Source: Peribacillus frigoritolerans
GTDB lineage: Bacteria; Bacillota; Bacilli; Bacillales; DSM-1321
Reading direction: 5' to 3'
Assembly (NCBI RefSeq): GCF_040250305.1
Contig: NZ_CP158190.1
Location: 1,582,001 to 1,646,000 of the forward strand
DNA length: 64,000 nt
Both the position numbers and the translations under genes were made by a program. Shown one piece after another: positions 1-64,000 of the stretch. The notes under the pieces are model-generated. The model saw nothing but the letters and a program-made list of their open reading frames with translations. It ran no database searches and had not been told where the DNA came from. The number at the start of each line of letters is the position of its first letter. Within the stretch, counting starts at the first letter, position 1.

Positions 1-2
1 TA

Positions 3-398
3 CTGGCCGCTCAGGCACTATTGGAAAATATTCAATTCGAGACAGATTTTGAAGAAGATGAATTTAAGGTTTTATGTGAAGCGAACCAGTTAAAGCAAGT
101 GTTCATTAACATCATCAAAAATGCATTGGAAGTCATGCCGGATGGCGGATCTGTTCAAATTAAAACAAGCCGGTTTTCAGAGAAATACGGTTGTATCTCA
201 ATTACCGATAAAGGCATGGGGATCTCAACGGAAATGCTAAAAAAATTGGGTGAACCTTTTTATACGACGAAGGATAGGGGAACCGGACTCGGGCTCATGG
301 TCAGCTATAAAATCATTGAAGAGCACAATGGCTATATAGAAGTCGAAAGCGAGGTGGGAAAAGGGACGAGCTTTCATATTTATTTGCCTTTCGAGTAG
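3..398 (+). CDS. Sensor histidine kinase, C-terminal ATPase domain (partial)
   Basis: The gene enters from the left edge; only the HATPase_c domain is inside the window and the phospho-acceptor histidine lies upstream. The reading frame is open from base 3, so the TTG at 21 is internal. Visible motifs in order are the N box (NIIKNALEVM), G1 (DKGMGIS), the F box (EPFYTTK) and G2 (GTGLGL), ending in a short strand typical of Bacillus sporulation kinases of the KinA/KinE type. The protein binds ATP and autophosphorylates. A Spo0E-like phosphatase gene follows downstream, and a second kinase lies at 3.8 kb, so a role in the Spo0A phosphorelay is a reasonable inference. Which kinase it is cannot be told without the sensor half. 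Confidence 0.9.
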   Translation: MAAQALLENIQFETDFEEDEFKVLCEANQLKQVFINIIKNALEVMPDGGSVQIKTSRFSEKYGCISITDKGMGISTEMLKKLGEPFYTTKDRGTGLGLMVSYKIIEEHNGYIEVESEVGKGTSFHIYLPFE

Positions 399-655
399 AA
401 GATATTTGCGACATTACTGCCGAATAACTGGCTAGCCGAGACACCGCTAGATGCCTGCTTTGATGCGGATTGACAGGCAGTCGGCGGAAAGGGAGCGGCT
501 TTCTGAAAATAACTGAAACGTTTTCGCGAAAATAGGTTCTATCTAATTTATTAAACAAAGGGATTCGAAGGGAAAGCGAGTGCCTGGAGTGGACAAATAA
601 TACTTATCCTAAAAAAACTGCAGGCAAACTGGCTTTTCTTCGAATTTTCTACAGT
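398..655 (+). repeat. Intergenic repeat, copy 1 (with nested second element)
   Basis: It starts at the kinase stop codon. The left part (398-515) aligns with the copies at 11643 and 11989: a GCGACA..CTGCCG start, CTAGCCGAGAC, GCTTTGATGCGG and GTCGGCGGAAAGGGAG in the same order. From about 530 to 600 it carries an extra block absent from the 11.99-kb copy (GTTCTATCTAA, AAAGCGAGTGCCTGGAG) that matches the element at 39723-39819, suggesting one element nested in another. The end (ACTGCAGGCAAA) is shared with 12126. I see no convincing gene in it. Confidence 0.65.
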
Positions 656-659
656 CTGG

Positions 660-686
660 GGAATCCATTATTGGATTCCTTTTTTT
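660..686 (+). terminator. Rho-independent terminator
   Basis: A perfect 8-bp stem (GGAATCCA/TGGATTCC) with a TTAT loop is followed by seven T. It is 260 bp downstream of the kinase stop, with only repeat sequence between, so it may be the kinase terminator displaced by repeat insertion. From 687 to 960 I see nothing else. Confidence 0.75.
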
Positions 687-988
687 AGTCCTTCATTATT
701 ATCATGGAACCACAATTAAGCTCAATAAAAATGTTGTGCTTTCATTAAAGGGAAGCTGCCGAATTAATTAAGCGGAAACTTATAATCCCCTCAAATTGGT
801 GAACTTTCAAATCATTTTTCGGAGCTGGCTTCATATGATTTCTTCCTGATCATTATAAGAGTTTTATGGTTAGAAATTTCCGTCATATCCTGTCTGCTAG
901 TGGGTAAAGCTTTATCGCAATTTAAGAAGTTTTGTCTTTTTTTGCGAATCTATTTACATATAAGGCATATTTTGTAATACTTCTTTAT

Positions 989-994
989 TATAAT
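989..994 (+). promoter_or_regulatory. Possible -10 box of the Spo0E-like gene
   Basis: TATAAT lies in an AT-rich run 24 bp upstream of the GTG at 1018. No clear -35 hexamer is visible at the right spacing, so this is only a weak promoter call. Confidence 0.3.
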
Positions 995-1017
995 GTAACT
1001 TTAAAAGGGCAGGAGTA

Positions 1018-1269
1018 GTGAATGTAGTTATGAATTCTAGGTGTGCAATGGAAATTTGTTCTGAGATTCGGATGAAGCGTTGGGAAATGATGGAGTTGGC
1101 CAAAATGTATGGACTAGGTCATGAGTATACCCTTCGCCAAAGTGAGCAGCTTGATAAACTAATAAATGAGTATTTGATCCTTCAACATCATTCATCGGAA
1201 GTGAGAAATAAGCGGGAAGAAATGGTTGTTATAGTGCAGCAGCCCTTTAATGATGACATAACCTTTTAG
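1018..1269 (+). CDS. Spo0E-like aspartyl-phosphate phosphatase
   Basis: This is a small protein (83 codons from the GTG). Its core is the Spo0E family helical hairpin: helix one (MEICSEIRMKRWEMMELAKMYG) is followed by the family signature SEQLDKLINEY around residues 42-52. Spo0E-type proteins dephosphorylate Spo0A~P and so hold back sporulation. The position just after a sporulation-type kinase fits that role. The start is uncertain: AGGAG at 1011-1015 is too close to the GTG at 1018, and the ATG at 1030 is slightly too far; neither choice touches the conserved core. The acidic/hydrophobic C-terminal tail after residue 65 is not conserved in the family. Family membership is clear; the exact paralogue is not. 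Confidence 0.82.
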   Translation: MNVVMNSRCAMEICSEIRMKRWEMMELAKMYGLGHEYTLRQSEQLDKLINEYLILQHHSSEVRNKREEMVVIVQQPFNDDITF

Positions 1270-1520
1270 AGGGAACTGAATGCATGCATGACTTTTTAAA
1301 TTGGCAGGCAGGGAGACAATCCCCTTTTTGCGATTTCTCATGAACGAACCTCAACATATCATTTAAAAACAATTAAAGAAAGACTTATATACACAAGAAT
1401 ATATCTTTGGAATTTTCATGGGTTTGGGGTATATATCGGGGGAGGTCACCAGAGGGTGTCCTTCATGCATCGGGATTGGTTTAGAGGACTTACTTTTTCT
1501 GAATGGATTACACTGATAAA

Positions 1521-1557
1521 TAAAAAGTAAGGGCTGACTCACTTGATGGAGCCAGCC
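1521..1557 (-). terminator. Terminator of the ZIP transporter gene
   Basis: Read on the minus strand, an imperfect GC stem (GGCTGGCTC/GAGTCAGCC, one mismatch) is followed by a T-rich tail. It lies just past the transporter stop codon. Confidence 0.5.
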
Positions 1558-1574
1558 ATGGCAGGTGGGGGAAA

Positions 1575-2306
1575 TTACAAAACTTCCAATAATATTACCA
1601 TGAACAAAAGGCCGACAATGAAGGAATAGGTAGATGTGCGTTCATTACCATCCCCATGGCTTTCAGGAATCAATTCCTTATAAACGATGAAAAGCATGGC
1701 CCCGGCGGCGAAAGCTAGGCCGTATGGAACCAGGAACCCAATGTAAGAGGTTAAATAATAACCCAATAACCCTGTAATTATTTCGATGGTACCGGTTAAG
1801 GTTGCTATCAGGAACGCTGTGAGTTTACCGATTTTTTGATTAATTAAAAACAAGGCTACCAGTAAGCCTTCCGGAGCATTTTGCAGGCCGATGGCAAAAG
1901 CGATCAAGTTACCTGTATCAGCTGTATCAGAGGCATAACTGACCCCGACCGAAAGACCCTCAGGAATATTATGAAGTGTAATGGCAGTGATGATGAGCAA
2001 AGCTTTTTCATCGAACTTAATGCCACTTTTCGTATGGCTGAGATCGATATGAGGAATGTTTTTTTCCATGATCGTTAATGTCAATACCCCGAGAAAAACT
2101 CCAATGACTAGCTGAATATACCCTCCGGTGGCCAGAGACTCCGGGATCAGGCTCAATAACGAAGCAGCCATCATGATTCCAGCGGTGAATGCCAGAAGCG
2201 TATCTCTGAATCGATGTGTGATTGAACCTTGAATGAACAAGATTGGTAACGCACCAAACCCTGTAGACATAGCAGATAGGATGCTGCCTAATAAAACTCC
2301 ACTCAT
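1575..2306 (-). CDS. ZIP family divalent metal transporter
   Basis: A 243-residue polytopic membrane protein of the ZIP (ZupT/GufA) family, which brings Zn2+ and other divalent cations into the cytoplasm. The metal-binding signature HNIPEG is at residues 112-117 in the fourth hydrophobic segment; the partner motif in the next helix is QNAPEG (142-147), where many relatives have ENxPEG. About eight membrane spans are predicted, with a short hydrophilic loop around residues 80-100. AAAGGAG sits 6 bp before the ATG. It is a single-gene unit between its own terminator and the convergently placed upstream exporter gene on the same strand. A 15-bp palindrome at 2362-2376, about 55 bp upstream of the start, could be an operator. 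Substrate cannot be fixed from sequence. Confidence 0.88.
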   Translation of the reverse strand: MSGVLLGSILSAMSTGFGALPILFIQGSITHRFRDTLLAFTAGIMMAASLLSLIPESLATGGYIQLVIGVFLGVLTLTIMEKNIPHIDLSHTKSGIKFDEKALLIITAITLHNIPEGLSVGVSYASDTADTGNLIAFAIGLQNAPEGLLVALFLINQKIGKLTAFLIATLTGTIEIITGLLGYYLTSYIGFLVPYGLAFAAGAMLFIVYKELIPESHGDGNERTSTYSFIVGLLFMVILLEVL

Positions 2307-2361
2307 AAATTTCTCCTTTGTATGGTACTTATCGTTACTTATTTGTATACTTTTGGGTGAA

Positions 2362-2376
2362 ACAATAATTTATTGT
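2362..2376. promoter_or_regulatory. Palindrome upstream of the ZIP gene, possible operator
   Basis: Perfect inverted repeat ACAATAA-T-TTATTGT in the 114-bp gap between the ZIP gene start and the Fsr gene stop. It does not match the Zur or Fur consensus I know. Calling it an operator is inference. Confidence 0.35.
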
Positions 2377-2420
2377 ATTTAGACATAAAGAATATGTTCC
2401 AGGAAATAGCAATTATGCAG

Positions 2421-3644
2421 TTATTCTTCTGCATACCATTTTTTCAATGTTTGATCAGTCGGCAGCGACATGCTGATGATCCCCAGCAATGGCAGGAATC
2501 CCACTAGCTTAATCATCGATTCGATTCCAATTATATCGGCAATGGCTCCCAATGAAACGGATCCAATGGCACCCATTCCAAAGGCTAACCCTACAGTCAA
2601 GCCTGCCATCGTTCCGACTTTCCCCGGGACCAATTCCTGTGCGTATATTACAGTGACGGAAAAACTGCTCATTATAATGAATCCCGCCATCAATAATAAG
2701 ATAAAAGCGGCTGTAGGAGGTACGAATGGTAAAAGTGCGGTTAGTGGCATGCTGGCAGCGAATGAAAAGAAAATGACATTTTTGCGCCCGAATCTATCAG
2801 CAAGCGGACCTCCGAAAAACGTACCTACAGCACCAGCGGCTAAAAAGGCAAATAGGAAAAATTGTGCGGATTTTATCGTGAATGAATATTGCTCGATCAA
2901 ATAAAAACTATAAAAGTTCGTCATGCAAGATACATACCAGGAACGGGCAAAAATAATGAATAAAATCAATACCAGGGCTTTTGCCACTTTATGGGACCGC
3001 TCTTTATTGATTACTTTTGCAGCCAGCTTTTTAGGCTGGAAGTGAACCAATTTTTGTGAATACCATTTGGCAATATACAGCAATAGGAAAACGGCCATTA
3101 AGGCAACCAGGGCAAACCAGAGTGCGCCTTTTTGTCCAAAAGGAACAAGTACGATGGCTGTGATGAGCGGGGCAAGTGCCTGCCCGCTATTCCCTCCGAC
3201 CTGATAAATTGATTGTGCCAGGCCTCTCTTTGGTCCGCCTGCCATGTAGGCAACCCTGGAGCCTTCCGGATGGAATATGGCTGACCCTAAGCCCATCAAG
3301 ATGACCGCACCAAGGATAATGTTATAGTTTGGGGCAATTGCAAGAATGATGACCCCGATTAAAGTACTGGTCAACCCAATGGGCAATGCATATGGAAAGG
3401 GCCTTTTATCCGTATAGAACCCAACTGCCGGCTGCAGAAGCGATGAGACGATATTCAGGCAGAATGCAATCATCCCCAGCTGTGTATACGTTAACGACAT
3501 TGATTTTTCGAGGATTGGGAACATGGCCGGTACGACAGCCTGTAGAGAATCATTCATTAAATGGCATATGCCTATGATGATCATGATTTTAAGAGTCATA
3601 TCCTGTTTTTGCGGCTTTGTTTTAATGGCAGCGATACTTCCCAT
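2421..3644 (-). CDS. MFS transporter, fosmidomycin-resistance (Fsr) type
   Basis: A 407-residue major facilitator with about 12 membrane segments. The N-terminal helix motif HLMNDSLQAVVPAMFPIL and GLGSAIFHPEGSRVA in the middle of the first half are characteristic of the Fsr family, whose best known member exports fosmidomycin in E. coli. The cytoplasmic loop 6-7 (around residues 205-220) is basic, as expected. AAGGAA precedes the ATG at 3644. It is transcribed in the same direction as the ZIP gene but a 114-bp gap with a palindrome separates them, so I do not treat them as one operon. The natural substrate is unknown; drug efflux is only one possibility. Confidence 0.87.
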   Translation of the reverse strand: MGSIAAIKTKPQKQDMTLKIMIIIGICHLMNDSLQAVVPAMFPILEKSMSLTYTQLGMIAFCLNIVSSLLQPAVGFYTDKRPFPYALPIGLTSTLIGVIILAIAPNYNIILGAVILMGLGSAIFHPEGSRVAYMAGGPKRGLAQSIYQVGGNSGQALAPLITAIVLVPFGQKGALWFALVALMAVFLLLYIAKWYSQKLVHFQPKKLAAKVINKERSHKVAKALVLILFIIFARSWYVSCMTNFYSFYLIEQYSFTIKSAQFFLFAFLAAGAVGTFFGGPLADRFGRKNVIFFSFAASMPLTALLPFVPPTAAFILLLMAGFIIMSSFSVTVIYAQELVPGKVGTMAGLTVGLAFGMGAIGSVSLGAIADIIGIESMIKLVGFLPLLGIISMSLPTDQTLKKWYAEE

Positions 3645-3786
3645 CTGTTTATTTCCTTCTTCCTGATTAAGATTTTTACCTATTCAATAAATAGATTCAA
3701 GAGGCATGCAGCGTATGCATGACGTCTTAAAATAAATCGGAATCGTTTATAGTCTTCATAAAAAAATGAAACCCTTCAAAGTATTG

Positions 3787-5280
3787 CTATGAATGTTTTA
3801 TCAGCGGTAAGCTGATTGTAACGGTTGTACCGTTTTGAGGTTTACTTGAAAACTTGATGGTACCGTTAAAAGATTCAATTATTCGTTTACACACAAATAG
3901 CCCTAATCCGGTTCCTTCCTTTTTCGATGTATAGAAGGGATCGAACACTTTATCTATATCTTTTTCATTCAGTCCTTGCCCGGTGTCGATGATCCTGATT
4001 TTAGCCCATTCATTTTCATGGTGAATTTGAATCCTTAACTTTTTCCCAACTTCCATGGCCTCGAAACCGTTTTTGGCAATGTTGAGAATGACTTGTTTGA
4101 GTTGGTCCTTTGTACAATGAACCCGGATCGGCTCCTTTATGATATTCCATTCCACTTCAATATTGAAGTGACGTGCTTCTGATTCTATTATTGGTCTCAA
4201 TTCAGCAATGATACTGCGAATATCATATAAGGATAAAGTCTGGGCCATTGGCTTCCCTAAAATCAAAAATTCGCTGACGATGCTATTGATCCGTTCAATT
4301 TCCTTCATGATGACAGAGTAATAGAACTGATCTTGTTCTTCAGGGTGTTTTTCAACCAATAATTGCACTAGCCCCTTTATGCCGGTAAGTGGGTTTTTTA
4401 TTTCATGTGCAGTACTGGCAGCTAATGTACCGACAAAATCTATTTTTTGGCTTTCGTTTAGTAACTTCTGATTTTTAATATTCCTGCCAACGATCAGTTC
4501 CTCCACGATGATATAGATCATGTGAGTAAAAAAGAAGGTGAAAAAGACAAGCATTAAAAAAACATTCATGTTATTTGTGTTATTCTTGTCGGGCGCTTTG
4601 ACCGACAGTGTCCAATCGACTTCGGTCAAAGGGACATCCACCCATGTTGAATGTCCAGTGAATCCTTCGGCATTTATATCTAAAATTCGGGTTTTGTCCT
4701 TTGTTTCCAATTTAAAGGTATGGCCGGGGATCAGGATCTTTAATCTTTTTTCCAAATGATCCAGCCTGATATGTGCCAATAAAAACCCTTGCACTTTTCT
4801 ATCTTGATCAAGAAATGGAGCAAAAATGGAAAAATAATTAAAATCACGGTTATGTAGCTTTTTTGTTCCTGCAACAAACGATTTTTGTGTTTTTACGGCA
4901 CGCTCAATATCATTCTGTTCAATTAAATAGTAATGATGGAAATTCTTATTCGTCCCTAAAATGGATACACCGTCGCGATTTAGCCAATACACTCCTGCAT
5001 ACCTGGGATCTGTATCTTTGATCCATTTCAAAAGAAGTTCGGTTTTTTTGTCATCCATATAAAGCACGGAACTGCTAAGGCTAAGCAGCTCAAGGCTTTC
5101 CTTCGTTTCACTGATAACTTGATCTATGTATTCTTGATAAACCGTTCCCGCCCATTTAGCTTGTTCCTGTCTTTCTTTTTGAATGGAACGTTCTAAATGC
5201 ATCCAATAAATGATAGAGAGAAAAATTAATGGTAAAATAACAATAAGTAGATATGTGGTGAATTTATGCCTTGTTTTCAT
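3787..5280 (-). CDS. kinD: Sporulation-type sensor histidine kinase (KinD-like)
   Basis: A 497-residue membrane kinase. TM1 spans residues 7-27, an extracytoplasmic sensor (Cache-like) region about 30-235, TM2 about 240-260. The catalytic part has the H box AASTAHEIKNPLTG (His292), N box around 397-406, G1 DTGQGL (432-437) and G2 GTGLGL (456-461). Such kinases feed phosphate into the Spo0F/Spo0B/Spo0A relay. The adjacent divergent gene is MhqR/YkvE-like, the same pairing as kinD-ykvE in B. subtilis, which supports the name. I start at the ATG at 5280: the longer in-frame start at 5364 would run through a perfect consensus promoter of mhqR and has no ribosome binding site. The site at 5280 is also weak, so the start carries some doubt. 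Confidence 0.85.
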   Translation of the reverse strand: MKTRHKFTTYLLIVILPLIFLSIIYWMHLERSIQKERQEQAKWAGTVYQEYIDQVISETKESLELLSLSSSVLYMDDKKTELLLKWIKDTDPRYAGVYWLNRDGVSILGTNKNFHHYYLIEQNDIERAVKTQKSFVAGTKKLHNRDFNYFSIFAPFLDQDRKVQGFLLAHIRLDHLEKRLKILIPGHTFKLETKDKTRILDINAEGFTGHSTWVDVPLTEVDWTLSVKAPDKNNTNNMNVFLMLVFFTFFFTHMIYIIVEELIVGRNIKNQKLLNESQKIDFVGTLAASTAHEIKNPLTGIKGLVQLLVEKHPEEQDQFYYSVIMKEIERINSIVSEFLILGKPMAQTLSLYDIRSIIAELRPIIESEARHFNIEVEWNIIKEPIRVHCTKDQLKQVILNIAKNGFEAMEVGKKLRIQIHHENEWAKIRIIDTGQGLNEKDIDKVFDPFYTSKKEGTGLGLFVCKRIIESFNGTIKFSSKPQNGTTVTISLPLIKHS

Positions 5281-5357
5281 GTTTGTCACTACTTTAGCTT
5301 TTTTTTCAAGTATATCAAAATGATTGATTAAACAATAGTGCATACTAACAGGGCAGA

Positions 5358-5386
5358 TTGACAAAAAAGTCTTTATGTCATATAAT
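5358..5386 (+). promoter_or_regulatory. Consensus sigma-A promoter of mhqR
   Basis: TTGACA (5358-5363), 17-bp spacer, TATAAT (5381-5386): a perfect vegetative promoter about 50 bp upstream of the mhqR ATG. Confidence 0.88.
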
Positions 5387-5393
5387 AACTTTT

Positions 5394-5404
5394 AATTCAA
5401 GATA
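5394..5404. promoter_or_regulatory. Possible MhqR operator half-site
   Basis: AATTCAAGATA lies just after the -10 box and matches 10 of 11 bases of one half of the MhqR operator as I recall it (half-site AATTCGAGATA). The left half is poorly conserved, so only a half-site is claimed. Confidence 0.35.
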
Positions 5405-5436
5405 TTTTAATTAAAAATTTTTAAGGTTGTGAAGTT

Positions 5437-5874
5437 ATGGAGAATAATAACATCCAACAGTCTTTGAAACTGTTCATTGTGATGTCTAGAGCTCATCGAT
5501 CCATCAATGATGTGGTAAATAAACATATAGCTGAAGAGGGTTTGAATCCAACTGAGTTTGCAGTACTGGAATTACTTTATCATAAAGGGGATCAGCCTCT
5601 TCAGCAAATAGGCGGAAAGATCCTGCTGGCGAGCGGCAGCATTACCTATGTCGTGGATAAACTTGAACAGAAGGAATATCTACAGCGAATAGCATGTAAA
5701 GAGGATCGCCGTGTAACCTTTGCAAAAATAACGGATAAAGGAAAGGCCTTCATTGAAGGAGTATTTCCTGAGCATGAAAAAAGAATCGATGATATCATGA
5801 GTGTACTTACGCAAGATGAAAAGGCCACCGTGATCGAATTGCTTAAAAAGATTGGGTATTCCGCTCAAAATTAA
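5437..5874 (+). CDS. mhqR: MarR-family regulator, MhqR/YkvE-like
   Basis: A 145-residue winged-helix repressor. The central block LNPTEFAVLELLYHKGDQP..QQIGGKILLASGSITYVVDKLEQKEYLQR (residues 36-88) matches B. subtilis MhqR (YkvE) almost residue for residue as I remember it, including the recognition helix SGSITYVVDKL. MhqR represses quinone- and azo-compound detoxification genes and responds to methylhydroquinone-type electrophiles. There is no cysteine in the N-terminal part, so redox sensing by an OhrR-type switch is unlikely. It has a consensus promoter, a putative own half-operator and a terminator just after the stop, so it is a monocistronic unit divergent from kinD. None of the known MhqR target genes is in the window. 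Confidence 0.85.
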   Translation: MENNNIQQSLKLFIVMSRAHRSINDVVNKHIAEEGLNPTEFAVLELLYHKGDQPLQQIGGKILLASGSITYVVDKLEQKEYLQRIACKEDRRVTFAKITDKGKAFIEGVFPEHEKRIDDIMSVLTQDEKATVIELLKKIGYSAQN

Positions 5875-5880
5875 CTAAAG

Positions 5881-5918
5881 AACCAGCACCCGGTTTTAAC
5901 TGCAGGTGCTGGTTTTTT
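5881..5918 (+). terminator. Terminator of mhqR
   Basis: Stem AACCAGCACC/GGTGCTGGTT with an intervening loop, followed by six T. Confidence 0.88.
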
Positions 5919-6091
5919 ATGTCTGATAAAACCTGAATTTGTTTTGGGGACATAGAGGTTTTTAATAAAGGTGTGGCGAATTAAATTATATTACGATAAC
6001 CGCAATAATGATGAATGTGACCTGGATTGGAAAATGTTACTCTGGCTTATACAGGAAAAAATGTTTTTATATCGTGAAAAGGAGCGTACAT

Positions 6092-7786
6092 ATGAAATTT
6101 AATGAGTATGAATATAAACGTCCTGAAATGGATGAAATTAAAACACGGTTCATGAAAGCTTTGGAAAAATTTACTGACGCTGCTAATGCCGATGCACAAA
6201 TAAAAGCCATGGAAGAAATAAATGAAATTCGAAATTATGTAGGTACGATGTTTAATTTGGTCTATATACGGCATTCCATTGATACCAATGATGATTTTTA
6301 TAAAGCGGAGAATGATTATTTAGATGACTTCTCCCCTGAAATGGAAGAGTTAACCTCCAAATTTTACAATGAACTCGTTCGCTCGAAATATCGCAAGGAG
6401 CTTGAGTTGAAATGGGGAACTCAACTATTTGACCTGGCAGAGGCCCAACTCAAAACTTTTTCGCCGGAAATCATACCACAGCTGCAAAAAGAAAATAAAT
6501 TATCAAGTGAATATTCACAATTGATTGCCTCTGCAAAAATCCCCTTTGATGGAAAAGAATTAACACTAGCGCAGCTTCAGCCTTTTATGGAGTCCTCGGA
6601 CCGTGAATTAAGGAAAAATGCAAGTGAGGCATATTACGGTTTCTTTGAAGAAAAGCAGGAGGAATTGGATCGTATATTCGACGAACTTGTCAAGGTGAGG
6701 CATGGGATTTCAACAGCGCTCGGTTATGGGAATTTCGTGGAACTTGGGTATTATCGAATGACAAGGACTGATTATGATGCTGAAATGGTTGCTGCATTCC
6801 GCAAGCAGGTGAAAGAGGAAGTGGTACCGCTTGTCACACGGCTGAAGGGACGTCAACGCGAACGTCTTGGATTGGAGAACCTGAACTATTATGATGAGAA
6901 TTTTCATTTCAGAACGGGTAATGCCATTCCAAAAGGCGATGCAGAGTGGATCATCGAAAACGGGAAAAAGATGTACCAGGAGCTTTCGCCTGAAACGAAT
7001 CAGTTTTTCAACTATATGATAGATAATGACCTGATGGACCTTGTGGCGAAGAAAGGAAAAGAGAGCGGAGGCTATTGTACTTTTATAGAAGACTATAAGG
7101 CTCCATTCATCTTTTCCAATTTCAACGGTACTTCCGGGGATATAGATGTTTTGACACATGAGGCAGGTCATGCATTCCAAGTGTATCGCAGCCGTGATCT
7201 TGACATTCCTGAGCATTATTGGCCCACATATGAAGCATGTGAAATCCATTCGATGAGCATGGAATTTTTAACTTGGCCTTGGATGGAGCTATTTTTCAAG
7301 GAAGATACGGAAAAGTATAAGTTTTCCCATTTAAGCGGTGCCCTCATATTCCTTCCGTATGGGGTGGCTGTTGATGAATTTCAGCATTTTGTCTATGAAA
7401 ATCCTGATGCCTCACCAGTTGAAAGAAAGCAGGCTTGGCGTAAGATCGAGATGGAATATTTGCCGCATCGCGATTATGAAGAAAATGAATTCTTGGAGAA
7501 TGGCGGGTATTGGCAGCGGCAAAGCCACATTTATCAATCACCTTTTTATTATATCGACTATACATTGGCCCAGATTTGTGCTTTCCAATTCTGGAAAAGG
7601 TCGACAGAAAAAGATGAAACGGCTTGGGAGGATTATTTGAATCTGTGCCAACTTGGAGGCAGCAAGTCTTTCCTTGATCTCGTTGAATCTGCAAATCTGA
7701 AATCCCCATTTGTTGACGGGACTGTAGAGTCCGTTGTGAAGGTGATAGACGAATGGCTCTCCACTGTAGATGATAAGGCATTATGA
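6092..7786 (+). CDS. M3 family oligoendopeptidase
   Basis: A 564-residue zinc metallopeptidase of the M3 family (oligoendopeptidase F group), cytoplasmic, cutting short peptides. The zinc motif is HEAGH (His356-His360) and the third ligand is probably Glu384 in EACEIHSMSME, 24 residues on. The N-terminal part is helical (residues 1-200) as in PepF. The frame is open upstream to 6008, but AAAAGGAG sits 7 bp before the ATG at 6092 (MKFNEYEYKRP), which is also where homologues begin. It is followed by a strong terminator, so it is a single-gene unit. Length and motifs are complete, with no sign of damage. Confidence 0.92.
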   Translation: MKFNEYEYKRPEMDEIKTRFMKALEKFTDAANADAQIKAMEEINEIRNYVGTMFNLVYIRHSIDTNDDFYKAENDYLDDFSPEMEELTSKFYNELVRSKYRKELELKWGTQLFDLAEAQLKTFSPEIIPQLQKENKLSSEYSQLIASAKIPFDGKELTLAQLQPFMESSDRELRKNASEAYYGFFEEKQEELDRIFDELVKVRHGISTALGYGNFVELGYYRMTRTDYDAEMVAAFRKQVKEEVVPLVTRLKGRQRERLGLENLNYYDENFHFRTGNAIPKGDAEWIIENGKKMYQELSPETNQFFNYMIDNDLMDLVAKKGKESGGYCTFIEDYKAPFIFSNFNGTSGDIDVLTHEAGHAFQVYRSRDLDIPEHYWPTYEACEIHSMSMEFLTWPWMELFFKEDTEKYKFSHLSGALIFLPYGVAVDEFQHFVYENPDASPVERKQAWRKIEMEYLPHRDYEENEFLENGGYWQRQSHIYQSPFYYIDYTLAQICAFQFWKRSTEKDETAWEDYLNLCQLGGSKSFLDLVESANLKSPFVDGTVESVVKVIDEWLSTVDDKAL

Positions 7787-7823
7787 AATATTAGGCTGTA
7801 TGATACGAAACGGATACTTGAAA

Positions 7824-7858
7824 GAACGCTTGGAGATTATTCCAAGCGTTTTTTTTAA
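7824..7858 (+). terminator. Terminator of the M3 peptidase gene
   Basis: Stem AACGCTTGGA/TTCCAAGCGTT followed by eight T. Confidence 0.88.
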
Positions 7859-7964
7859 TCTTTCATACGTTTGAAATGTTGGGCATGAAAAGTTCTGTTT
7901 GAAACCTCATGGAGAACTGCATAAGGGGGTTCAGTTTACATTAATGAGAGAATGTTAGCATAGT

Positions 7965-8000
7965 AAAAAAAAAGCCGACGAAAGGAATATTGCTCGGCTT
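7965..8000 (-). terminator. Orphan minus-strand terminator-like hairpin
   Basis: Read on the minus strand, a 7-bp stem AAGCCGA/TCGGCTT with a 15-nt loop is followed by nine T. No minus-strand gene precedes it; the next gene (ykvI) is on the plus strand. Confidence 0.4.
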
Positions 8001-8049
8001 GTCTTAAATGTCTCTTCCTTACATATAAATGTAGGGAGGAGGGGAGAGT

Positions 8050-9090
8050 ATGCTGTCAAGGTGGTCAGGAAGTTTTCAGATTGCAGCGGTTTATGTAGGC
8101 ACGGTCGTCGGTGCAGGGTTTGCAACTGGAAAAGAGATTGTCGAGTTTTTTACCCGTTATGGCTTTTATGGCTTTATCGGGATTTTAATAGCAGGTTATA
8201 TTTTCATTTTCACTGGAACGAAAATCATGCTCATTTCCGCAAGGATCAGAGCATCTTCTTATGAAGAGTTCAATCAATTTCTTTTTGGCAGGAAAATAGC
8301 AGGAATAATCAACATCTTCTTCCTTATCATGCTGTTAGGGGTGACGGCTGTCATGATTTCGGGTTCAGGAGCCGTTTTCGAAGAACAACTTGGCGTGTCT
8401 AAAAGTATAGGAAGTTGGTCTACGATCATACTGGCATCCTTGGTCCTGATGATGGGCATGCGCGGTGTTTTCACTGTGAACTCGTTTGTTGTACCAATCA
8501 TGATCTGTTTTAGTTTGATCCTTTTTTTCTCGACCTTGGGTAATGGGGATTTCTTTAAGACCCTTACAAAAGTTCCTGATGAAGTAATCACCGTGAAAAT
8601 GATTTTGTCACCATTTGCCTATACAGCCTTTAACCTTGCTTTGGCACAGGCTGTGCTGGTTCCGGTTGCGTATGAAGTTCGAGATGAGAAGGTCATAAAA
8701 CATGGTGCAATCCTTGGAGGGATATTCCTAACGATCATTTTATTGACGGGGCATTTTTCACTTATGACACTTCCTGACGTGAATGGTTATGAAATTCCTT
8801 CAGCAGTTATTATGAGAACGGCAGCCAGTCAGTTATATTGGATGTTCATTTTGGTGATTTACGGGGAGATATTCACTTCGGTCATCGGAAACATATATGG
8901 ATTACAGAGGCAAATCAGCAGTTATATTAAATTGCCAAGCATGCTGATCATAGCGGTGATTTTTTTAATAGCTTTGATCATTAGTGAATTCGGCTATGGA
9001 AGGTTACTAGGATATATTTATCCGGTTTTTGGATACATAAGCCTCCTTTTTTTAATGCTTGTCTGGAAAAGCAAGGCGGGGAAGGAGTGA
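8050..9090 (+). CDS. ykvI: YkvI-family membrane protein, putative transporter
   Basis: A 346-residue integral membrane protein with about ten hydrophobic segments. The first helix contains AAVYVGTVVGAGFATGKEI, the signature start of the YkvI family in the amino acid-polyamine-cation transporter superfamily. In B. subtilis ykvI lies near kinD/ykvE, as here. GGGAGGAGGGGAGAGT precedes the ATG at 8050. The substrate is unknown; relatives move amino acids with Na+ or H+. The queuosine genes that follow ykvI in B. subtilis (queCDEF) are absent here. Confidence 0.82.
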   Translation: MLSRWSGSFQIAAVYVGTVVGAGFATGKEIVEFFTRYGFYGFIGILIAGYIFIFTGTKIMLISARIRASSYEEFNQFLFGRKIAGIINIFFLIMLLGVTAVMISGSGAVFEEQLGVSKSIGSWSTIILASLVLMMGMRGVFTVNSFVVPIMICFSLILFFSTLGNGDFFKTLTKVPDEVITVKMILSPFAYTAFNLALAQAVLVPVAYEVRDEKVIKHGAILGGIFLTIILLTGHFSLMTLPDVNGYEIPSAVIMRTAASQLYWMFILVIYGEIFTSVIGNIYGLQRQISSYIKLPSMLIIAVIFLIALIISEFGYGRLLGYIYPVFGYISLLFLMLVWKSKAGKE

Positions 9091-9142
9091 TGAAGAACGG
9101 GGGGCCTGAACTTAGCCCTCCGTATCAGGGGGGAATCAATGT

Positions 9143-9757
9143 TCATCCTTTCATCAGCGTCTTAGCCATCTCTAGAAAAGCATCCCGGTAATCTCGATCT
9201 TTTTTTGTGAACATAGTTAAGCGGACGGGTGCTTTTTCATCCTTGAGCAATATGGAAGTGATTACATCATCCCCACTTTCCACTTCAAATCCCGTGCCGC
9301 TCTCGATATCAAGTGAAGGATCCCTAATCGTTTCTGAAATGCTTTCCAGCTGGGATTGAACATTTTTTTCAACCTCATCCCAATTGACATCCGTCTTCAA
9401 TAATTCTATTCTCATATAAATGGAGTCATCTTCAGTCAGGAAAACAATATCCTTTCCAGGTTCTTCGGCACTTAATCTGAATTGTTGCAAAACGTAAAGG
9501 CTGAACGGTTGATTATCACTTTTTTTTAGGAACGCTGTTTTTTCTTTTGCTTCCCCGTTAATTGAATATTGCAGGTTTTGCTCCATCAGTCTTACTTTGT
9601 TATTGCGATTATCTCCTTGAGAAGTATTGCTTTCGTTCCCCTCTTTTACTGAACCTTCTTGTGGCTCATCTGCATTTTCGTCTGTGGTCGTACCGCAGCC
9701 AGTCAGCAGAAAAGCGGCGAATGTGACACAGCCAATATAACGTATCCAACGAGTCAT
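9143..9757 (-). CDS. Putative lipoprotein, unknown function
   Basis: A 204-residue protein with a type II signal peptide: basic N-terminus, hydrophobic core and lipobox LTGC with the lipidated Cys at residue 21. A low-complexity, Glu/Asn-rich linker follows (residues 25-52), then a soluble domain of about 150 residues that I do not recognise. It should sit on the outer face of the membrane. GAGGGAAACAA precedes the ATG. It is convergent with ykvI, only 52 bp away. No function is claimed. Confidence 0.78.
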   Translation of the reverse strand: MTRWIRYIGCVTFAAFLLTGCGTTTDENADEPQEGSVKEGNESNTSQGDNRNNKVRLMEQNLQYSINGEAKEKTAFLKKSDNQPFSLYVLQQFRLSAEEPGKDIVFLTEDDSIYMRIELLKTDVNWDEVEKNVQSQLESISETIRDPSLDIESGTGFEVESGDDVITSILLKDEKAPVRLTMFTKKDRDYRDAFLEMAKTLMKG

Positions 9758-9910
9758 TTGTTTCCCTCATCTTTCTGATAGAAATTCCAATCTGAATCAT
9801 GATATTTTGCATCACATACAAGTGTTTTGCCCTTTAATGAATTAGACGGAGTAAAATGGAAATGGTTACAAAAAACTGGAGAATCAATTCGTACACTTGC
9901 TAAAAAAGTG

Positions 9911-9945
9911 AAAAACGGAATGGTATTGAGAAACCATCCCGTTTT
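9911..9945 (-). terminator. Terminator of ykvS
   Basis: On the minus strand, stem AAAACGGGATGGT/ACCATTCCGTTTT with a short loop, directly past the ykvS stop and followed by T residues. Confidence 0.75.
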
Positions 9946-9948
9946 GAA

Positions 9949-10125
9949 TTAACCTATGATTTTATAATTTTTATGGTTGACGACGGTTTTCTGTTCAAGT
10001 TCCAAATCACGATAATTTTCCATATACGTGACGTCCACGATTACTGAGTTCTCGTTCACTTTCTCGACGATTCCTTTTAAGCCTTCTCTAAATTCAATGA
10101 TATTTCCAACTTCCGCTTTCTTCAT
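9949..10125 (-). CDS. ykvS: YkvS-like small protein (DUF2187)
   Basis: A 58-residue protein beginning MKKAEVGNIIEFREGLKGIVEKVNENSVIVDVTYM, a small beta-barrel-like fold resembling the DUF2187/YkvS family. AAAGGATGATTACC before the ATG at 10125 decides the start; the longer frame to 10155 has no ribosome binding site. It is monocistronic with its own terminator. The function is unknown; the pattern (IVEKV.ENSVIVDVT) suggests a KOW/SH3-like fold but no partner is known to me. Confidence 0.8.
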   Translation of the reverse strand: MKKAEVGNIIEFREGLKGIVEKVNENSVIVDVTYMENYRDLELEQKTVVNHKNYKIIG

Positions 10126-10576
10126 GGTAATCATCCTTTCCCATTTTGTTTCCAATGATCAAAAAGTAACTATGGAGTAATTGGATTATTCGAACATCTT
10201 GCCGTTTAGATTTTGACGTGGGAAGTGCCAGTAAGAGAATTAGTTATCTCTTATGTCGGTACAGTAAGCTAAACTTTTAAAGGGAGGTGCGATTCTTGAA
10301 ATGGAGCAGCTGCAATGATGTGGCATAATTTGGTATATCTTGCAAACGCAGTTATACGTACCAGTATGTAATTCTATGTACAAAATATGCCAATCATTTT
10401 ACATTATGATATTTTACTATACAGTTTGCACTATTTTAAAGCATACGTAAAGAATAATGTAGCAAGAGGGCCTCAAAAAATTCTGATTTATATTTAGTGG
10501 CATGCTTATGTTAAAATGAAAACGGAATTTCTCCTGTCTGAATATGAAGGGACATTTGATAATTAAGGGGGATAAT
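10126..10576. other. Intergenic region with a strong SD and an 11-codon micro-ORF
   Basis: A 450-bp gap. It contains an inverted repeat (TAAGAGA/TCTCTTA) near 10235-10257, and a very strong ribosome binding site (AAAGGGAGGTG, 10279-10289) followed 6 bp later by a TTG at 10296 whose frame closes after ten residues (stop at 10326-10328). An extended -10-like sequence (TGTTAAAAT) near 10509 could start the next gene. I recognise no larger gene. Confidence 0.35.
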
Positions 10577-10774
10577 ATGATGAATGCAGATGAAGCAAAA
10601 GATGTACTCGATAAACTGGCAAATCGGGAAATGGAAGAATTCAGGATAACAAAGGAAGAATTTTTGGCTTTTCGTGAGGTTCTTGTTAAAAGGGAAGACT
10701 TTAAACATTTTCGGGGGAATGCCCAACATAACGGTGTGATAATTTATACGTATTTAGAAGAAGCGAGAAGTTAA
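10577..10774 (+). CDS. Small hypothetical protein
   Basis: A 65-residue soluble, charged, probably helical protein (MMNADEAKDVLDKLANREMEEF..). AAGGGGG 6 bp before the ATG at 10577 decides the start; the frame is open back to 10544. The strong bidirectional terminator right after the stop and an extended -10 motif upstream support a real monocistronic gene. I do not recognise the family. Confidence 0.65.
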   Translation: MMNADEAKDVLDKLANREMEEFRITKEEFLAFREVLVKREDFKHFRGNAQHNGVIIYTYLEEARS

Positions 10775-10779
10775 TCAAT

Positions 10780-10827
10780 GTAAATAATTAGGGGTGGCTC
10801 ATGATTGAGCCACCCCTAATTATTTAC
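10780..10827. terminator. Bidirectional terminator (perfect palindrome)
   Basis: A perfect inverted repeat with 22-bp arms (TAAATAATTAGGGGTGGCTCA plus flanking G) around a TGAT loop. It serves the convergent genes on both sides, and the sigma-factor stop codon (10824-10826) lies inside its right arm. Confidence 0.9.
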
Positions 10828-11315
10828 AATGGAAAAATCACTTGTTTCCTTAATTTATTTAAAGCGGACTTTCTCCATGATTTGACGGCTGCTGCAGTGA
10901 CTTGATAGACCTCAGCGATTTCAGACACCGTTTTATTTTCGAGGTATGTCTGTAAAAGCCAGCGTTGCTGATTCAGTGTCAATCCTTCCGTGTAGGTTAA
11001 GATATTATCGATGGCAAAGGCCTCTTCATGCATCGAAAAAGGATCCTTAATCTCTAATATGAAGGAATCAAAGGGTTCGGTACGGATCTCATATTTATGA
11101 TGATGCTTTAATTCGTTCAGAATTTTGCCTTTGATTACCGTATAGGCATAGTTGGAGAATTTTCCGTATTCCTCATTGAAATTCCCTAATGACTCCCATA
11201 AAGCAATCAAGCCTACTTGAAAATATTCTTCCTTATTTTTATAGATGGAAAGTGAGCGGATAATATGATGGATCATCGGGGTGAAATCCTTCGTTAGTGC
11301 TGAGAAATCTTCCAT
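10824..11315 (-). CDS. Sigma-70 family RNA polymerase sigma factor (short)
   Basis: A 163-residue protein with two recognisable sigma domains. Region 2 is YFQVGLIALWESLGNFNEEYGKFSNYAYTVIKGKILNELK (about residues 30-70), the core-binding and -10 reading region; region 4 is LTLNQQRWLLQTYLENKTVSEIAEVYQVTAAAVKSWRKSALNKLRKQ near the C-terminus, a helix-turn-helix. It lacks regions 1 and 3 and resembles ECF-type or YvrI/Xpf-like alternative factors. I start at the ATG at 11315, preceded by AAAGGTGA; the frame is open to 11483, but that extension has phage-like low-complexity composition and no ribosome binding site. A 14-bp palindrome (11333-11346) lies just upstream. No anti-sigma gene is adjacent, so control is unclear. 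Confidence 0.8.
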   Translation of the reverse strand: MEDFSALTKDFTPMIHHIIRSLSIYKNKEEYFQVGLIALWESLGNFNEEYGKFSNYAYTVIKGKILNELKHHHKYEIRTEPFDSFILEIKDPFSMHEEAFAIDNILTYTEGLTLNQQRWLLQTYLENKTVSEIAEVYQVTAAAVKSWRKSALNKLRKQVIFPL

Positions 11316-11332
11316 TAAGCAAGTCACCTTTA

Positions 11333-11346
11333 GAAAGTGCACTTTC
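11333..11346. promoter_or_regulatory. Palindrome upstream of the sigma-factor gene
   Basis: Perfect 14-bp palindrome GAAAGTGCACTTTC, 17 bp upstream of the sigma-factor ATG and just before its ribosome binding site. It could be an operator or an mRNA hairpin; neither is shown. Confidence 0.4.
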
Positions 11347-11617
11347 CTGTATTCCCGGGTGCTTCTACCATAAATAAATCGATCATATATAGCCAAAAAG
11401 CGTAACGGGAAAATTGAGGGGAAAAAAGTGGGGTTTAAGGGAGCTAAAAAGAACCTTATCGAAGGGAAAAAAGGGAGATTCAAGTTATCTTGAATGTGGG
11501 AAGACCAAATGAAAAGTCATATACACATGAAGATGTGTTCAGTTTGTCTGCAAAAGGAGGTTCGGAATGTTCTCAACCCGATCCATGATTATAAAACAAG
11601 ACTAGATTATCCTTAAT

Positions 11618-11745
11618 GTTTTTTTACTGTAATCCTTATTGGATTGAAGAAATATGCGACACTCCTGCCGAAAAACTGTCTAGCCGAGACCCCACAGTCT
11701 GAAACCACGGAGATGGACTCCACGGTTTCAGTTTGACGACAAAAT
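11618..11745 (+). repeat. Intergenic repeat, copy 2, beginning with an 80-bp direct repeat
   Basis: Bases 11618-11697 are identical to 11964-12043 (80 bp, offset 346). After 11697 the copy diverges into an imperfect 14-bp hairpin (CTGAAACCACGGAG/CTCCACGGTTTCAG). The conserved core CTCCTGCCG..CTAGCCGAGACCCCACAG is shared with copies 1 and 3. Confidence 0.85.
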
Positions 11746-11771
11746 GGGTTTCGGGGGCAAATAGTGAGGTG

Positions 11772-11957
11772 AAGGTCGAAAAAATTCGTGAACGGTCGAA
11801 TAATGTGCGGGGTAGGTCGAATATAGTGCCTCAACGGTCGAATACAGTACGAGGTAGGTCGAATAATGTGCGTGAACGGCTGAATAAAGTGTGGTTTAGG
11901 TCGATAAACTGCGTCAACGGCCCAAGACAGTGCAGCGGGTCGAATAAAGTGCTCCGG
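11772..11957 (+). repeat. Tandem array of nine degenerate 21-bp units (42-bp dimers)
   Basis: GGTCGAA or a near match recurs at 11774, 11794, 11815, 11836, 11857, 11878, 11899, 11919 and 11938, mostly 21 bp apart. The preceding bases alternate between AC and TA, giving a 42-bp higher-order period. Each unit also has an (A/T)GTGC-like block. The array lies exactly between the two 80-bp direct repeats. One frame gives RSNNVRGRSN-type heptapeptides, but with no ribosome binding site I do not call a gene. Confidence 0.8.
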
Positions 11958-11963
11958 TATTTA

Positions 11964-12164
11964 GTTTTTTTACTGTAATCCTTATTGGATTGAAGAAATA
12001 TGCGACACTCCTGCCGAAAAACTGTCTAGCCGAGACCCCACAGACGCTTGCTTTGATGCGGCTTGGCAGACTGTCGGCGGAAAGGGAGTGGATTTCTGAA
12101 ATCCGATGGATCTTTTTTAATAAAAACTGCAGGCAATCTGATCTTTTTTTAATTTGCCTGCAGT
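11964..12164 (+). repeat. Intergenic repeat, copy 3
   Basis: Begins with the same 80 bp as copy 2, continues with GCTTTGATGCGG and GTCGGCGGAAAGGGAG as in copy 1, and ends with an inverted repeat (ACTGCAGGCAA at 12126-12136, TTGCCTGCAGT at 12154-12164). The 940-bp gap 11316-12253 holds nothing else I can support. Confidence 0.75.
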
Positions 12165-12211
12165 CTGTACATATAAAGATGTGTAATTTTGCAAATCATC
12201 ATATAGTTATT

Positions 12212-12246
12212 AAAAAAAACGGAAGCGGGCATATTGATAAACCGTT
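12212..12246 (-). terminator. Weak terminator of the nuclease lipoprotein gene
   Basis: Minus strand: 5-bp stem AACGG/CCGTT with a long loop, then eight T. It lies 8 bp beyond the stop codon. Confidence 0.35.
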
Positions 12247-12253
12247 GAATTTG

Positions 12254-13039
12254 TTAACTTTGCGATTTTCGGAAACCGGCATCCTGTGCGTCCTGTTCGG
12301 TACAAAACATTTCTTCTGGTTTAGTAATTTCGTAATATTGGCCCGAAGGAATGTGATATATTTTATTGCCTTTAGAGTTTATATTCCCTTTAATTTGCGG
12401 GTTACTGCAAGATCCAGTCGGCTTTTCCACTGATACTTCTTTTGACTGGGAATCATCAAACCCATTTGAAGTTGCATAGTTTTCAATAGACCAAATACCG
12501 ATTTCGTCTCTTTGGGCTTGTTTCTGAATATCTTCCAATTCATCAAGGTATTTCGTGTTCGGTGCATAAACGTAGGCTACCCTGGCCAGTCCTTTTTCAA
12601 GCAGGAGTTTATTCACCATTTTACCATCAACATAAAAATAGGCCAGCAGCCGGCCGTATTTATCCCTTTCACCTATGCCGGTTTCTACTTCCACTTCAGA
12701 GCCCGCAGGCATGAGTTCCTTGGCGAACTTGCTTGCTTCAGGTCCAAAAGGCTGAACGGGCTTGGATGGGTGCACGGTTTCTGGAGTATCTACCAAAAGG
12801 AGCCTGACCGTTTCTTCATTTCCATTAGCCATTTTGATTTTTACTGTATCTCCGTCAACAACTTTGATGATCTCGGCTGTGAATGTCTTGCCTTTTTCTT
12901 CATTTGAAATTGAATCTTCCTGTTTGGATTGATTAATCTGGTTATCTGATGCTGCCTGGCAGCCAGACAACGTAATCAGGCAAAGTGCAGTCAGGAGAAA
13001 AACATTCAGATAAGAATGTAACAAGGAATTTCCGTTCAT
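12254..13039 (-). CDS. Thermonuclease (SNase) family lipoprotein
   Basis: A 261-residue secreted nuclease-like lipoprotein. A signal peptide ends in the lipobox LSGC (Cys27). The SNase domain spans about residues 50-185: DGDTVKIK for Ca2+ binding, VRLLLVDTPET with the first catalytic Arg and the Glu, and ERDKYGRLLAY with the second catalytic Arg, so the active site looks complete. A C-terminal domain (about 205-255, with CSNPQIKGNINSKGNKIYHIPSGQYYE) resembles the Ca2+-binding extension of YokF/YncB-type nucleases. It should cut DNA/RNA outside the membrane. GGGGGGACTTATC before the ATG at 13039 decides the start over 13054. It stands alone and diverges from fetAB. Confidence 0.88.
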   Translation of the reverse strand: MNGNSLLHSYLNVFLLTALCLITLSGCQAASDNQINQSKQEDSISNEEKGKTFTAEIIKVVDGDTVKIKMANGNEETVRLLLVDTPETVHPSKPVQPFGPEASKFAKELMPAGSEVEVETGIGERDKYGRLLAYFYVDGKMVNKLLLEKGLARVAYVYAPNTKYLDELEDIQKQAQRDEIGIWSIENYATSNGFDDSQSKEVSVEKPTGSCSNPQIKGNINSKGNKIYHIPSGQYYEITKPEEMFCTEQDAQDAGFRKSQS

Positions 13040-13216
13040 GATAAGTCCCCCCATTTATTAAGGTGTTTTCCACGTCCGTCATGGATATATTCGGCAGGAC
13101 TAATACTAACCCATAAAAAAGCGAAAGAAAATGAAAATTTTTACATGCATCGCTACCCCATATCATGATAGTTTCTTATAATGATATGGTGGAGTAAGGG
13201 AGGCAGGGGGTACAAA

Positions 13217-13849
13217 ATGATATTTAGGCTTGAAAATATTAGGTATAAAGGGATTTTGAAAATTGATGATTTGAAAATACACGCTTGTATGGTCACTTGC
13301 TTGACTGGGGAAAGCGGTGCAGGAAAAACCTCACTGCTCCGATTATTGAACAGGATGGATGACCCGGATAGCGGTTCGATCTATTATCAGGATCAGCTGC
13401 TGGATAAATTCAACCCGATAGAGCTCCGGCGTAAAGTCACAATGCTTTCTCAGGCACCGTTCACTTTACCGGGTACGATTGAAGAAAATCTGCAGATTGG
13501 CCTGGAATTGACAGAACGGGAAAAAAAGGATAAAGCCGAATTGGTTAAAGCACTTGAAACCGTCCAGTTGCAGAAGTCTTTAGACGAGGGGGCGGAGAAT
13601 CTTTCTGGCGGGGAGAAACAGAGGCTGGCACTGGCGAGGCTACTATTATTGAAACCCGAGGTGTATTTACTGGATGAGCCGACCTCGGCTCTTGATGAGG
13701 AAGCCGAGCTGACGGTCATGAGCCGTTTTTTAGAAGAGGTAAAGCGGGAAAAAGGAACGGTCATCATGATAACCCATTCAAAACAGCTTGCGGACATCTG
13801 TGCTGAAAAGAGGATCGTTCTGAAAAAGGCGAAGGAGGGTGACTATTAA
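13217..13849 (+). CDS. fetA: ABC transporter ATP-binding protein (FetA/YjkB-like)
   Basis: A 210-residue ATPase. Walker A GESGAGKTS starts at residue 31, the Q loop follows (MLSQAPFTL), the signature is LSGGEKQR, Walker B is VYLLDEPTSALD and the switch His is in MITHSK. It pairs with the UPF0014 permease directly downstream (stop and start overlap by one base), the arrangement of E. coli FetAB, linked to iron export and oxidative-stress tolerance, and of B. subtilis yjkBA. The start at 13217 follows AGGCAGGGGG; the frame is open to 13181 but without a better site. The substrate is inferred from the family only. Confidence 0.85.
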   Translation: MIFRLENIRYKGILKIDDLKIHACMVTCLTGESGAGKTSLLRLLNRMDDPDSGSIYYQDQLLDKFNPIELRRKVTMLSQAPFTLPGTIEENLQIGLELTEREKKDKAELVKALETVQLQKSLDEGAENLSGGEKQRLALARLLLLKPEVYLLDEPTSALDEEAELTVMSRFLEEVKREKGTVIMITHSKQLADICAEKRIVLKKAKEGDY

Positions 13850-14634
13850 TGGAAGCGAATGGGATAATAGATATTGAGTTCTGGCGTCTTTGTGCGGCCT
13901 ACGTGTTTGTAGTAATCCTGCTCATAATCGTTAAATGGCGCGGGATTTCACGGGAGAAGCAAATCATGCTCGCTACGGTACGGATGACGGTCCAACTTGT
14001 TCTCGCCGGTTATGTTTTGACATATATCTTTGAAAATCCCCACCCTTTACTTTCTTTGGGATTTTTATGTGCGATGTCCCTGTTTTCCATCCATAATATT
14101 TTTAAGCAAGTGTCCCATACACTTAATAAGAAAATCAAAAGGATGGTTATCCTAAGTATGTTGTCAGGTCCCATGGCTGCCTTGTTTTATTTTAATGTGA
14201 TCGTGATCCATTTCACTCCATGGTATGAGCCGAGGTATTTCATTCCAATTGCAGGGATGATCGTGGGAAATGCGATGACAGGAGTGACATTGGCGCTTAA
14301 AAACCTCCATGATGGGATTAGCAGTAATCGTGAAAAGGTAGAAGCGATGTTGATGCTTGGAGCGACTCCAGCGAGGGCTGTAAAGAAATATGTGGATGCT
14401 GCATTCGACTCGGCAGTGCTCCCGACTTTGAACAATATGCTCGGGATGGGGATTATCTTCCTTCCAGGAATGATGACAGGGCAAATCCTGTCGGGGATAA
14501 GCCCGCTAATCGCTATTGAGTACCAGATTGCAATACTAATCGGGATTCTCGGAAGTGTTTCATTAACGGTGGTCCTTTTCATTATGCTTAGTTTTAGGGC
14601 TTTTTTTACCAAAAATGCACAGCTGTCCATTTAA
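13849..14634 (+). CDS. fetB: UPF0014 family ABC permease (FetB/YjkA-like)
   Basis: A 261-residue membrane protein with about seven hydrophobic segments. The family signature is clear: GMIVGNAMTGVTLALKNLHDGI in the middle, then LMLGATPARAVKKYVDAAFDSAVLPTLNNMLGMGIIFLPGMMTGQILSG. It forms the membrane half of a FetAB-type exporter with the preceding ATPase; TAATG overlap implies translational coupling. The strongly conserved cytoplasmic loop (LGATPARA) is the probable ATPase contact. Iron efflux is the assigned role in E. coli; here it is an inference from homology. Confidence 0.87.
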   Translation: MEANGIIDIEFWRLCAAYVFVVILLIIVKWRGISREKQIMLATVRMTVQLVLAGYVLTYIFENPHPLLSLGFLCAMSLFSIHNIFKQVSHTLNKKIKRMVILSMLSGPMAALFYFNVIVIHFTPWYEPRYFIPIAGMIVGNAMTGVTLALKNLHDGISSNREKVEAMLMLGATPARAVKKYVDAAFDSAVLPTLNNMLGMGIIFLPGMMTGQILSGISPLIAIEYQIAILIGILGSVSLTVVLFIMLSFRAFFTKNAQLSI

Positions 14635-14660
14635 TCATTGAAGAATCTGAAAAGTAATAG

Positions 14661-14689
14661 TTGCAGTTCCTTCTATATTTTTGTACTAT
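14661..14689 (+). promoter_or_regulatory. Putative sigma-A promoter of ptsHI
   Basis: TTGCAG (14661-14666), 17-bp spacer, TACTAT (14684-14689), about 155 bp before the HPr start. The long leader shows no RAT/LicT-type antiterminator hairpin that I recognise. The ptsG gene found upstream of ptsHI in B. subtilis is absent. Confidence 0.55.
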
Positions 14690-14844
14690 TTTGTAGGTAC
14701 CAATAGTTTTGGTTTGTTTGTTGGGAATGATAATGCTATCCTGATAAGGAAAAGGGCATTTTTTTCGTTTCTTTCCTGATAGTATGAAGAAAACCCCTTA
14801 CATAACCTATTTTTGTTAATTTATCTTAAAGGAGATTGATTTAT

Positions 14845-15111
14845 ATGGTAGAAAAAACATTTACAGTAACTGCAGAAACAGGAATTCACGCTCGTCCGGC
14901 TACATTGCTTGTACAAGCTGCAGGAAAATTTGATTCAGAAATAAACCTTGCTTATAAAGAGAAAAAAGTGAACCTTAAGTCCATTATGGGTGTAATGTCT
15001 CTAGGTATTGGCAAAGGGGCGGAAATTACGATTTCTGCTGAAGGAAGCGATGAAAATGATGCACTAAACACACTTGCTGAAACGTTGAACAGAGAAGGAT
15101 TAGCAGAATAA
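14845..15111 (+). CDS. ptsH: Phosphocarrier protein HPr
   Basis: An 88-residue protein, the normal HPr length. His15 in GIHARPAT takes phosphate from enzyme I and passes it to the sugar EII proteins; Ser46 in [12 protein letters not shown] is the HPr kinase/phosphorylase site that makes HPr-Ser-P, the CcpA co-repressor. AAAGGAGATTGATTT before the ATG at 14845 decides the start. The stop codon overlaps the ptsI ATG by one base, giving tight translational coupling. It sits at the centre of PTS sugar uptake and carbon catabolite control, linking to CcpC and to the SR1/CcpN signals elsewhere in this window. Confidence 0.97.
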
Positions 15112-16829
15112 TGTCCACTTTGATTAGTGGAATAGCAGCTTCAAACGGAATAGCCATCGCTAAAGCCTACCGACTGACTGAGCCAGATTTATCGATTGAA
15201 AAAAGAAGCATAGAAGATGTCGGGGCTGAAATATCCCGTTTTAAGGAAGCTATTCAAAAGTCAACAAATGAATTGGAGATAATCAGGGATAAAGCCGAAA
15301 AGGATTTAGGGGCCGATAAAGCCGCTATCTTTGACGCACACCTGCTTGTTTTGGCTGATCCGGAACTTATCACTCCGATTCAGGATAAAATACAATCAGA
15401 AGGCGTCAACGCTGAATTTTCCTTAAATGAAACCGCAAGCATGTTCATTACGATGTTTGAACAAATGGATAATGAATACATGAAGGAACGTGCGGCGGAT
15501 ATCCGTGACGTCACGAAACGGGTGCTGTCACATCTTTTAGGTGTTCATATTCCAAATCCGAGCATGATTGCTGAAGAAGTGATCATCATTGCGGAGGATT
15601 TGACTCCATCCGATACAGCACAGTTGAATCCGGCATATGTTAAAGGATTTACGACCGATATCGGTGGACGTACATCCCATTCAGCCATTATGGCACGTTC
15701 ATTGGAAATTCCAGCAGTCGTTGGAGCGAAGTCAGTGACCTCGTCCATTGAAAATGGTGACTTGGTCATAATTGACGGGTTAAAGGGTGAAGTTCACATC
15801 AACCCTACTCCTGAGCTCGTGAAACGCTACGAAGAGGAGCAGGAAGCCTATGCTATGCAAAAGGCTGAGTGGGCGAAATTGGTTCATGAACAAACCGTTA
15901 CAAATGATGGCCATCATGTGGAATTGGCAGCCAATATTGGTACGCCGAAAGACCTTGAGGGTGTGCATCAAAACGGCGGTGAAGGCATCGGGTTATATCG
16001 TACGGAATTTCTTTATATGGGCAGAAATGACTTTCCAAGTGAAGAGGAACAGTTCGAGGCATACAAAGCGGTGCTGGAAGGAATGTCAGGTAAGCCTGTA
16101 GTCGTCAGAACGCTTGATATAGGCGGGGACAAGGAGTTGCCTTATTTAGAGCTTCCTAAGGAAATGAATCCTTTCCTTGGATACCGTGCGATTCGTCTTT
16201 GCTTAAATGAGCAGGAGATTTTCCGGACTCAGCTCCGTGCCCTGCTTCGTGCAAGCATTTACGGAGATTTGAAAATCATGTTCCCGATGATTGCCACGCT
16301 TGCTGAATTCCGCGAAGCTAAAGCTGTATTGGCTGAAGTTAGGCAGGAATTGCTTGATAATGGTGTTCAAGTTGCCGAAAAAATTGAAGTCGGAATCATG
16401 GTTGAAATCCCTTCAACTGCAGTGATGGCGGATATTTTTGCTAAGGAAGTCGATTTCTTCAGCATAGGCACTAATGACTTGATTCAGTATACGATGGCCG
16501 CTGACCGAATGAATGAGAGAGTATCCTATTTATATCAACCATACAATCCAGCGATATTACGCCTGGTTAAAATGGTCATAGATGCAGCTCATAAAGAAGG
16601 GAAATGGGCCGGAATGTGCGGGGAAATGGCTGGGGATGAAGTGGCCATACCGATATTGATCGGATTGGGGCTTGATGAATTCTCAATGAGTGCCACTTCG
16701 ATTTTAAAAGCACGTTCTTTAATTAGCCAACTTTCACTTGAAGAGATGAAAAAACTATCTCAGGAAGTTTTAGAGCTGGATACGAATGATAATGTGAAAG
16801 AAGCGGTAGTTAACGCTTTGAAGAAATAA
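15111..16829 (+). CDS. ptsI: PTS enzyme I (phosphoenolpyruvate-protein phosphotransferase)
   Basis: A 572-residue cytoplasmic enzyme that moves phosphate from PEP to HPr. The order is standard: HPr-binding helical domain, swivelling His domain with [21 protein letters not shown] (active His190), then the PEP-utilising barrel with [28 protein letters not shown] and GMCGEMAGD, the last holding the acid/base Cys. Length and motifs are complete. It overlaps ptsH by one base and forms a two-gene operon with it; the downstream gap carries two hairpins. Confidence 0.97.
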
Positions 16830-16845
16830 ATAATTCAGGAAAAAC

Positions 16846-16878
16846 GCACCCCATCCACAGAAACTTCGGATGGGGTGC
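16846..16878. terminator. Hairpin after ptsI, probable terminator
   Basis: Perfect 11-bp GC-rich stem GCACCCCATCC/GGATGGGGTGC, extended by outer CAGGA/TCCTG. A run of T follows only weakly on the plus strand but is better on the minus strand, so it is either a terminator or an mRNA 3'-end stabiliser. Confidence 0.6.
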
Positions 16879-17005
16879 TGTCCTGTAATTCTTGCATGAT
16901 CATTTGAGAAAAAATGTTTATTGCTTCAAAATGGGGGTAAATAAAAAGCAAGCACAGTTGTTTAGCTCTATTAGGGCAGCTGACATTCTCATTTCCCCCT
17001 TTGAC

Positions 17006-17037
17006 GCCGGTTGGTTTATCCAACCGGCTATTTTTTT
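17006..17037 (+). terminator. Second Rho-independent terminator downstream of ptsI
   Basis: Perfect 9-bp stem GCCGGTTGG/CCAACCGGC, five-base loop, then TA and seven T. It closes the 308-bp ptsI-SDR gap; I see no gene between the two hairpins. Confidence 0.85.
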
Positions 17038-17137
17038 GTAAATAAAAATCAAAATAATGATTATTCAGATTTTTCACTTTACGGTTATGACGATATAATG
17101 GAATTATGATTTTAAGAGAATGGAGGTTAAATATTAT

Positions 17138-17923
17138 ATGAAATTACATTTGGAAAAGAAAACTGCCTTGATTTTAGCTTCAAGTCAAGGTTTGGGGAAG
17201 GCTATGGCAGCTGAATTGGTTAAGGAAGGAGCAAATGTCATGCTGGCAAGCCGTGATGGTGAAAAGCTTGCCGCCGTACAAAGGGAATTATCGCAGCTTG
17301 GGACGGGTAAAGTTTCTTATAAGGTGACGGATATAACAAAAGCTGAAGATATTAAAAGCCTGGTTGGGCAAACTGCTGAGGAATTCGGCGGTATCGACAT
17401 TCTTATTAATAACGCCGGAGGTCCTCCAGGGGGTTCATTTACAGATTTCAATGATGAAGAATGGCAACAATCCTTCGAACTTAATTTACTAAGTTTCATA
17501 AGGACGATTCGTGAAAGCTTGCCACATTTAAAAAAACAGGGCGGGAAAATCGTTAATATTGCTTCTTCATCCATTAAGGAACCGATTCCAGGATTGATAT
17601 TATCGAATACATTCCGGACGGCAATCGTTGGATTGTCAAAGACGTTAGCTTCAGAATTAGCACCGGACCGGATTTTGATCAATACAGTCGGTCCAGGAAG
17701 AATCGCAACAGACCGGGTTCAGCACCTTGATGAAATGAATGCGGAGAAACAAGGCGTCACTCCTGAGGAGATGACTGAACAATCGATTAACAAAATCCCT
17801 CTTGGCCGTTATGGGGAACCCGAGGAATTTGCAAAGTTCGTCACTTTCCTTGTTTCAGGCGCTAATACATATTTAACGGGCCAGTCGTATTTAGTTGACG
17901 GAGGAATGATAAAGTCCATTTAA
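17138..17923 (+). CDS. Atypical short-chain dehydrogenase/reductase
   Basis: A 261-residue SDR. The nucleotide-binding turn reads ASSQGLG rather than the usual TGxxxGIG, and the NNAG motif is present (LINNAGGPPGG). The catalytic YxxxK is replaced: aligning GLILSNTFRTAIVGLSKTLA with normal SDRs puts Ser at the Tyr position and Arg at the Lys position, as in the BKR_3-like divergent group. Activity may therefore differ from a standard reductase. GGAGG about 11 bp before the ATG at 17138 decides the start; the upstream ATG at 17120 overlaps that site. Only 38 bp separate it from ykwC, another NAD(P)-dependent enzyme, so they probably form an operon. The substrate is unknown. Confidence 0.85.
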   Translation: MKLHLEKKTALILASSQGLGKAMAAELVKEGANVMLASRDGEKLAAVQRELSQLGTGKVSYKVTDITKAEDIKSLVGQTAEEFGGIDILINNAGGPPGGSFTDFNDEEWQQSFELNLLSFIRTIRESLPHLKKQGGKIVNIASSSIKEPIPGLILSNTFRTAIVGLSKTLASELAPDRILINTVGPGRIATDRVQHLDEMNAEKQGVTPEEMTEQSINKIPLGRYGEPEEFAKFVTFLVSGANTYLTGQSYLVDGGMIKSI

Positions 17924-17961
17924 GGCTTTTTGAAACAAAAAGAGTGGGAGGAATCTGCAAT

Positions 17962-18831
17962 ATGCAAACGAACAAAGTGATCGGCTTCATAGGTTTAGGA
18001 GTTATGGGAAAAAGCATGGCCGCAAATCTTCTTAAGGCGGGATTTGAGGTGTTTGTTTATACAAGGACGAAAGATAAGGCAAGTGAACTGCTCTCACAGG
18101 GTGCGAAGTGGGCATCTGCACCAAAGGAAATTGCGCAGAGAGCAAATGTGATCATTTCCATGGTGGGATACCCTAGTGATGTGGAAGAAATCTATCTTGG
18201 GGAAAATGGGCTTATCGAGAACGTGAAACAAGGAACCCATTTAATCGATATGACGACATCCACTCCATCTTTGGCAGTGAAAATTGCAGAAGAAGCCAAG
18301 AAAAGGGGCATGGAATCATTGGATGCACCGGTTTCCGGAGGAGATATCGGTGCTCGTGATGCGAAGCTTACGATCATGGTCGGCGGGTCTAGTGAGGCAT
18401 TTGAAGCTGTCCGGCCCATTTTTGATATCATTGGCAGCAATGTTGTCCATCAAGGCCCGGCTGGCTCAGGACAGCATACGAAAATGTGCAATCAAATCGC
18501 CATTGCATCCAATATGATCGGAGTGACAGAAGCGATTTCCTATGCCCAAAAGGCTGGGTTGGATCCGGACCGGGTTTTAAGGAGCATATCATCGGGCTCT
18601 GCCGGAAGCTGGTCACTGTCCAATCTTGTGCCGCGAATGGTTGAAGGGGATTTTGAACCTGGTTTTTATATCAAGCATTTTATCAAGGATATGAAGATTG
18701 CACTTGATGAAGCGGAAAGAATGGGAATGGACGCTCCTGGATTAAGCCTGAGCAAATCCCTATATGAAGGGCTGGCAGAAGCTGGCGAGGAAAATAGCGG
18801 TACACAAGCATTATATAAACATTATAATTAG
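17962..18831 (+). CDS. ykwC: Beta-hydroxyacid dehydrogenase family oxidoreductase (YkwC)
   Basis: A 289-residue enzyme of the 3-hydroxyisobutyrate dehydrogenase family. The N-terminal Rossmann motif is GFIGLGVMG, the substrate signature DAPVSGGDIGARDAKLTIMVGG is near residues 115-140, and the catalytic Lys is in GSGQHTKMCNQI. The all-helical C-terminal domain is full length. GGGAGGAAT before the ATG at 17962 decides the start over the GTG at 17944. It follows the SDR gene closely. Substrate (3-hydroxyisobutyrate, tartronate semialdehyde or another beta-hydroxyacid) cannot be read from the sequence. Confidence 0.9.
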   Translation: MQTNKVIGFIGLGVMGKSMAANLLKAGFEVFVYTRTKDKASELLSQGAKWASAPKEIAQRANVIISMVGYPSDVEEIYLGENGLIENVKQGTHLIDMTTSTPSLAVKIAEEAKKRGMESLDAPVSGGDIGARDAKLTIMVGGSSEAFEAVRPIFDIIGSNVVHQGPAGSGQHTKMCNQIAIASNMIGVTEAISYAQKAGLDPDRVLRSISSGSAGSWSLSNLVPRMVEGDFEPGFYIKHFIKDMKIALDEAERMGMDAPGLSLSKSLYEGLAEAGEENSGTQALYKHYN

Positions 18832-18895
18832 TGCTAGCATATCTATATCATGAATAAGCTGATAGCGACAGCCTTTACAAAAAGGAGTGAAAGCT

Positions 18896-19261
18896 ATGGG
18901 CGAATTCGATGATATCAATATGAAATTCCAGGAATTAGAAGATGGTCGATATATTGTAAGGATTGAAGGTTTTAAGCGAGAAAAAACCATTCATCAAACA
19001 AAGCCCATTCGTTGGGATCTGAAATTAATGAATGAAAGTCCGCTGATACTGCCGGTGAAATTCAGTCATATCGAAACGAATGCCGGTTTTCAGATCCTGA
19101 TGCGCGAATTGAAGAGTTTAGGTTTTTCAAAGCCGCGCTCCGCAAAAGAATTTGAAGAAGTGATGGCTGATTTACTTGGGTCAATCGTTGAAGTGAGCCT
19201 TACCACGACAAATAAGGAAGAGGGTTATCGGGAAATTCGTTTCTTGCGGAGGTTGTATTAG
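18896..19261 (+). CDS. Hypothetical protein, unknown function
   Basis: A 121-residue soluble protein starting MGEFDDINMKFQELEDGRYIVRIEGFKREKT, with mixed beta/alpha composition and no signal or membrane segment. AAAAAGGAG 8 bp before the ATG at 18896 gives a clear start; the GTG at 18887 overlaps that site. It lies 64 bp after ykwC and just before a strong terminator, so it may be the last gene of the SDR-ykwC unit. The pattern resembles a small nucleic-acid-binding (OB-like) protein, but that is a guess. Confidence 0.75.
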   Translation: MGEFDDINMKFQELEDGRYIVRIEGFKREKTIHQTKPIRWDLKLMNESPLILPVKFSHIETNAGFQILMRELKSLGFSKPRSAKEFEEVMADLLGSIVEVSLTTTNKEEGYREIRFLRRLY

Positions 19262-19316
19262 TTGACTGACTTGGTGAGAAACCTTCGGTAGCATGACATC
19301 TTTGAAAATAGGAAAA

Positions 19317-19356
19317 TGGCCTTCAATTGTTCATTCAATTGAAGGCCACTTTTTTT
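19317..19356. terminator. Bidirectional terminator
   Basis: Perfect 13-bp stem TGGCCTTCAATTG/CAATTGAAGGCCA, then C and seven T on the plus strand; four T on the minus strand. It lies between two convergent genes. Confidence 0.88.
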
Positions 19357-19359
19357 CGG

Positions 19360-20508
19360 TTATTTTATAGTTAAAAAAGCCTCAATACGGTCCAAAGCCG
19401 TTTCCAGGGTTTCCATGGAATATGCATAAGATATCCTGAAGTACCCTTCACCAAGGGGAGAGAATGCATCTCCAGGGACCACTGCCACTTTTTCCTGTTG
19501 AACAAGCTTAAGGCAAAAATCAAGCGAAGAGGCATAGCCTTCAGGCAGCTTTATAAAGAAGTAAAAGGCCCCGTTTGGTTTGACTACTTCCAGATTCATC
19601 GCTTGTAAGCGGCTGAATACGTATTCCCGTCTCCGTGCATACTCAGTCTTCATGGGGATTGCATCATCTCTGCCTGCCGTCAATGCTGCCAAGGCAGCTC
19701 TCTGCGATATGGAGGCGGCACAGGTCACATTGTATTGGTGAACCTTCAGGAGATGCTGAGAGATGGCTGCAGGCGCAAACAGAAGGCCGATTCTCCACCC
19801 GGTCATGGAATGGGACTTGGACAATCCGTTCAGGACGATGGTTTGTTCTTTTAAGAAAGTGGCAATCGAAACATGCTCCTGATCGAATACCAGTTCACTG
19901 TATATTTCATCAGCCAATATGAAGATGTCCTTGCCCCTAACAAGTTCGGCAATGTCCAGTAATTCTTCGGCAGATAATGTAACCCCGGTCGGATTCGATG
20001 GATAGGGCAGAACGATGCAACGAGTATGCTCAGTTATGTATTTTTCAAGTATATCTGCAGTCAAACGAAATCCATTTTTTGTTGTATCGGCATATACAGG
20101 TGTTGCCCCGCACATCTTAATGATGGGTTCGTATCCCGGGTATACCGGACCCGGTAATATTACTTCGTTTCCGGGGATGAGGATCGTCCGAAAGGTTATG
20201 TCTATGCCTTCGCTGGCACCAGAGGTCACTATCACTTCATTCGCCGGATCATAGTTAAGCTTGTATTTATCCTTTACATAAGTTGAAGCGGCTTCCCGTA
20301 ATTCCAAATAGCCCGCATTGTGAGTATAAACGGTATAGTCATTATCGATGGCTTGTTTTGCCGCTTCTTTAATATGCATCGGAGTTGGAAAGTCAGGCTG
20401 TCCTATCGTTAAGGAAATGGTGCCTTCGATATCAGCGACCATATTGTAGAATTTACGGATTCCTGATATTTTAACGTCTTTTACTAGAGGGTTTATTAAA
20501 TGTTCCAT
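19360..20508 (-). CDS. patA: PLP-dependent aminotransferase PatA
   Basis: A 382-residue class I aminotransferase. PLP-binding features are complete: SGASEGID (phosphate), NPTG around 172-175, DEIY (200-203) and Lys231 in LNGLSKSHSMTGWRIG. In B. subtilis PatA converts N-acetyl-2-amino-6-oxopimelate to N-acetyl-L,L-diaminopimelate, the step between DapH and DapL, both encoded at 36.6-38.5 kb here. GGGAGG precedes the ATG by 10 bp. It is placed next to cheV/ykyB as in B. subtilis, which supports orthology. It has its own unit, convergent with the preceding gene. Confidence 0.9.
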   Translation of the reverse strand: MEHLINPLVKDVKISGIRKFYNMVADIEGTISLTIGQPDFPTPMHIKEAAKQAIDNDYTVYTHNAGYLELREAASTYVKDKYKLNYDPANEVIVTSGASEGIDITFRTILIPGNEVILPGPVYPGYEPIIKMCGATPVYADTTKNGFRLTADILEKYITEHTRCIVLPYPSNPTGVTLSAEELLDIAELVRGKDIFILADEIYSELVFDQEHVSIATFLKEQTIVLNGLSKSHSMTGWRIGLLFAPAAISQHLLKVHQYNVTCAASISQRAALAALTAGRDDAIPMKTEYARRREYVFSRLQAMNLEVVKPNGAFYFFIKLPEGYASSLDFCLKLVQQEKVAVVPGDAFSPLGEGYFRISYAYSMETLETALDRIEAFLTIK

Positions 20509-20665
20509 CTATGAATATCCTCCCTTTTCTAACTATATGAATTATGTACTATGTTTGACTCATTCATTCTATTTTATCATTTAGTTTGGAGGGGGGAGAA
20601 AAATTTTTGAGATTAATGAATTAAAGGTATAATGTATGATAAGAACATTTTGAGGGTTGATACAT

Positions 20666-21640
20666 ATGATAAGGACTTGCGCAATAACTTCTAATCATGA
20701 AGTCAGTTTTGATTTACCGCTAACCGAAATGAATAATCCGGATATCGAGTGGTACTGGGTGGATTTTTCCAACCCGACAAACAAGGAAATCGAACTTTTA
20801 ACCAATCATTTTCACTTTCATCCGCTGGCAATTGAAGACTGTCTGGATGATTTTAACCAACGTCCCAAAATGGATTTTTATGAGGGCTACCAATTTCTTG
20901 TGATACATGCTTTAAGGGAGAAGGTATTTAAAGCAGTGGAATTGGATATGTTTGTTGGTGAAAAATGGATAGTCAGTTTTCATAAGGAAGAGATGCTTGA
21001 ACTGGAAAAAGTATGGGAAGAAATTGCTGGTAATAAAATGTTGAAGCAAAGTCCCTTTTTCTTGATGCATAGGATAATTGACAGGATCGTCGATGAATTT
21101 TTCCCGCCTGTTTATAAAATTGAAAGCGAATTGGGCGGCATTGAGGAAAATACTGAAAATGACACGATTAACGAATTGATGGATCAGCTTTTCGATTTAC
21201 GTACAGATATGTCCAGGCTCCGTCGGACCATATTGCCGATGCGTGATTTATTGTACAGAATGATTTCATCAGAGCGTCTGAATTACTTGAAAGATCAGCA
21301 CCTTTATTTTAATGATGTGTACGATCATCTTCTTAAATTGACTGAAATGCTTGAATCGTATCGAGATTTTTCATCCGATATCCGAGATAGCTATTTGTCT
21401 GTGAACTCTAATAATATGAATTCAACGATGATGACATTGACTGTCATCACTACCATTTTCATGCCGCTGACCTTCATAGTGGGCGTATATGGGATGAATT
21501 TTGAATATATGCCGGAATTAGATTGGCATTATGGCTATTTCCTCATTCTTGGAATGATGGGCGGAATTGCCTTGATGATGTTTTTATTCTTTGTTAAAAA
21601 AGGTTGGCTCAATCCAAAGAAAAGGTCGCGAAGGAGATGA
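20666..21640 (+). CDS. corA: CorA family magnesium/cobalt channel
   Basis: A 324-residue protein. A large soluble N-terminal domain and long helices are followed by two C-terminal membrane segments. The CorA selectivity motif GMN is present (VYGMNFEYMPEL) at the end of TM1, followed by an acidic loop and TM2, then a basic tail (KKRSRRR). CorA pentamers admit Mg2+ down the membrane potential. GAGGG 8 bp before the ATG at 20666 decides the start over the TTG at 20657. A hairpin at 21791 probably ends the transcript. Confidence 0.93.
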   Translation: MIRTCAITSNHEVSFDLPLTEMNNPDIEWYWVDFSNPTNKEIELLTNHFHFHPLAIEDCLDDFNQRPKMDFYEGYQFLVIHALREKVFKAVELDMFVGEKWIVSFHKEEMLELEKVWEEIAGNKMLKQSPFFLMHRIIDRIVDEFFPPVYKIESELGGIEENTENDTINELMDQLFDLRTDMSRLRRTILPMRDLLYRMISSERLNYLKDQHLYFNDVYDHLLKLTEMLESYRDFSSDIRDSYLSVNSNNMNSTMMTLTVITTIFMPLTFIVGVYGMNFEYMPELDWHYGYFLILGMMGGIALMMFLFFVKKGWLNPKKRSRRR

Positions 21641-21790
21641 AAGACCCAACTGACCTGCTATTTTAAGTGGGTTTGGAAGGGCGGCAAGGCGTCATTTGGC
21701 TGATCGCCCAATCATGGAGGGGTTTTATCGAAGAGACAGCCTTACGGGCGATATGATGGCCGGAATGGCAGTGGTGAAAAATGAGCTTGG

Positions 21791-21825
21791 AAAAAGGGGA
21801 CTCTGATGGGTCCCTTTTTAGTTTG
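21791..21825 (+). terminator. Terminator downstream of corA
   Basis: Stem AAAAAGGG/CCCTTTTT with a small bulge and a loop of about ten bases, followed by further T residues. Confidence 0.6.
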
Positions 21826-21870
21826 GCATTAATAAATAATCCCTTCTTGATTCTTTTTTTAGCTGTGCTC

Positions 21871-21897
21871 TAAACAAAAGAAATATTTAACCGAATT
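21871..21897 (+). promoter_or_regulatory. SigD-type (motility) promoter of cheV
   Basis: TAAA (21871-21874), exactly 15 bp, then ACCGAATT (21890-21897), close to the SigD consensus TAAA-N15-GCCGATAT. It is about 100 bp before the cheV start. cheV is a SigD target in B. subtilis. Confidence 0.6.
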
Positions 21898-21994
21898 ATT
21901 AGGTATGAGTTCATTGATGAAACCATGATATTTCCCTAGCGGTTAAATGATTTATGGATTATGAAATGAAAAAGCAGAAGGGCGAGATGAAACA

Positions 21995-22900
21995 ATGGAA
22001 GCAAATAAAGGAATATTACTTGAAAGTGGAACGAATGAGCTTGAGATAGTGGAATTCGGTCTCGGAAAGAATAAATTCGGCATTAACGTAATTAAGGTGA
22101 AGGAAATCATCAATCCTGTCCCCATCACGCTTGTCCCGCATTCGCATCCAAATGTGGAGGGGATCATTGAGCTTCGCGGAGAAGTCCTGCCAGTTGTGAA
22201 TGTGGCGGATGCTTTAGGATTTTCGCCATCTGAAACTCCTGAGCAGGATAAATTCATAGTGGCTGAATTCAATCAGCAAAAAGTGGTTTTCCATGTACAT
22301 ACCGTAACACAGATCCACCGTATTTCCTGGTCACAAATCGAAAAGCCTTCGGATATGTATCAAGGCCTTGAAAGTCAGATTATCGGAGTAATAAAATTAA
22401 ATAGTGAAATGTTGCTGTTACTCGATTTTGAAAAAATAGTGGTCGAAATCAATCCAGAATCAGGAATAAACATCCAACAGGTTAAAAAGCTTGGTATCCG
22501 GCAAAATTCAGACAAGAGGATCCTGATCGCAGAAGATTCTCCATTACTGAGAAAGCTGCTGTTTGATACATTGTCAGAAGCTGGATTCAAGTACTTGGAG
22601 TTTTATGAAAATGGACTTGATGCATTTAATTATCTGGAGAATTTAATTGAATCAGGAAAAGTGGTTGAAGAAGAAGTGCAACTGGTGATTACCGATATTG
22701 AGATGCCTCAAATGGATGGGCATCATTTGACTAGAAGAATAAAGGAAAACGGGGAACTCGCTGGATTGCCGGTGATTATTTTCTCTTCTTTGATTACGGA
22801 CAGCCTGCGTCATAAAGGTCAGGTCGTAGGGGCTGACGCACAAATCAGCAAGCCAGAAATTGCAGAGCTAATAAAGTTGATAGACAGATTGGTATTATGA
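21995..22900 (+). CDS. cheV: Chemotaxis coupling protein CheV
   Basis: A 301-residue two-domain protein. Residues 15-150 form a CheW-like coupling domain (FGINVIKVKEI..VEGIIELRGEVLPVV), and residues 173-300 form a response-regulator receiver with the acid pair ED (180-181), phospho-acceptor Asp234 in ITDIEMPQMDG and the Lys in QISKPE. CheV links chemoreceptors to CheA and takes part in adaptation when phosphorylated. The upstream SigD-type promoter and position next to ykyB and patA match B. subtilis. The transcript ends at a bidirectional terminator. Confidence 0.95.
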   Translation: MEANKGILLESGTNELEIVEFGLGKNKFGINVIKVKEIINPVPITLVPHSHPNVEGIIELRGEVLPVVNVADALGFSPSETPEQDKFIVAEFNQQKVVFHVHTVTQIHRISWSQIEKPSDMYQGLESQIIGVIKLNSEMLLLLDFEKIVVEINPESGINIQQVKKLGIRQNSDKRILIAEDSPLLRKLLFDTLSEAGFKYLEFYENGLDAFNYLENLIESGKVVEEEVQLVITDIEMPQMDGHHLTRRIKENGELAGLPVIIFSSLITDSLRHKGQVVGADAQISKPEIAELIKLIDRLVL

Positions 22901-22905
22901 ATGTG

Positions 22906-22945
22906 AAACGGGCCTGTGAGCATTACCTCACGGCCCGTTTGGTTT
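22906..22945. terminator. Bidirectional terminator, cheV and ykyB
   Basis: Stem AAACGGGCC-GTGAG/CTCAC-GGCCCGTTT with one bulged T and a CATTAC loop between the two convergent genes. Confidence 0.82.
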
Positions 22946-22953
22946 ATCAATGA

Positions 22954-23463
22954 TTAATACTTGGAACCTTTTCCTAAAAAGGAGGATGGGAATGGATTGT
23001 GGAAAGGTTGCTTGACCGACCCACGCCCGTGAGCCCTTTTCACGTTGTTGGGAGGGTTCGGTTGTTTTTCACCTGCTTGTCCAACGTAAGATTGCAGGAT
23101 CTGTTTTGCCTTGGATAATGACAATGCGGCTTTAGGGTTCCGTATGGAGGCTGCCCGGCTGCCGAGGTGGGGTAGTTTTTTCAAATCTTCCTTAGTGGGA
23201 GGTAAATGAAAAACATATGATCCGCATTCGACAATGACGTCGGATTGTTGTGCTGCAAAGCGAGGGTTATCAGAGAAATGAAGTCCAATCTTCTTCGCTT
23301 TTCCTTCTTGCATAAGCTTGCTTAATGCGAGCCGTTTTAAATTATATAAATTTTTGGGCTCCAATGCAGTCTTTGCATGTTTATTGACAATAAACACGGC
23401 TTGGGCAATGGAGTTAATCGAAAACTCATCCCTTTCAGAATGTCCTTTCGTTTGGTTCATCAT
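22954..23463 (-). CDS. ykyB: YkyB family protein
   Basis: A 169-residue protein of the YkyB family, conserved in Bacillus beside cheV. The conserved part begins INSIAQAVFIVNKHAKTALEPKNLYNLKRLALSKLMQEGKAKKIGLHFSDNP, and the C-terminal tail is basic and low in complexity (NPPNNVKRAHGRGSV..). AAAGGAG precedes the double ATG at 23463/23460. A 9-bp inverted repeat lies in the leader (23490-23516). No enzymatic motif is visible and the function is unknown to me. Confidence 0.85.
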   Translation of the reverse strand: MMNQTKGHSERDEFSINSIAQAVFIVNKHAKTALEPKNLYNLKRLALSKLMQEGKAKKIGLHFSDNPRFAAQQSDVIVECGSYVFHLPPTKEDLKKLPHLGSRAASIRNPKAALSLSKAKQILQSYVGQAGEKQPNPPNNVKRAHGRGSVKQPFHNPFPSSFLGKGSKY

Positions 23464-23489
23464 GGAAACTCCTTTTCTTAATAAGGTTA

Positions 23490-23516
23490 GAAGGACGTTA
23501 CAAACAGACGTCCTTC
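23490..23516. repeat. Inverted repeat in the ykyB leader
   Basis: Perfect 9-bp arms GAAGGACGT/ACGTCCTTC with a 9-nt spacer, starting 27 bp upstream of the ykyB start. No T run follows on the minus strand, so it is not an obvious terminator; it may be an mRNA hairpin or an operator. Confidence 0.4.
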
Positions 23517-23750
23517 AATCAAAACCTGTTCTTATATATTGGTTGAAATAGAGACGTGTGTGCAACCAGGCAGAAACAGTGAAAAAACAATGCATGTACA
23601 TCTCTAGGGTATGACCATCATTTCCTAACACTTTACCATCTATTCATTTTCATATTATACCACTTCAAAATATATAGGGAAGTAAAATTCAATCTGACGG
23701 CTTTTGGTCCAAGAAAAAGAAGGCGTTCAATGTCGCCTTCTGTGCAAACC

Positions 23751-24116
23751 TTATCGAGTGTATATATTGATATTTTCGGATACCCCAGCCTGTGCGCCGA
23801 ATTGTTGTTGCTGGTAACCCTGAAAGCCTTGATAAGCAGGATAAGCTGGATAAGCAGGGTAAGGAGGGTAAGCGGGCGGGTATGGGGGAGGATATGGAGG
23901 ATATGCAGGATAGACAGGTGGACGGTTATTGAATAGCAACGGTCCAATTGCCAATCCTGCAACAAAAGCTACAGGTGCCAATAGAGGAAAGAAAGGAAAG
24001 AAGCGCTCGTCATTCCAATTTTCAGGTCCATATTCATTCCCATATGCATTTCTGTATTCGTTCTGTAGCATCAGGGTTTGTGGATAGTGGTAGTAAGGAA
24101 AATACTGTGTTTGCAT
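23751..24116 (-). CDS. Small Pro/Tyr-rich protein, possibly spore-coat-like
   Basis: A 121-residue protein. The N-terminus is Tyr/Gln-rich (MQTQYFPYYHYP), one hydrophobic segment lies at about residues 47-62 (FPLLAPVAFVAGLAIGPLLF), and then a repeat region of YPPYPP/YPAYPA units turns into GFQGYQQQQ. AAAGGAGG before the ATG at 24116 decides the start over 24182. Tyr-Pro-Gly-rich proteins of this kind are common among Bacillus spore-coat and surface proteins, but no family signature is present, so that is inference. It diverges from crcB1. Confidence 0.75.
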   Translation of the reverse strand: MQTQYFPYYHYPQTLMLQNEYRNAYGNEYGPENWNDERFFPFFPLLAPVAFVAGLAIGPLLFNNRPPVYPAYPPYPPPYPPAYPPYPAYPAYPAYQGFQGYQQQQFGAQAGVSENINIYTR

Positions 24117-24190
24117 AATTAGCCTCCTTTTCTCAAATTCTTTACATAGTATGGTTTTTTTAAAGAAAAGAGCCTGTTTCATCTTAATCT

Positions 24191-24198
24191 GTTATAAT
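24191..24198 (+). promoter_or_regulatory. Extended -10 promoter of crcB1-crcB2
   Basis: TG-T-TATAAT ending at 24198, about 36 bp before the crcB1 ATG; no good -35 is visible. I found no fluoride riboswitch fold in the short leader. Confidence 0.5.
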
Positions 24199-24233
24199 GA
24201 GTCTACTTATGAGAAATATTCGGGGGGACCTTA

Positions 24234-24614
24234 ATGGATCGATTTAAAAGCATTTTTGCAGTCGGTTTTGGAGGAGCGGCAGGAGCGATATTGCGATATT
24301 GCATAATCTTGACTGCTGGCCATTCCATCTTTCCGTTTGGAACCCTATTGATAAATATAGTAGGCAGCTTTTTGATTGGAATGATCAATGGCTATTTCGC
24401 CTCGAAAAAGAAGTCGCTTGTTTTTTTAGCGCTGGGCAGCGGGTTTTGCGGCGGCTTCACCACGATGTCCACATTTTCCCAAGAAATGGTGAATCTACTG
24501 CAGACTTCTCTGCCAATGGCGGGACTGTATCTTGGAGCTACGCTTTTATTTGGTTTGGTCGCTTGTTTCCTCGGACTGGGCCTTTTTAATAGACAAAGAG
24601 GTGACTCCCTTTGA
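24234..24614 (+). CDS. crcB1: Fluoride channel subunit CrcB/Fluc 1
   Basis: A 126-residue membrane protein with four helices. The family blocks are all present: GGAAGAILRY in TM1, GTLLINIVGSFLIG in TM2 and GSGFCGGFTTMSTFSQE in TM3, which includes the Phe/Ser lining of the fluoride path and the Na+ site. Fluc proteins form dual-topology dimers that let F- leave the cell. Two neighbouring crcB genes, as here, usually encode a heterodimer in which each partner holds one fixed orientation. The start follows GGGGGGACC. The stop overlaps the TTG of crcB2. Confidence 0.93.
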   Translation: MDRFKSIFAVGFGGAAGAILRYCIILTAGHSIFPFGTLLINIVGSFLIGMINGYFASKKKSLVFLALGSGFCGGFTTMSTFSQEMVNLLQTSLPMAGLYLGATLLFGLVACFLGLGLFNRQRGDSL

Positions 24615-24973
24615 TTGAGGTTCTTTCAGTTTTTATAGGAGGCTTTTTTGGGGCGGCCTCTAGATATGTCTTGCAGATTATTTTTAATAGGCTATTGCCA
24701 GCGGTCTCTATACCCATTAGCATTTTACTGATTAACCTTATAGGTTCCTTTGGGCTGGGAATGGTGTTTCCGCAAAAAGAGAGCTGGGCTTTATCTTTGC
24801 AGGTTTTTCTGGCGATAGGTTTCCTGGGTGCTTTTACGACCTTTTCGACATTCAGTATGGAAACGCTTGAACTTATTAGAAAACACCGTTATATAGATAG
24901 CCTTATCTATATAACGGTGTCTGTTTTAGGGTGTATCGGCACTTTCCTGTGTGGCTATTTAAGTATGGTATAA
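24611..24973 (+). CDS. crcB2: Fluoride channel subunit CrcB/Fluc 2
   Basis: A 120-residue partner of CrcB1 with the same motifs: GGFFGAASRYVL, SILLINLIGSFGLGM and GFLGAFTTFSTFSMET. It starts at a TTG that overlaps the crcB1 stop (TTGA), preceded by GAGGTG six bases away, so the two are translationally coupled. It presumably inserts opposite to CrcB1. Codons 91-104 contain a perfect 17-bp inverted repeat (24883-24920) over the KHRYIDSLIYITVS stretch, unusual inside a coding region. Confidence 0.92.
   Translation: MIEVLSVFIGGFFGAASRYVLQIIFNRLLPAVSIPISILLINLIGSFGLGMVFPQKESWALSLQVFLAIGFLGAFTTFSTFSMETLELIRKHRYIDSLIYITVSVLGCIGTFLCGYLSMV
24883..24920. repeat. Perfect 17-bp inverted repeat inside crcB2
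   Basis: Arms ACACCGTTATATAGATA (24883-24899) and TATCTATATAACGGTGT (24904-24920) with a 4-nt GCCT loop. Transcribed, it would be a very stable hairpin 50 bp before the end of the gene. Confidence 0.95.
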
Positions 24974-25143
24974 CCTTTATGGCATTACCTTTGATACTGG
25001 TAAAAAAAACCTGGTTTTCTCGGATATACTTCTAATGCTATAATTCATAGGAGTCCATTACAAATGATACATGGCAACAAGTTGTTTTATCCGCACAGGT
25101 TTTGTTAATAAGTCTGGCTGTTTTCCCCTGTGTTCTTTTTCTA

Positions 25144-26016
25144 TCATTTTTCGGTTTGTAGCTCGTAAACAGTCAACTCTGGACGTGAAAGAAAACGATA
25201 GGGGAGACGGGTAGTGCCAAGCCCTCTATTAACATGTAACGTTAATGAATCGATTTCATATGTGCCTTCCCGGTACTTTTCAGCGTATGGAGGAGTTACA
25301 AGGGCACCGGCAAACGGAATTTGTACTTGGCCTCCATGACTGTGACCGCTAATTTGATACTGGATGTCGTAAGTCCTTGATATGTCGGCAAGGTCAGGGG
25401 CATGTGAAAGCATAATGGTGAATACTCCTTCCGGGATGCCGGAAAGGGCTTTTTCAAAATCCGGCTTTCCTAGCATGGCATCATCAACCCCGGCAATGAT
25501 TATTTCTTCAGCCGTCAATAAGGTTATCTTAGCTGAGGTATTCTGCAACATGGTAAAATGGGATTTTTCCATGATATCGCTGTAAATTTCTGAGCCATAT
25601 CCCCCATGATCATGGTTACCGTAGATGCTGAACTTTCCAAGCGGCGCTTTGAGCTGATTCAAAACAAGAGGGATTTTCTGGTGAGCCTTGTATTTATTAG
25701 GCTGGTCCATTAAATCTCCGGTAAATAAAATAACATCAGGGTCCAGTTGGTTTATCTTATTGACAATTGCTTGTAAATCTTTAAGCTGAAATTGAAAGCC
25801 TAAATGCGTATCACTGAATTGGACCATTTTCATGCCATGAAAACCTTTTGGGATAAGCGGATGGCTGATAATTTTATGCTTGGTTTCTAACCATTTCGGC
25901 TCCAAATTATGGGCATAATAGTTTCCGCCAATACCTAAACCGGTTAAGGTAGCCAATGTACCAAGACTTTTCTTTAAAAATGTTCTTCTTGATATGGGTT
26001 TATTCAAATTAATCAA
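25144..26016 (-). CDS. ykuE: Tat-exported metallophosphoesterase YkuE
   Basis: A 290-residue calcineurin-like phosphoesterase. The N-terminus carries a twin-arginine signal (SRRTFLKK) and hydrophobic core, then metal motifs FSDTHLG, FTGDLMDQ, YGNHDHGG, LSHAPD and SGHSHGGQ in the normal order. In B. subtilis YkuE is exported by TatAyCy to the cell wall and needs a metal ion. The start is a TTG (26016 or 26007); both keep the Arg-Arg motif and neither has a strong ribosome binding site. No tat genes are in the window. The gene diverges from the SLC13 transporter. Confidence 0.9.
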   Translation of the reverse strand: MINLNKPISRRTFLKKSLGTLATLTGLGIGGNYYAHNLEPKWLETKHKIISHPLIPKGFHGMKMVQFSDTHLGFQFQLKDLQAIVNKINQLDPDVILFTGDLMDQPNKYKAHQKIPLVLNQLKAPLGKFSIYGNHDHGGYGSEIYSDIMEKSHFTMLQNTSAKITLLTAEEIIIAGVDDAMLGKPDFEKALSGIPEGVFTIMLSHAPDLADISRTYDIQYQISGHSHGGQVQIPFAGALVTPPYAEKYREGTYEIDSLTLHVNRGLGTTRLPYRFLSRPELTVYELQTEK

Positions 26017-26167
26017 CCTATCTAATATAAAAATGTTACTTCCTCATACTAACAAACAATATACATAAATTGAAGAAAATATCTTCTATAATCCTATGAA
26101 AAACATGTAAACTGGGGTTTGATGAAACCGTATCCGGTTTGAAATTGAACATCTATACGGAGGTAAC

Positions 26168-28027
26168 ATGATGACCGAACCAATGTTTATTACACTGATT
26201 ATACTTCTATGCGCGATTGCGCTTTTTATACAAGGAAAATTTCGAGCTGATTTAATTGCACTTAGTGCACTATCCATACTGGGTTTATTGGGGATTCTTA
26301 CATTGGATGAACTGGTGGCCGGGTTTGCGAATCAAGTGGTCATCATGCTGGCAGGGCTATTCATCGTCGGTGCCGGCCTGTTAAATACAGGAATCGTGGA
26401 AAAGGCAGGAAATAAGTTGTTAGGTTTATGTGGGGGCAGTGAATGGAAATCGCTGCTTATCGTCATGCTGACTGCAGGAATATTAAGTGCATTTTTAAGT
26501 GGAACAGGAATTGTTTCCATACTGCTTCCGCTGGTTATGAGCATGGCCTTACAACAAAAAACAAGTCCGACAAGGTATTTATTGCCCCTTGCCTACGCAA
26601 GCAGTATTGGGGGGCTATTAACACTTACCGGTACTCCCTCCAATATGATCGTTGCTGATGTATTTAGGCAAAACGGAATAGGGACTTTAGAATTTTTTGA
26701 CTTTACACCTGTTGGCTTAATCGCCTTTGCGGCAGGGTTATTCTTCATGTTGACACTCGGGCGCCTGTTGCTTCCCGAGAAAACGATTGCCGCGAACAAC
26801 AGTGTCAAGGGACTGTCGGCAGGGGAGCTTGCCGGCATGTACAAAGTATATGACCGATTGCATTATCTGCATATACCCGCTACTTCCGATATTGTTGGAG
26901 AAAGGCTGTCAGACCTCCAGCTTCCTATTCAGTATGAATTGACTTTGATTGAAATCCAGCGGAAGCCAAAGGACAAGCAATTGCCACTGCTGCAAAGACA
27001 GCTGACGATTTCAGCCAGGGCGGATGAAGTTCTTCATCCTGAAGATGTCATTTTGGTGTTTGGAGAAGAAGAAGCAGTCGAGAGGTTGGCACTTAACTAT
27101 GAACTGGAGTTTAAACATTTCAATACCGAACAAATAAAGAAACATTTTCTTAGCAGTAGATTTGGATTGACAGAAATATTGATCGTCCCGAATTCGGATT
27201 ATGAAAATCAAACCTTGATAGATGTGCATTTTCGTGAGAAATACCAATGTAATGTGCTGGCAATCAATCGGAATGGCGAATATATTCAAGCGGATGTCGG
27301 AACGGAACGCTTGAAACCGGGTGATGCAATCCTGATACATGGAGAATGGGAGAACATTGAGAGGATTTCCTCGGATTTACAGGATGTCATCGTTATTGGA
27401 AGTACCTCGGAAGATGGCTCTCCGGTTCACTCCAGGGGCAAAGCATGGATCGCCTTGGGAATCACTGCATTGATGGTCATTCTTTTATCGATGGAGTCCG
27501 TACCTGCTGTACTATCAGTATTGACGGCAGCATTGTTGATGGTGATCACTGGCTGTGTCCGTTCGATGGAGGATGCTTACCAAAAGATTAACTGGGAACC
27601 TGTTCTCTTGATTGCTGCCATGTTCGGAATAACGGCTGCTTTGGATAATACGGGTGGAGTGAGAATGATAAGTGATTGGCTGACCGTTTTATTCAGTAAT
27701 ATCGGGGCACACGGCATATTGGCGGTCTTTTACCTCCTGACACTGCTACTGAGCCAATTCATCCCGTATGGAGCCGCCACGGTAATCATGACGCCCATTG
27801 CCCTGACATCTGCGGTGAATCAAGGAATCGATCCGCTTCCTGTGTTTCTATGCCTTGCCGTTGCTGGCAGTTTGGCGTTATCCACTCCAAGGGTTGCCAC
27901 TACCAACGCGCTTGTCATGACGGCGGGTGATTACAAGCATAAAGATTTTATCATAATCGGGATTTCCATACAGATCTTCATTGGTGTTATCATGGTGATC
28001 ACGATTCCGTGGTTCTTCCCTTTTTGA
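26168..28027 (+). CDS. SLC13-family transporter with two RCK_C domains
   Basis: A 619-residue membrane protein. About five helices, including the SGTGIVSILLPLV hairpin motif and LTGTPSNMIVADVF, form the first half. A cytoplasmic insert of about 200 residues holds two TrkA-C (RCK_C) domains (about 225-315 and 320-405), then a second helical half with FIPYGAATVIMTPIAL and ATTNALVMTAGDY. This is the YfbS-like SLC13/ArsB-type layout, probably a Na+-coupled transporter of a dicarboxylate, sulfate or similar anion. RCK_C domains can bind small ligands such as c-di-AMP, but that is not shown here. GGAGGTAAC precedes the tandem ATGs. Confidence 0.87.
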   Translation: MMTEPMFITLIILLCAIALFIQGKFRADLIALSALSILGLLGILTLDELVAGFANQVVIMLAGLFIVGAGLLNTGIVEKAGNKLLGLCGGSEWKSLLIVMLTAGILSAFLSGTGIVSILLPLVMSMALQQKTSPTRYLLPLAYASSIGGLLTLTGTPSNMIVADVFRQNGIGTLEFFDFTPVGLIAFAAGLFFMLTLGRLLLPEKTIAANNSVKGLSAGELAGMYKVYDRLHYLHIPATSDIVGERLSDLQLPIQYELTLIEIQRKPKDKQLPLLQRQLTISARADEVLHPEDVILVFGEEEAVERLALNYELEFKHFNTEQIKKHFLSSRFGLTEILIVPNSDYENQTLIDVHFREKYQCNVLAINRNGEYIQADVGTERLKPGDAILIHGEWENIERISSDLQDVIVIGSTSEDGSPVHSRGKAWIALGITALMVILLSMESVPAVLSVLTAALLMVITGCVRSMEDAYQKINWEPVLLIAAMFGITAALDNTGGVRMISDWLTVLFSNIGAHGILAVFYLLTLLLSQFIPYGAATVIMTPIALTSAVNQGIDPLPVFLCLAVAGSLALSTPRVATTNALVMTAGDYKHKDFIIIGISIQIFIGVIMVITIPWFFPF

Positions 28028-28035
28028 TCAGACTT

Positions 28036-28067
28036 AAGGCATTGTTCCATTATGGACAATGCCTTTT
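28036..28067 (+). terminator. Terminator of the SLC13 gene
   Basis: Stem AAGGCATTGT/ACAATGCCTT, extended by TCC/GGA around an ATTA loop, then TTTTC and T-rich sequence. Confidence 0.75.
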
Positions 28068-28224
28068 CAATTTATTTTTTTCAAATGGATAGGATGAACG
28101 GGTATTTTAATGTTCTGAAAAAAGAGTTGTTCAGTAGGAATTAAAATTATTTATTATCAATGCCAGAAACTAATGGTATAATTTTGGCATATTGGTGTTT
28201 TCGTAATTAGGGGGAAGATGCATC

Positions 28225-29430
28225 ATGGATACAGAAAAGATATTAAAGAATTTAGACAAGGTGACACCATTCTTTCAACCGATTTTCAGTGCAGATCAAC
28301 ATCAGGTAATCGGGTATGAAATTCTAGGGCGCTATGAGGAACAAGCGGAATATAAAAGCCTTGGCCCTTTTTTTCACGATTCTGCAGTGCCGGAAGAGTA
28401 TAGGGTGGAAGTGGATAATTACGTACTTGAAATTGCCTTGGAGAGAATAAAAGACTATGGTGAAGATTTTCTTATCTTTATCAACAGAGATCCTAATTTG
28501 CTTATGCTGGATCATGGCGAAGAATTCATGGAGATTTTACATCGTCATTTTCAACCGGAGGAAATGCACCGGATCGTGCTGGAATTATCAGACACGATCA
28601 GTCCGGATAACTTAGATCCTTTGCAGCATGTGCTTGCTTACTTTAAAACATATGGGATTAAGATAGCTTTAGATCATTTAGGGCAAGATACGCAATTGGA
28701 CCGAATCGCACAGATTTCTCCGAATATTTTAAAAGTTAACCTGGACCAGCTTCGCATTTCAGGTGGAGATGCCTATCAGGTCATCCTGTTTTCTCTAAGC
28801 ATGCTTGCACGGAAAATCGGCGCCAATTTACTATTTGAGAACATTGAATCCGAATACCAGCTTCGCTTTGCATGGAAGAATGGGGGGCGATATTATCAAG
28901 GGTATTTTTTGGCGAAACCGGAAGGCGAGTTCATTAATAAAGATTTACTTCGTGAAAAATTCCATCAAGAATGTCAGTCTTTCATTTCTTTAGAGACCAA
29001 GAAGCTTGAAGCCGTTTATCAAAAGACTTTGCAATTCAACGAGAATATGCAAAACTTCTTAAAACAGCAAAAGCGGGCCAGCTCCCATGAAGAGTTTCTC
29101 GGAGTTTTGGCGAAAAAGTTGGATTCCGTATGTTTTCGGCTTTATATTTGTGATGAAGAGGGGTATCAAAAATCTCCCAATATCCTCCATAAGGACGGGC
29201 AATGGTTAGTCCAACCGAGCTATATGAATAAAAATTGGAGCTGGAGACCTTATTTTCTCGAAAATATCGTAAAGATGCGTAATGGGAAAACAGGAATACT
29301 ATCCGATTTATACAGTGATATCGAAACGGGAGAAACCATTCGGACCTTTTCATATCCCCTGAATAATAAGGAATACATATTCTGTGATCTTTCTTATAGT
29401 TATTTATATGAAAATGAAGCACTATTATAA
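28225..29430 (+). CDS. ykuI: EAL-domain c-di-GMP-binding protein YkuI
   Basis: A 401-residue protein. Residues 10-250 form an EAL-like barrel and residues about 255-400 the YkuI_C (PAS-like) domain. The usual EVLxR is IGYEILGR and the later DDFG-type motif is LDHLGQD, so catalytic acids are partly altered; B. subtilis YkuI binds c-di-GMP but has no clear phosphodiesterase activity. A c-di-GMP effector role is thus more likely than degradation. ATG with GGGGGAAG upstream. It lies two genes before the ykuJ/ykzF/darB cluster. Confidence 0.9.
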   Translation: MDTEKILKNLDKVTPFFQPIFSADQHQVIGYEILGRYEEQAEYKSLGPFFHDSAVPEEYRVEVDNYVLEIALERIKDYGEDFLIFINRDPNLLMLDHGEEFMEILHRHFQPEEMHRIVLELSDTISPDNLDPLQHVLAYFKTYGIKIALDHLGQDTQLDRIAQISPNILKVNLDQLRISGGDAYQVILFSLSMLARKIGANLLFENIESEYQLRFAWKNGGRYYQGYFLAKPEGEFINKDLLREKFHQECQSFISLETKKLEAVYQKTLQFNENMQNFLKQQKRASSHEEFLGVLAKKLDSVCFRLYICDEEGYQKSPNILHKDGQWLVQPSYMNKNWSWRPYFLENIVKMRNGKTGILSDLYSDIETGETIRTFSYPLNNKEYIFCDLSYSYLYENEALL

Positions 29431-29504
29431 AAAACGATTCATGAATATAATCGCTTTAAATGTGTAACGATAAGCAGAAATGATGCGCTTGGAGGAGACA
29501 TATT

Positions 29505-29732
29505 TTGAGCACGTACATCTGGATTCTAATCATAATCGTTACAGTCATGGCGTTATATCTGCTCTTTTATACTTATTCTGTGGCAAGGGCACAGAAAGTG
29601 AAAGCCAGATATGATTCGACTATCGATGATTCAGTTAAAGAACATCCTTATTTAAAGAACCCGATATTCGTTTCTCTTTTAGTTGGGACGATTTTGGTTG
29701 CCGGTTTTATTTTTTACTATGCTTTTCGATAG
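29505..29732 (+). CDS. Small two-helix membrane protein
   Basis: A 75-residue protein. TM1 spans about residues 5-25, a hydrophilic segment 28-48 (RAQKVKARYDSTIDDSVKEHPYL) follows, and TM2 spans about 52-73. It starts at TTG with GGAGGAG 8 bp upstream. The terminator right behind supports an independent gene. I do not recognise the family. Confidence 0.75.
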   Translation: MSTYIWILIIIVTVMALYLLFYTYSVARAQKVKARYDSTIDDSVKEHPYLKNPIFVSLLVGTILVAGFIFYYAFR

Positions 29733-29740
29733 CTGTAAGA

Positions 29741-29774
29741 AGAAGATTTCAATATCATGAAATCTTCTTTTTTA
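29741..29774 (+). terminator. Terminator of the small membrane protein gene
   Basis: Stem AGAAGATTTCA/TGAAATCTTCT with an ATATCA loop, then six T. Confidence 0.88.
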
Positions 29775-29913
29775 TTGTGAAGAATGGGCAATGATTTCAA
29801 GGTCTAACGGAGAATGTGATTTTGTAGTTTGGCTTTGATCTGGACGGGTATTGAAAGACATGGGCAAAAATCCGAATCATTAGGAGAAATTCTATAACTA
29901 GGAGATGATTGTA

Positions 29914-30399
29914 ATGAGTAAATATTTAGTTGCATGTCTTGCCAGTATCCTTCTAATTTTAAGTGGGGGATTCACTGCTTCAGCGGAGGGCTTACATAGA
30001 GAGGAAGTGCTATCCTTAGTACAGGATGCCATGGAGAATCAAGGCTCGATCAGTGAGGAAGTACGTACTAAGGAAGCGATTGAAGGGAAGTTGGATAAAC
30101 ATTTCACAGATGATTTCATCGAGAAGTTCGTCCAAGCGAATGTAGTGAAAGTTGATGGCGGTTATACCGCATTTGGATCAGATTTCGCTCCATATTATAT
30201 CCCATTTTTCAGCTACGACAAAAATACGGAAATTAAATATGCCAAAAACGGTGATTTCATTTATGTTCAGGAGGAATTCCAGGACACAGGGGACGGACCT
30301 GTATCGATGGAAAAACATGTTGAATCAGTTACTTTGAAAAAGGAAAATGGAGTTTGGAAGATAATGGACGTAAAGTATGGAAGTAAAAAAATGAAATAA
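29914..30399 (+). CDS. Secreted protein resembling DUF3993
   Basis: A 161-residue protein with a cleavable signal peptide (MSKYLVACLASILLILSGGFTASA, cut after ASA). The mature part includes VQDAMENQGSISEEVRTKEAIEGKLDKHFTDDFIEKF and GGYTAFGSDFAPYYIPFFSYD, a pattern I associate with the DUF3993 family of Bacillus. No catalytic motif is seen. TAGGAG 9 bp before the ATG at 29914 decides the start; the ATG at 29905 abuts it. It ends at a strong bidirectional terminator. The family name is from memory. Confidence 0.75.
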   Translation: MSKYLVACLASILLILSGGFTASAEGLHREEVLSLVQDAMENQGSISEEVRTKEAIEGKLDKHFTDDFIEKFVQANVVKVDGGYTAFGSDFAPYYIPFFSYDKNTEIKYAKNGDFIYVQEEFQDTGDGPVSMEKHVESVTLKKENGVWKIMDVKYGSKKMK

Positions 30400-30449
30400 G
30401 GGATTTAGAGGAAAGTCCTAAAAAGCTGAAAAGTATGGAGGCTGAAATG

Positions 30450-30489
30450 AAAAAGTCCAAGGAAGGTTACAGCCTTCCCTGGACTTTTT
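30450..30489. terminator. Bidirectional terminator
   Basis: Stem AAAAAGTCCA-GGAAGG/CCTTCC-TGGACTTTTT with single-base bulges, between two convergent genes. Confidence 0.88.
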
Positions 30490-30490
30490 G

Positions 30491-30724
30491 TTATATATTC
30501 AGTTCTTTCTTTATTTCGTCCAATTCAAAACCAATAATGGCTTTCCCATCGATGACGACCGTCGGTGTGGAATAGGCGCCATATTTATTCATTAGTTCTT
30601 TTCGTGCATGTCCATCCGCTTTAATATCTTTTTCTTTGTATACGACATTATTATCATCAAAGAACATTTTCATGATTTTGCAGGGAGGGCAATCAGGTTG
30701 GGTATAGAGCGTAACGTCTTTCAT
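30491..30724 (-). CDS. Glutaredoxin/thioredoxin-like protein
   Basis: A 77-residue NrdH/glutaredoxin-type protein. The redox motif is CPPC (QPDCPPCKIM, Cys12 and Cys15) and the cis-proline loop is TPTVVIDG. It would reduce disulfides or receive electrons from a thioredoxin-like system in the cytoplasm. GGAGGAATGAA precedes the ATG. It is upstream and separate from the metallo-beta-lactamase gene. No nrd genes are near. Confidence 0.88.
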   Translation of the reverse strand: MKDVTLYTQPDCPPCKIMKMFFDDNNVVYKEKDIKADGHARKELMNKYGAYSTPTVVIDGKAIIGFELDEIKKELNI

Positions 30725-30815
30725 TTCATTCCTCCATATATGCTTTAGTAAGGTTCACTTTTTCATTATAGAGAATGCCACGACATTTGAATAGGGATAA
30801 ACCTTAAGGATCCTT

Positions 30816-31775
30816 TTACCGATCTTTCTCCTGTTTTACAAGATAGTCTATCAATCCCATGGAACAAACGTTCAGGTCCATGGCAATGATATCAAAAACT
30901 GGATGATCAGCGGTGATTCCTTTTTCGCCTAAATGAACAGCGACTTCCGTGAAAATATTTTTACTGGTTGCTGCCACTTGATCCTCGAAGCTAGCATATT
31001 CCCTATATGCCATTTTGGCAGTCTCCACAAATTTAGGCAGCCAGTAATGAAGTTGTTTATATACTTCCTTAGGGTTTTCCGATACGCCGTAATGGCCAAA
31101 ATATATACGTTCGACGCCGATGCTTTCATACAAATCCGCTGCAGCAAGCATCGCACCGGGATTAAATTGGTTCGGCGATGTGGACGGTAAGTAAAATTCC
31201 AAACCTTCATCATCGAGTTCACGATAATAGATGCCTACGGTGTCACCTGAAAACATCCCTTTTGAAACTGAATCGAAAATGCTTAAATGATGGTTTGCGT
31301 GTCCTGGCGTGTCATAAAAGGTCAACTTGGAATTTTCACTTGTTTTTAGCGATTCGCTATCATGTTTAGTCAGGATTCTATCTAATGGAATAGGTAATAT
31401 CGGATCGAAAAGCTTGTTGAATTCTTCACCATAGACTGCTTTAGCCCCAGCGATCAAACGTGTTGGATCTTCTAGATGCCGTGCGCCTTTTGGGTGAACG
31501 ATCACTTTCGCATTCGGACAATGCTGTAAAAAAAGTCCAGCTCCGCCTGCATGGTCCAAATGAATATGGGTAAGAATGATATATGTAATATCTTCGAGGG
31601 CGATTCCCAAATGTTCGAGCCCCTTCATTAAGTGGGGGATGGAAGGGCTGGCAGAAGTTTCGACTAAGGTGATGTCTTCATCGGCAATTACATATGTTCC
31701 TGTACGATCTCTTCTATCCAAATCAAAACCATCAATCAATGAAATGCGATATCCAAGCTCACTAATGTTTTGCAA
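30816..31775 (-). CDS. MBL-fold metallo-hydrolase
   Basis: A 319-residue metallo-beta-lactamase-fold protein. The metal motif is THIHLDHAGG, later ligands are in DTPGHANHHLS and FSGDTVGI, and FGHYGV supplies the last His. A helical C-terminal extension (about residues 230-315) resembles glyoxalase-II-like MBL hydrolases of Bacillus. It starts at TTG with GGGGGT about 9 bp upstream. It is transcribed as a single unit. Substrate unknown; a thioester or lactone is possible. Confidence 0.83.
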   Translation of the reverse strand: MQNISELGYRISLIDGFDLDRRDRTGTYVIADEDITLVETSASPSIPHLMKGLEHLGIALEDITYIILTHIHLDHAGGAGLFLQHCPNAKVIVHPKGARHLEDPTRLIAGAKAVYGEEFNKLFDPILPIPLDRILTKHDSESLKTSENSKLTFYDTPGHANHHLSIFDSVSKGMFSGDTVGIYYRELDDEGLEFYLPSTSPNQFNPGAMLAAADLYESIGVERIYFGHYGVSENPKEVYKQLHYWLPKFVETAKMAYREYASFEDQVAATSKNIFTEVAVHLGEKGITADHPVFDIIAMDLNVCSMGLIDYLVKQEKDR

Positions 31776-31958
31776 CAGTATCTACCCCCAGAAAATTTTT
31801 CATGTACAAAATCCATTCCTTATTTTATTCTGTTAATAGTGCCATGTAAAGAATGAAGTTTTAAATTATTCTGAATTTATTTCAGCGTGGCTACTGGATA
31901 GAAAAGTATGGTATAGTGAAACCTATCGAAAAGGTTTTATTCAGAAAGGAGAGGGAGT

Positions 31959-32198
31959 ATGTCTCAATTACAGGGCATTCTTACCAGATTGAAAAGTCTT
32001 CAAGAGCAAGCGAAGGAATCTGAATCTGCTCAACGTTTTTTTGAAATAGATGGTGTGAAAAAGTGCCAGGTTACATATTTCAGCAAAACAGAAATGTTCG
32101 AGCTTGAAGTATACAGTGATAAAGGGAAATCATCTAAATATCAATTCGATAATATTGATATGATTACCATTGAAATCTTTGATCTTCTTCAATCTTAA
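31959..32198 (+). CDS. ykuJ: YkuJ family protein
   Basis: A 79-residue soluble protein: N-terminal helix (SQLQGILTRLKSLQEQAKES), then a beta-rich part (GVKKCQVTYFSKTEMFELEVY, SSKYQFDNIDMITIEIFDLL). This is the YkuJ family, of unknown function but known fold. AGAAAGGAGAGGGAGT gives a strong start. It is followed by a terminator, then ykzF and darB, as in B. subtilis, but ykuK, which lies between ykuJ and ykzF there, is missing. Confidence 0.88.
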   Translation: MSQLQGILTRLKSLQEQAKESESAQRFFEIDGVKKCQVTYFSKTEMFELEVYSDKGKSSKYQFDNIDMITIEIFDLLQS

Positions 32199-32207
32199 AA
32201 AAATCAC

Positions 32208-32240
32208 AAAAAGCCGCCTTCCATTGGAAGCGGCTTTTTT
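32208..32240 (+). terminator. Terminator of ykuJ
   Basis: Stem AAAGCCG-CTTCC/GGAAG-CGGCTTT followed by T residues. Confidence 0.85.
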
Positions 32241-32313
32241 ATTGTGAACCGGTCAATTTTTACTTGAATGAAGTAGTGATTTTTACGACATCTTATTAAT
32301 TGGAGGGATGTAA

Positions 32314-32460
32314 ATGAAAAATCCAATGGTAATATGCCCGGTATGCGGTGAGGAAAGGGAAATGGAAAATGTATTAACGGCACAATCCAACCAAAATGTG
32401 ATTTACCAATGCCCGGAATGCGGTTTTAAACAGGTTAACATCAAAACTAGTAAGGGCTAA
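32314..32460 (+). CDS. ykzF: Small zinc-ribbon-like protein (YkzF-like)
   Basis: A 48-residue protein with two CxxC pairs: ICPVCGEE near the N-terminus and YQCPECGF in the middle, the pattern of a one-zinc ribbon. GGAGGGAT lies 7 bp before the ATG. It sits between ykuJ and darB, the position of B. subtilis ykzF. Its role is unknown. Confidence 0.75.
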   Translation: MKNPMVICPVCGEEREMENVLTAQSNQNVIYQCPECGFKQVNIKTSKG

Positions 32461-32582
32461 GGGGCTATTGCTGAAATCCCGCCGTTTGGGATTTTATTGG
32501 TCTAGGAATGAGCCTTTTCTGCTTACATATGTTAAACTATAGAAAGAGCTGTATATAAAAACATATGGTAAGGGGTTTTAAC

Positions 32583-33023
32583 ATGATCGGTACTCATGAT
32601 GGGGATTTATTGGAATCCAGCGTTAAAGACTTAATGATTTCTTCTGAACGCGTGGCCCACGTGCAGGTAACCAATAATTTAGAACATGCACTATTGGTAT
32701 TAACAAAGAGCGGTTATACGGCCATTCCTGTGTTAGATCCGATGTATAAACTGCATGGTTTAATCAGCACACCAGTCATTCTTGATTCAATCTTGGGACT
32801 GGAACGAATTGAATTTGATAATCTTGAGAATAAAAAAGTTTCCGAAATAATGAATATAGAAATACCTCGCCTGCATATTGAAGATACATTGACCAAGGGT
32901 GTGGAATTGTTGATTGATCATCCGTTTGTCTGTGTAGAGAATGACGAACATGTATTTGAAGGGATCTTAACGAGAAGGGCAATCTTGAAAAAGGTATTTA
33001 AACAAAATACACCTGACAAATAA
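32583..33023 (+). CDS. darB: CBS-domain c-di-AMP sensor DarB (CbpB, YkuL)
   Basis: A 146-residue protein of two CBS motifs (about 15-70 and 78-140) with no output domain: LMISSERVAHVQVTNNLEHALLVLTKSGYTAIPVLD and VSEIMNIEIPRLHIEDTLTKGVELLIDHPFVCVEN. In B. subtilis DarB binds c-di-AMP; the free form stimulates Rel (ppGpp synthesis) and pyruvate carboxylase. AAGGGG 8 bp before the ATG at 32583 decides the start over the ATG at 32565. Its neighbours ykuJ and ykzF are conserved. KtrC, part of a c-di-AMP-responsive K+ system, is 5.5 kb away. Confidence 0.9.
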   Translation: MIGTHDGDLLESSVKDLMISSERVAHVQVTNNLEHALLVLTKSGYTAIPVLDPMYKLHGLISTPVILDSILGLERIEFDNLENKKVSEIMNIEIPRLHIEDTLTKGVELLIDHPFVCVENDEHVFEGILTRRAILKKVFKQNTPDK

Positions 33024-33053
33024 GCAAGGCATAAAATGATGATGGTTAACCTC

Positions 33054-33088
33054 AAGACTCGCCAGTTGGCGAGTTTTCTTGTTTTTTT
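33054..33088 (+). terminator. Terminator of darB
   Basis: Stem AAGACTCGCCA/TGGCGAGTTTT with a GT loop, followed by more T. Confidence 0.85.
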
Positions 33089-33155
33089 ACATATTCAATC
33101 CAGCTAGTGGTAAAGTCTATAAAAACAATTAAGGTCTAAGGGGAGGATGCGGGAA

Positions 33156-34661
33156 TTGGGCCAAGCAGCGGATAGTGCAAAAGTGCAGAATGAAAAATTG
33201 AAACGTCCCTTCATATTAGCTGCCATTATGTTGGCTATGTTTATGAATGCTATTGAAGGAACGATCGTTTCGACGGCAATGCCAGCCATTGTAAGTGATT
33301 TAGGTGGTTTTTCACTTTACAGCTGGGTGTTTTCAAGTTATTTGCTAATGAACGCCGTAACAGTCTTGATTTATGGAAAGCTATCGGATATTCTCGGGAG
33401 AAAACCTGTCTTATTATTTGGAATCGTTGTCTTTTTAATTGGCTCCATTCTATGCGGCTTTGCCGATTCTATGACGGAACTCATCATTTATCGCTTTGTA
33501 CAAGGATTCGGGGCGGGGGCTATAGCTCCTGTAGCTTCGACGATTGTTGGTGATATCTATAAAAATGAAGAGAGGGCCCGCGTTCAAGGGTATCTATCGA
33601 GCGTTTGGGGCATTTCAGCGGTCATGGGACCCGCTTTGGGCGGCGTCCTCGTTGAATCCCTGACTTGGAAGCTTGTCTTCTGGGTTAATGTTCCTTTGGG
33701 CTTATTATCTTTTATTGGGATTTGGTTTTTCCTTCATGAAAAAATCGAAAAGAAAAAACGTGATATCGACTACCTGGGTGCGGCGCTATTGACGTTATCC
33801 ATATCCACTCTTATGGTGATACTCGTAGAAGGAGGAGTGAAATGGTCATGGGCTTCAGCTCCGGTCATATCCTTGGCATTAGTGGCCATCATCACCTTTA
33901 TCTTATTCATCCTTCAGGAAAAGAAAGCGGCCGAACCGATGATGCCATTTGAAATTTGGCAGGAGCGTTCGATTCTGATTGCGAACCTTGTATCCCTGAC
34001 GACAGGGGTGATGATGATTGGATTATCAAGTTTCCTCCCGACATTCGTTCAGGGCGTGATGGAGCGCTCGCCTACGGTAGCTGGTTTTACATTGACAGCC
34101 ATGTCGATTGGCTGGCCGATCGCATCAATGGTCTCAGGCAGGTTATTGATAAAAATAGGATTCAAATCAACCTCACTCCTTGGAGGGTGCTCATTGGTCC
34201 TTGGGAGTTTGATCCTAGTATGGATGAAGCCGGAGGCTGGGCCCCTGATTGCTGCCATGGGATCATTCTTTGTCGGTGTAGGCATGGGGTTGACTTCTAC
34301 CTCATTCATTGTCGTCATTCAAAAAACAGTCAGCTGGGAACGCAGGGGTATTGCGACAGCTTCCAATATGTTCATGCGTAATTTAGGTAATACGGTAGGT
34401 GCCGCATTACTTGGAGGAATCATGAATATGAGACTTCAAGCTTATTTGAACGAGCATGCGCCTGCCGGCTCGGGAGTGACGATAAATACGGCTAACAAAC
34501 TGTTGAACAGTGAAGAACGCATGTCGCTTCCTGAAAATGTGGTGAAGGTTTTACAGGAAGGACTTACATTGTCACTGCAGACGATTTATCTCATCGTTCT
34601 AGTCTTCTCTATAATCAGCTTCCTGTTACTTACGAGACTAAGAAAGAATAAGAAGGCATAG
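33156..34661 (+). CDS. DHA2-family MFS efflux transporter, 14 TM
   Basis: A 501-residue drug:H+ antiporter-2 type exporter with about 14 membrane segments. Motif C-like and motif A sequences are seen: NAIEGTIVSTAMPAI in TM1, YGKLSDILGRKPVLL between TM2 and TM3, and RFVQGFGAGAIAPVASTIVGD in TM4. The likely start is the TTG at 33156, nine bases after AAGGGGAGG; the ATG at 33147 abuts that site directly. It lies between darB and ccpC, where B. subtilis has neither transporter. Substrate unknown. Confidence 0.88.
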   Translation: MGQAADSAKVQNEKLKRPFILAAIMLAMFMNAIEGTIVSTAMPAIVSDLGGFSLYSWVFSSYLLMNAVTVLIYGKLSDILGRKPVLLFGIVVFLIGSILCGFADSMTELIIYRFVQGFGAGAIAPVASTIVGDIYKNEERARVQGYLSSVWGISAVMGPALGGVLVESLTWKLVFWVNVPLGLLSFIGIWFFLHEKIEKKKRDIDYLGAALLTLSISTLMVILVEGGVKWSWASAPVISLALVAIITFILFILQEKKAAEPMMPFEIWQERSILIANLVSLTTGVMMIGLSSFLPTFVQGVMERSPTVAGFTLTAMSIGWPIASMVSGRLLIKIGFKSTSLLGGCSLVLGSLILVWMKPEAGPLIAAMGSFFVGVGMGLTSTSFIVVIQKTVSWERRGIATASNMFMRNLGNTVGAALLGGIMNMRLQAYLNEHAPAGSGVTINTANKLLNSEERMSLPENVVKVLQEGLTLSLQTIYLIVLVFSIISFLLLTRLRKNKKA

Positions 34662-34662
34662 G

Positions 34663-34702
34663 AAAAAAAGGCAGACTCTTTAAATGGAGTTTGCCTTTTT
34701 TT
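34663..34702. terminator. Bidirectional terminator
   Basis: Stem AAAAAAAGGCAGACTC/GGAGTTTGCCTTTTTTT with one GU pair, between convergent transporter genes. Confidence 0.88.
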
Positions 34703-35438
34703 AAGGAAACGCGACTCTGATGATCAATTGAATCAATAATGCGATCGTGACCGAATGTAAAATGAATTTCAATTGTCGAGTGGAGATTTTTTGAGCCACC
34801 CGCAGTGCCAGTTGTGATCCGATCAGGGAACCGATCGTGTAATAAATGGCAATCTCCCAAGCAATGTTACCGGCAAGGAAATAGGTGATGAAAGCAGCTG
34901 TACAGCTAATGAAAGTTTGGAATCTAGTAAAAGCCAGAGATTGAAGGTAGGTGGCCCCATTTCTTAAAAAGGTATACATGAGCATGGTTGCCTGTCCCGG
35001 TCCGAACATTCCGTCATAGACACTGATTCCGAATAGGGATGGATAGACTTTTTTTGGGAGATGCCAATCCGTTTCATCGGAAGGTTTCGGTTTTTTTATG
35101 AAATTCATGATCAAAGCGACAGTCAAAAGACAGATGGCCAATAGATTCATCGCCTTTTCAGAGAATGAATTAGCAAGCAGCCCGCCACAAAAGCCACCGA
35201 AAAGGGCAAATGGGATTAACTGGAGGGCAGCCTTCAATTTTAACTGTTTCTTTTTGAGTAAAATATAAAAACTGGAAAAAGAAGAAAAGATATTGGAAAA
35301 CTTGACTGAACCAATAACCTGGTGGATGGGTAAACCTATCAACAGAAGGGATGGCATGCCGATAAGACCGCCGCTCCCGGCCAATGTACCGACAAAAGAT
35401 GCTGCAAAACTGATGGCAAGCAATACAATGATTGTCAA
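34701..35438 (-). CDS. TauE/SafE family (TSUP) transporter
   Basis: A 245-residue membrane protein with about seven to eight helices. TSUP signatures are SFVGTLAGSGGLIGMPSLLLIGLP and SVKFSNIFSSFSSFYIL in the first repeat and YDGMFGPGQATMLMYTFL and FTRFQTFISCTAAFITYFLAGNIAW in the second. The family moves sulfur-containing or organic anions (sulfite, sulfoacetate, taurine). The start is a TTG with GGAG about 10 bp upstream. It diverges from ccpC, whose leader has a candidate CcpC site. Its presence here looks like a local insertion relative to B. subtilis. Confidence 0.87.
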   Translation of the reverse strand: MTIIVLLAISFAASFVGTLAGSGGLIGMPSLLLIGLPIHQVIGSVKFSNIFSSFSSFYILLKKKQLKLKAALQLIPFALFGGFCGGLLANSFSEKAMNLLAICLLTVALIMNFIKKPKPSDETDWHLPKKVYPSLFGISVYDGMFGPGQATMLMYTFLRNGATYLQSLAFTRFQTFISCTAAFITYFLAGNIAWEIAIYYTIGSLIGSQLALRVAQKISTRQLKFILHSVTIALLIQLIIRVAFP

Positions 35439-35520
35439 AGGATATCCACTCCGTTTCTTTTCTCTTGTATTATAAGCTGACTTTGTTGATAATAAAATTT
35501 AAATAAATTAATTCATCATG

Positions 35521-35535
35521 ATAAGATTTGATTAT
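35521..35535. promoter_or_regulatory. Candidate CcpC operator
   Basis: ATAA-N7-TTAT (ATAA GATTTGA TTAT) matches the CcpC dyad, 17 bp before the ccpC ATG. In B. subtilis CcpC binds such elements at citB and citZ, and LysR proteins commonly control themselves. Bases recalled from the literature, not checked. Confidence 0.5.
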
Positions 35536-35551
35536 CAAGAGGTTGGTGTGT

Positions 35552-36436
35552 ATGTCATTTTCAGAATTTCATTTATTATCCGTGCTTGCTCAGGAAATGA
35601 ATATGAGAAAAGCGGCTGAGCGGCTGTTCGTTTCCCAGCCGGCTTTATCTCAGCGTTTACAATCAATAGAAAAGGATTGGGGCTCGAAACTGTTTTTGCG
35701 TTCACAAAAAGGACTGTCACTGACGCCAGCAGGCGAAGCGGTAATTCGTTTGGCCAATGAAGTTATAGAAAAAGAAGAAAAGGTCAGGGAAAGTATTCAA
35801 GCTATGGACCATGAAGTATATGGCACTTTAAAAATAGCCTGCGCCTCGATTGTCGGTCAAAATTGGCTGCCGCAAGTATTGAAAAAGTTCGTCCAAAAAT
35901 ACCCGTATGCCAAAATTTCCTTGATCACTGGCTGGAGCAGTGAGATTTTAAAGTCTTTGTATGAAGGGCAAGTGCATATTGGAATCATAAGGGGAGCCCC
36001 GGATTGGAAAGGGGTAAAACAGCATTTATTCACGGATATGCTTTATTTGGTGGATACTGAAATGAAGGAACTGAATCAAGTATTCGAAACGGACCGGCCA
36101 TTCATTCAGTTTAAAAGCGATTCGAATTATTACCAGGAAATCCAGGACTGGTGGCATCGGCAATTTAAAACGACACCAAAAAACACCATAGTCGTGGATC
36201 AAATCGAAACATGCAAACAAATGGTGTTTAATGGTATAGGATATGCGATCCTGCCAGCCATCACTTTACATGATAAAGATACTAATGTATTTAAAATCCC
36301 TTTACTGGATGGGCATAACCACTCAATCGAACGTGATACATGGCTTTGCGGCTATGAATCTGCCTTCCAGTTAAAGCAAGTCCAGGCATTCACGGAAGTG
36401 GTGAAAGAGCATATTCGCGACCAAGGAATGTTATAG
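35552..36436 (+). CDS. ccpC: LysR-type regulator CcpC
   Basis: A 294-residue LysR regulator. The N-terminal helix-turn-helix NMRKAAERLFVSQPALSQRLQSIEKDWGSKLFLRSQKGLSLTPAGE is nearly identical to B. subtilis CcpC, and the effector domain keeps KISLITGWSSEILKSLYEGQVHIGIIRG and VDQIETCKQM. CcpC represses citrate synthase and aconitase genes; citrate relieves it. AGAGGTTGG before the ATG at 35552 decides the start over 35528. The flavodoxin genes that follow ccpC in B. subtilis are absent; dapH-dapL come next instead. Confidence 0.93.
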   Translation: MSFSEFHLLSVLAQEMNMRKAAERLFVSQPALSQRLQSIEKDWGSKLFLRSQKGLSLTPAGEAVIRLANEVIEKEEKVRESIQAMDHEVYGTLKIACASIVGQNWLPQVLKKFVQKYPYAKISLITGWSSEILKSLYEGQVHIGIIRGAPDWKGVKQHLFTDMLYLVDTEMKELNQVFETDRPFIQFKSDSNYYQEIQDWWHRQFKTTPKNTIVVDQIETCKQMVFNGIGYAILPAITLHDKDTNVFKIPLLDGHNHSIERDTWLCGYESAFQLKQVQAFTEVVKEHIRDQGML

Positions 36437-36491
36437 GTCCGCCTACGAAAATGTCAATAGGGCAGAATAATATATAAGAGTGACATTCAAC

Positions 36492-36520
36492 TTGTCTTGC
36501 CGGCTGTTGTCTGGTAAATT
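36492..36520 (+). promoter_or_regulatory. Possible dapH promoter
   Basis: TTGTCT (36492-36497), 17-bp spacer, TAAATT (36515-36520), 40 bp before the dapH start. It matches the consensus moderately. No lysine riboswitch fold is seen. Confidence 0.4.
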
Positions 36521-36560
36521 TAAAACGAGTAATGATACATATTTAGGAGGTTTACCCGGA

Positions 36561-37271
36561 ATGAATAAAATGGATGCAAACGAAATTATTTCTTTTATCT
36601 CAAATAGTAAAAAATCTACACCTGTAAAGGTATATGTCAAAGGTGATTTAGAAGGCATGGATTTTGGTCCAACTTCTAAAACTTTCATTACAGGAAATAC
36701 AGGGGTTGTATTCGGTGAGTGGTCTGAAGTCGAAGAAGCAATCAAGGCAGCAGGAACAAAAATCGAGGATTATGTAGTTGAAAATGATCGTCGTAACTCT
36801 GCCATTCCTTTATTGGACCTAAAAGGCATCAAAGCCCGTATCGAGCCTGGCGCAATAATTCGTGACCAAGTATCCATTGGAGACAACGCAGTCATCATGA
36901 TGGGCGCATCAATCAATATTGGTTCTGTTATCGGTGAAGGTACAATGATCGACATGAACGCAATACTTGGCGGACGTGCAACAGTGGGCAAAAACTGTCA
37001 CGTAGGTGCAGGTGCCGTTTTAGCAGGTGTCATCGAGCCTCCTTCCGCACAACCGGTCATTTTGGAAGATGATGTGTTAATCGGAGCCAATGCGGTCGTA
37101 CTAGAAGGTGTCAAAATCGGTGAAGGTTCCGTTGTGGCGGCTGGTGCAGTTGTAACGAAAGACGTTCCTCCATACTCCGTGGCTGCTGGTATCCCGGCGA
37201 GGGTCATTAAACAAATTGACGAAAAAACAAAATCAAAAACAGAAATCATGCAAGAACTTCGTCAACTTTAA
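36561..37271 (+). CDS. dapH: Tetrahydrodipicolinate N-acetyltransferase DapH
   Basis: A 236-residue hexapeptide acyltransferase. It starts [28 protein letters not shown] as in B. subtilis DapH; the left-handed beta helix lies about residues 95-205 ([40 protein letters not shown]). It acetylates L-2,3,4,5-tetrahydrodipicolinate with acetyl-CoA, entering the acetylase branch to diaminopimelate. GGAGG about 10 bp before the ATG at 36561 decides the start over 36480. It is cotranscribed with dapL (70 bp), with an internal 11-bp hairpin between. Confidence 0.95.
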
Positions 37272-37293
37272 TTTCTTTAGTGAATATTGCCTG

Positions 37294-37319
37294 AAGCGTG
37301 GATAAATATATCCACGCTT
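37294..37319 (+). terminator. Hairpin between dapH and dapL
   Basis: Perfect 11-bp stem AAGCGTGGATA/TATCCACGCTT with an AATA loop. The T run after it is short (TTCTGT), so it may only partly stop transcription or stabilise the dapH mRNA. Confidence 0.6.
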
Positions 37320-37340
37320 TCTGTATAGGGAGGGAATAAT

Positions 37341-38471
37341 GTGAAAATAAATCCTTTTGCCGAGATCCGGCGTGATTTGCATCAAATACCGGAGATAGGA
37401 TTCAAGGAATTCAAGACGCAGCAATACCTACTGAATTACATAACGAATCTTGCCCAGGAGCGAATGGAAATCGAAACTTGGCGGACTGGGATATTCGTGA
37501 AAGTGAAGGGAAGGAATCCGCGAAAAACTATTGGCTACCGGGCTGATATTGATGGTCTGCCGATAAAAGAGGAAACCGGATTGCCGTTCGCATCCAACCA
37601 CGAGGAATATATGCATGCCTGCGGTCATGATTTTCATATGAGCATAGGATTGGGGTTATTGACATATTTCACTGAAAATCCGATTGATGATGACTTGCTA
37701 TTCATCTTCCAGCCTGCAGAAGAGGGGCCTGGAGGAGCTGAACCAATGCTTAAATCGGAAACAATGAAAAAATGGAAGCCGGATATGATTCTTGCTTTAC
37801 ATATTGCTCCAGAGTATCCAGTTGGTACGATTGCCGTTAAAGAAGGGCTTCTATTTGCCAATACATCTGAATTATTCATCGATTTGAGGGGGAAAGGAGG
37901 GCATGCAGCCTATCCGCATGAAACAAATGACATGGTCATTGCGGCCTGCTCGCTTGTAGGGCAGCTGCAAACAATCGTTTCAAGGAATGTCAATCCACTT
38001 GATTCAGCTGTCATTACAGTTGGGAAGATTACTGGAGGCACCGTTCAAAACATTATTGCGGAGACAGCGCGGTTAGAAGGCACAATACGCACTCTTAACC
38101 CCGAATCGATGGTAAAGGTCAAGTCAAGAATAAAAGCGCTTGTGGATGGTATACAAGTGGGATATGAGTGCTTGGCTGATATCGACTATGGAGCGATGTA
38201 TCACCAGGTATATAATGAAGAACGGTTGACCCGGGAATTCATGGAATTTACAGAGAAGTCAAATGCTGTTCATTTGCATTGTTGTACTGAAGCGATGACT
38301 GGTGAAGATTTTGGATATATGTTAAAAGAGATTCCAGGATTCATGTTCTGGCTGGGGGTTTCATCGGAATACGGATTACACCACGCCAAGTTAAGTCCTG
38401 ATGAAAAAGCGATTGAACTCGCGATCAATCACTTAACGGAATATATAACGTTTAAAGGAAGCGAAGCGTAA
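37341..38471 (+). CDS. dapL: N-acetyl-diaminopimelate deacetylase DapL
   Basis: A 376-residue M20-type amidohydrolase. Metal ligands are in [12 protein letters not shown] (with the conserved Cys), [11 protein letters not shown], and HIAPEYPVG, followed by a dimerisation insert ([19 protein letters not shown]) and the late metal site [11 protein letters not shown]. It removes the acetyl group from N-acetyl-L,L-diaminopimelate, finishing the acetylase route after PatA. It starts at GTG with AGGGAGGGAATAAT upstream. It follows dapH directly. Confidence 0.94.
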
Positions 38472-38532
38472 AAATGCTTTTCAGTACAGAACATGCTCTA
38501 AAGAGCGAACGAATCACGTTGGAGGGCTTATT

Positions 38533-39192
38533 GTGAAAAAAGAATTTGCGGTGATTGGACTTGGCCGTTTTGGCGGCAGCATAGTCAGGACATTAGCTGA
38601 AGAAGGATTAGGGGTTCTGGCCATCGATGCTGACGAAGATCGAGTGAATGAATTTGCCAGGATAGCTTCACATGCAGTTGTAGGGGATACGACGGATGAA
38701 AATGTGCTGAGAAACATAGGTATTCGTAATTTTGATCACGTCATTGTAGCGATTGGCGAGAATATTCAAGCTAGTATATTGACGACCCTCATGCTTAAGG
38801 AATTGGGTGTCGGAAATGTAACGGTTAAAGCGCAAAATGATTATCATGAGAAGGTTCTTCGGAAAATCGGGGCCGACTTTGTCGTGCACCCCGAACGAGA
38901 TATGGGAAGAAGGATTGCCCACAATATCGTCTCCAATAATATTCTCGATTATTTGGAGCTTTCTGATGAACACTCCATCGTCGAAATTGTTGCCAGCCAA
39001 AAGATGAATGGAAACTCGATATTTGACCTTGATATCCGTGCTCACTATGGGCTGAATATCGTCGCGATCAAAAGAGGGAACGAAATAAATGTCTCCCCAC
39101 AGGCGAGCGATTTAATTCATAAAGGTGATATATTGATCGTCATCGGCGCGGATTCGGACATCAATCGCTTTGAAAAAAAAATTGTGGAATAA
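38533..39192 (+). CDS. ktrC: Ktr potassium uptake regulatory subunit KtrC
   Basis: A 219-residue RCK protein. The N-terminal Rossmann domain shows GLGRFGGSIVRTLAEEG (nucleotide loop) and an acidic end of beta 2 (AIDADEDRV); the C-terminal RCK_C domain covers about residues 135-218. It forms the cytoplasmic gating ring for a KtrB/KtrD membrane subunit, not present in the window. In B. subtilis, KtrC binds ADP/ATP and c-di-AMP. It starts at GTG with TTGGAGGG upstream. Position near rnjA matches ykqB; adeC, which lies between them in B. subtilis, is missing. Confidence 0.92.
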   Translation: MKKEFAVIGLGRFGGSIVRTLAEEGLGVLAIDADEDRVNEFARIASHAVVGDTTDENVLRNIGIRNFDHVIVAIGENIQASILTTLMLKELGVGNVTVKAQNDYHEKVLRKIGADFVVHPERDMGRRIAHNIVSNNILDYLELSDEHSIVEIVASQKMNGNSIFDLDIRAHYGLNIVAIKRGNEINVSPQASDLIHKGDILIVIGADSDINRFEKKIVE

Positions 39193-39233
39193 GCAAGCGT
39201 CCTGCTAAAATCGAGCAGTGCTTTTATCAAAGG

Positions 39234-39284
39234 AAAACAAAAAGGTTTCGGAATGGTCTCATTCCGAAACCTTTTTGTTTTTTA
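39234..39284 (+). terminator. Terminator of ktrC
   Basis: A 21-bp perfect stem (AAACAAAAAGGTTTCGGAATG and its complement) with a 4-nt GTCT loop and a trailing T run. Confidence 0.92.
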
Positions 39285-39722
39285 ATTGGATTTGAAGTAG
39301 TTATAGAGAATAGCATGCATCGACATTTTTTTAATTCCCTTAAGTAGTCCTACGAAAACCATTCTTTTCTTTTACATCTGCGAGTACACGCAATATTGTT
39401 TCTTTGCGTTTCGCATATATAGATTCACATAATGACACAAATGATCTTTACTTTCTGTACACTGTGATAATAGTGAACAAGTGCACGAAAGGGTTTGGAT
39501 GATTTGTACTCTCTATTTTGATTTATTTTTTCTTGAATGCGTACTTGATAGGCTCGTGTTTCGGGCACTGGCTTTCCACAGTGTGGAATCAACAAATACA
39601 TGCTTCTTATCAGTTTACTTTCGGAAGCTTTCCATTAAGATGCGATAGAAAATCTATTCAAGCATCCTTATCACCTCAAGTTTTAATAATCCTTTTTTTA
39701 AACAAAAAAGACTGTAGGCAAA
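39285..39722. other. ktrC-rnjA intergenic region, left part
   Basis: About 440 bp without a supportable gene. An extended -10-like TG-T-GATAAT ends at 39471 but no coding unit follows it. AT-rich, including TGCGAGTACACGCA and TTTGCGTTTCGCA stretches. Open frames here have no ribosome binding site. Confidence 0.4.
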
Positions 39723-39819
39723 AGGAGTTCTATCTAACTGTTAAAACAAAGTTGATTGGAGCGGGTGTTCGAGGCTCCGGGCCGCCCGCGGAAAGCTAGT
39801 GCCTGGAGCGGAATTCAAC
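39723..39819 (+). repeat. Short copy of the GTTGATT intergenic repeat
   Basis: Bases 39751-39819 start GTTGATTGGAGCGG and end GGAGCGGAATTCAAC, with GCCGCCCGCGGAAAGC inside: a shortened (about 69 bp) version of the element at 53016-53143. The flank from 39723 (GTTCTATCTAA..AAACAAAG) matches the block nested in copy 1 near 537. Confidence 0.7.
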
Positions 39820-39842
39820 GTTCAAGATTTACAAACCTAAAC

Positions 39843-39874
39843 AAAAAAAGCCCAGCCAAATGATGGCTGGGCTT
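39843..39874 (-). terminator. Terminator of rnjA
   Basis: Minus strand: stem AAGCCCAGCCA/TGGCTGGGCTT followed by seven T. Confidence 0.9.
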
Positions 39875-39881
39875 CTATTAT

Positions 39882-41552
39882 TTATTGCACTTCCATGATG
39901 ATCGGCAGGATCATCGGACGGCGTTTAGTTTTTTCATATAGGAATGGAGATAGAGTGTCAGTAATTTCATTTTTGATTTCAGACCATTGTGTAGTTTTGC
40001 GATCCATCACCTTATTTAAATGCTTGGTGATCAAGGATTGAGCATCGCTGATCAGGTCTCCTGATTCTCTCATATAAACAAATCCGCGTGAGATGATGTC
40101 AGGACCAGATGCAATTTTGAATTCCTTCATATTGATGCTGACAACGACAACCACAAGACCTTCCTCGGAAAGAATCCGACGATCACGGAGAACGATATTT
40201 CCGATATCCCCGATACCGCTTCCATCGATATAAACCGAACCTGAAGGGATTTTACCAGCGATTTGTGCTGTGTTTTCACTTAAGGAAAGAACTTCACCAT
40301 TATCCATGATAAAACAATTTTCTTCCGGAACTCCGCAGTCGACTGCATGGCGGGCATGAAGTTTTTGCATACGGTATTCACCATGGATCGGCATGAAGAA
40401 TTTTGGTTTTATCAAACGTAGCATTAGCTTTTGTTCCTGCTGTCCGCCATGTCCTGATGTATGAATGTCATTCAAAGGACCTGAAATGACGTCTGCTCCT
40501 GCACGATATAATTGATTGATCGTTCTGGATACACTGATTGTGTTACCTGGGATGGGTGAAGAAGAAAATACGACAGTATCACCAGGGATGATTTGAATTT
40601 GACGGTGAGTGCCATTCGCTATGCGCGACAGGGCTGCCATTGGTTCCCCTTGGCTGCCTGTACAAAGGATGGTTACTTTATTCGCAGGCATGCGATTCAA
40701 TTGCTGTACATCAATAAATGTATCTTTAGGCGCTACGATATAACCAAGATCTTGTCCGATTGATATGGCTGAATCCATGCTTCGGCCAAAAACGGCGATT
40801 TTGCGTCCGTTAGCCACGGCTGCTTCCACAACTTGCTGAAGGCGATGGATGTTCGATGCAAACGTTGCAAAAATGATCCGGCCGTCAACCTTACGGAAAA
40901 TATCTTGAATGGTATCGCCGACACGGCTTTCGGACATAGTAAAGTTCTGCACTTCACTATTTGTGCTATCCGAGAGTAAGCACAATACGCCTTCTTTTCC
41001 GATTTCCGCCATCTTGGTCAGGTTAGCAGGCTCGCCCACTGGTGTGAAGTCGAATTTAAAATCACCAGTATGGACAATTTGTCCAGGTGGCGTTTTAACG
41101 ACGATCCCATAAGAATCAGGGATACTGTGAGTTGTGCGGAAGAAAGAAACGGACGTCTTCCGGAACTTGATCACTTCATCTTCACTGATTTCAATCATGG
41201 TTGTCTGACGTAAAAGGCCGTGTTCTTCCAATTTATTACGAAGCAGTCCAAGTGCCAGCTTCCCGCCGTATACAGGGACATTCACTTTTCTAAGTAAATA
41301 AGGAATCCCGCCAATATGGTCTTCATGGCCATGGGTAATGAAGACACCTTTAATTTTATCTACATTTTTCTCTAAATAGCTGTAATCTGGAATCACATAG
41401 TCAATACCGAGAAGTTCATCTTCAGGAAATTTAATTCCAGCATCAATGATGATGATTTCATCTTGAAACTGAACAGCATATGTGTTCTTACCGATTTCGC
41501 CTAAACCGCCCAGGGCGAATACAGCTGTTTGATCATTTTTTACAAATTTCAT
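39882..41552 (-). CDS. rnjA: Ribonuclease J1
   Basis: A 556-residue beta-CASP metallo-beta-lactamase nuclease, one residue longer than in B. subtilis. The metal motif HGHEDHIGG is at His74-His79; other ligands are in HTGDFKFDF and the beta-CASP blocks, and a C-terminal domain follows from about residue 450. It is both a 5'-3' exonuclease and an endonuclease and a main enzyme of mRNA decay and rRNA maturation. It lies 3 bp after rpoY, so the two are coupled, as in most Bacillaceae. It is a known partner of SR1P/GapA (SR1P gene at 53.4 kb). Confidence 0.97.
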
Positions 41553-41555
41553 AAA

Positions 41556-41765
41556 TTATAGCTCCAATACTTTGTAATCTTCATTTTGTTTTTCATATTC
41601 TAAATATGCTCCGGTTACGGGTAGTACGATTTCTACGTTATAAGGTTCTTTTTTTAATTTTAAACGGACGTCACGAACGGATTCACCTTCGACAAACATT
41701 GTTTTAGTATTCTCCCTGATGGGAACCTCTGATATGGTTACTTGATAGTATACCTTAAAAACCAT
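41556..41765 (-). CDS. rpoY: RNA polymerase epsilon subunit RpoY (YkzG)
   Basis: A 69-residue protein (MVFKVYYQVTISEVPIRENTKTMFVEGESVRDVRLKLKKEPYNVEIV..), the epsilon subunit of Firmicute RNA polymerase, which binds near the RpoA/RpoB surface. Its fold resembles the phage T7 Gp2 protein. GAGGAGAG 6 bp before the ATG. It is cotranscribed with rnjA, 3 bp downstream; the pairing is conserved. Confidence 0.94.
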   Translation of the reverse strand: MVFKVYYQVTISEVPIRENTKTMFVEGESVRDVRLKLKKEPYNVEIVLPVTGAYLEYEKQNEDYKVLEL

Positions 41766-42261
41766 TTTAATCTCTCCTCACTTGTTTGCATTGCTTTTTT
41801 CATTATATATAAAAACAACAATTTTTTCATGTTTTTCAACATCATGTAAAAATAAACCCAGCTCCGCCATAAAAACGGAAGGGGTTTGATGAATTAAATA
41901 TACCAATGTCTAAAAGTATATAAAAAAATAGATGGCAGATTTGGTATCAATCCAATTGTAGCTTCCTCTATCTTATATCCTATCCGTTTTTGCCATGTGT
42001 AAAACTTAAATCATCTGATCTTTTTTTCGTAAACGATTTCTTTCTAAATTAATCTAGTTTCAATGTGCACACCGTTTCATGAAAAGACAACGACTCATAT
42101 TTTGATTGAAATATGTATTCACCTGACCATATAAAAGCCAAGATAGAAAGAATGCTTAACAAGAACTTTACAACAAGGAAGAAGCCCTCCGCAAGTTTTT
42201 GAAGGGCTGTCCGAAAAAAATTCGCATATGGATGACGGCCAAGGCAGGAATGAGTGGCAAA
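41766..42261. other. Intergenic region before the micro-gene
   Basis: About 500 bp. The part from 42180 to 42210 contains AGCCCT..AGGGCT, which on the minus strand could end the transcript of the 23-codon gene at 42262. The rest is AT-rich; I recognise nothing else. Confidence 0.4.
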
Positions 42262-42333
42262 TCATGCGATAGTTTTTTTTCTTAAAAGATCATTCCACTG
42301 TTTAACAAGCTTTTTACGAAGCTTTTTTAACAT
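42262..42333 (-). CDS. 23-residue cationic amphipathic peptide
   Basis: A very short ORF, too small for ordinary gene calls: MLKKLRKKLVKQWNDLLRKK followed by TIA. The spacing of Leu2, Leu5, Leu9, Val10, Trp13, Leu16 and Leu17 gives a single amphipathic helix with a strongly basic face (nine Lys/Arg). GGGAG lies 10 bp before the ATG, and a good promoter (42358-42385) is just upstream. Such peptides can bind membranes (as SpoVM does) or act as toxins or basic regulators. I know no family match, so the function is open. That it is translated is inference. Confidence 0.5.
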   Translation of the reverse strand: MLKKLRKKLVKQWNDLLRKKTIA

Positions 42334-42357
42334 GGCGATCACGCTCCCTTAGTTATT

Positions 42358-42385
42358 ATTGTATAGGATTATTCAATAATGTAAA
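42358..42385 (-). promoter_or_regulatory. Promoter of the 23-codon gene
   Basis: Minus strand TTTACA (42385-42380), 16-bp spacer, TACAAT (42363-42358). The predicted transcript start near 42351 leaves an about 18-nt leader containing the ribosome binding site. Confidence 0.55.
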
Positions 42386-42651
42386 TACGTCTTTACAGGT
42401 ACTTGGCCCATTTTTGAAAAAAAAGGCTCATTCAAACTAGCAACTGGGATTTTAGAGGCAAGAAGGGTGGGAGAAGTGTAATCGGAAAGCCTTAGTTGAT
42501 TTCTGATTAACAATAGTATATGCCCATTCCCGAATAAAAAACGTAACTTTGAGGTGGATCCGGTAGAGTTACTTGACTTATCTTGATGACAATTATTAAA
42601 TGGGTACATATTAAAAAAGGAAAAAATGAATGAATTGGAAGTGAATCGTTA

Positions 42652-43419
42652 GTGAAAATCGTATTCTTTGATATTGACGGAACATTGCTTGATCATGAAA
42701 AAAAGTTACCTGCTTCAACAAAAAAAGCCATTAAGCAACTGCAGGATAGCGGGGTTTTTGTAGCGATTGCCACAGGAAGGGCTCCGTTCATGTTCGAGTC
42801 CTTAAGGGAAGAGCTTGGCATCGATACATTCGTAAGTTTCAATGGACAATACGTTGTTTTTGAAGGGAAAGTCGTTTATAAAAACCCTTTGAGCAAACCT
42901 GAGATAAAACGGCTCCACGAACATGCTGAAAATAATGAAATCCCGATCGTTTTCATGAATGATGAGACAATGAAATCGAGTGTTCCTCATCATAGCCGAA
43001 TTGAAGAGGCATTAAGCAGCCTGAAGTTTCCCCATCCTGAACATGTGGCAGATTTTTATGAGAACCATGAAATATACCAAGCCTTGTTATTCTGCTCGGA
43101 AGATGAAGAAGGGAACTTTGTTGGGAATTATGATGACTTTCACTTCATTAGATGGCATGAGTATTCCACGGATGTACTTCCATTCGGGGGTTCAAAAGCT
43201 GAAGGCATTAAAATATTAATGGAAAAAGTCGGGTTTGCTCTGGAGGATGTTTACGCCTTTGGAGATGGCTTAAATGATATAGAGATGTTAAAAGTAGCGG
43301 GATATGGCGTGGCAATGGGGAATGCTGGTCAACTTGTGAAGCAAGAGGCCGACTTTGTAACGAAGGATGTCGATGATGATGGCATACTTTTTGGTTTGAA
43401 GGAACTTGAATTGATATAA
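42652..43419 (+). CDS. ykrA: Cof-type HAD-IIB phosphatase YkrA
   Basis: A 255-residue HAD phosphatase. Motif I is FDIDGTLLD (Asp7 nucleophile, Asp9), motif II is AIATGRAP, the C2-type cap lies about residues 85-180, and motifs III/IV are in GGSKAEGIK and FGDGLNDIEML. It should hydrolyse sugar phosphates, FMN or similar metabolites. The GTG start has GGAAGTG about 10 bp upstream. The position between rpoY and def matches ykrA of B. subtilis. Confidence 0.9.
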   Translation: MKIVFFDIDGTLLDHEKKLPASTKKAIKQLQDSGVFVAIATGRAPFMFESLREELGIDTFVSFNGQYVVFEGKVVYKNPLSKPEIKRLHEHAENNEIPIVFMNDETMKSSVPHHSRIEEALSSLKFPHPEHVADFYENHEIYQALLFCSEDEEGNFVGNYDDFHFIRWHEYSTDVLPFGGSKAEGIKILMEKVGFALEDVYAFGDGLNDIEMLKVAGYGVAMGNAGQLVKQEADFVTKDVDDDGILFGLKELELI

Positions 43420-43423
43420 AAAA

Positions 43424-43457
43424 CAAAACCCCCGTCAACCAACTTGCGGGGGTTTTG
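43424..43457. terminator. Bidirectional terminator, ykrA and def
   Basis: Stem CAAAACCCCCG/CGGGGGTTTTG with an 11-nt loop; serves both convergent genes. Confidence 0.88.
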
Positions 43458-43466
43458 CTTATTACG

Positions 43467-44021
43467 TTACCTTTCCACTGCAATAGAATTTTCCGGAATG
43501 GCATAAGGGTCTTCCGGGTTGATATGATCATAGAACATGATTCCATTAAGGTGGTCGATTTCATGTTGAAAGCAAATGGCTGCGATGCCTTTCAGGCGGA
43601 GTTTAACCGACTTTCCTTCCAGGTCGGTACCCACAACCGTTATTCGAGCATAACGGGGCACATAGCCGGAAACGGGACGATTTACGGAAAGGCAGCCTTC
43701 TCCGGATGTCAAGTATGCTTTTTCCACTGAATGGCTAATGAGTTTAGGGTTGAAAAGTGCATAGCTATACAGTTGATCATCTTTTTCTTTCAAATGAACC
43801 GCAATCATCCTTTTTGAAACATTCACTTGAGGTGCAGCCAAGCCAATGCCTGCCCTTAACCCATATATAGCAGCAATATCGGGCTTCTGGCTGTTTTGGA
43901 CATATTCCATCAGGCTGGCTAAAAGTTGTTTATCTTCATATGATGCCGGAAGCGGAACCTCTACCGCGACTTGCCTTAAGATTGGATCGTCTTCATTAAC
44001 AAAATCATCCATGGTTAGCAT
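43467..44021 (-). CDS. def: Peptide deformylase
   Basis: A 184-residue type II deformylase, the DefB/YkrB position. All three active-site motifs are intact: GIGLAAPQ (with a Firmicute insertion), EGCLSV (metal Cys) and QHEIDHLNG (metal His pair and catalytic Glu). It removes formyl groups from nascent proteins; the metal is usually Fe2+. GGGGTG 8 bp before the ATG. It is a monocistronic unit. Confidence 0.95.
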   Translation of the reverse strand: MLTMDDFVNEDDPILRQVAVEVPLPASYEDKQLLASLMEYVQNSQKPDIAAIYGLRAGIGLAAPQVNVSKRMIAVHLKEKDDQLYSYALFNPKLISHSVEKAYLTSGEGCLSVNRPVSGYVPRYARITVVGTDLEGKSVKLRLKGIAAICFQHEIDHLNGIMFYDHINPEDPYAIPENSIAVER

Positions 44022-44261
44022 AATCTTTCACCCCATAAAAATTCTAATAATATGTATAGGGTTATTTTAACAAAAAAAATGCTGAAAGTTAATGGATGGT
44101 CTAATGAAAGAAAAATGGAAGGGATGGAATCAAATCGATTAATTCCTATCCCAACCATTATTTTATTTGCCTGTAGAGGTCTATTAAAAAAAATAGATCA
44201 TTTTTTGTGAATCAGGGTAAATAGTTAACATTTTCGGGTAAAGGTAATAGTAATTACCTGC

Positions 44262-44417
44262 TTAGCATAAGCACGCGCCGACAATGATTAGCAGAATGAA
44301 CAGGACAATGATTATGGCGAAGCCGCTTCCAAAGCCGCAGCCTCCACCATCACCATAACCATAGCTGGGTGCAACGGAAACCGGATAACAACATTCCTGG
44401 TTGGAACCTCCATACAT
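44262..44417 (-). CDS. YjcZ family sporulation-type small membrane protein
   Basis: A 51-residue protein: a Gly/Tyr-rich N-terminal part with CC and C residues, then the family block CGFGSGFAIIIVLFILLIIVG as a single C-terminal membrane helix. YjcZ-family proteins are small and made during sporulation in Bacillus. CGGAGGT 9 bp before the ATG at 44417 decides the start over 44459. Its own role is unknown. Confidence 0.87.
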   Translation of the reverse strand: MYGGSNQECCYPVSVAPSYGYGDGGGCGFGSGFAIIIVLFILLIIVGACLC

Positions 44418-44631
44418 AATTTCATACCTCCGTTTTTGTATTATTAAAATGCTGACCACTCTGATTTGAAACGGTCCCTACAGCCTATGCAGTATGGTTT
44501 AAAGGGTGTAGGCTAGCGCCCAGTAATGAAAAAAACCTGTTCGGAATATTATTGTAACAAGTGTCAGCGGCTTATAAGGGAATTTAGAGAAATATGAATC
44601 TTCGAAGAATTATCAGAAGGAGCTGTCTATT

Positions 44632-45291
44632 TTGAATCGTTTTGGCCCATATGTTATTTTACTTCTTTCTTTAGTGGTCTTGACTGGTTGTTTCAATGGT
44701 TCACCGGAAGAAAGAATCCACAAAATCCTAGAGAAAACTGCAGAAAAGGAAAGTGATTTCACCGAGAATCAAGAGCCTCTTAATGATTTGGAGAAAAAAG
44801 AAAAAGAAAAATATGAGAAAATCATTAAACTTGGATTGGATGATTATGAACAGATCGTCGAGCTCTCAGATGAAGCAACCAAGAATATCGACCAAAGGGA
44901 AGAAATAATTGAAAAGGAACAAAGCAGTATGCAATCCTCAAAAGAACAATTCAATCAGATTGACGAACAAATCGGGAAAATAGAGGATGAAAAGATAAAA
45001 AAAGAAGCGACTGAAATGAAAAAGGTCATGAGTGAGCGCTATAGCACCTACGATAATTTATATGATGCCTATCAACAAAGTCTGGCTTATGATCGTGAAT
45101 TATATGAACTGTTTAAAAAAGAGGATTTGAAAATGGATGAATTACAAATGCAAATCGAGAAAATCAATACTTCTTATACAAAAGTTTTAAAAGCGAATGA
45201 GGAATTTAATGCATTAACGGAAAAATCAAATCAAAAAAAAGAAAGTTTTTATGATAGTTCCGGCATAGAAATGGCTGATTCAACAAAATAA
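44632..45291 (+). CDS. ykyA: YkyA-like cell-wall-associated lipoprotein
   Basis: A 219-residue lipoprotein. The signal peptide ends in the lipobox LTGC; the rest is highly charged and helical, with long coiled-coil stretches (KEKEKYEKIIKLGLDDYEQIVEL.., QSSKEQFNQIDEQIGKIEDEKIKKEATEM). This is the YkyA putative cell-wall-binding lipoprotein family, located upstream of pdhA as in B. subtilis. It starts at TTG with AGAAGGAG upstream. Its function is not established. Confidence 0.85.
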   Translation: MNRFGPYVILLLSLVVLTGCFNGSPEERIHKILEKTAEKESDFTENQEPLNDLEKKEKEKYEKIIKLGLDDYEQIVELSDEATKNIDQREEIIEKEQSSMQSSKEQFNQIDEQIGKIEDEKIKKEATEMKKVMSERYSTYDNLYDAYQQSLAYDRELYELFKKEDLKMDELQMQIEKINTSYTKVLKANEEFNALTEKSNQKKESFYDSSGIEMADSTK

Positions 45292-45302
45292 TATAAATAA
45301 TG

Positions 45303-45338
45303 ATGGGCTGTGATCCTCAATCACAGCCCATATTTTAT
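45303..45338 (+). terminator. Terminator of ykyA
   Basis: Stem ATGGGCTGTGA/TCACAGCCCAT with a TCCTCAA loop and a T-rich tail. Confidence 0.85.
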
Positions 45339-45464
45339 TCCACCCAGTCCATTTATGGACTGAAAATTTCTAGAATGATCTTTTTTTGTGTAACCAAATT
45401 GATGTGAGATTTTATACCTGTACTAAAAAAAATCGATAATTAAAAATCTAACAGCAGCGTTATA

Positions 45465-45478
45465 TGAAAGCGTTTGAA
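45465..45478. promoter_or_regulatory. cre-like (CcpA) site
   Basis: TGAAAGCGTTTGAA matches the cre consensus TGWAANCGNTNWCA at 12 of 14 positions (mismatches at the last W and C). It is about 460 bp before pdhA and may be chance. Confidence 0.3.
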
Positions 45479-45699
45479 CGTTTTTTTGGAATATTATTCC
45501 GAAGCCTCAAATGCCTTTAGTTAAAGCGGTTTTGGAATCGATGGGATATGCGGGGGAATTGAAATGTTATCCTTCGCCAACCTTAAATCGATAAAGACGT
45601 AAATTTTAATAGTACAGTTGTAAAGTGAAAACTAATACAGAGAAGAAGTATGAGTGCTGGAAATTCTATTAAATCAAAATTATAAGGAGCTCCAAGTGA

Positions 45700-45729
45700 T
45701 TGACTTGATGTTAATTCATCTTGTAAACT
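45700..45729 (+). promoter_or_regulatory. Weak candidate promoter of pdhABCD
   Basis: TTGACT (45700-45705), 18-bp spacer, TAAACT (45724-45729). A leader of about 200 nt would follow. Weak -10. Confidence 0.3.
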
Positions 45730-45842
45730 TAATCTATAAAAATTCTTGTATCATTTTCCTTGATTTTTTTTATGGTACAGAATAAGATTGAGACATATTA
45801 AGCATATCCACGTTTGAGGGATTGGTCTTAAGGGAAAAATAA

Positions 45843-47051
<1,209 letters not shown>

Positions 47052-47054
47052 GCC

Positions 47055-48032
47055 ATGGCTCAATTGACGATGATTCAAGCAATTACAGAAGCATTACGCA
47101 CAGAACTTAAAAATGACGAGAATGTACTCGTTTTTGGGGAAGATGTTGGTCTTAATGGAGGAGTTTTCCGTGCAACGGAAAATCTTCAAAAAGAATTCGG
47201 TGAAGATCGTGTATTCGATACACCTCTAGCTGAATCTGGAATCGGTGGATTAGCGGTCGGTCTTTCTTTACAAGGTTTCCGTCCTGTTCCTGAAATTCAA
47301 TTCTTCGGATTTGTATATGAAGTAATGGATTCCGTAAGCGGTCAGCTTGCTCGTATGCGCTACCGTTCAGGCGGACGTTACAGTGCACCTGTTACAATTC
47401 GTTCACCTTTTGGAGGAGGAGTGCATACACCGGAAATGCATGCTGATAGCTTAGAAGGTTTAATGGCTCAGCAACCAGGGTTAAAAGTAGTTATCCCTTC
47501 CACTCCTTACGATGCAAAAGGCTTATTGATTTCTGCGATTCGTGATAATGACCCTGTCATTTTCCTTGAGCACATGAAATTGTACCGTTCTTTCCGTCAG
47601 GAAGTTCCTGAAGAAGAATATACAATTCCATTAGGAAAAGCGGACGTGAAAAGAGAAGGAACGGATTTATCCATTATTACGTATGGTGCGATGGTGCAGG
47701 AATCCATCAAGGCAGCTGAGGAATTGGCTAAGGATGGTCATTCCGTCGAAGTGGTCGACTTACGTACTGTATCTCCATTGGATATCGATACAATCATTGC
47801 TTCTGTAGAAAAAACAGGACGCGCTATCGTTGTTCAAGAAGCACAAAAGCAAGCTGGTATAGCAGCAAATGTTGTAGCGGAAATTAACGAACGTGCCATT
47901 TTAAGCTTGGATGCTCCAGTACTGCGAGTGGCGGCAGCTGATACGGTATTCCCGTTTTCACAAGCTGAAACAGTATGGCTCCCTAATTATAAAGACATTA
48001 TTGAAACGGCGACTAAAGTCTTGAAGTTTTAA
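47055..48032 (+). CDS. pdhB: Pyruvate dehydrogenase E1 beta
   Basis: A 325-residue partner of E1 alpha. It starts [18 protein letters not shown] and shows [34 protein letters not shown] and the C-terminal transketolase domain ([13 protein letters not shown]). It forms the alpha2beta2 E1. The gap to pdhA is only 3 bp; AAGGAG lies at the end of pdhA. A 120-bp gap with a hairpin follows before pdhC. Confidence 0.96.
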
Positions 48033-48091
48033 CAATCTTAAGTAATGGAATGAATGTCCTGCTTGGGAAAGTAGTTTTGCATTAACGGTAA

Positions 48092-48111
48092 TGCAAGATA
48101 AAGGACTTTAT
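48092..48111 (+). repeat. Hairpin in the pdhB-pdhC gap
   Basis: Perfect 8-bp stem TTGCATTA/TAATGCAA with an ACGG loop in the 120-bp gap. No T run follows, so it is more likely an mRNA processing or stability element than a terminator. Confidence 0.45.
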
Positions 48112-48152
48112 TCAAAGCACTAAGTATGATTTAATATAGGAGGTTGAACTCA

Positions 48153-49511
48153 GTGGCATTCCAATTTAGACTCCCTGATATCGGAGAAGGTATACACGAA
48201 GGTGAAATAGTGAAATGGTTTGTAAAACCAGGAGATAAGATTCAAGAGGATGACGTGCTTTGCGAGGTTCAAAACGATAAGGCCGTTGTTGAAATCCCAT
48301 CACCGGTGGAAGGTACCGTTGAAGAAATCCTTGTTCAAGAAGGAACGGTTGCCGTTGTTGGCGATGTGCTTGTAACTTTCGATGCTCCAGGTTATGAAAA
48401 TCTTCAGTTTAAAGGGGATCATGGAGAAGAAGCGAAGGCAGAAGGCGAGAAGAATACGGAGGCCCAGGTTCAAGCAACTGCTGAAGCTGGACAGGAAGTC
48501 AAGAAAGAGGCTGCTCCGGTTCAAGAAAATAGCGGAGTAACGGGCGCGGGAGCACAACCACAGGTTGAGGCAGATCCTTCACGACGTATTATCGCCATGC
48601 CTTCTGTCAGGAAATATGCACGCGAACAAGGGGTAAACATTCGTGAGATCTCTGGTTCTGGGGATAACGGCCGCATCATGAAAGAAGACATAGATGCTTT
48701 CAAAAACGGCAAAACCGCTCCACAGCAACCAGCAGCTCAAAGTGAAGCTTCACAACAAAATGATACGGAAACAACCGAAAAACAAAAAGTTTCAATTCCA
48801 GAAGGGCAATATCCTGAAACTCGCGAGAAAATGAGCGGTATGAGAAAAGCGATCGCAAAAGCAATGGTTAAATCCAAGCAGACAGCTCCGCATGTAACAT
48901 TAATGGATGAAGTCGATGTGACGCTATTGGTTGCTCACCGTAAGAAATTCAAGGAAATTGCTGCAGAAAAAGGAATCAAGCTTACATTCCTACCTTATGT
49001 TGTTAAAGCGTTAACAAGTGCATTACGTGAATTCCCTATGCTAAACACATCATTTGATGATGAAGCTAGTGAGATTATCCATAAACACTATTACAATATC
49101 GGAATTGCGGCAGACACAGATAAAGGACTGCTCGTTCCAGTTGTAAAAGATGCAGATCGTAAATCAACTTTTGCTATTTCACAAGAAATTAACGAATTAG
49201 CGACGAAAGCCCGTGACGGCAAATTGGCTCCTAACGAAATGAAAGGTGCTTCTTGCTCCATTACGAATATCGGTTCCGCAGGCGGTCAATGGTTCACACC
49301 TGTAATCAATCATCCAGAAGTTGCCATTCTAGGGATTGGACGCATTGCCGAAAAAGCAATTGTACGCGACGGGGAAATTATCGCCGCTCCAGTTCTGGCA
49401 TTATCACTGAGCTTTGATCACCGCATGATTGATGGAGCAACAGCTCAACATGCATTGAATCATATCAAAAAGTTATTGAACGACCCAGAATTATTGTTAA
49501 TGGAGGCGTAA
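48153..49511 (+). CDS. pdhC: Dihydrolipoyl acetyltransferase (E2)
   Basis: A 452-residue E2. One lipoyl domain (residues 1-80; lipoylated Lys in [11 protein letters not shown]), a Glu/Ala linker, the E1/E3-binding domain ([31 protein letters not shown], about 145-180), a second linker and the catalytic domain ending in [15 protein letters not shown], with the active His and Asp. It starts at GTG with GGAGG about 9 bp upstream, as in B. subtilis; the TTG at 48144 lies in the ribosome binding site. It is the core of the complex. Confidence 0.95.
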
Positions 49512-49514
49512 ACA

Positions 49515-50927
49515 ATGGTAGTAGGAGATTTTCCAATCGAAACAGATACTTTAGTGATCGGTTCAGGCCCAGGGGGATATGTTGCCGCAATTCGCGCAGC
49601 ACAGCTTGGACAGAAAGTAACGGTCGTTGAAAAAGGAACAATCGGCGGAGTTTGTTTGAATGTAGGCTGTATCCCATCGAAAGCTTTAATTTCGGCTGGA
49701 CACCGTTTCCATGAAGCTCAGCATTCAGAAGATATGGGTATCTTTGCAGAAAAAGTTACGGTTGATTTTTCTAAAGTACAAGCTTGGAAAGGTTCTGTTG
49801 TCAAAAAATTAACAGGCGGTGTAAGCAGCCTATTAAAAGGCAATAACGTTGATGTTGTAACTGGCGAAGCTTATTTCGTTGATGAAAACAGCATCCGTGT
49901 TATGAATGATGACTCAGCCCAAACATATACATTTAAAAACGCAATCATCGCCACTGGCTCATCGCCAATCGAGATTCCGTCATTTAAATATACGAAACGT
50001 GTACTTAATTCCACTGGCGCTCTTGCTTTGGAAGAAGTTCCAAGTTCGATCGTAGTAATCGGCGGAGGTTACATCGGAACTGAGCTTGGCGGAGCATTCG
50101 CAAGCTTTGGCACTAAAGTGACCATCCTTGAAGGTACGGAAGAAATCCTTTCTGCAGGCTTTGAAAAACAAATGGCAGCACTTGTTAAGCGTAACCTTAA
50201 AAACAAAGGTGCTGAAATTGTCACTAAAGCTAATGCTAAAGGCGTGGAAGAAACTGAAACAGGCGTAACAGTTACTTATGAAGTAAAAGGCGAAGAGAAA
50301 AAAGTTGAAGCCGATTACGTTTTAGTAACAGTTGGACGTCGTCCAAATACTGCAGAAATCGGCCTGGAACAAGTCGGTATCAAAATGACTGACCGAGGTT
50401 TAATCGAAACGGATAAACAATGCCGTACAAGCGTGAAAAACATTTACGCAATCGGTGATATCGTTTCTGGGCCTCAGTTGGCTCATAAAGCTTCTTATGA
50501 AGGTAAAATTGCAGCTGAAGCCATTGCAGGACATTCATCTGAAATCGACTATCTTGCTATTCCGGCTGTTGTATTCTCTGAACCGGAACTTGCTTCTGTC
50601 GGTTACAATGAAAAAGAAGCGAAGGAAGCTGGAATCGAAGCGCTTGCTTCTAAATTCCCATTCGCTGCAAATGGACGTGCTCTTTCCTTAAATAATACGG
50701 ACGGATTTGTGAAGCTTATTACTCGCAAAGAAGACGGATTGGTTATTGGAGCACAAATTGCAGGACCAAACGCTTCTGATATGATTGCAGAACTTGGTTT
50801 GGCTATCGAAGCAGGAATGACTGCCGAAGATATAGCAATGACAATCCATGCACATCCAACATTAGGGGAAATCACAATGGAAGCTGCTGAAGTTGCCCTT
50901 GGAACGCCTATCCACATCATTAAGTAA
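49515..50927 (+). CDS. pdhD: Dihydrolipoamide dehydrogenase (E3)
   Basis: A 470-residue flavoprotein. FAD motif [10 protein letters not shown], redox disulfide [17 protein letters not shown] motif [10 protein letters not shown], and the C-terminal dimerisation domain with HAHPTLGE, which contributes the catalytic His. It reoxidises lipoamide of E2 with NAD+. Only 3 bp after pdhC. A strong terminator follows the operon. Confidence 0.97.
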
Positions 50928-50938
50928 TTGAGTTATAT

Positions 50939-50972
50939 AAAAGCGTACTGCTAATGCAGTACGCTTTTTTTT
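50939..50972 (+). terminator. Terminator of pdhABCD
   Basis: Perfect stem AAAAGCGTACTGC/GCAGTACGCTTTT with a TAAT loop and extra T. Confidence 0.92.
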
Positions 50973-51206
50973 GGCCGGATTAAAAAAATGAAGGATGACT
51001 CCCCATTCATGATTTTCTTCACACTAGTTAAATGAAAAGGACAAAAAGGGCATAAGCTATAAAAAGGACTTCTTACTTTTTTCCTTGAAAGGGTTTGAAA
51101 AAGTTAATAGAGGATAAAAAATAAGATGAGCGATGTGCTATAGGAATATTTTTTGCCAATAAAAAGATCATGGCTGATATATTCATATTAAAATGAGGTG
51201 GATCAC

Positions 51207-51455
51207 TTGAAAAACTATCTGGTAATCCTCTTTCAACTAATCGTTTGGAGCGGGTATACATTAGTTGAATGGCTGTCTGTTAACGATCGATTCGTTTTCA
51301 AAGTATTCATGTTTCTGGTCTTTTCTTATTTAGCCATCTACATTGGTAAGATGATTTTAAAATCCAATAGACGAACCATGCTTGTTACCGTGATAAGTCT
51401 ATTATGTTACGGGATTTTGCAAATCCTTTTGGAAACGCTGGTACCCGTTTATTGA
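51207..51455 (+). CDS. Small membrane protein, unknown
   Basis: An 82-residue hydrophobic protein with three predicted membrane helices (about 4-22, 28-46 and 55-80). It starts at TTG with AATGAGGTGG upstream; the GTG at 51198 is inside the ribosome binding site. It lies 46 bp before the deacetylase gene and may be cotranscribed with it. I do not recognise the family. Confidence 0.65.
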   Translation: MKNYLVILFQLIVWSGYTLVEWLSVNDRFVFKVFMFLVFSYLAIYIGKMILKSNRRTMLVTVISLLCYGILQILLETLVPVY

Positions 51456-51501
51456 ATTTTTAAGTAAGCCGCAATGACACACAATCAACCACGGAGGAAT
51501 C

Positions 51502-52329
51502 ATGATTAACAAAGTAGTAGCATTATTTACATTTGTATCATTTTTATTGATGGCTTGTAATGATCCGAGTTCCGGTCAAACTGAAAATGAGAATCAAAAA
51601 AGTGTTGAAACGACCACAACGATCCAAGATGAAAGCCATCAAGAGAAAGATTTGAAAAAAGAAACGTCAAAAACAATTGGCGAAAGGAATGTAAAGGCAG
51701 AATATCGGGTGAATAAAGAGAATTGGTCATTTAAACCGATTGGGGATGCAAATCCGAAAGTTGTGTTGTTAACATTTGATGATGCACCTGATAAATATTC
51801 CCTGGCAATCGCCCAAACCCTGAAGCGACTTAAAGTACCTGCAATATTTTTCGTGAATGGTCACTTTCTTGAAAATGATGAAAATAAAGCGATGCTAAAA
51901 GAAATTTATGAAATGGGTTTTTCTATCGGCAATCATACTTATTCCCATGTGAATTTAAAAGAGTTGACCGAAAAGGAACAGGAGCGGGAAATCGTAAAAT
52001 TGAACAATTTGGTTGAGGGCATTACAGGGGTACGCCCTAAGTACTTCAGGGCGCCATTTGGATCGAATACCGAGCATTCAAAAAAAGTCGCTGAGAAAGA
52101 AAAAATGTTGGTCATGAACTGGACATACGGATATGACTGGGAAAAAGAGTATCAGGATAAAAAAGCTTTAACGGAAATCATGTTGAACAGCCCTTATTTA
52201 GGAAATGGCGCGAACTTACTGATGCATGACCGGAAATGGACGAGTGAAGCGATAGAGGATATCGTGAAAGGTTTTCAAAAGAAAGGTTATGAGATCCTTG
52301 ATCCAAAATTAATTGAAACGCCTGCATGA
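51502..52329 (+). CDS. Polysaccharide deacetylase family lipoprotein
   Basis: A 275-residue NodB-domain protein. The lipobox is LMAC near residue 18; a Ser/Thr-rich linker follows, then the catalytic domain: LTFDDAPDKYS (motif 1), IGNHTYSHVNL (motif 2 with His ligands), YFRAPFGS (motif 3) and LLMHDRK (motif 5). It should remove acetyl groups from peptidoglycan or another cell-wall glycan outside the membrane. Motif 1 has TFDDAP as expected, so activity is likely. GGAGGAATC precedes the ATG. A terminator overlaps its stop codon. Confidence 0.88.
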   Translation: MINKVVALFTFVSFLLMACNDPSSGQTENENQKSVETTTTIQDESHQEKDLKKETSKTIGERNVKAEYRVNKENWSFKPIGDANPKVVLLTFDDAPDKYSLAIAQTLKRLKVPAIFFVNGHFLENDENKAMLKEIYEMGFSIGNHTYSHVNLKELTEKEQEREIVKLNNLVEGITGVRPKYFRAPFGSNTEHSKKVAEKEKMLVMNWTYGYDWEKEYQDKKALTEIMLNSPYLGNGANLLMHDRKWTSEAIEDIVKGFQKKGYEILDPKLIETPA

Positions 52330-52359
52330 GCCAATTTAGGCAATCTGCAGGTTTTTTAT
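52321..52359 (+). terminator. Terminator overlapping the deacetylase stop
   Basis: Stem CCTGCA/TGCAGG with a secondary inner pairing (GCC/GGC) and six T. The stop codon lies in the left part of the hairpin. Confidence 0.7.
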
Positions 52360-52790
52360 TTCCTTGGATAATAATACATCACCCGTTTATTGAAGAGGTG
52401 AAGCTGTGCCCGTAATTTCTTTGCAAGGAACTTGCACAATTCATTTGCTTTTCCCTTATCACCGAAAGTGGCTGTTTCAGGGAGGGTGAATTGGATATAG
52501 GATTGAATCCGCTCAGATCCATCTTCATCCTTAACGATCTCTTGGTCGACGCCTATCAATATCATGTGATATCGATCTTCTTTGGATTGGAGGTATATGG
52601 CCTTATCTTTCATTCTTGCCGGTTCTTTCATTTCATAAGGAAATGCCTTCTTATCATAGTCCCAATCCAGCTGCTTTCCGGTTTTCGCTGTGATCATTCG
52701 ATAATAGTTCAGCAATTCTTTCACGTCTTCGATGGTTACAGTTCCTTTCGCGGCCTCAGGAACAAGTTTGATATAGGCATTTTCAGTCAT
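52356..52790 (-). CDS. Hypothetical protein (possibly DUF1885)
   Basis: A 144-residue soluble protein beginning MTENAYIKLVPEAAKGTVTIEDVKELLNYYRMITAKTGKQLDWDYDKKAFPYEM. AAGGGGGATCCAC before the ATG at 52790 decides the start over 52829. The pattern resembles the DUF1885 family of Bacillus (from memory, not checked). No catalytic motif is visible. It is convergent with the deacetylase gene. Confidence 0.7.
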   Translation of the reverse strand: MTENAYIKLVPEAAKGTVTIEDVKELLNYYRMITAKTGKQLDWDYDKKAFPYEMKEPARMKDKAIYLQSKEDRYHMILIGVDQEIVKDEDGSERIQSYIQFTLPETATFGDKGKANELCKFLAKKLRAQLHLFNKRVMYYYPRK

Positions 52791-53015
52791 GTGGATCCCC
52801 CTTAATAGAATGTAAGAATATATTAACATTTTATGGATGTATTATATACATATCTATATGTAAATGAAAAGGCGAAATTCCTTTTTCACCTTGCTATGCT
52901 GAAGCAAGGAGTATGATGCATTGAGTCAAGGGCCCTTCGTTTATAAATAAATTCCCGTGTTTTAAGAAAGGCTGTTTTCGCATACTTTGTTGCTATTTAC
53001 CAAGTAGTGCGGTGT

Positions 53016-53143
53016 GGTTGATTTCCCCTCCAGATGCTCGCTTTCCGCGGGGCGGGCGGTGAGCCTCCTCGGCGTAAACGCCTGTGGGGTCTCACCTGTC
53101 CCGCTGCTCCCGCAGGAGTCTCGCACTTCCGCTCCAATCAACC
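53016..53143 (-). repeat. Full-length GTTGATT intergenic repeat (128 bp)
   Basis: Starts GGTTGATT and ends AATCAACC, so the ends are inverted repeats. On the minus strand the order is GGAGCGGAAGTGCGAGACTC, CTGCGGGAGCAGCGGGAC, GTGAGACCCCACAGGCG, CGCCGAGGAGGCTCACCGCC and GCGGAAAGCGAGCATCTGGAGG. It resembles the shorter copy at 39751 and, more distantly, the copies at 398 and 11643-12043 (CTCCTGC..GAGACCCCACAG..GCGGAAAGxGAG). An open frame across it (52962-53171) is not a gene. Confidence 0.85.
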
Positions 53144-53267
53144 TTAAATAGTTTCGTTTTAAAAACAACAATCTTTATGAAAAGAGCCTAAAAAAAAGAA
53201 TCAGTCTAACGAACGATTGGAATGCAGTTCTTTCAAGATGATCGTTCATAAAGTGGGGAAAAGTATA

Positions 53268-53278
53268 TATGTTATACT
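53268..53278. promoter_or_regulatory. CcpN operator site 1
   Basis: TATGTTATACT fits the CcpN consensus TRTGHYATAYW at every position (as I recall it). It lies just upstream of the SR1 -35 box, within a longer palindrome AAAAGTATA-TATGT-TATACTTTT (53259-53281). Confidence 0.6.
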
Positions 53279-53285
53279 TTTTAGC

Positions 53286-53314
53286 TTGAAATAATAAATG
53301 TGTTATATTATAAT
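53286..53314 (+). promoter_or_regulatory. SR1 promoter
   Basis: TTGAAA (53286-53291), 17-bp spacer, TATAAT (53309-53314). The start of transcription would be near 53321. Confidence 0.8.
53299..53309. promoter_or_regulatory. CcpN operator site 2
   Basis: TGTGTTATATT again fits TRTGHYATAYW completely. It lies between -35 and -10, 31 bp (three helical turns) from site 1, so both are on the same face of the DNA. Confidence 0.6.
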
Positions 53315-53375
53315 TCATTTAAAGCGGTTACATTATATCAATAATGCATACAATATAGGGGAAGGGGTTGTAAAA

Positions 53376-53501
53376 ATGGGAACTATCGTATGTCAAACTT
53401 GCAATAGCACGATTGAACATTTTGAAGATGAGAAAGTAAGTGTACTATATACACATAATCACAACTGCCAAAGCTGTGATACAGCTGCCTCTGAAAAATA
53501 A
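53376..53501 (+). CDS. sr1P: SR1P, GapA-binding peptide
   Basis: A 41-residue peptide: MGTIVCQTCNSTIEHFEDEK then VSVLYTHNHNCQSCDTAASEK. It has two cysteine pairs (CQTC near the start and CQSC near the end), a metal-binding look, and the family pattern MGTIVCQxC..TIxHFEDEK. In B. subtilis SR1P binds the glycolytic GAPDH (GapA) and strengthens its contact with RNase J1. AAGGGG before the ATG at 53376. It is too short for most gene callers. RNase J1 is encoded at 39.9 kb; GapA is not in the window. Confidence 0.9.
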   Translation: MGTIVCQTCNSTIEHFEDEKVSVLYTHNHNCQSCDTAASEK

Positions 53502-53535
53502 ATCGAAAAAGGATTTCAAGATTAATAGAATTTAA

Positions 53536-53571
53536 GGGTGTTTCAGGATTGTAACCTGGAGCACCCTTTTT
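53536..53571 (+). terminator. SR1 terminator
   Basis: A 12-bp stem GGGTGTTTCAGG/CCTGGAGCACCC (with two G-U pairs), ATTGTAA loop, then five T. Confidence 0.85.
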
Positions 53572-53602
53572 ATAGAAGTCAGTGCTTAATATTAAAAGGT
53601 AC

Positions 53603-53634
53603 AAAAAAACCAGAGCAGTACTCTGCTCTGGTTT
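53603..53634 (-). terminator. Terminator of speA
   Basis: Minus strand: stem AAACCAGAGCAG/CTGCTCTGGTTT with a four-base loop, followed by T residues. Confidence 0.88.
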
Positions 53635-53645
53635 GATGGAATCGA

Positions 53646-55103
53646 TCAATTCTTAATAATGCGTAAATATTTTATTTCTGGGTCCTCAGGGCCTTGAACA
53701 GGAAGTCCGGCCTCGATGTTTTTCCGGATGTAATTGATATTATCTTCAGTAATCAATTCACCTGGAATGAAGATCGGGATTCCCGGCGGGTAAACCATGA
53801 TGAATTCAGCGCTGATTTTGCCGACCGATTCCTCAATGGGAACCACTTCGGTTTCTGCATAAAATGCCTCCCTGGGTGATAAAGCCAGTGGTGGTGTATC
53901 AGGAAGCAGGACTTCAATTTTTTCATGTTCTGCAGCCATTTCCTTAAACTCATCCGATAAGTCTCTAAGGGCAGCGATCAGCAGATCCGCTTCTGTTTTT
54001 GAGTCTCCAGGTGTTATCAGGCAAAGGATGTTGTACAAGTCAGAAAGTTCCACTTCGATATTATGCTTTTCACGAAGCCATTTCTCGACGTCGTATCCGG
54101 TAATATTCAATTCCTTAATGGATATGATCAATTTAGTCGGATCATAGCTATATGCTGCCTTACTCTCGAGAATTTCGCTGCCGACACAGTATAGATAAGG
54201 AATCTCATTAACGGCCTCACGGATATACCCTGCGAGATTGATCGCTTCATCGACCATTTCCCTGCCTACCGTCGCAAGTTGTCTTCTAGCCGTATCCAGG
54301 GAAGCCAGAAGGATATAGGAGGTTGAGGTGGTTGTGAGCATGCTCAATATGGCTTGAACACGATTTGCGGAAACCAATCCAGTCTTAACATTCAATATGG
54401 AACTTCCCGTCAGTGAACCTCCCAGTTTATGAACACTCGTTGCAGCCATATCTGCTCCAGCTTGCATGGCTGACATCGGCAAGTCTTCGTGGAAGTGAAT
54501 ATGGACACCATGCGCTTCATCTACGAGTACTGGGATTTGGTGGGAATGAGCCACTTCCACTATTTTCTGCAAATCAGCCGAAATGCCGAAATAAGTGGGG
54601 TTGATGACAAGCAATCCTTTTGCATCGCTATGTTCGCTTAAAGTTTTTTCAACGGCCTCGACGGTGATACCGTGTGAGATGCCCAAATCTTTGTCTATTT
54701 CAGGATTGATGAAAATGGGAACAGCTCCAGAAAATACAATGGCGGACATTACGGATTTATGTACATTCCTTGGAACGATGATTTTGTCCCCAGGTCCGCA
54801 TACTGTCATGACCATCGTCATGATTGCTCCACTTGTTCCTTGAACGGAAAAGAATGTGTGATCTGCCCCAAAAGCCTCGGCTGCAAGATCCTGAGCTTGT
54901 TTAATGATCCCTTTTGGCTGATGGAGATCATCGAGTGGAGCGATATTGATTAAATCTATGGATAATGCATTTTCTCCAATGAAATTACGGAAATCAGCGT
55001 CCATTCCTTTTCCTTTTTTATGACCTGGAATATGAAATTGAACGGGATTTCTTTTTGCATGCTGCAATAAGGCAGTGTATAAGGGTGTTTCATTCTGTGA
55101 CAA
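53646..55103 (-). CDS. speA: Arginine decarboxylase SpeA
   Basis: A 485-residue Orn/Lys/Arg decarboxylase of the short, biosynthetic Firmicute type. It begins LSQNETPLYTALLQHAKRNPVQFHIPGHKKGKGMD, as in B. subtilis SpeA; PLP Lys is in ATSVHKLGGSLTGSS, with the earlier DEAHGVH aspartate. It makes agmatine from arginine for polyamine synthesis. I start at the TTG at 55103, with AAGGGG 10 bp upstream; the frame is open to an ATG at 55196, but that has no ribosome binding site and homologues begin at the TTG. Position after SR1 matches B. subtilis. Confidence 0.92.
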   Translation of the reverse strand: MSQNETPLYTALLQHAKRNPVQFHIPGHKKGKGMDADFRNFIGENALSIDLINIAPLDDLHQPKGIIKQAQDLAAEAFGADHTFFSVQGTSGAIMTMVMTVCGPGDKIIVPRNVHKSVMSAIVFSGAVPIFINPEIDKDLGISHGITVEAVEKTLSEHSDAKGLLVINPTYFGISADLQKIVEVAHSHQIPVLVDEAHGVHIHFHEDLPMSAMQAGADMAATSVHKLGGSLTGSSILNVKTGLVSANRVQAILSMLTTTSTSYILLASLDTARRQLATVGREMVDEAINLAGYIREAVNEIPYLYCVGSEILESKAAYSYDPTKLIISIKELNITGYDVEKWLREKHNIEVELSDLYNILCLITPGDSKTEADLLIAALRDLSDEFKEMAAEHEKIEVLLPDTPPLALSPREAFYAETEVVPIEESVGKISAEFIMVYPPGIPIFIPGELITEDNINYIRKNIEAGLPVQGPEDPEIKYLRIIKN

Positions 55104-55520
55104 TTCTTTGTGGCCCCTTTTCAATAAAATAGGTACGAAATATTTGGGAGCATATACTCCCTTTCTATTAACGATCGTATGTTTCTCCGATTCCATTCAA
55201 ATGGTTTGTAAGCTTGTGGATAGACATAAAACATATGAATTATAGCACGTCTTATAATAAATGCCTAGAGTGACTTTAATGTCCTGACTTAAACAATTTA
55301 TATATGTCTTTGTTGTTAAGGGGCTCAATAAAATTATCTGCAGTTTATAAATGTCCATTTTCCTAGTATTTACTGGATTTACTCAAGAATTCTTCTTTTA
55401 TTAATATTGTATTTGTGAGTTTAAAAATTGAACGGGTAAACAATATTTGCCATAATGAAGCTAATGATTTGGATTCAGCTAAATAAACAAACGACCAAAA
55501 TGAAAAGGGAGATGAGGAGT

Positions 55521-56480
55521 TTGAAGTGGAAAACGCGTGTGACCGATTTGTTAGGCATTCAATACCCAATCGTACAAGGGGGATTGGCCCATTTAGCATA
55601 TGCAGACCTGGCTGCGGCAGTTTCGAATGCAGGGGGGCTTGGGCAGGTAACGGCCATGTCCTTGGACAACCCGGAGCAACTGGTAGATGAAATTAGAAAA
55701 ACGAAATCATTGACGGATAAACCGTTTGGTGTGAACTTTGCAATCGGTCAGCATGGAAGGCCTTATGAACACATGCTGGAAGCAGCCTTGAAAGAGGATA
55801 TTGCAGCTGTTTCCGTAACCGGCGGCAACCCTGGCCCATTCCTTGATTACGTCAATGGCACCCAGGTGAAAAAACTTGTGCTTGTTGCTGCAAGAAGGCA
55901 GGCAATGAAGGCTGAACAGCTTGGGGCAGATGCAGTGATGGTGGTTGGTCAGGAGGGAGGAGGACATTTAGGCCGTGATGATATTGGAACTTCTGTGTTA
56001 ATTCCTCAAGTTGTGGACTCCGTTAAAATTCCAGTCATCGCCTCGGGTGGATTTGGCGATGGACGCGGTTTGATGGCAGCAATGGCACTTGGTGCCGAAG
56101 GAATCGAGATGGGGACAAGATTCATAGCAGTCAAGGAGTGTGTTCATGCACATGAATTATATAAAAATACCTTGGTTTCCGGCACGGAAAATGATACCGT
56201 TATCATCAAGCGGTCCATTGGTGCACCAGCAAGGGTAATTGCTAACAGCTGGACCGATAAGATCCTTGATATAGAAAAAGAAAACGGCGGATATGAAGAA
56301 TTGAAGGATTACATAAGTGGTAAAGCGAACCAGCGTTATATCCATGACGGTATTGAAGCTGAAGGCTTTGCCTGGGCTGGACAAGTGATGGGGCTGATTC
56401 ATGATGTACCATCGACTGCTGAACTATTCAGTCGGATTATCGACCAGGCGGAAGCAATTCGTTCAAAATGGGCAGACTGA
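55521..56480 (+). CDS. Nitronate monooxygenase / NPD-like FMN enzyme
   Basis: A 319-residue TIM-barrel flavoenzyme of the 2-nitropropane dioxygenase (FabK-like) family. Blocks PIVQGGLAHLAYADLAAAVSNAGGLGQV, GVNFAIG, VGQEGGGHLG, VIASGGFGDGRG and GAEGIEMGTRF bind FMN and substrate. It oxidises alkyl nitronates or acts as an enoyl reductase; the family cannot be split by sequence here. I start at the TTG at 55521 (LKWKTRVTDLLGIQYP; AAGGGAG 9 bp upstream). The longer frame to 55455 has no ribosome binding site. It lies just before yktA. Confidence 0.88.
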   Translation: MKWKTRVTDLLGIQYPIVQGGLAHLAYADLAAAVSNAGGLGQVTAMSLDNPEQLVDEIRKTKSLTDKPFGVNFAIGQHGRPYEHMLEAALKEDIAAVSVTGGNPGPFLDYVNGTQVKKLVLVAARRQAMKAEQLGADAVMVVGQEGGGHLGRDDIGTSVLIPQVVDSVKIPVIASGGFGDGRGLMAAMALGAEGIEMGTRFIAVKECVHAHELYKNTLVSGTENDTVIIKRSIGAPARVIANSWTDKILDIEKENGGYEELKDYISGKANQRYIHDGIEAEGFAWAGQVMGLIHDVPSTAELFSRIIDQAEAIRSKWAD

Positions 56481-56536
56481 TATAAATGGTCTGCCGGACA
56501 ACATGAAAAACTATCTAGAAGGAGCGTGTTTAGGGT

Positions 56537-56812
56537 ATGGATTATCAATATCCAATGGATCTTGATTGGTCTACTGACGAAATCGTAGATGTGATTAAAT
56601 TCTTTGAAGCGGTAGAAAAGGCTTATGAAAATAAAATACAAAAGGAAGAATTCATGAAGGCTTACCGAAGATTCAAGGAAATAGTCCCTGGTAAGGCGGA
56701 TGAAAAAAAGTATACGGATGAGTTCGAGTCAGTAAGCACCTATTCTGCCTATCTTGTTATAAAGAAGGCAAAAGGAATCGATGACGGAGAATGGATAAAA
56801 ATGAAAAATTAA
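56537..56812 (+). CDS. yktA: UPF0223 family protein YktA
   Basis: A 91-residue helical protein beginning MDYQYPMDLDWSTDEIVDVIKFFEAVEKAYE and ending in a YxxYxVVKKA-like helix (YSAYLVIKKAKGIDD). This is UPF0223 (YktA), of known fold but unknown function. AGAAGGAGCG upstream gives a clear start. In B. subtilis yktA also follows the speA region. Confidence 0.88.
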   Translation: MDYQYPMDLDWSTDEIVDVIKFFEAVEKAYENKIQKEEFMKAYRRFKEIVPGKADEKKYTDEFESVSTYSAYLVIKKAKGIDDGEWIKMKN

Positions 56813-56836
56813 AAATATAATTTTTAGAAAACTCCA

Positions 56837-56865
56837 TTGACTTACTGAAAAGATTGTTTTAACAT
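56837..56865 (+). promoter_or_regulatory. trp operon promoter
   Basis: TTGACT (56837-56842), 17-bp spacer, TAACAT (56860-56865), directly upstream of the first T-box leader. Confidence 0.8.
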
Positions 56866-56871
56866 AATAAA

Positions 56872-57137
56872 CAAGAAAAAGATAAAGGCAGTGACGAAGA
56901 AGAGTACCTTAATGATGTTCTGCAGAGAGCCAGTGGTTGCTGAAAACTGGTGAACGAATTTAAGCGAATGGACTTCCGAGCCCCAAACCGAAACGGATAA
57001 CGGAGTAGGCTTTGGCGATTATCTCATCGTTAATGGAGATAGGCATGTTAATGCCGTAAAGTGAGCTAATTTAGCTAATTAAGGTGGTACCACGGGTTCC
57101 TCGTCCTTTGGATGAGGGCCCTTTTTGCGTTTTTTTG
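56872..57137 (+). promoter_or_regulatory. T-box riboswitch 1 (tRNA-Trp)
   Basis: Standard T-box leader. Stem I begins with AGTGACGAAGAAGAGTA and holds AGAGAGCC..GGTTGCTGAAAACTGG (the loop and GNUG-like arms); the specifier is TGG at 56969-56971 (GAATGGAC), read by tRNA-Trp. The T-box sequence AGGTGGTACCACGG is at 57082-57095 and the terminator (GGGTTCCTCGTCC pairing with GGATGAGGGCCC, then T) at 57094-57137. Uncharged tRNA-Trp would stabilise the antiterminator. Confidence 0.92.
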
Positions 57138-57141
57138 AAAA

Positions 57142-57418
57142 TGATAATTAAATCTATGAATGAGAGTAGTAATCTTTTTAGATGCGTCACAGAGAGCCGG
57201 AATAGGTGGAAACCGGTACGATATAAGAAGATGAATGGACTTATGAGTGGTTTCTTGAAATAAGTAGGGAAACTCGGCTGCCACCGTTAAAGGGTAAACG
57301 CAAGAATTTTTCATTCTTGCTTGAGAGGGAAAAATGATGCGTTTTTCCAACTTGAGGTGGCACCGCGGTATACCGTCCTCTGCAGACACATATTTGTGTT
57401 TGCAGGGGATTTTTTTAT
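57142..57418 (+). promoter_or_regulatory. T-box riboswitch 2 (tRNA-Trp)
   Basis: A second complete leader in tandem. GAGAGTAGTAATC starts stem I, AGAGAGCCGG..GGTGGAAACCGG follows, and the specifier TGG is at 57236-57238 in GAATGGAC. The T-box AGGTGGCACCGCGG is at 57355-57368 and the terminator (TCCTCTGCAGACACA with its complement, then seven T) at 57375-57418. Two serial T-boxes give an AND-like, steeper response to tryptophan limitation. Confidence 0.92.
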
Positions 57419-57555
57419 TGAAATTTCAATATATATACCTTTTAGAGAAGCATCAAAAAATATCCAGAGGAATTGAAAACTCCGGCAATTGGCCAAAAGG
57501 GTTTTCCTTCGGAGGTTTATAAGAACGCACGCATAAGGATCGGGAGGGAATTGAG

Positions 57556-58950
57556 ATGAATAATTTGGATGAAAAAAAAATACTCCGTTTTAAAATGGAC
57601 ACAATTGAAGGGGATATCCACACACCCATTGCCATATTTCAGAAATTGGATGGTGACCAGAAGTTTTTATTGGAAAGTTCAAATTCGCATCATGACAACG
57701 GCCGCTACTCTTATCTAGGTTCAAAACCCTACCTGGAGGTGACATCACTTGCTGACCAAGTATATGTGAAAGACACCGAAACAGGTGACCAAATCGTAAA
57801 GAACATCAATATCATCGAGTTTCTAAAAAACGAATTATTAGTGGAAATAGGAGAGGCTCCCATGCATCTTCCTCCTTTTAACGGTGGAGCAATCGGATAT
57901 ATGGGCTATGATATCATTCGTCTATATGAAAATATAGGTACGGTTCCTCCTGATTCTCTGCAAATGCCTGATGCTCATTTTCTTTTTTATAAAGAATTGT
58001 ATATATTCGATCATGTTCTGCAGAAGATCCATCTTTTGACTGCGGAAGAAGATAGTGAAAAAAGTTTATTGAAGATGAAGGGAAAAATCAATCAGGCAAG
58101 CAAGCCGTCAAAGGAAATATCGTCTGAATATTTGGAATTCGATTCGAATTTCAGTCAGGATGAATTCGAGAAAATGGTCCTTGAAGTCAAAGCGGCGATT
58201 GTAGCCGGTGAAGTGTTCCAAGTCGTTTTATCACAAAGGTTTAAAGCGGACTTCGATGGGGAGCCTTTCGATGCTTACCGACGTTTGCGATTAGCCAACC
58301 CGTCTCCTTATATGTTTTATATAGAATTTGGCGACTATACAATCATTGGGTCGTCTCCAGAAAGTTTAATCAGTGTTTCATCAGGAATGGTTCATGTTAA
58401 TCCCATCGCCGGCACACGGCCGAGAGGGAAAACGGATGAAGAAGATAAGGGCTTCGAAAAAAGCCTGCTGATGGATGAAAAGGAACTTGCCGAGCATAAG
58501 ATGCTTGTTGATTTAGGTAGGAATGATCTTGGCAGGGTTTGCGAAATAGGTTCAATCCACCTTACTGAGGAAATGGAAATTCAAAGATATCAGCATGTCA
58601 TGCATATTGCTTCGAAGGTTAGCGGAAAGCTTAGGGAAGGGTACACGAGTTTAGATGCCCTTACGGTCTGCCTCCCTGCCGGAACAGTTTCAGGTGCTCC
58701 TAAAATCAGGGCAATGGAGCTGATCAATGAACTGGAAAATTGTAAACGGGGGATGTATTCGGGCTCGATAGGCTACATAGGTTTTGGAGGGGATCTTGAT
58801 ATGGCTTTAGCCATTCGGACGATGATCATTAAAGATGGCAAGGCCTATGTACAGGCAGGGGCTGGAATTGTATATGATTCAGATCCAAAAACGGAATATG
58901 AAGAAACACAAAATAAAGCACGCGCTTTAATGGAGGTTCACACCAAATGA
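57556..58950 (+). CDS. trpE: Anthranilate synthase component I
   Basis: A 464-residue chorismate-using enzyme. The C-terminal chorismate-binding core begins around residue 195 (FQVVLSQRFKADF), with GSSPESLISV, PIAGTRPRGKTDEEDK, DLGRNDLGRV and PAGTVSGAPKIRAMELINELE. The N-terminal Trp-feedback region includes LLESS and GAIGYMGYD. It makes anthranilate from chorismate with ammonia from TrpG. It overlaps trpG by four bases (ATGA). First gene of trpEGDCFBA. Confidence 0.96.
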   Translation: MNNLDEKKILRFKMDTIEGDIHTPIAIFQKLDGDQKFLLESSNSHHDNGRYSYLGSKPYLEVTSLADQVYVKDTETGDQIVKNINIIEFLKNELLVEIGEAPMHLPPFNGGAIGYMGYDIIRLYENIGTVPPDSLQMPDAHFLFYKELYIFDHVLQKIHLLTAEEDSEKSLLKMKGKINQASKPSKEISSEYLEFDSNFSQDEFEKMVLEVKAAIVAGEVFQVVLSQRFKADFDGEPFDAYRRLRLANPSPYMFYIEFGDYTIIGSSPESLISVSSGMVHVNPIAGTRPRGKTDEEDKGFEKSLLMDEKELAEHKMLVDLGRNDLGRVCEIGSIHLTEEMEIQRYQHVMHIASKVSGKLREGYTSLDALTVCLPAGTVSGAPKIRAMELINELENCKRGMYSGSIGYIGFGGDLDMALAIRTMIIKDGKAYVQAGAGIVYDSDPKTEYEETQNKARALMEVHTK

Positions 58951-59552
58951 TTTTATTAATTGATAACTATGACTCGTTCACTTACAACCTTTATCAATAT
59001 TTAGGGGAAGTGGAAAAAGAAATCCTAGTAAAAAGGAATGACGAAATCACCCTTGCGGAAATTGAGGAACTGAATCCAATGGCAATCGTCATTTCCCCGG
59101 GACCCGGCAGGCCGGAAGATGCTGGTATCAGTATGGAGATCATCCGTAATTTTTATGAGAAGGTTCCGCTTTTAGGCATTTGTCTGGGGCATCAGGCCAT
59201 TGGTGCAGTTTTTGGTGCGAATGTGGTTGGAGCGAAACAAATCATGCATGGGAAAACATCGGTAATCGAACATGATGGAACAGGTGTATTTGCCAAACAG
59301 GACTTGCAATTCCCGGTAATGCGTTACCATTCCCTTGTAGTTGAAAGGGCGAGTTTGCCAGAAGAACTGACTGTGACGGCAGTAGCACTGGATGATGGGG
59401 AAATCATGGCCCTGAAACATCAGGAATTCCCGCTCTACGGTTTACAGTTCCACCCTGAATCAATAGGGACGAAAATCGGCAAGGAATTATTACATCAATT
59501 TTATGAGATTGCCGGAACCTTTCAATCAGAGAAGCAACAATCCATTTTATAA
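58947..59552 (+). CDS. trpG: Anthranilate synthase component II (glutamine amidotransferase)
   Basis: A 201-residue class I glutamine amidotransferase. The catalytic triad is visible: Cys in GICLGHQAIG, and His/Glu in LQFHPESIGT; IDNYDSFTYN is the N-terminal signature. It gives ammonia to TrpE. In B. subtilis the only copy is pabA in the folate operon; here it lies inside the trp operon, as in the B. cereus group. It may also serve para-aminobenzoate synthesis, but that depends on a pabA elsewhere. Confidence 0.94.
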   Translation: MILLIDNYDSFTYNLYQYLGEVEKEILVKRNDEITLAEIEELNPMAIVISPGPGRPEDAGISMEIIRNFYEKVPLLGICLGHQAIGAVFGANVVGAKQIMHGKTSVIEHDGTGVFAKQDLQFPVMRYHSLVVERASLPEELTVTAVALDDGEIMALKHQEFPLYGLQFHPESIGTKIGKELLHQFYEIAGTFQSEKQQSIL

Positions 59553-59579
59553 AACAAAAAACGACTGGGGGAGTTAGCG

Positions 59580-60602
59580 GTGAAGGAATATTTAGCGAAG
59601 TTAGCAGAGCGTCAAACATTGACGGAAGAAGAGATGAGCAGAGCAGCCCAATCGTTATTTTCTAAAGATATCACCGAAAGCGAAATGGCAGCATTCATCA
59701 TTGCCCTAAAACTCAAAGGGGAAACGGCAGGTGAAATAGCGAGCCTTGTCAGGGTCATGAGAAAAGAAGCAAGAAGTGTACAAACGAGCTCCTTTAATGT
59801 AATGGATAATTGCGGAACGGGAGGAGATGGATCACAAAGCTTCAATATAAGTACTGCATCGGCCTTCGTGCTGGCTGGTGCGGGTGTTAAGGTTGCCAAA
59901 CATGGAAACCGTAGCATTTCAAGCAAAACGGGCAGTGCGGATGTATTGGAAGAGCTAGGTGTTAATTTGTACTTGGAGCCTGACATGTTAAAAGAACTGT
60001 TGGAGGAAAATGGGATCGCATTCTTATTTGCCCCATCGGTCCACCCTAATATTGCACGGATAATGAAAGTGAGAAAAGAACTGAAAATCCCGACGATATT
60101 TAATCTCATAGGACCTTTGACAAATCCAGTCCAACTCGATACGCAACTAATGGGAATCAATCGACGCGATATGCTCGAGCTTTTTGCGGAAGTCCTGCAT
60201 AAATTAGGCAGGAAACGCGCGGTCGTGATAAATGGTGCCGGATTCATGGATGAAGCGAGCCTACAGGGTGAAAATTCACTCGTGCTTTTGGAGCAGGGGG
60301 ATATTATCCCATTTACGCTGCATCCTGAAGAAGTGGATCTGCCGGTTTACGGAAATGATGCCATCCGCGGCGGTGACGCCAAACAAAATGCCGATATCAT
60401 GATTAGGCTTCTCAAGGGGGAAAAAGGGGCCTATCGTGATACCGTTTTATTGAATGCTGGATTGGGATTATACGCTCATGGAACGGCAGCAACGATCAAA
60501 AAAGGTATCTCCATGGCCAAGGAAAGCCTTGATAGCGGTTCGGCTCTTGCAAAGTTAGAAAATCTGATTGCTTTTGGCAATAGAAATAAGGTGGTCATGT
60601 AA
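59580..60602 (+). CDS. trpD: Anthranilate phosphoribosyltransferase
   Basis: A 340-residue enzyme. The PRPP loop is [17 protein letters not shown], with [20 protein letters not shown] and [22 protein letters not shown] as the anthranilate side. It adds phosphoribose to anthranilate. It starts at GTG with GGGGGAG upstream; its stop overlaps the ATG of trpC. Confidence 0.95.
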
Positions 60603-61378
60603 TGGAAAATATTTTAACGAAAATCATCGAGCAGAAAAAGGTGGAAGTCGCAAAATTAAAAGAAAGGGGCTTAGGTGATTCGGTCATGGCAAACATAGTC
60701 AGACCATCTTTGGTGGATAATTTGAAAACGGCGAAGTCGATGGCTGTTATCGCGGAAATAAAACGGGCTTCCCCTTCAAAAGGGGACATTAAAATCAATG
60801 TTAATCCGATCGAGCAGGCCCTTTCATATGAAAGCGGCGGAGCGGCAGCGATATCCGTATTGACGGATGAGGTTTTCTTTAAAGGATCAATTGCAGATTT
60901 GAAAAACGTAAGCGAGGCTATACGGATTCCCAGGCTGTGCAAAGATTTCATCATCGATGAAATCCAAATCGATCGTGCCCATCAAGCTGGTGCAACTATC
61001 ATTCTATTGATTGTGGCAGCACTTTCTAAAGAACGACTTCATGAATTATATCAATATGCAAAAAAGAAAGGGCTTGAAGTATTGACGGAAGTCCATGATG
61101 AAGCAGAACTAAAACAGGCTCTCGAGCTGAATGCAGAGCTTATAGGGATTAACAATCGGAATTTAAAGACCTTCAAAGTGGATTTGGCTGTAACGGAACG
61201 ACTGGCGAAATTACTTGATCCAACACGCCATATCATTATCAGTGAAAGTGGGATCAAGACAAAAGAAGACGTGATGCGTGTGAAGGAAGCTGGTGCAAAA
61301 GCGATTTTAGTCGGGGAGACACTGATGACTGCATCAAATCTTCCACACACGATGGCCGAACTGCAAATGAGTATATAA
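60602..61378 (+). CDS. trpC: Indole-3-glycerol phosphate synthase
   Basis: A 258-residue TIM barrel. Motifs: VIAEIKRASPSKGDI (catalytic Lys), VLTDEVFFKGS, LCKDFIIDEIQI, LEVLTEVHD and ISESGIKTKEDV. It closes the indole ring. One-base overlap with trpD; the next gene follows 10 bp later. Confidence 0.95.
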   Translation: MENILTKIIEQKKVEVAKLKERGLGDSVMANIVRPSLVDNLKTAKSMAVIAEIKRASPSKGDIKINVNPIEQALSYESGGAAAISVLTDEVFFKGSIADLKNVSEAIRIPRLCKDFIIDEIQIDRAHQAGATIILLIVAALSKERLHELYQYAKKKGLEVLTEVHDEAELKQALELNAELIGINNRNLKTFKVDLAVTERLAKLLDPTRHIIISESGIKTKEDVMRVKEAGAKAILVGETLMTASNLPHTMAELQMSI

Positions 61379-61388
61379 GGAGATTAAT

Positions 61389-62003
61389 ATGTTAGTGAAA
61401 ATCTGTGGGATAAAGACATTGGCAGCCGCTCAGACTGCTGTTGAATCAGGGGCAGACTTCATTGGTTTCATCTTTGCCGAGAGCAGCAGGAAGGTTGAGC
61501 CGGAGATAGTGGGAGAATTCGGAGCAAATCTAGCTGGACATGTTAAAAAAGTCGGAGTGTTTGCCAATCAAACTGAACAAGAAGTGATAAAAAGTGCTGA
61601 AATTGCAGGATTGGATTATATTCAGCTTCATGGTAACGAGTCTGCCAGCTTCGCCCGCAGAATGCCCTTACCGGTGATCAAGGCCTTTGCGGTCCATACA
61701 GAGAAAGACCTTGAAAACCTTCATGAATACCCAGCAGATTATCTATTAGTTGATCTTCCTAAGAGTTCATCTGGAAAGGGATTGACATTGGATTGGGAAA
61801 TGATCCGAAAAGCGGAACTGCCACTGGGGAAGGTGATTCTAGCGGGTGGGCTGACTCCGGAAAATGTCGGAAAAGCGATTGTTGCCGTTTCACCGTTCGC
61901 AGTTGACGTAGCCAGTGGTGTTGAAACAAACGGATTAAAAGATGCTGCAAAAATAAAAGCATTTATTAATGAGGCAAAATATACAGCCGGAAAAGAGGAA
62001 TGA
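61389..62003 (+). CDS. trpF: Phosphoribosylanthranilate isomerase
   Basis: A 204-residue TIM barrel. VKICGIKTLAAAQTAVE (catalytic Cys) at the N-terminus, GFIFAESSRKV, YIQLHGNE, LLVDLPKSSSGKGLTLDW with the catalytic Asp, and ILAGGLTPENV. It converts PRA to CdRP. AAGGAGATTAAT precedes the ATG. It lies between trpC and trpB, the usual order. Confidence 0.93.
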   Translation: MLVKICGIKTLAAAQTAVESGADFIGFIFAESSRKVEPEIVGEFGANLAGHVKKVGVFANQTEQEVIKSAEIAGLDYIQLHGNESASFARRMPLPVIKAFAVHTEKDLENLHEYPADYLLVDLPKSSSGKGLTLDWEMIRKAELPLGKVILAGGLTPENVGKAIVAVSPFAVDVASGVETNGLKDAAKIKAFINEAKYTAGKEE

Positions 62004-62007
62004 ATAG

Positions 62008-63213
62008 ATGAACACTTATACACAGCCTGATAAAACTGGACATTTTGGAGCATATGGAGGCCGTTTCGTTCCGGAAACTTTAATGGCGGCGATTACGGAG
62101 CTTGAAGAAGTATATGAACAATCTAAAAATGATCCTGAATTCCAAAGTCAGCTAAGCTATTACCTGAAACAATATATCGGTCGGGAAACACCACTTTATT
62201 TTGCGGAGAACTTAACGAAACTGGCTGGTGGTGCAAATATTTACCTGAAGCGCGAAGACTTGAATCATACCGGGGCCCACAAAATAAATAATACGATCGG
62301 TCAGGCTTTGCTGACTCAGAAAATGGGCAAGAAAAAGGTGATTGCCGAAACGGGTGCAGGACAGCATGGGGTAGCAACGGCGACTGTGTGTGCATTGCTG
62401 AAGCTGGAATGCATCATCTTTATGGGAGAAGAAGATATCAGGAGACAGAAATTAAATGTATTCAGGATGGAGCTTTTGGGAGCCAAGGTCATATCTGTAT
62501 CACAAGGAAGCGGGACACTGAAGGATGCAGTGAATGAGGCGTTACGATATTGGGTGGCGAATGTGGATGACACCCATTATATAATGGGATCGGTTCTTGG
62601 ACCGCATCCATTCCCCGTTATAGTTCGTGATTTTCAAAGCGTGATAGGCATTGAAACAAAGCGTCAATATTCGGATGAGGTTCATTCCCTACCTGATGCA
62701 GTAGTCGCTTGCATTGGCGGAGGAAGTAATGCAATGGGAATGTTTTATCCCTTCATTGAGGATGAAACGGTAAAATTATACGGAGTGGAAGCGGCAGGGC
62801 ATGGACTTGAAACGCCATTGCATGCATCAAGTTTGACGAAGGGGAAACCTGGGGTGCTCCACGGGGCATTCATGTACGTATTGCAGAACGAGGACGGTCA
62901 GATCCAGGAGGCACATTCAATTTCAGCAGGGTTGGATTATCCAGGGGTAGGACCTGAACATAGTTACTTAAAAGATACAAATCGGGTGGAATATACTTCG
63001 GTAACCGATACTGAAGCATTGGAAGCTCTAGCGTTGCTTTCAAGGGAGGAAGGGATCATCCCTGCTTTAGAAAGTTCACATGCGATTTCCTATGGTTTAA
63101 AGCTTGCAAAAGAAATGGAGAAAGGAACAGGACTGGTGATTTGCCTGTCCGGCCGTGGTGATAAGGATGTTGAAACGGTCCAATCGTTGATGGGGGGTAG
63201 TGAACATGAATAA
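62008..63213 (+). CDS. trpB: Tryptophan synthase beta
   Basis: A 401-residue PLP enzyme. PLP Lys is in [30 protein letters not shown], the phosphate-binding GGGSNAMG and the C-terminal [10 protein letters not shown] are intact. It joins indole and serine. It belongs to the TrpB1 type, made to pair with TrpA. The stop overlaps the trpA start region by eight bases. Confidence 0.97.
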
Positions 63214-63985
63214 ATTAACAAACGCGCTTCAAGAATGTCAAACAAAACAGGAAAAAGCATTCATCCCATATATTATGGCAGGCGATGGAGGTCTTGAACG
63301 GTTAAAGAGCCAACTTCTTTTCCTTGAAAACAGCGGAGCGACTGCCGTTGAACTAGGTATCCCATTCTCTGACCCCGTCGCAGATGGACCGGTTATCCAA
63401 CAAGCCGGCATCCGTTCTTTGGAAAATGGAACAACTTTAAAAGATGTCCTGAAAAAAGTAATGGAAATCAAAAACGATGTGAACATCCCAATTATTTTAA
63501 TGGGATATACGAATTCAATCCTGGCATATGGACTTAAAGAGTTTACGAATGACTGTCTACAAGCAGGGATTTCCGGGTGCATCATCCCCGATTTACCAAT
63601 TGAAGAAGAAGCCATCTTTTCATCAATCAAAACTGCAGGAATCGTTCTTATCCGACTTGTGACACTCACGTCATCGAAAGAGCGTATCACTGAGATTACC
63701 GCAGGGGCTGAGGGCTTTATCTACGCAGTTACAGTCAAAGGCATTACAGGTGCCCGTGACGCCTTCGGGGAAGAACTTGGAGGCTATCTAAAGAAGGTAA
63801 AAGAGATAAGCCCGGTTCCCGTTCTTGCTGGGTTCGGCATATCGACGCCAGATCATGTCCGTGATGCAATACAATACTGCGATGGTGTCATAGTCGGCAG
63901 CAAGATCATCGATTGCTTCGAGACAGGTAAGGAAGATCAAATTAGTGACTTGATACAAGCAAGTAAAGGGGTAGTGCAAAAATAG
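63206..63985 (+). CDS. trpA: Tryptophan synthase alpha
   Basis: A 259-residue TIM barrel. The catalytic Glu and Asp lie in [43 protein letters not shown] and [13 protein letters not shown] follow. It releases indole to TrpB. GGGGGGT before the ATG at 63206 sets the start; the GTG at 63200 is less likely. Last trp gene; the window ends 15 bp after its stop with no terminator visible, so the operon may go on. Confidence 0.95.
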
Positions 63986-64000
63986 TAATGGAGAGACTCC

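Follow-up and report, generated by a model that had tools for sequence, protein, structure and literature searches.

We report an SR1/SR1P gene in Peribacillus that is very probably orthologous to SR1 of B. subtilis, presumably controlled by CcpN and acting through binding of its SR1P peptide to GapA. The unit is an ordinary ortholog, and the CcpN reading is familiar in kind; our computations add the spacing of the CcpN words across loci, a cre-like word overlapping the predicted start of transcription, and details of the SR1P cysteines. For the phased spacing, the start-site word and the cysteine/metal point, we found no prior statement in open-access papers, and earlier SR1/CcpN papers may describe some of them. 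By sequence reading, the ORF list and a profile search, the compact unit was placed at 53268-53571 of the window, by which we mean the whole 64-kb stretch of DNA analysed, from a 5.6-Mb Peribacillus genome in one contig. Its features are as follows.

52356-52793, minus strand: DUF1885 gene, upstream neighbor (PF08968, 196 bits)
53268-53278, plus strand: upstream CcpN-type word TATGTTATACT, exact match to TRTGHYATAYW, ending 7 bp 5′ of the –35 region
53286-53291, plus strand: –35 region TTGAAA, from sequence reading and promoter scan
53299-53309, plus strand: downstream CcpN-type word TGTGTTATATT, exact match to TRTGHYATAYW, in the spacer and overlapping the first T of the –10 region
53309-53314, plus strand: –10 region TATAAT, 17 bp 3′ of the –35 region, from sequence reading and promoter scan
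53319-53332, plus strand: candidate CcpA operator, the cre-like word TTAAAGCGGTTACA, overlapping the predicted start of transcription
53321-53571, plus strand: predicted SR1-type RNA of ∼251 nt, its start deduced from the promoter and its end from the terminator
53358-53367, plus strand: ribosome-binding site GGGGAAGGGG 5′ of the SR1P ORF, from sequence reading
53376-53501, plus strand: SR1P ORF of 41 amino acids (PF13790)
53534-53568, plus strand: intrinsic terminator hairpin, 14 bp by folding, with a T-run to 53571
53646-55196, minus strand: speA-type Orn/Lys/Arg decarboxylase gene converging on SR1 (PF01276, 382.5 bits)

The σA-type promoter TTGAAA-17-TATAAT of the original prediction is present at 53286-53314. 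With a score of 11/12, it is the best of eight promoter-like matches in 52800-53700, a region whose shuffles give a mean of 3.0. Folding of 53321-53575 yielded –55.5 kcal/mol (z –2.5), and 2 of 200 shuffles were as good. The predicted terminator hairpin was recovered as well, with a stem of 14 bp instead of the 12 bp first given; its T-run comprises only 5 T, and the hairpin was seen by folding and not listed by a simple terminator scan. The placement of the unit between pdhD and speA holds loosely: a polysaccharide deacetylase gene and the DUF1885 gene, which we take to be yktA-like, also intervene. An Rfam scan of the window at gathering scores returned no SR1 match and only two T-boxes. These T-box leaders are arranged in tandem (56882-57111 and 57147-57383) and precede an ORF at 57556 that we named trpE-like by eye. 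The AT-rich gap 5′ of SR1 contains a GC-rich element at ∼53028-53137. Its 30-base core (53045-53074) is a dispersed repeat with 12 genomic copies including its own, six per strand, of which 11 are exact and one has three mismatches; the backwards control gave none.

The 41-codon gene had been predicted to encode SR1P with two CxxC pairs, and both points are borne out: the peptide matches PF13790 with 67.3 bits against a cut-off of 26 and carries CQTC at residues 6-9 and CQSC at residues 31-34. All of 159 distinct SR1P peptides contain the first CxxC, and all but those of G043, G067, and G101 contain another C-x(1-4)-C (156 peptides, 121 of them with an exact CxxC), a result that is favored by the retrieval of these peptides with a model containing the cysteines. 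Given this conservation, a metal site in SR1P is plausible. The best of five predicted structures is a three-strand sheet with pLDDT 77 and pTM 0.47 (57-62 pLDDT for the other four). A Foldseek search with it returned nothing significant (best E 1.7), and most of the 44 matches were metal proteins of the Fur/PerR family. NCBI names the relatives “GapA-binding peptide SR1P”, and in B. subtilis SR1P binds GapA and promotes the interaction of GapA with RNase J1, according to PMC8152036. The words “zinc” and “cysteine” are absent from the main text of an SR1P review that we searched. The conserved cysteines allow a simple test of the mode of SR1P-GapA binding.

SR1P is present in all 43 genomes of the family and in 145 of 398 genomes sampled from the class; the 178 SR1P loci used below comprise 30 family loci, drawn from 30 of the 43 genomes, and 148 others. 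A 2021 count gives 139 species with SR1P, in Bacillus and Geobacillus only (PMC8501984). NCBI names for SR1P extend to Brevibacillus, a genus included in our family f37. The association with speA is close, with the peptide pattern found at 76 of 80 named speA loci. Among the four without it (L227, L255, L292, and L295), L227 has SR1P in its genome outside the flank examined, and the contigs of L255 and L295 extend for just 167 and 396 bases past the speA match. Several loci deviate in arrangement. In Peribacillus huizhouensis (L237), as in G017, there are three tandem SR1P units, each with an exact CcpN pair at 32 bp, and in G018 and G030 two additional SR1P matches lie at other genomic positions. 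At three loci (two Robertmurraya and one B. methanolicus; L270, L284, and L285) SR1P is co-directional with speA, not convergent. A divergent branch of SR1P starts with MEAIVCQ or MEVIVCQ (L153, L167, L178, and others), and close to the promoter some of its members carry just one CcpN-type word or a word resembling cre.

The regulator itself appears to be encoded in the genome: a search for ccpN found a 212-amino-acid homologue directly 5′ of a PF03618 gene, named by this neighbor and by its architecture, not by a curated model. We take the two genes to represent the ccpN-yqfL arrangement of B. subtilis. CcpN matches occur in 348 of the 398 class genomes and in 143 of the 145 with SR1P, all with E below 1e-53 (G085 and G106 gave no match), a co-occurrence that says little because CcpN is so much more widespread than SR1P. 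Two GAPDH genes are present. The putative gapB sits between coaE-like and speD-like genes (names from the printed ORFs); an exact CcpN word starts 67 bp 5′ of its start codon, and a second one 171 bp 5′ of it, inside the terminal part of the coaE-like ORF. Another exact word starts 53 bp 5′ of the pckA start codon. No further exact word in forward orientation lies near the promoter of either gene, so that the further words expected at gapB and pckA were found as single words but not as pairs of the SR1 type. In the 150 bp 5′ of gapA, the GAPDH gene adjoining cggR- and pgk-like genes, there is no word within two mismatches. Deletion of ccpN raises the gapB and pckA transcripts in a Geobacillus species, as reported in PMC7936320.

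The original prediction had placed two TRTGHYATAYW words 31 bp apart around the SR1 –35 region, and both are exact and at this distance from start to start. PMC8464778 describes the same two-site layout for psr1 of B. subtilis. An alternative is that the words are chance matches arising from AT-rich promoter sequence near TATAAT. The downstream word indeed overlaps the –10 region, and in the genome as a whole exact words scarcely exceed the backwards control (177, i.e. 97 + 80, vs. 143, i.e. 68 + 75), so that single words mean little. Pairs with a gap of 10-31 bp are likewise weak evidence when counted genome-wide, the one at SR1 being matched by one in the backwards control. What decides in favor of a real pair is its conservation across SR1P loci. 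Exact pairs within 120 bp occur at 49 of the 178 loci, and allowing one mismatch raises the number to 79; 20 rounds of shuffled upstream regions gave means of 0 and 0.25. All 30 family loci have the pair within one mismatch, 22 of them exactly; of the 76 named speA loci holding SR1P, 46 have an exact pair, a number that rises to 63 when one mismatch is allowed and to 74 with two, always at 31-33 bp, leaving L257 and L267 with no such pair. In the 250 bp 5′ of the ORF, 99 of the 178 loci, none of them from the family, lack a pair within one mismatch, and 65 of these 99 have a single word within one mismatch in the last 150 bp. Among 15 close loci, identity is 0.96 in the upstream word and falls to 0.34-0.47 farther 5′, is 1.0 for the downstream word and the –10 region, and lies at 0.94-1.0 from the upstream word through the –10 region. 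On the shuffles of the SR1P upstream regions we reject a chance origin as highly improbable. Together with the codon positions of the ORF, which in the same 15 loci are more conserved at positions 1 and 2 (0.99) than at position 3 (0.92), these identities suggest that operator and peptide are both under selection. With the ccpN homologue, the words at gapB and pckA and the conserved pair all pointing the same way, the sequence lends good support to CcpN control beyond B. subtilis, and the original CcpN reading is very likely correct.

A similar choice arises for the cre-like word at the predicted start. It has one mismatch to TGWAANCGNTWNCA, which we assumed as the cre consensus for scoring, and there is no other cre-like word within two mismatches in 600 bp at the SR1 locus. 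Such words occur in the 75 bp 5′ of the ORF in 93 of 178 loci at up to two mismatches and in 45 at up to one, whereas the reversed, complemented and centre-swapped control motifs reach 5, 5, and 18 loci at up to two mismatches and none at up to one (the first two controls being nearly identical to each other), and shuffles give ∼5%. Scanned elsewhere at up to two mismatches, 25 loci have a cre-like word at –400 to –325, 38 in the ORF and 6 at –250 to –175. The word could be a further site for the known minor effect of CcpA on SR1. It could also be an RNA element or the site of another regulator and not a CcpA cre, an explanation that in our estimate falls slightly short of an even chance. In its favor, the left half is mostly TT instead of the TG of cre (G in 15 of 92 words), the position of the word relative to the –10 region ranges from –3 to +22 nt, and cre-like words exceed the control in two of the other tested regions; on the other hand, the right half, CGNTTWCA, hardly varies and resembles cre. 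For B. subtilis, PMC8464778 places the published cre ∼260 bp before the start. Five genomes that we take as B. subtilis group (G110, G204, G279, G056, and G368) carry the start-site word at two mismatches. One of them, G279, has a further cre-like word at –306, in keeping with the published cre, which argues against the non-CcpA explanation; the same scanner found no cre-like word near the published position in the other four.

Base-pairing with ahrC raises the third alternative, namely that the locus is solely a conserved peptide gene, an SR1P mRNA, whose ahrC pairing is absent or was lost in the genus. The ORF is the best conserved transcribed part (identity 0.97), compared to 0.76 for the stretch from ORF to terminator. 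According to PMC8464778, SR1-ahrC pairing in B. subtilis begins at the terminator arm, the sequence of which differs between genera. Pairing with ahrC was moreover no better than in shuffles. In an accessibility-weighted scan of 12 genomes it reached –7.2 kcal/mol here, a value equalled or surpassed by 8 of 12 shuffles, and the controls failed alike. For terminator-arm/ahrC duplexes in 19 genomes, 6 of 15 shuffles were as good here, the lowest counts being 1 of 15 in G004 and 3 of 15 in G225, and the controls likewise showed no signal (8, 5, 15, and 13 of 15 in G110, G204, G279, and G056, which we place in the B. subtilis group by their peptide). Because these controls failed as well, the pairing scans decide nothing, and the same paper reports both base-pairing and peptide functions as conserved in nine tested homologues (PMC8464778). 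We hold the peptide-only explanation to be somewhat less likely than not. A match to the ahrC IKEL codons in G110, G204, and G279 was discarded; it lies beyond the SR1 terminator, apparently in the end of speA on the opposite strand.

Returning to the CcpN pair, we found that its spacing varies across the class in steps near whole helical turns. Requiring an exact upstream word plus, anchored at a –10 region, a downstream word that fits a looser pattern, we obtained 70 loci, with distances of 31-33 bp (42 loci), 43-44 bp (3), 53-57 bp (18), 76-77 bp (2), 97-98 bp (4), and 107 bp (1). In the rest of the 178 loci, this anchored test found only the downstream word in 34 and no downstream word in 74. 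Family f37 accounts for 26 of the 28 longer spacings; the remaining two are those of G394 (43 bp) and G125 (97 bp). The spacings fit a period of 10.65-10.8 bp. The phase test gave p = 0.0003 with eight lineage values and p = 0.035 with four; overall, p ranged from 0.00005 to 0.035 with the thinning of the loci, which was chosen post hoc, against a null of uniform spacings and with the relatedness of loci handled only crudely. The 53-57 bp group exceeds the phased distance by up to 3 bp, and including G261 (73 bp, upstream word with one mismatch and hence outside the 70-locus set) weakens the fit to p = 0.005. Pairs found without –10 anchoring also include two at 21 bp, one at 41 bp, and one at 73 bp. 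Taken at face value, the spacing would evolve in steps of full turns, a requirement of cooperative binding to a single DNA face. Cooperative binding or looping by CcpN can be tested directly on this variable yet apparently phase-locked spacing.

Taken together, these observations are consistent with the following model. With a sugar in use, CcpN would bind both words, which lie on the same DNA face about three turns apart, and the bound protein would stop RNA polymerase at the SR1 promoter; CcpA may reinforce this repression by way of the cre-like start-site word. When sugar is absent, SR1 RNA would be made and translated into SR1P, which would bind GapA and, as reported in B. subtilis, favor the association of GapA with RNase J1. 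As a broader and tentative proposal, for which we see somewhat less than even prospects, SR1 promoters across the Bacilli could consist of a helically phased CcpN pair (3, 4, 5, 7, 9, or 10 turns), joined in many lineages by a CcpA box at the start, so that two catabolite repressors would converge on one RNA, and SR1P could be a metal- or thiol-dependent GAPDH-binding mini-protein with a four-cysteine core.

Compared to SR1/SR1P of B. subtilis, the Peribacillus unit shares the peptide family, the speA neighbor, a σA-type promoter, the placement of the CcpN words and a terminator after the ORF. It differs in the length of the peptide (41 vs. 39 amino acids) and of the RNA (∼251 nt predicted vs. 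205 nt), in its terminator sequence, and in having, within two mismatches, a cre-like word at the start as the single one in 600 bp; the published cre of B. subtilis lies ∼260 bp before the start (PMC8464778). The words are 31 bp apart here but 33, 33, and 32 bp in G110, G204, and G279, where the second word has one mismatch; G056 and G368, also taken as B. subtilis group, have only the upstream word within one mismatch. In relation to the known CcpN regulon of gapB, pckA, and sr1, a ccpN homologue and exact words near gapB and pckA are likewise present, although these two genes have one exact forward word near the promoter and not an SR1-type pair. The SR1P loci of the Brevibacillus family f37 also combine SR1P with upstream and downstream CcpN words, which there are 44-107 bp apart (26 loci measured) instead of 31-33 bp. 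The SR1 promoter logic probably goes back to the ancestor shared with Brevibacillus, and the CcpN-SR1-SR1P branch known from B. subtilis looks intact in Peribacillus.
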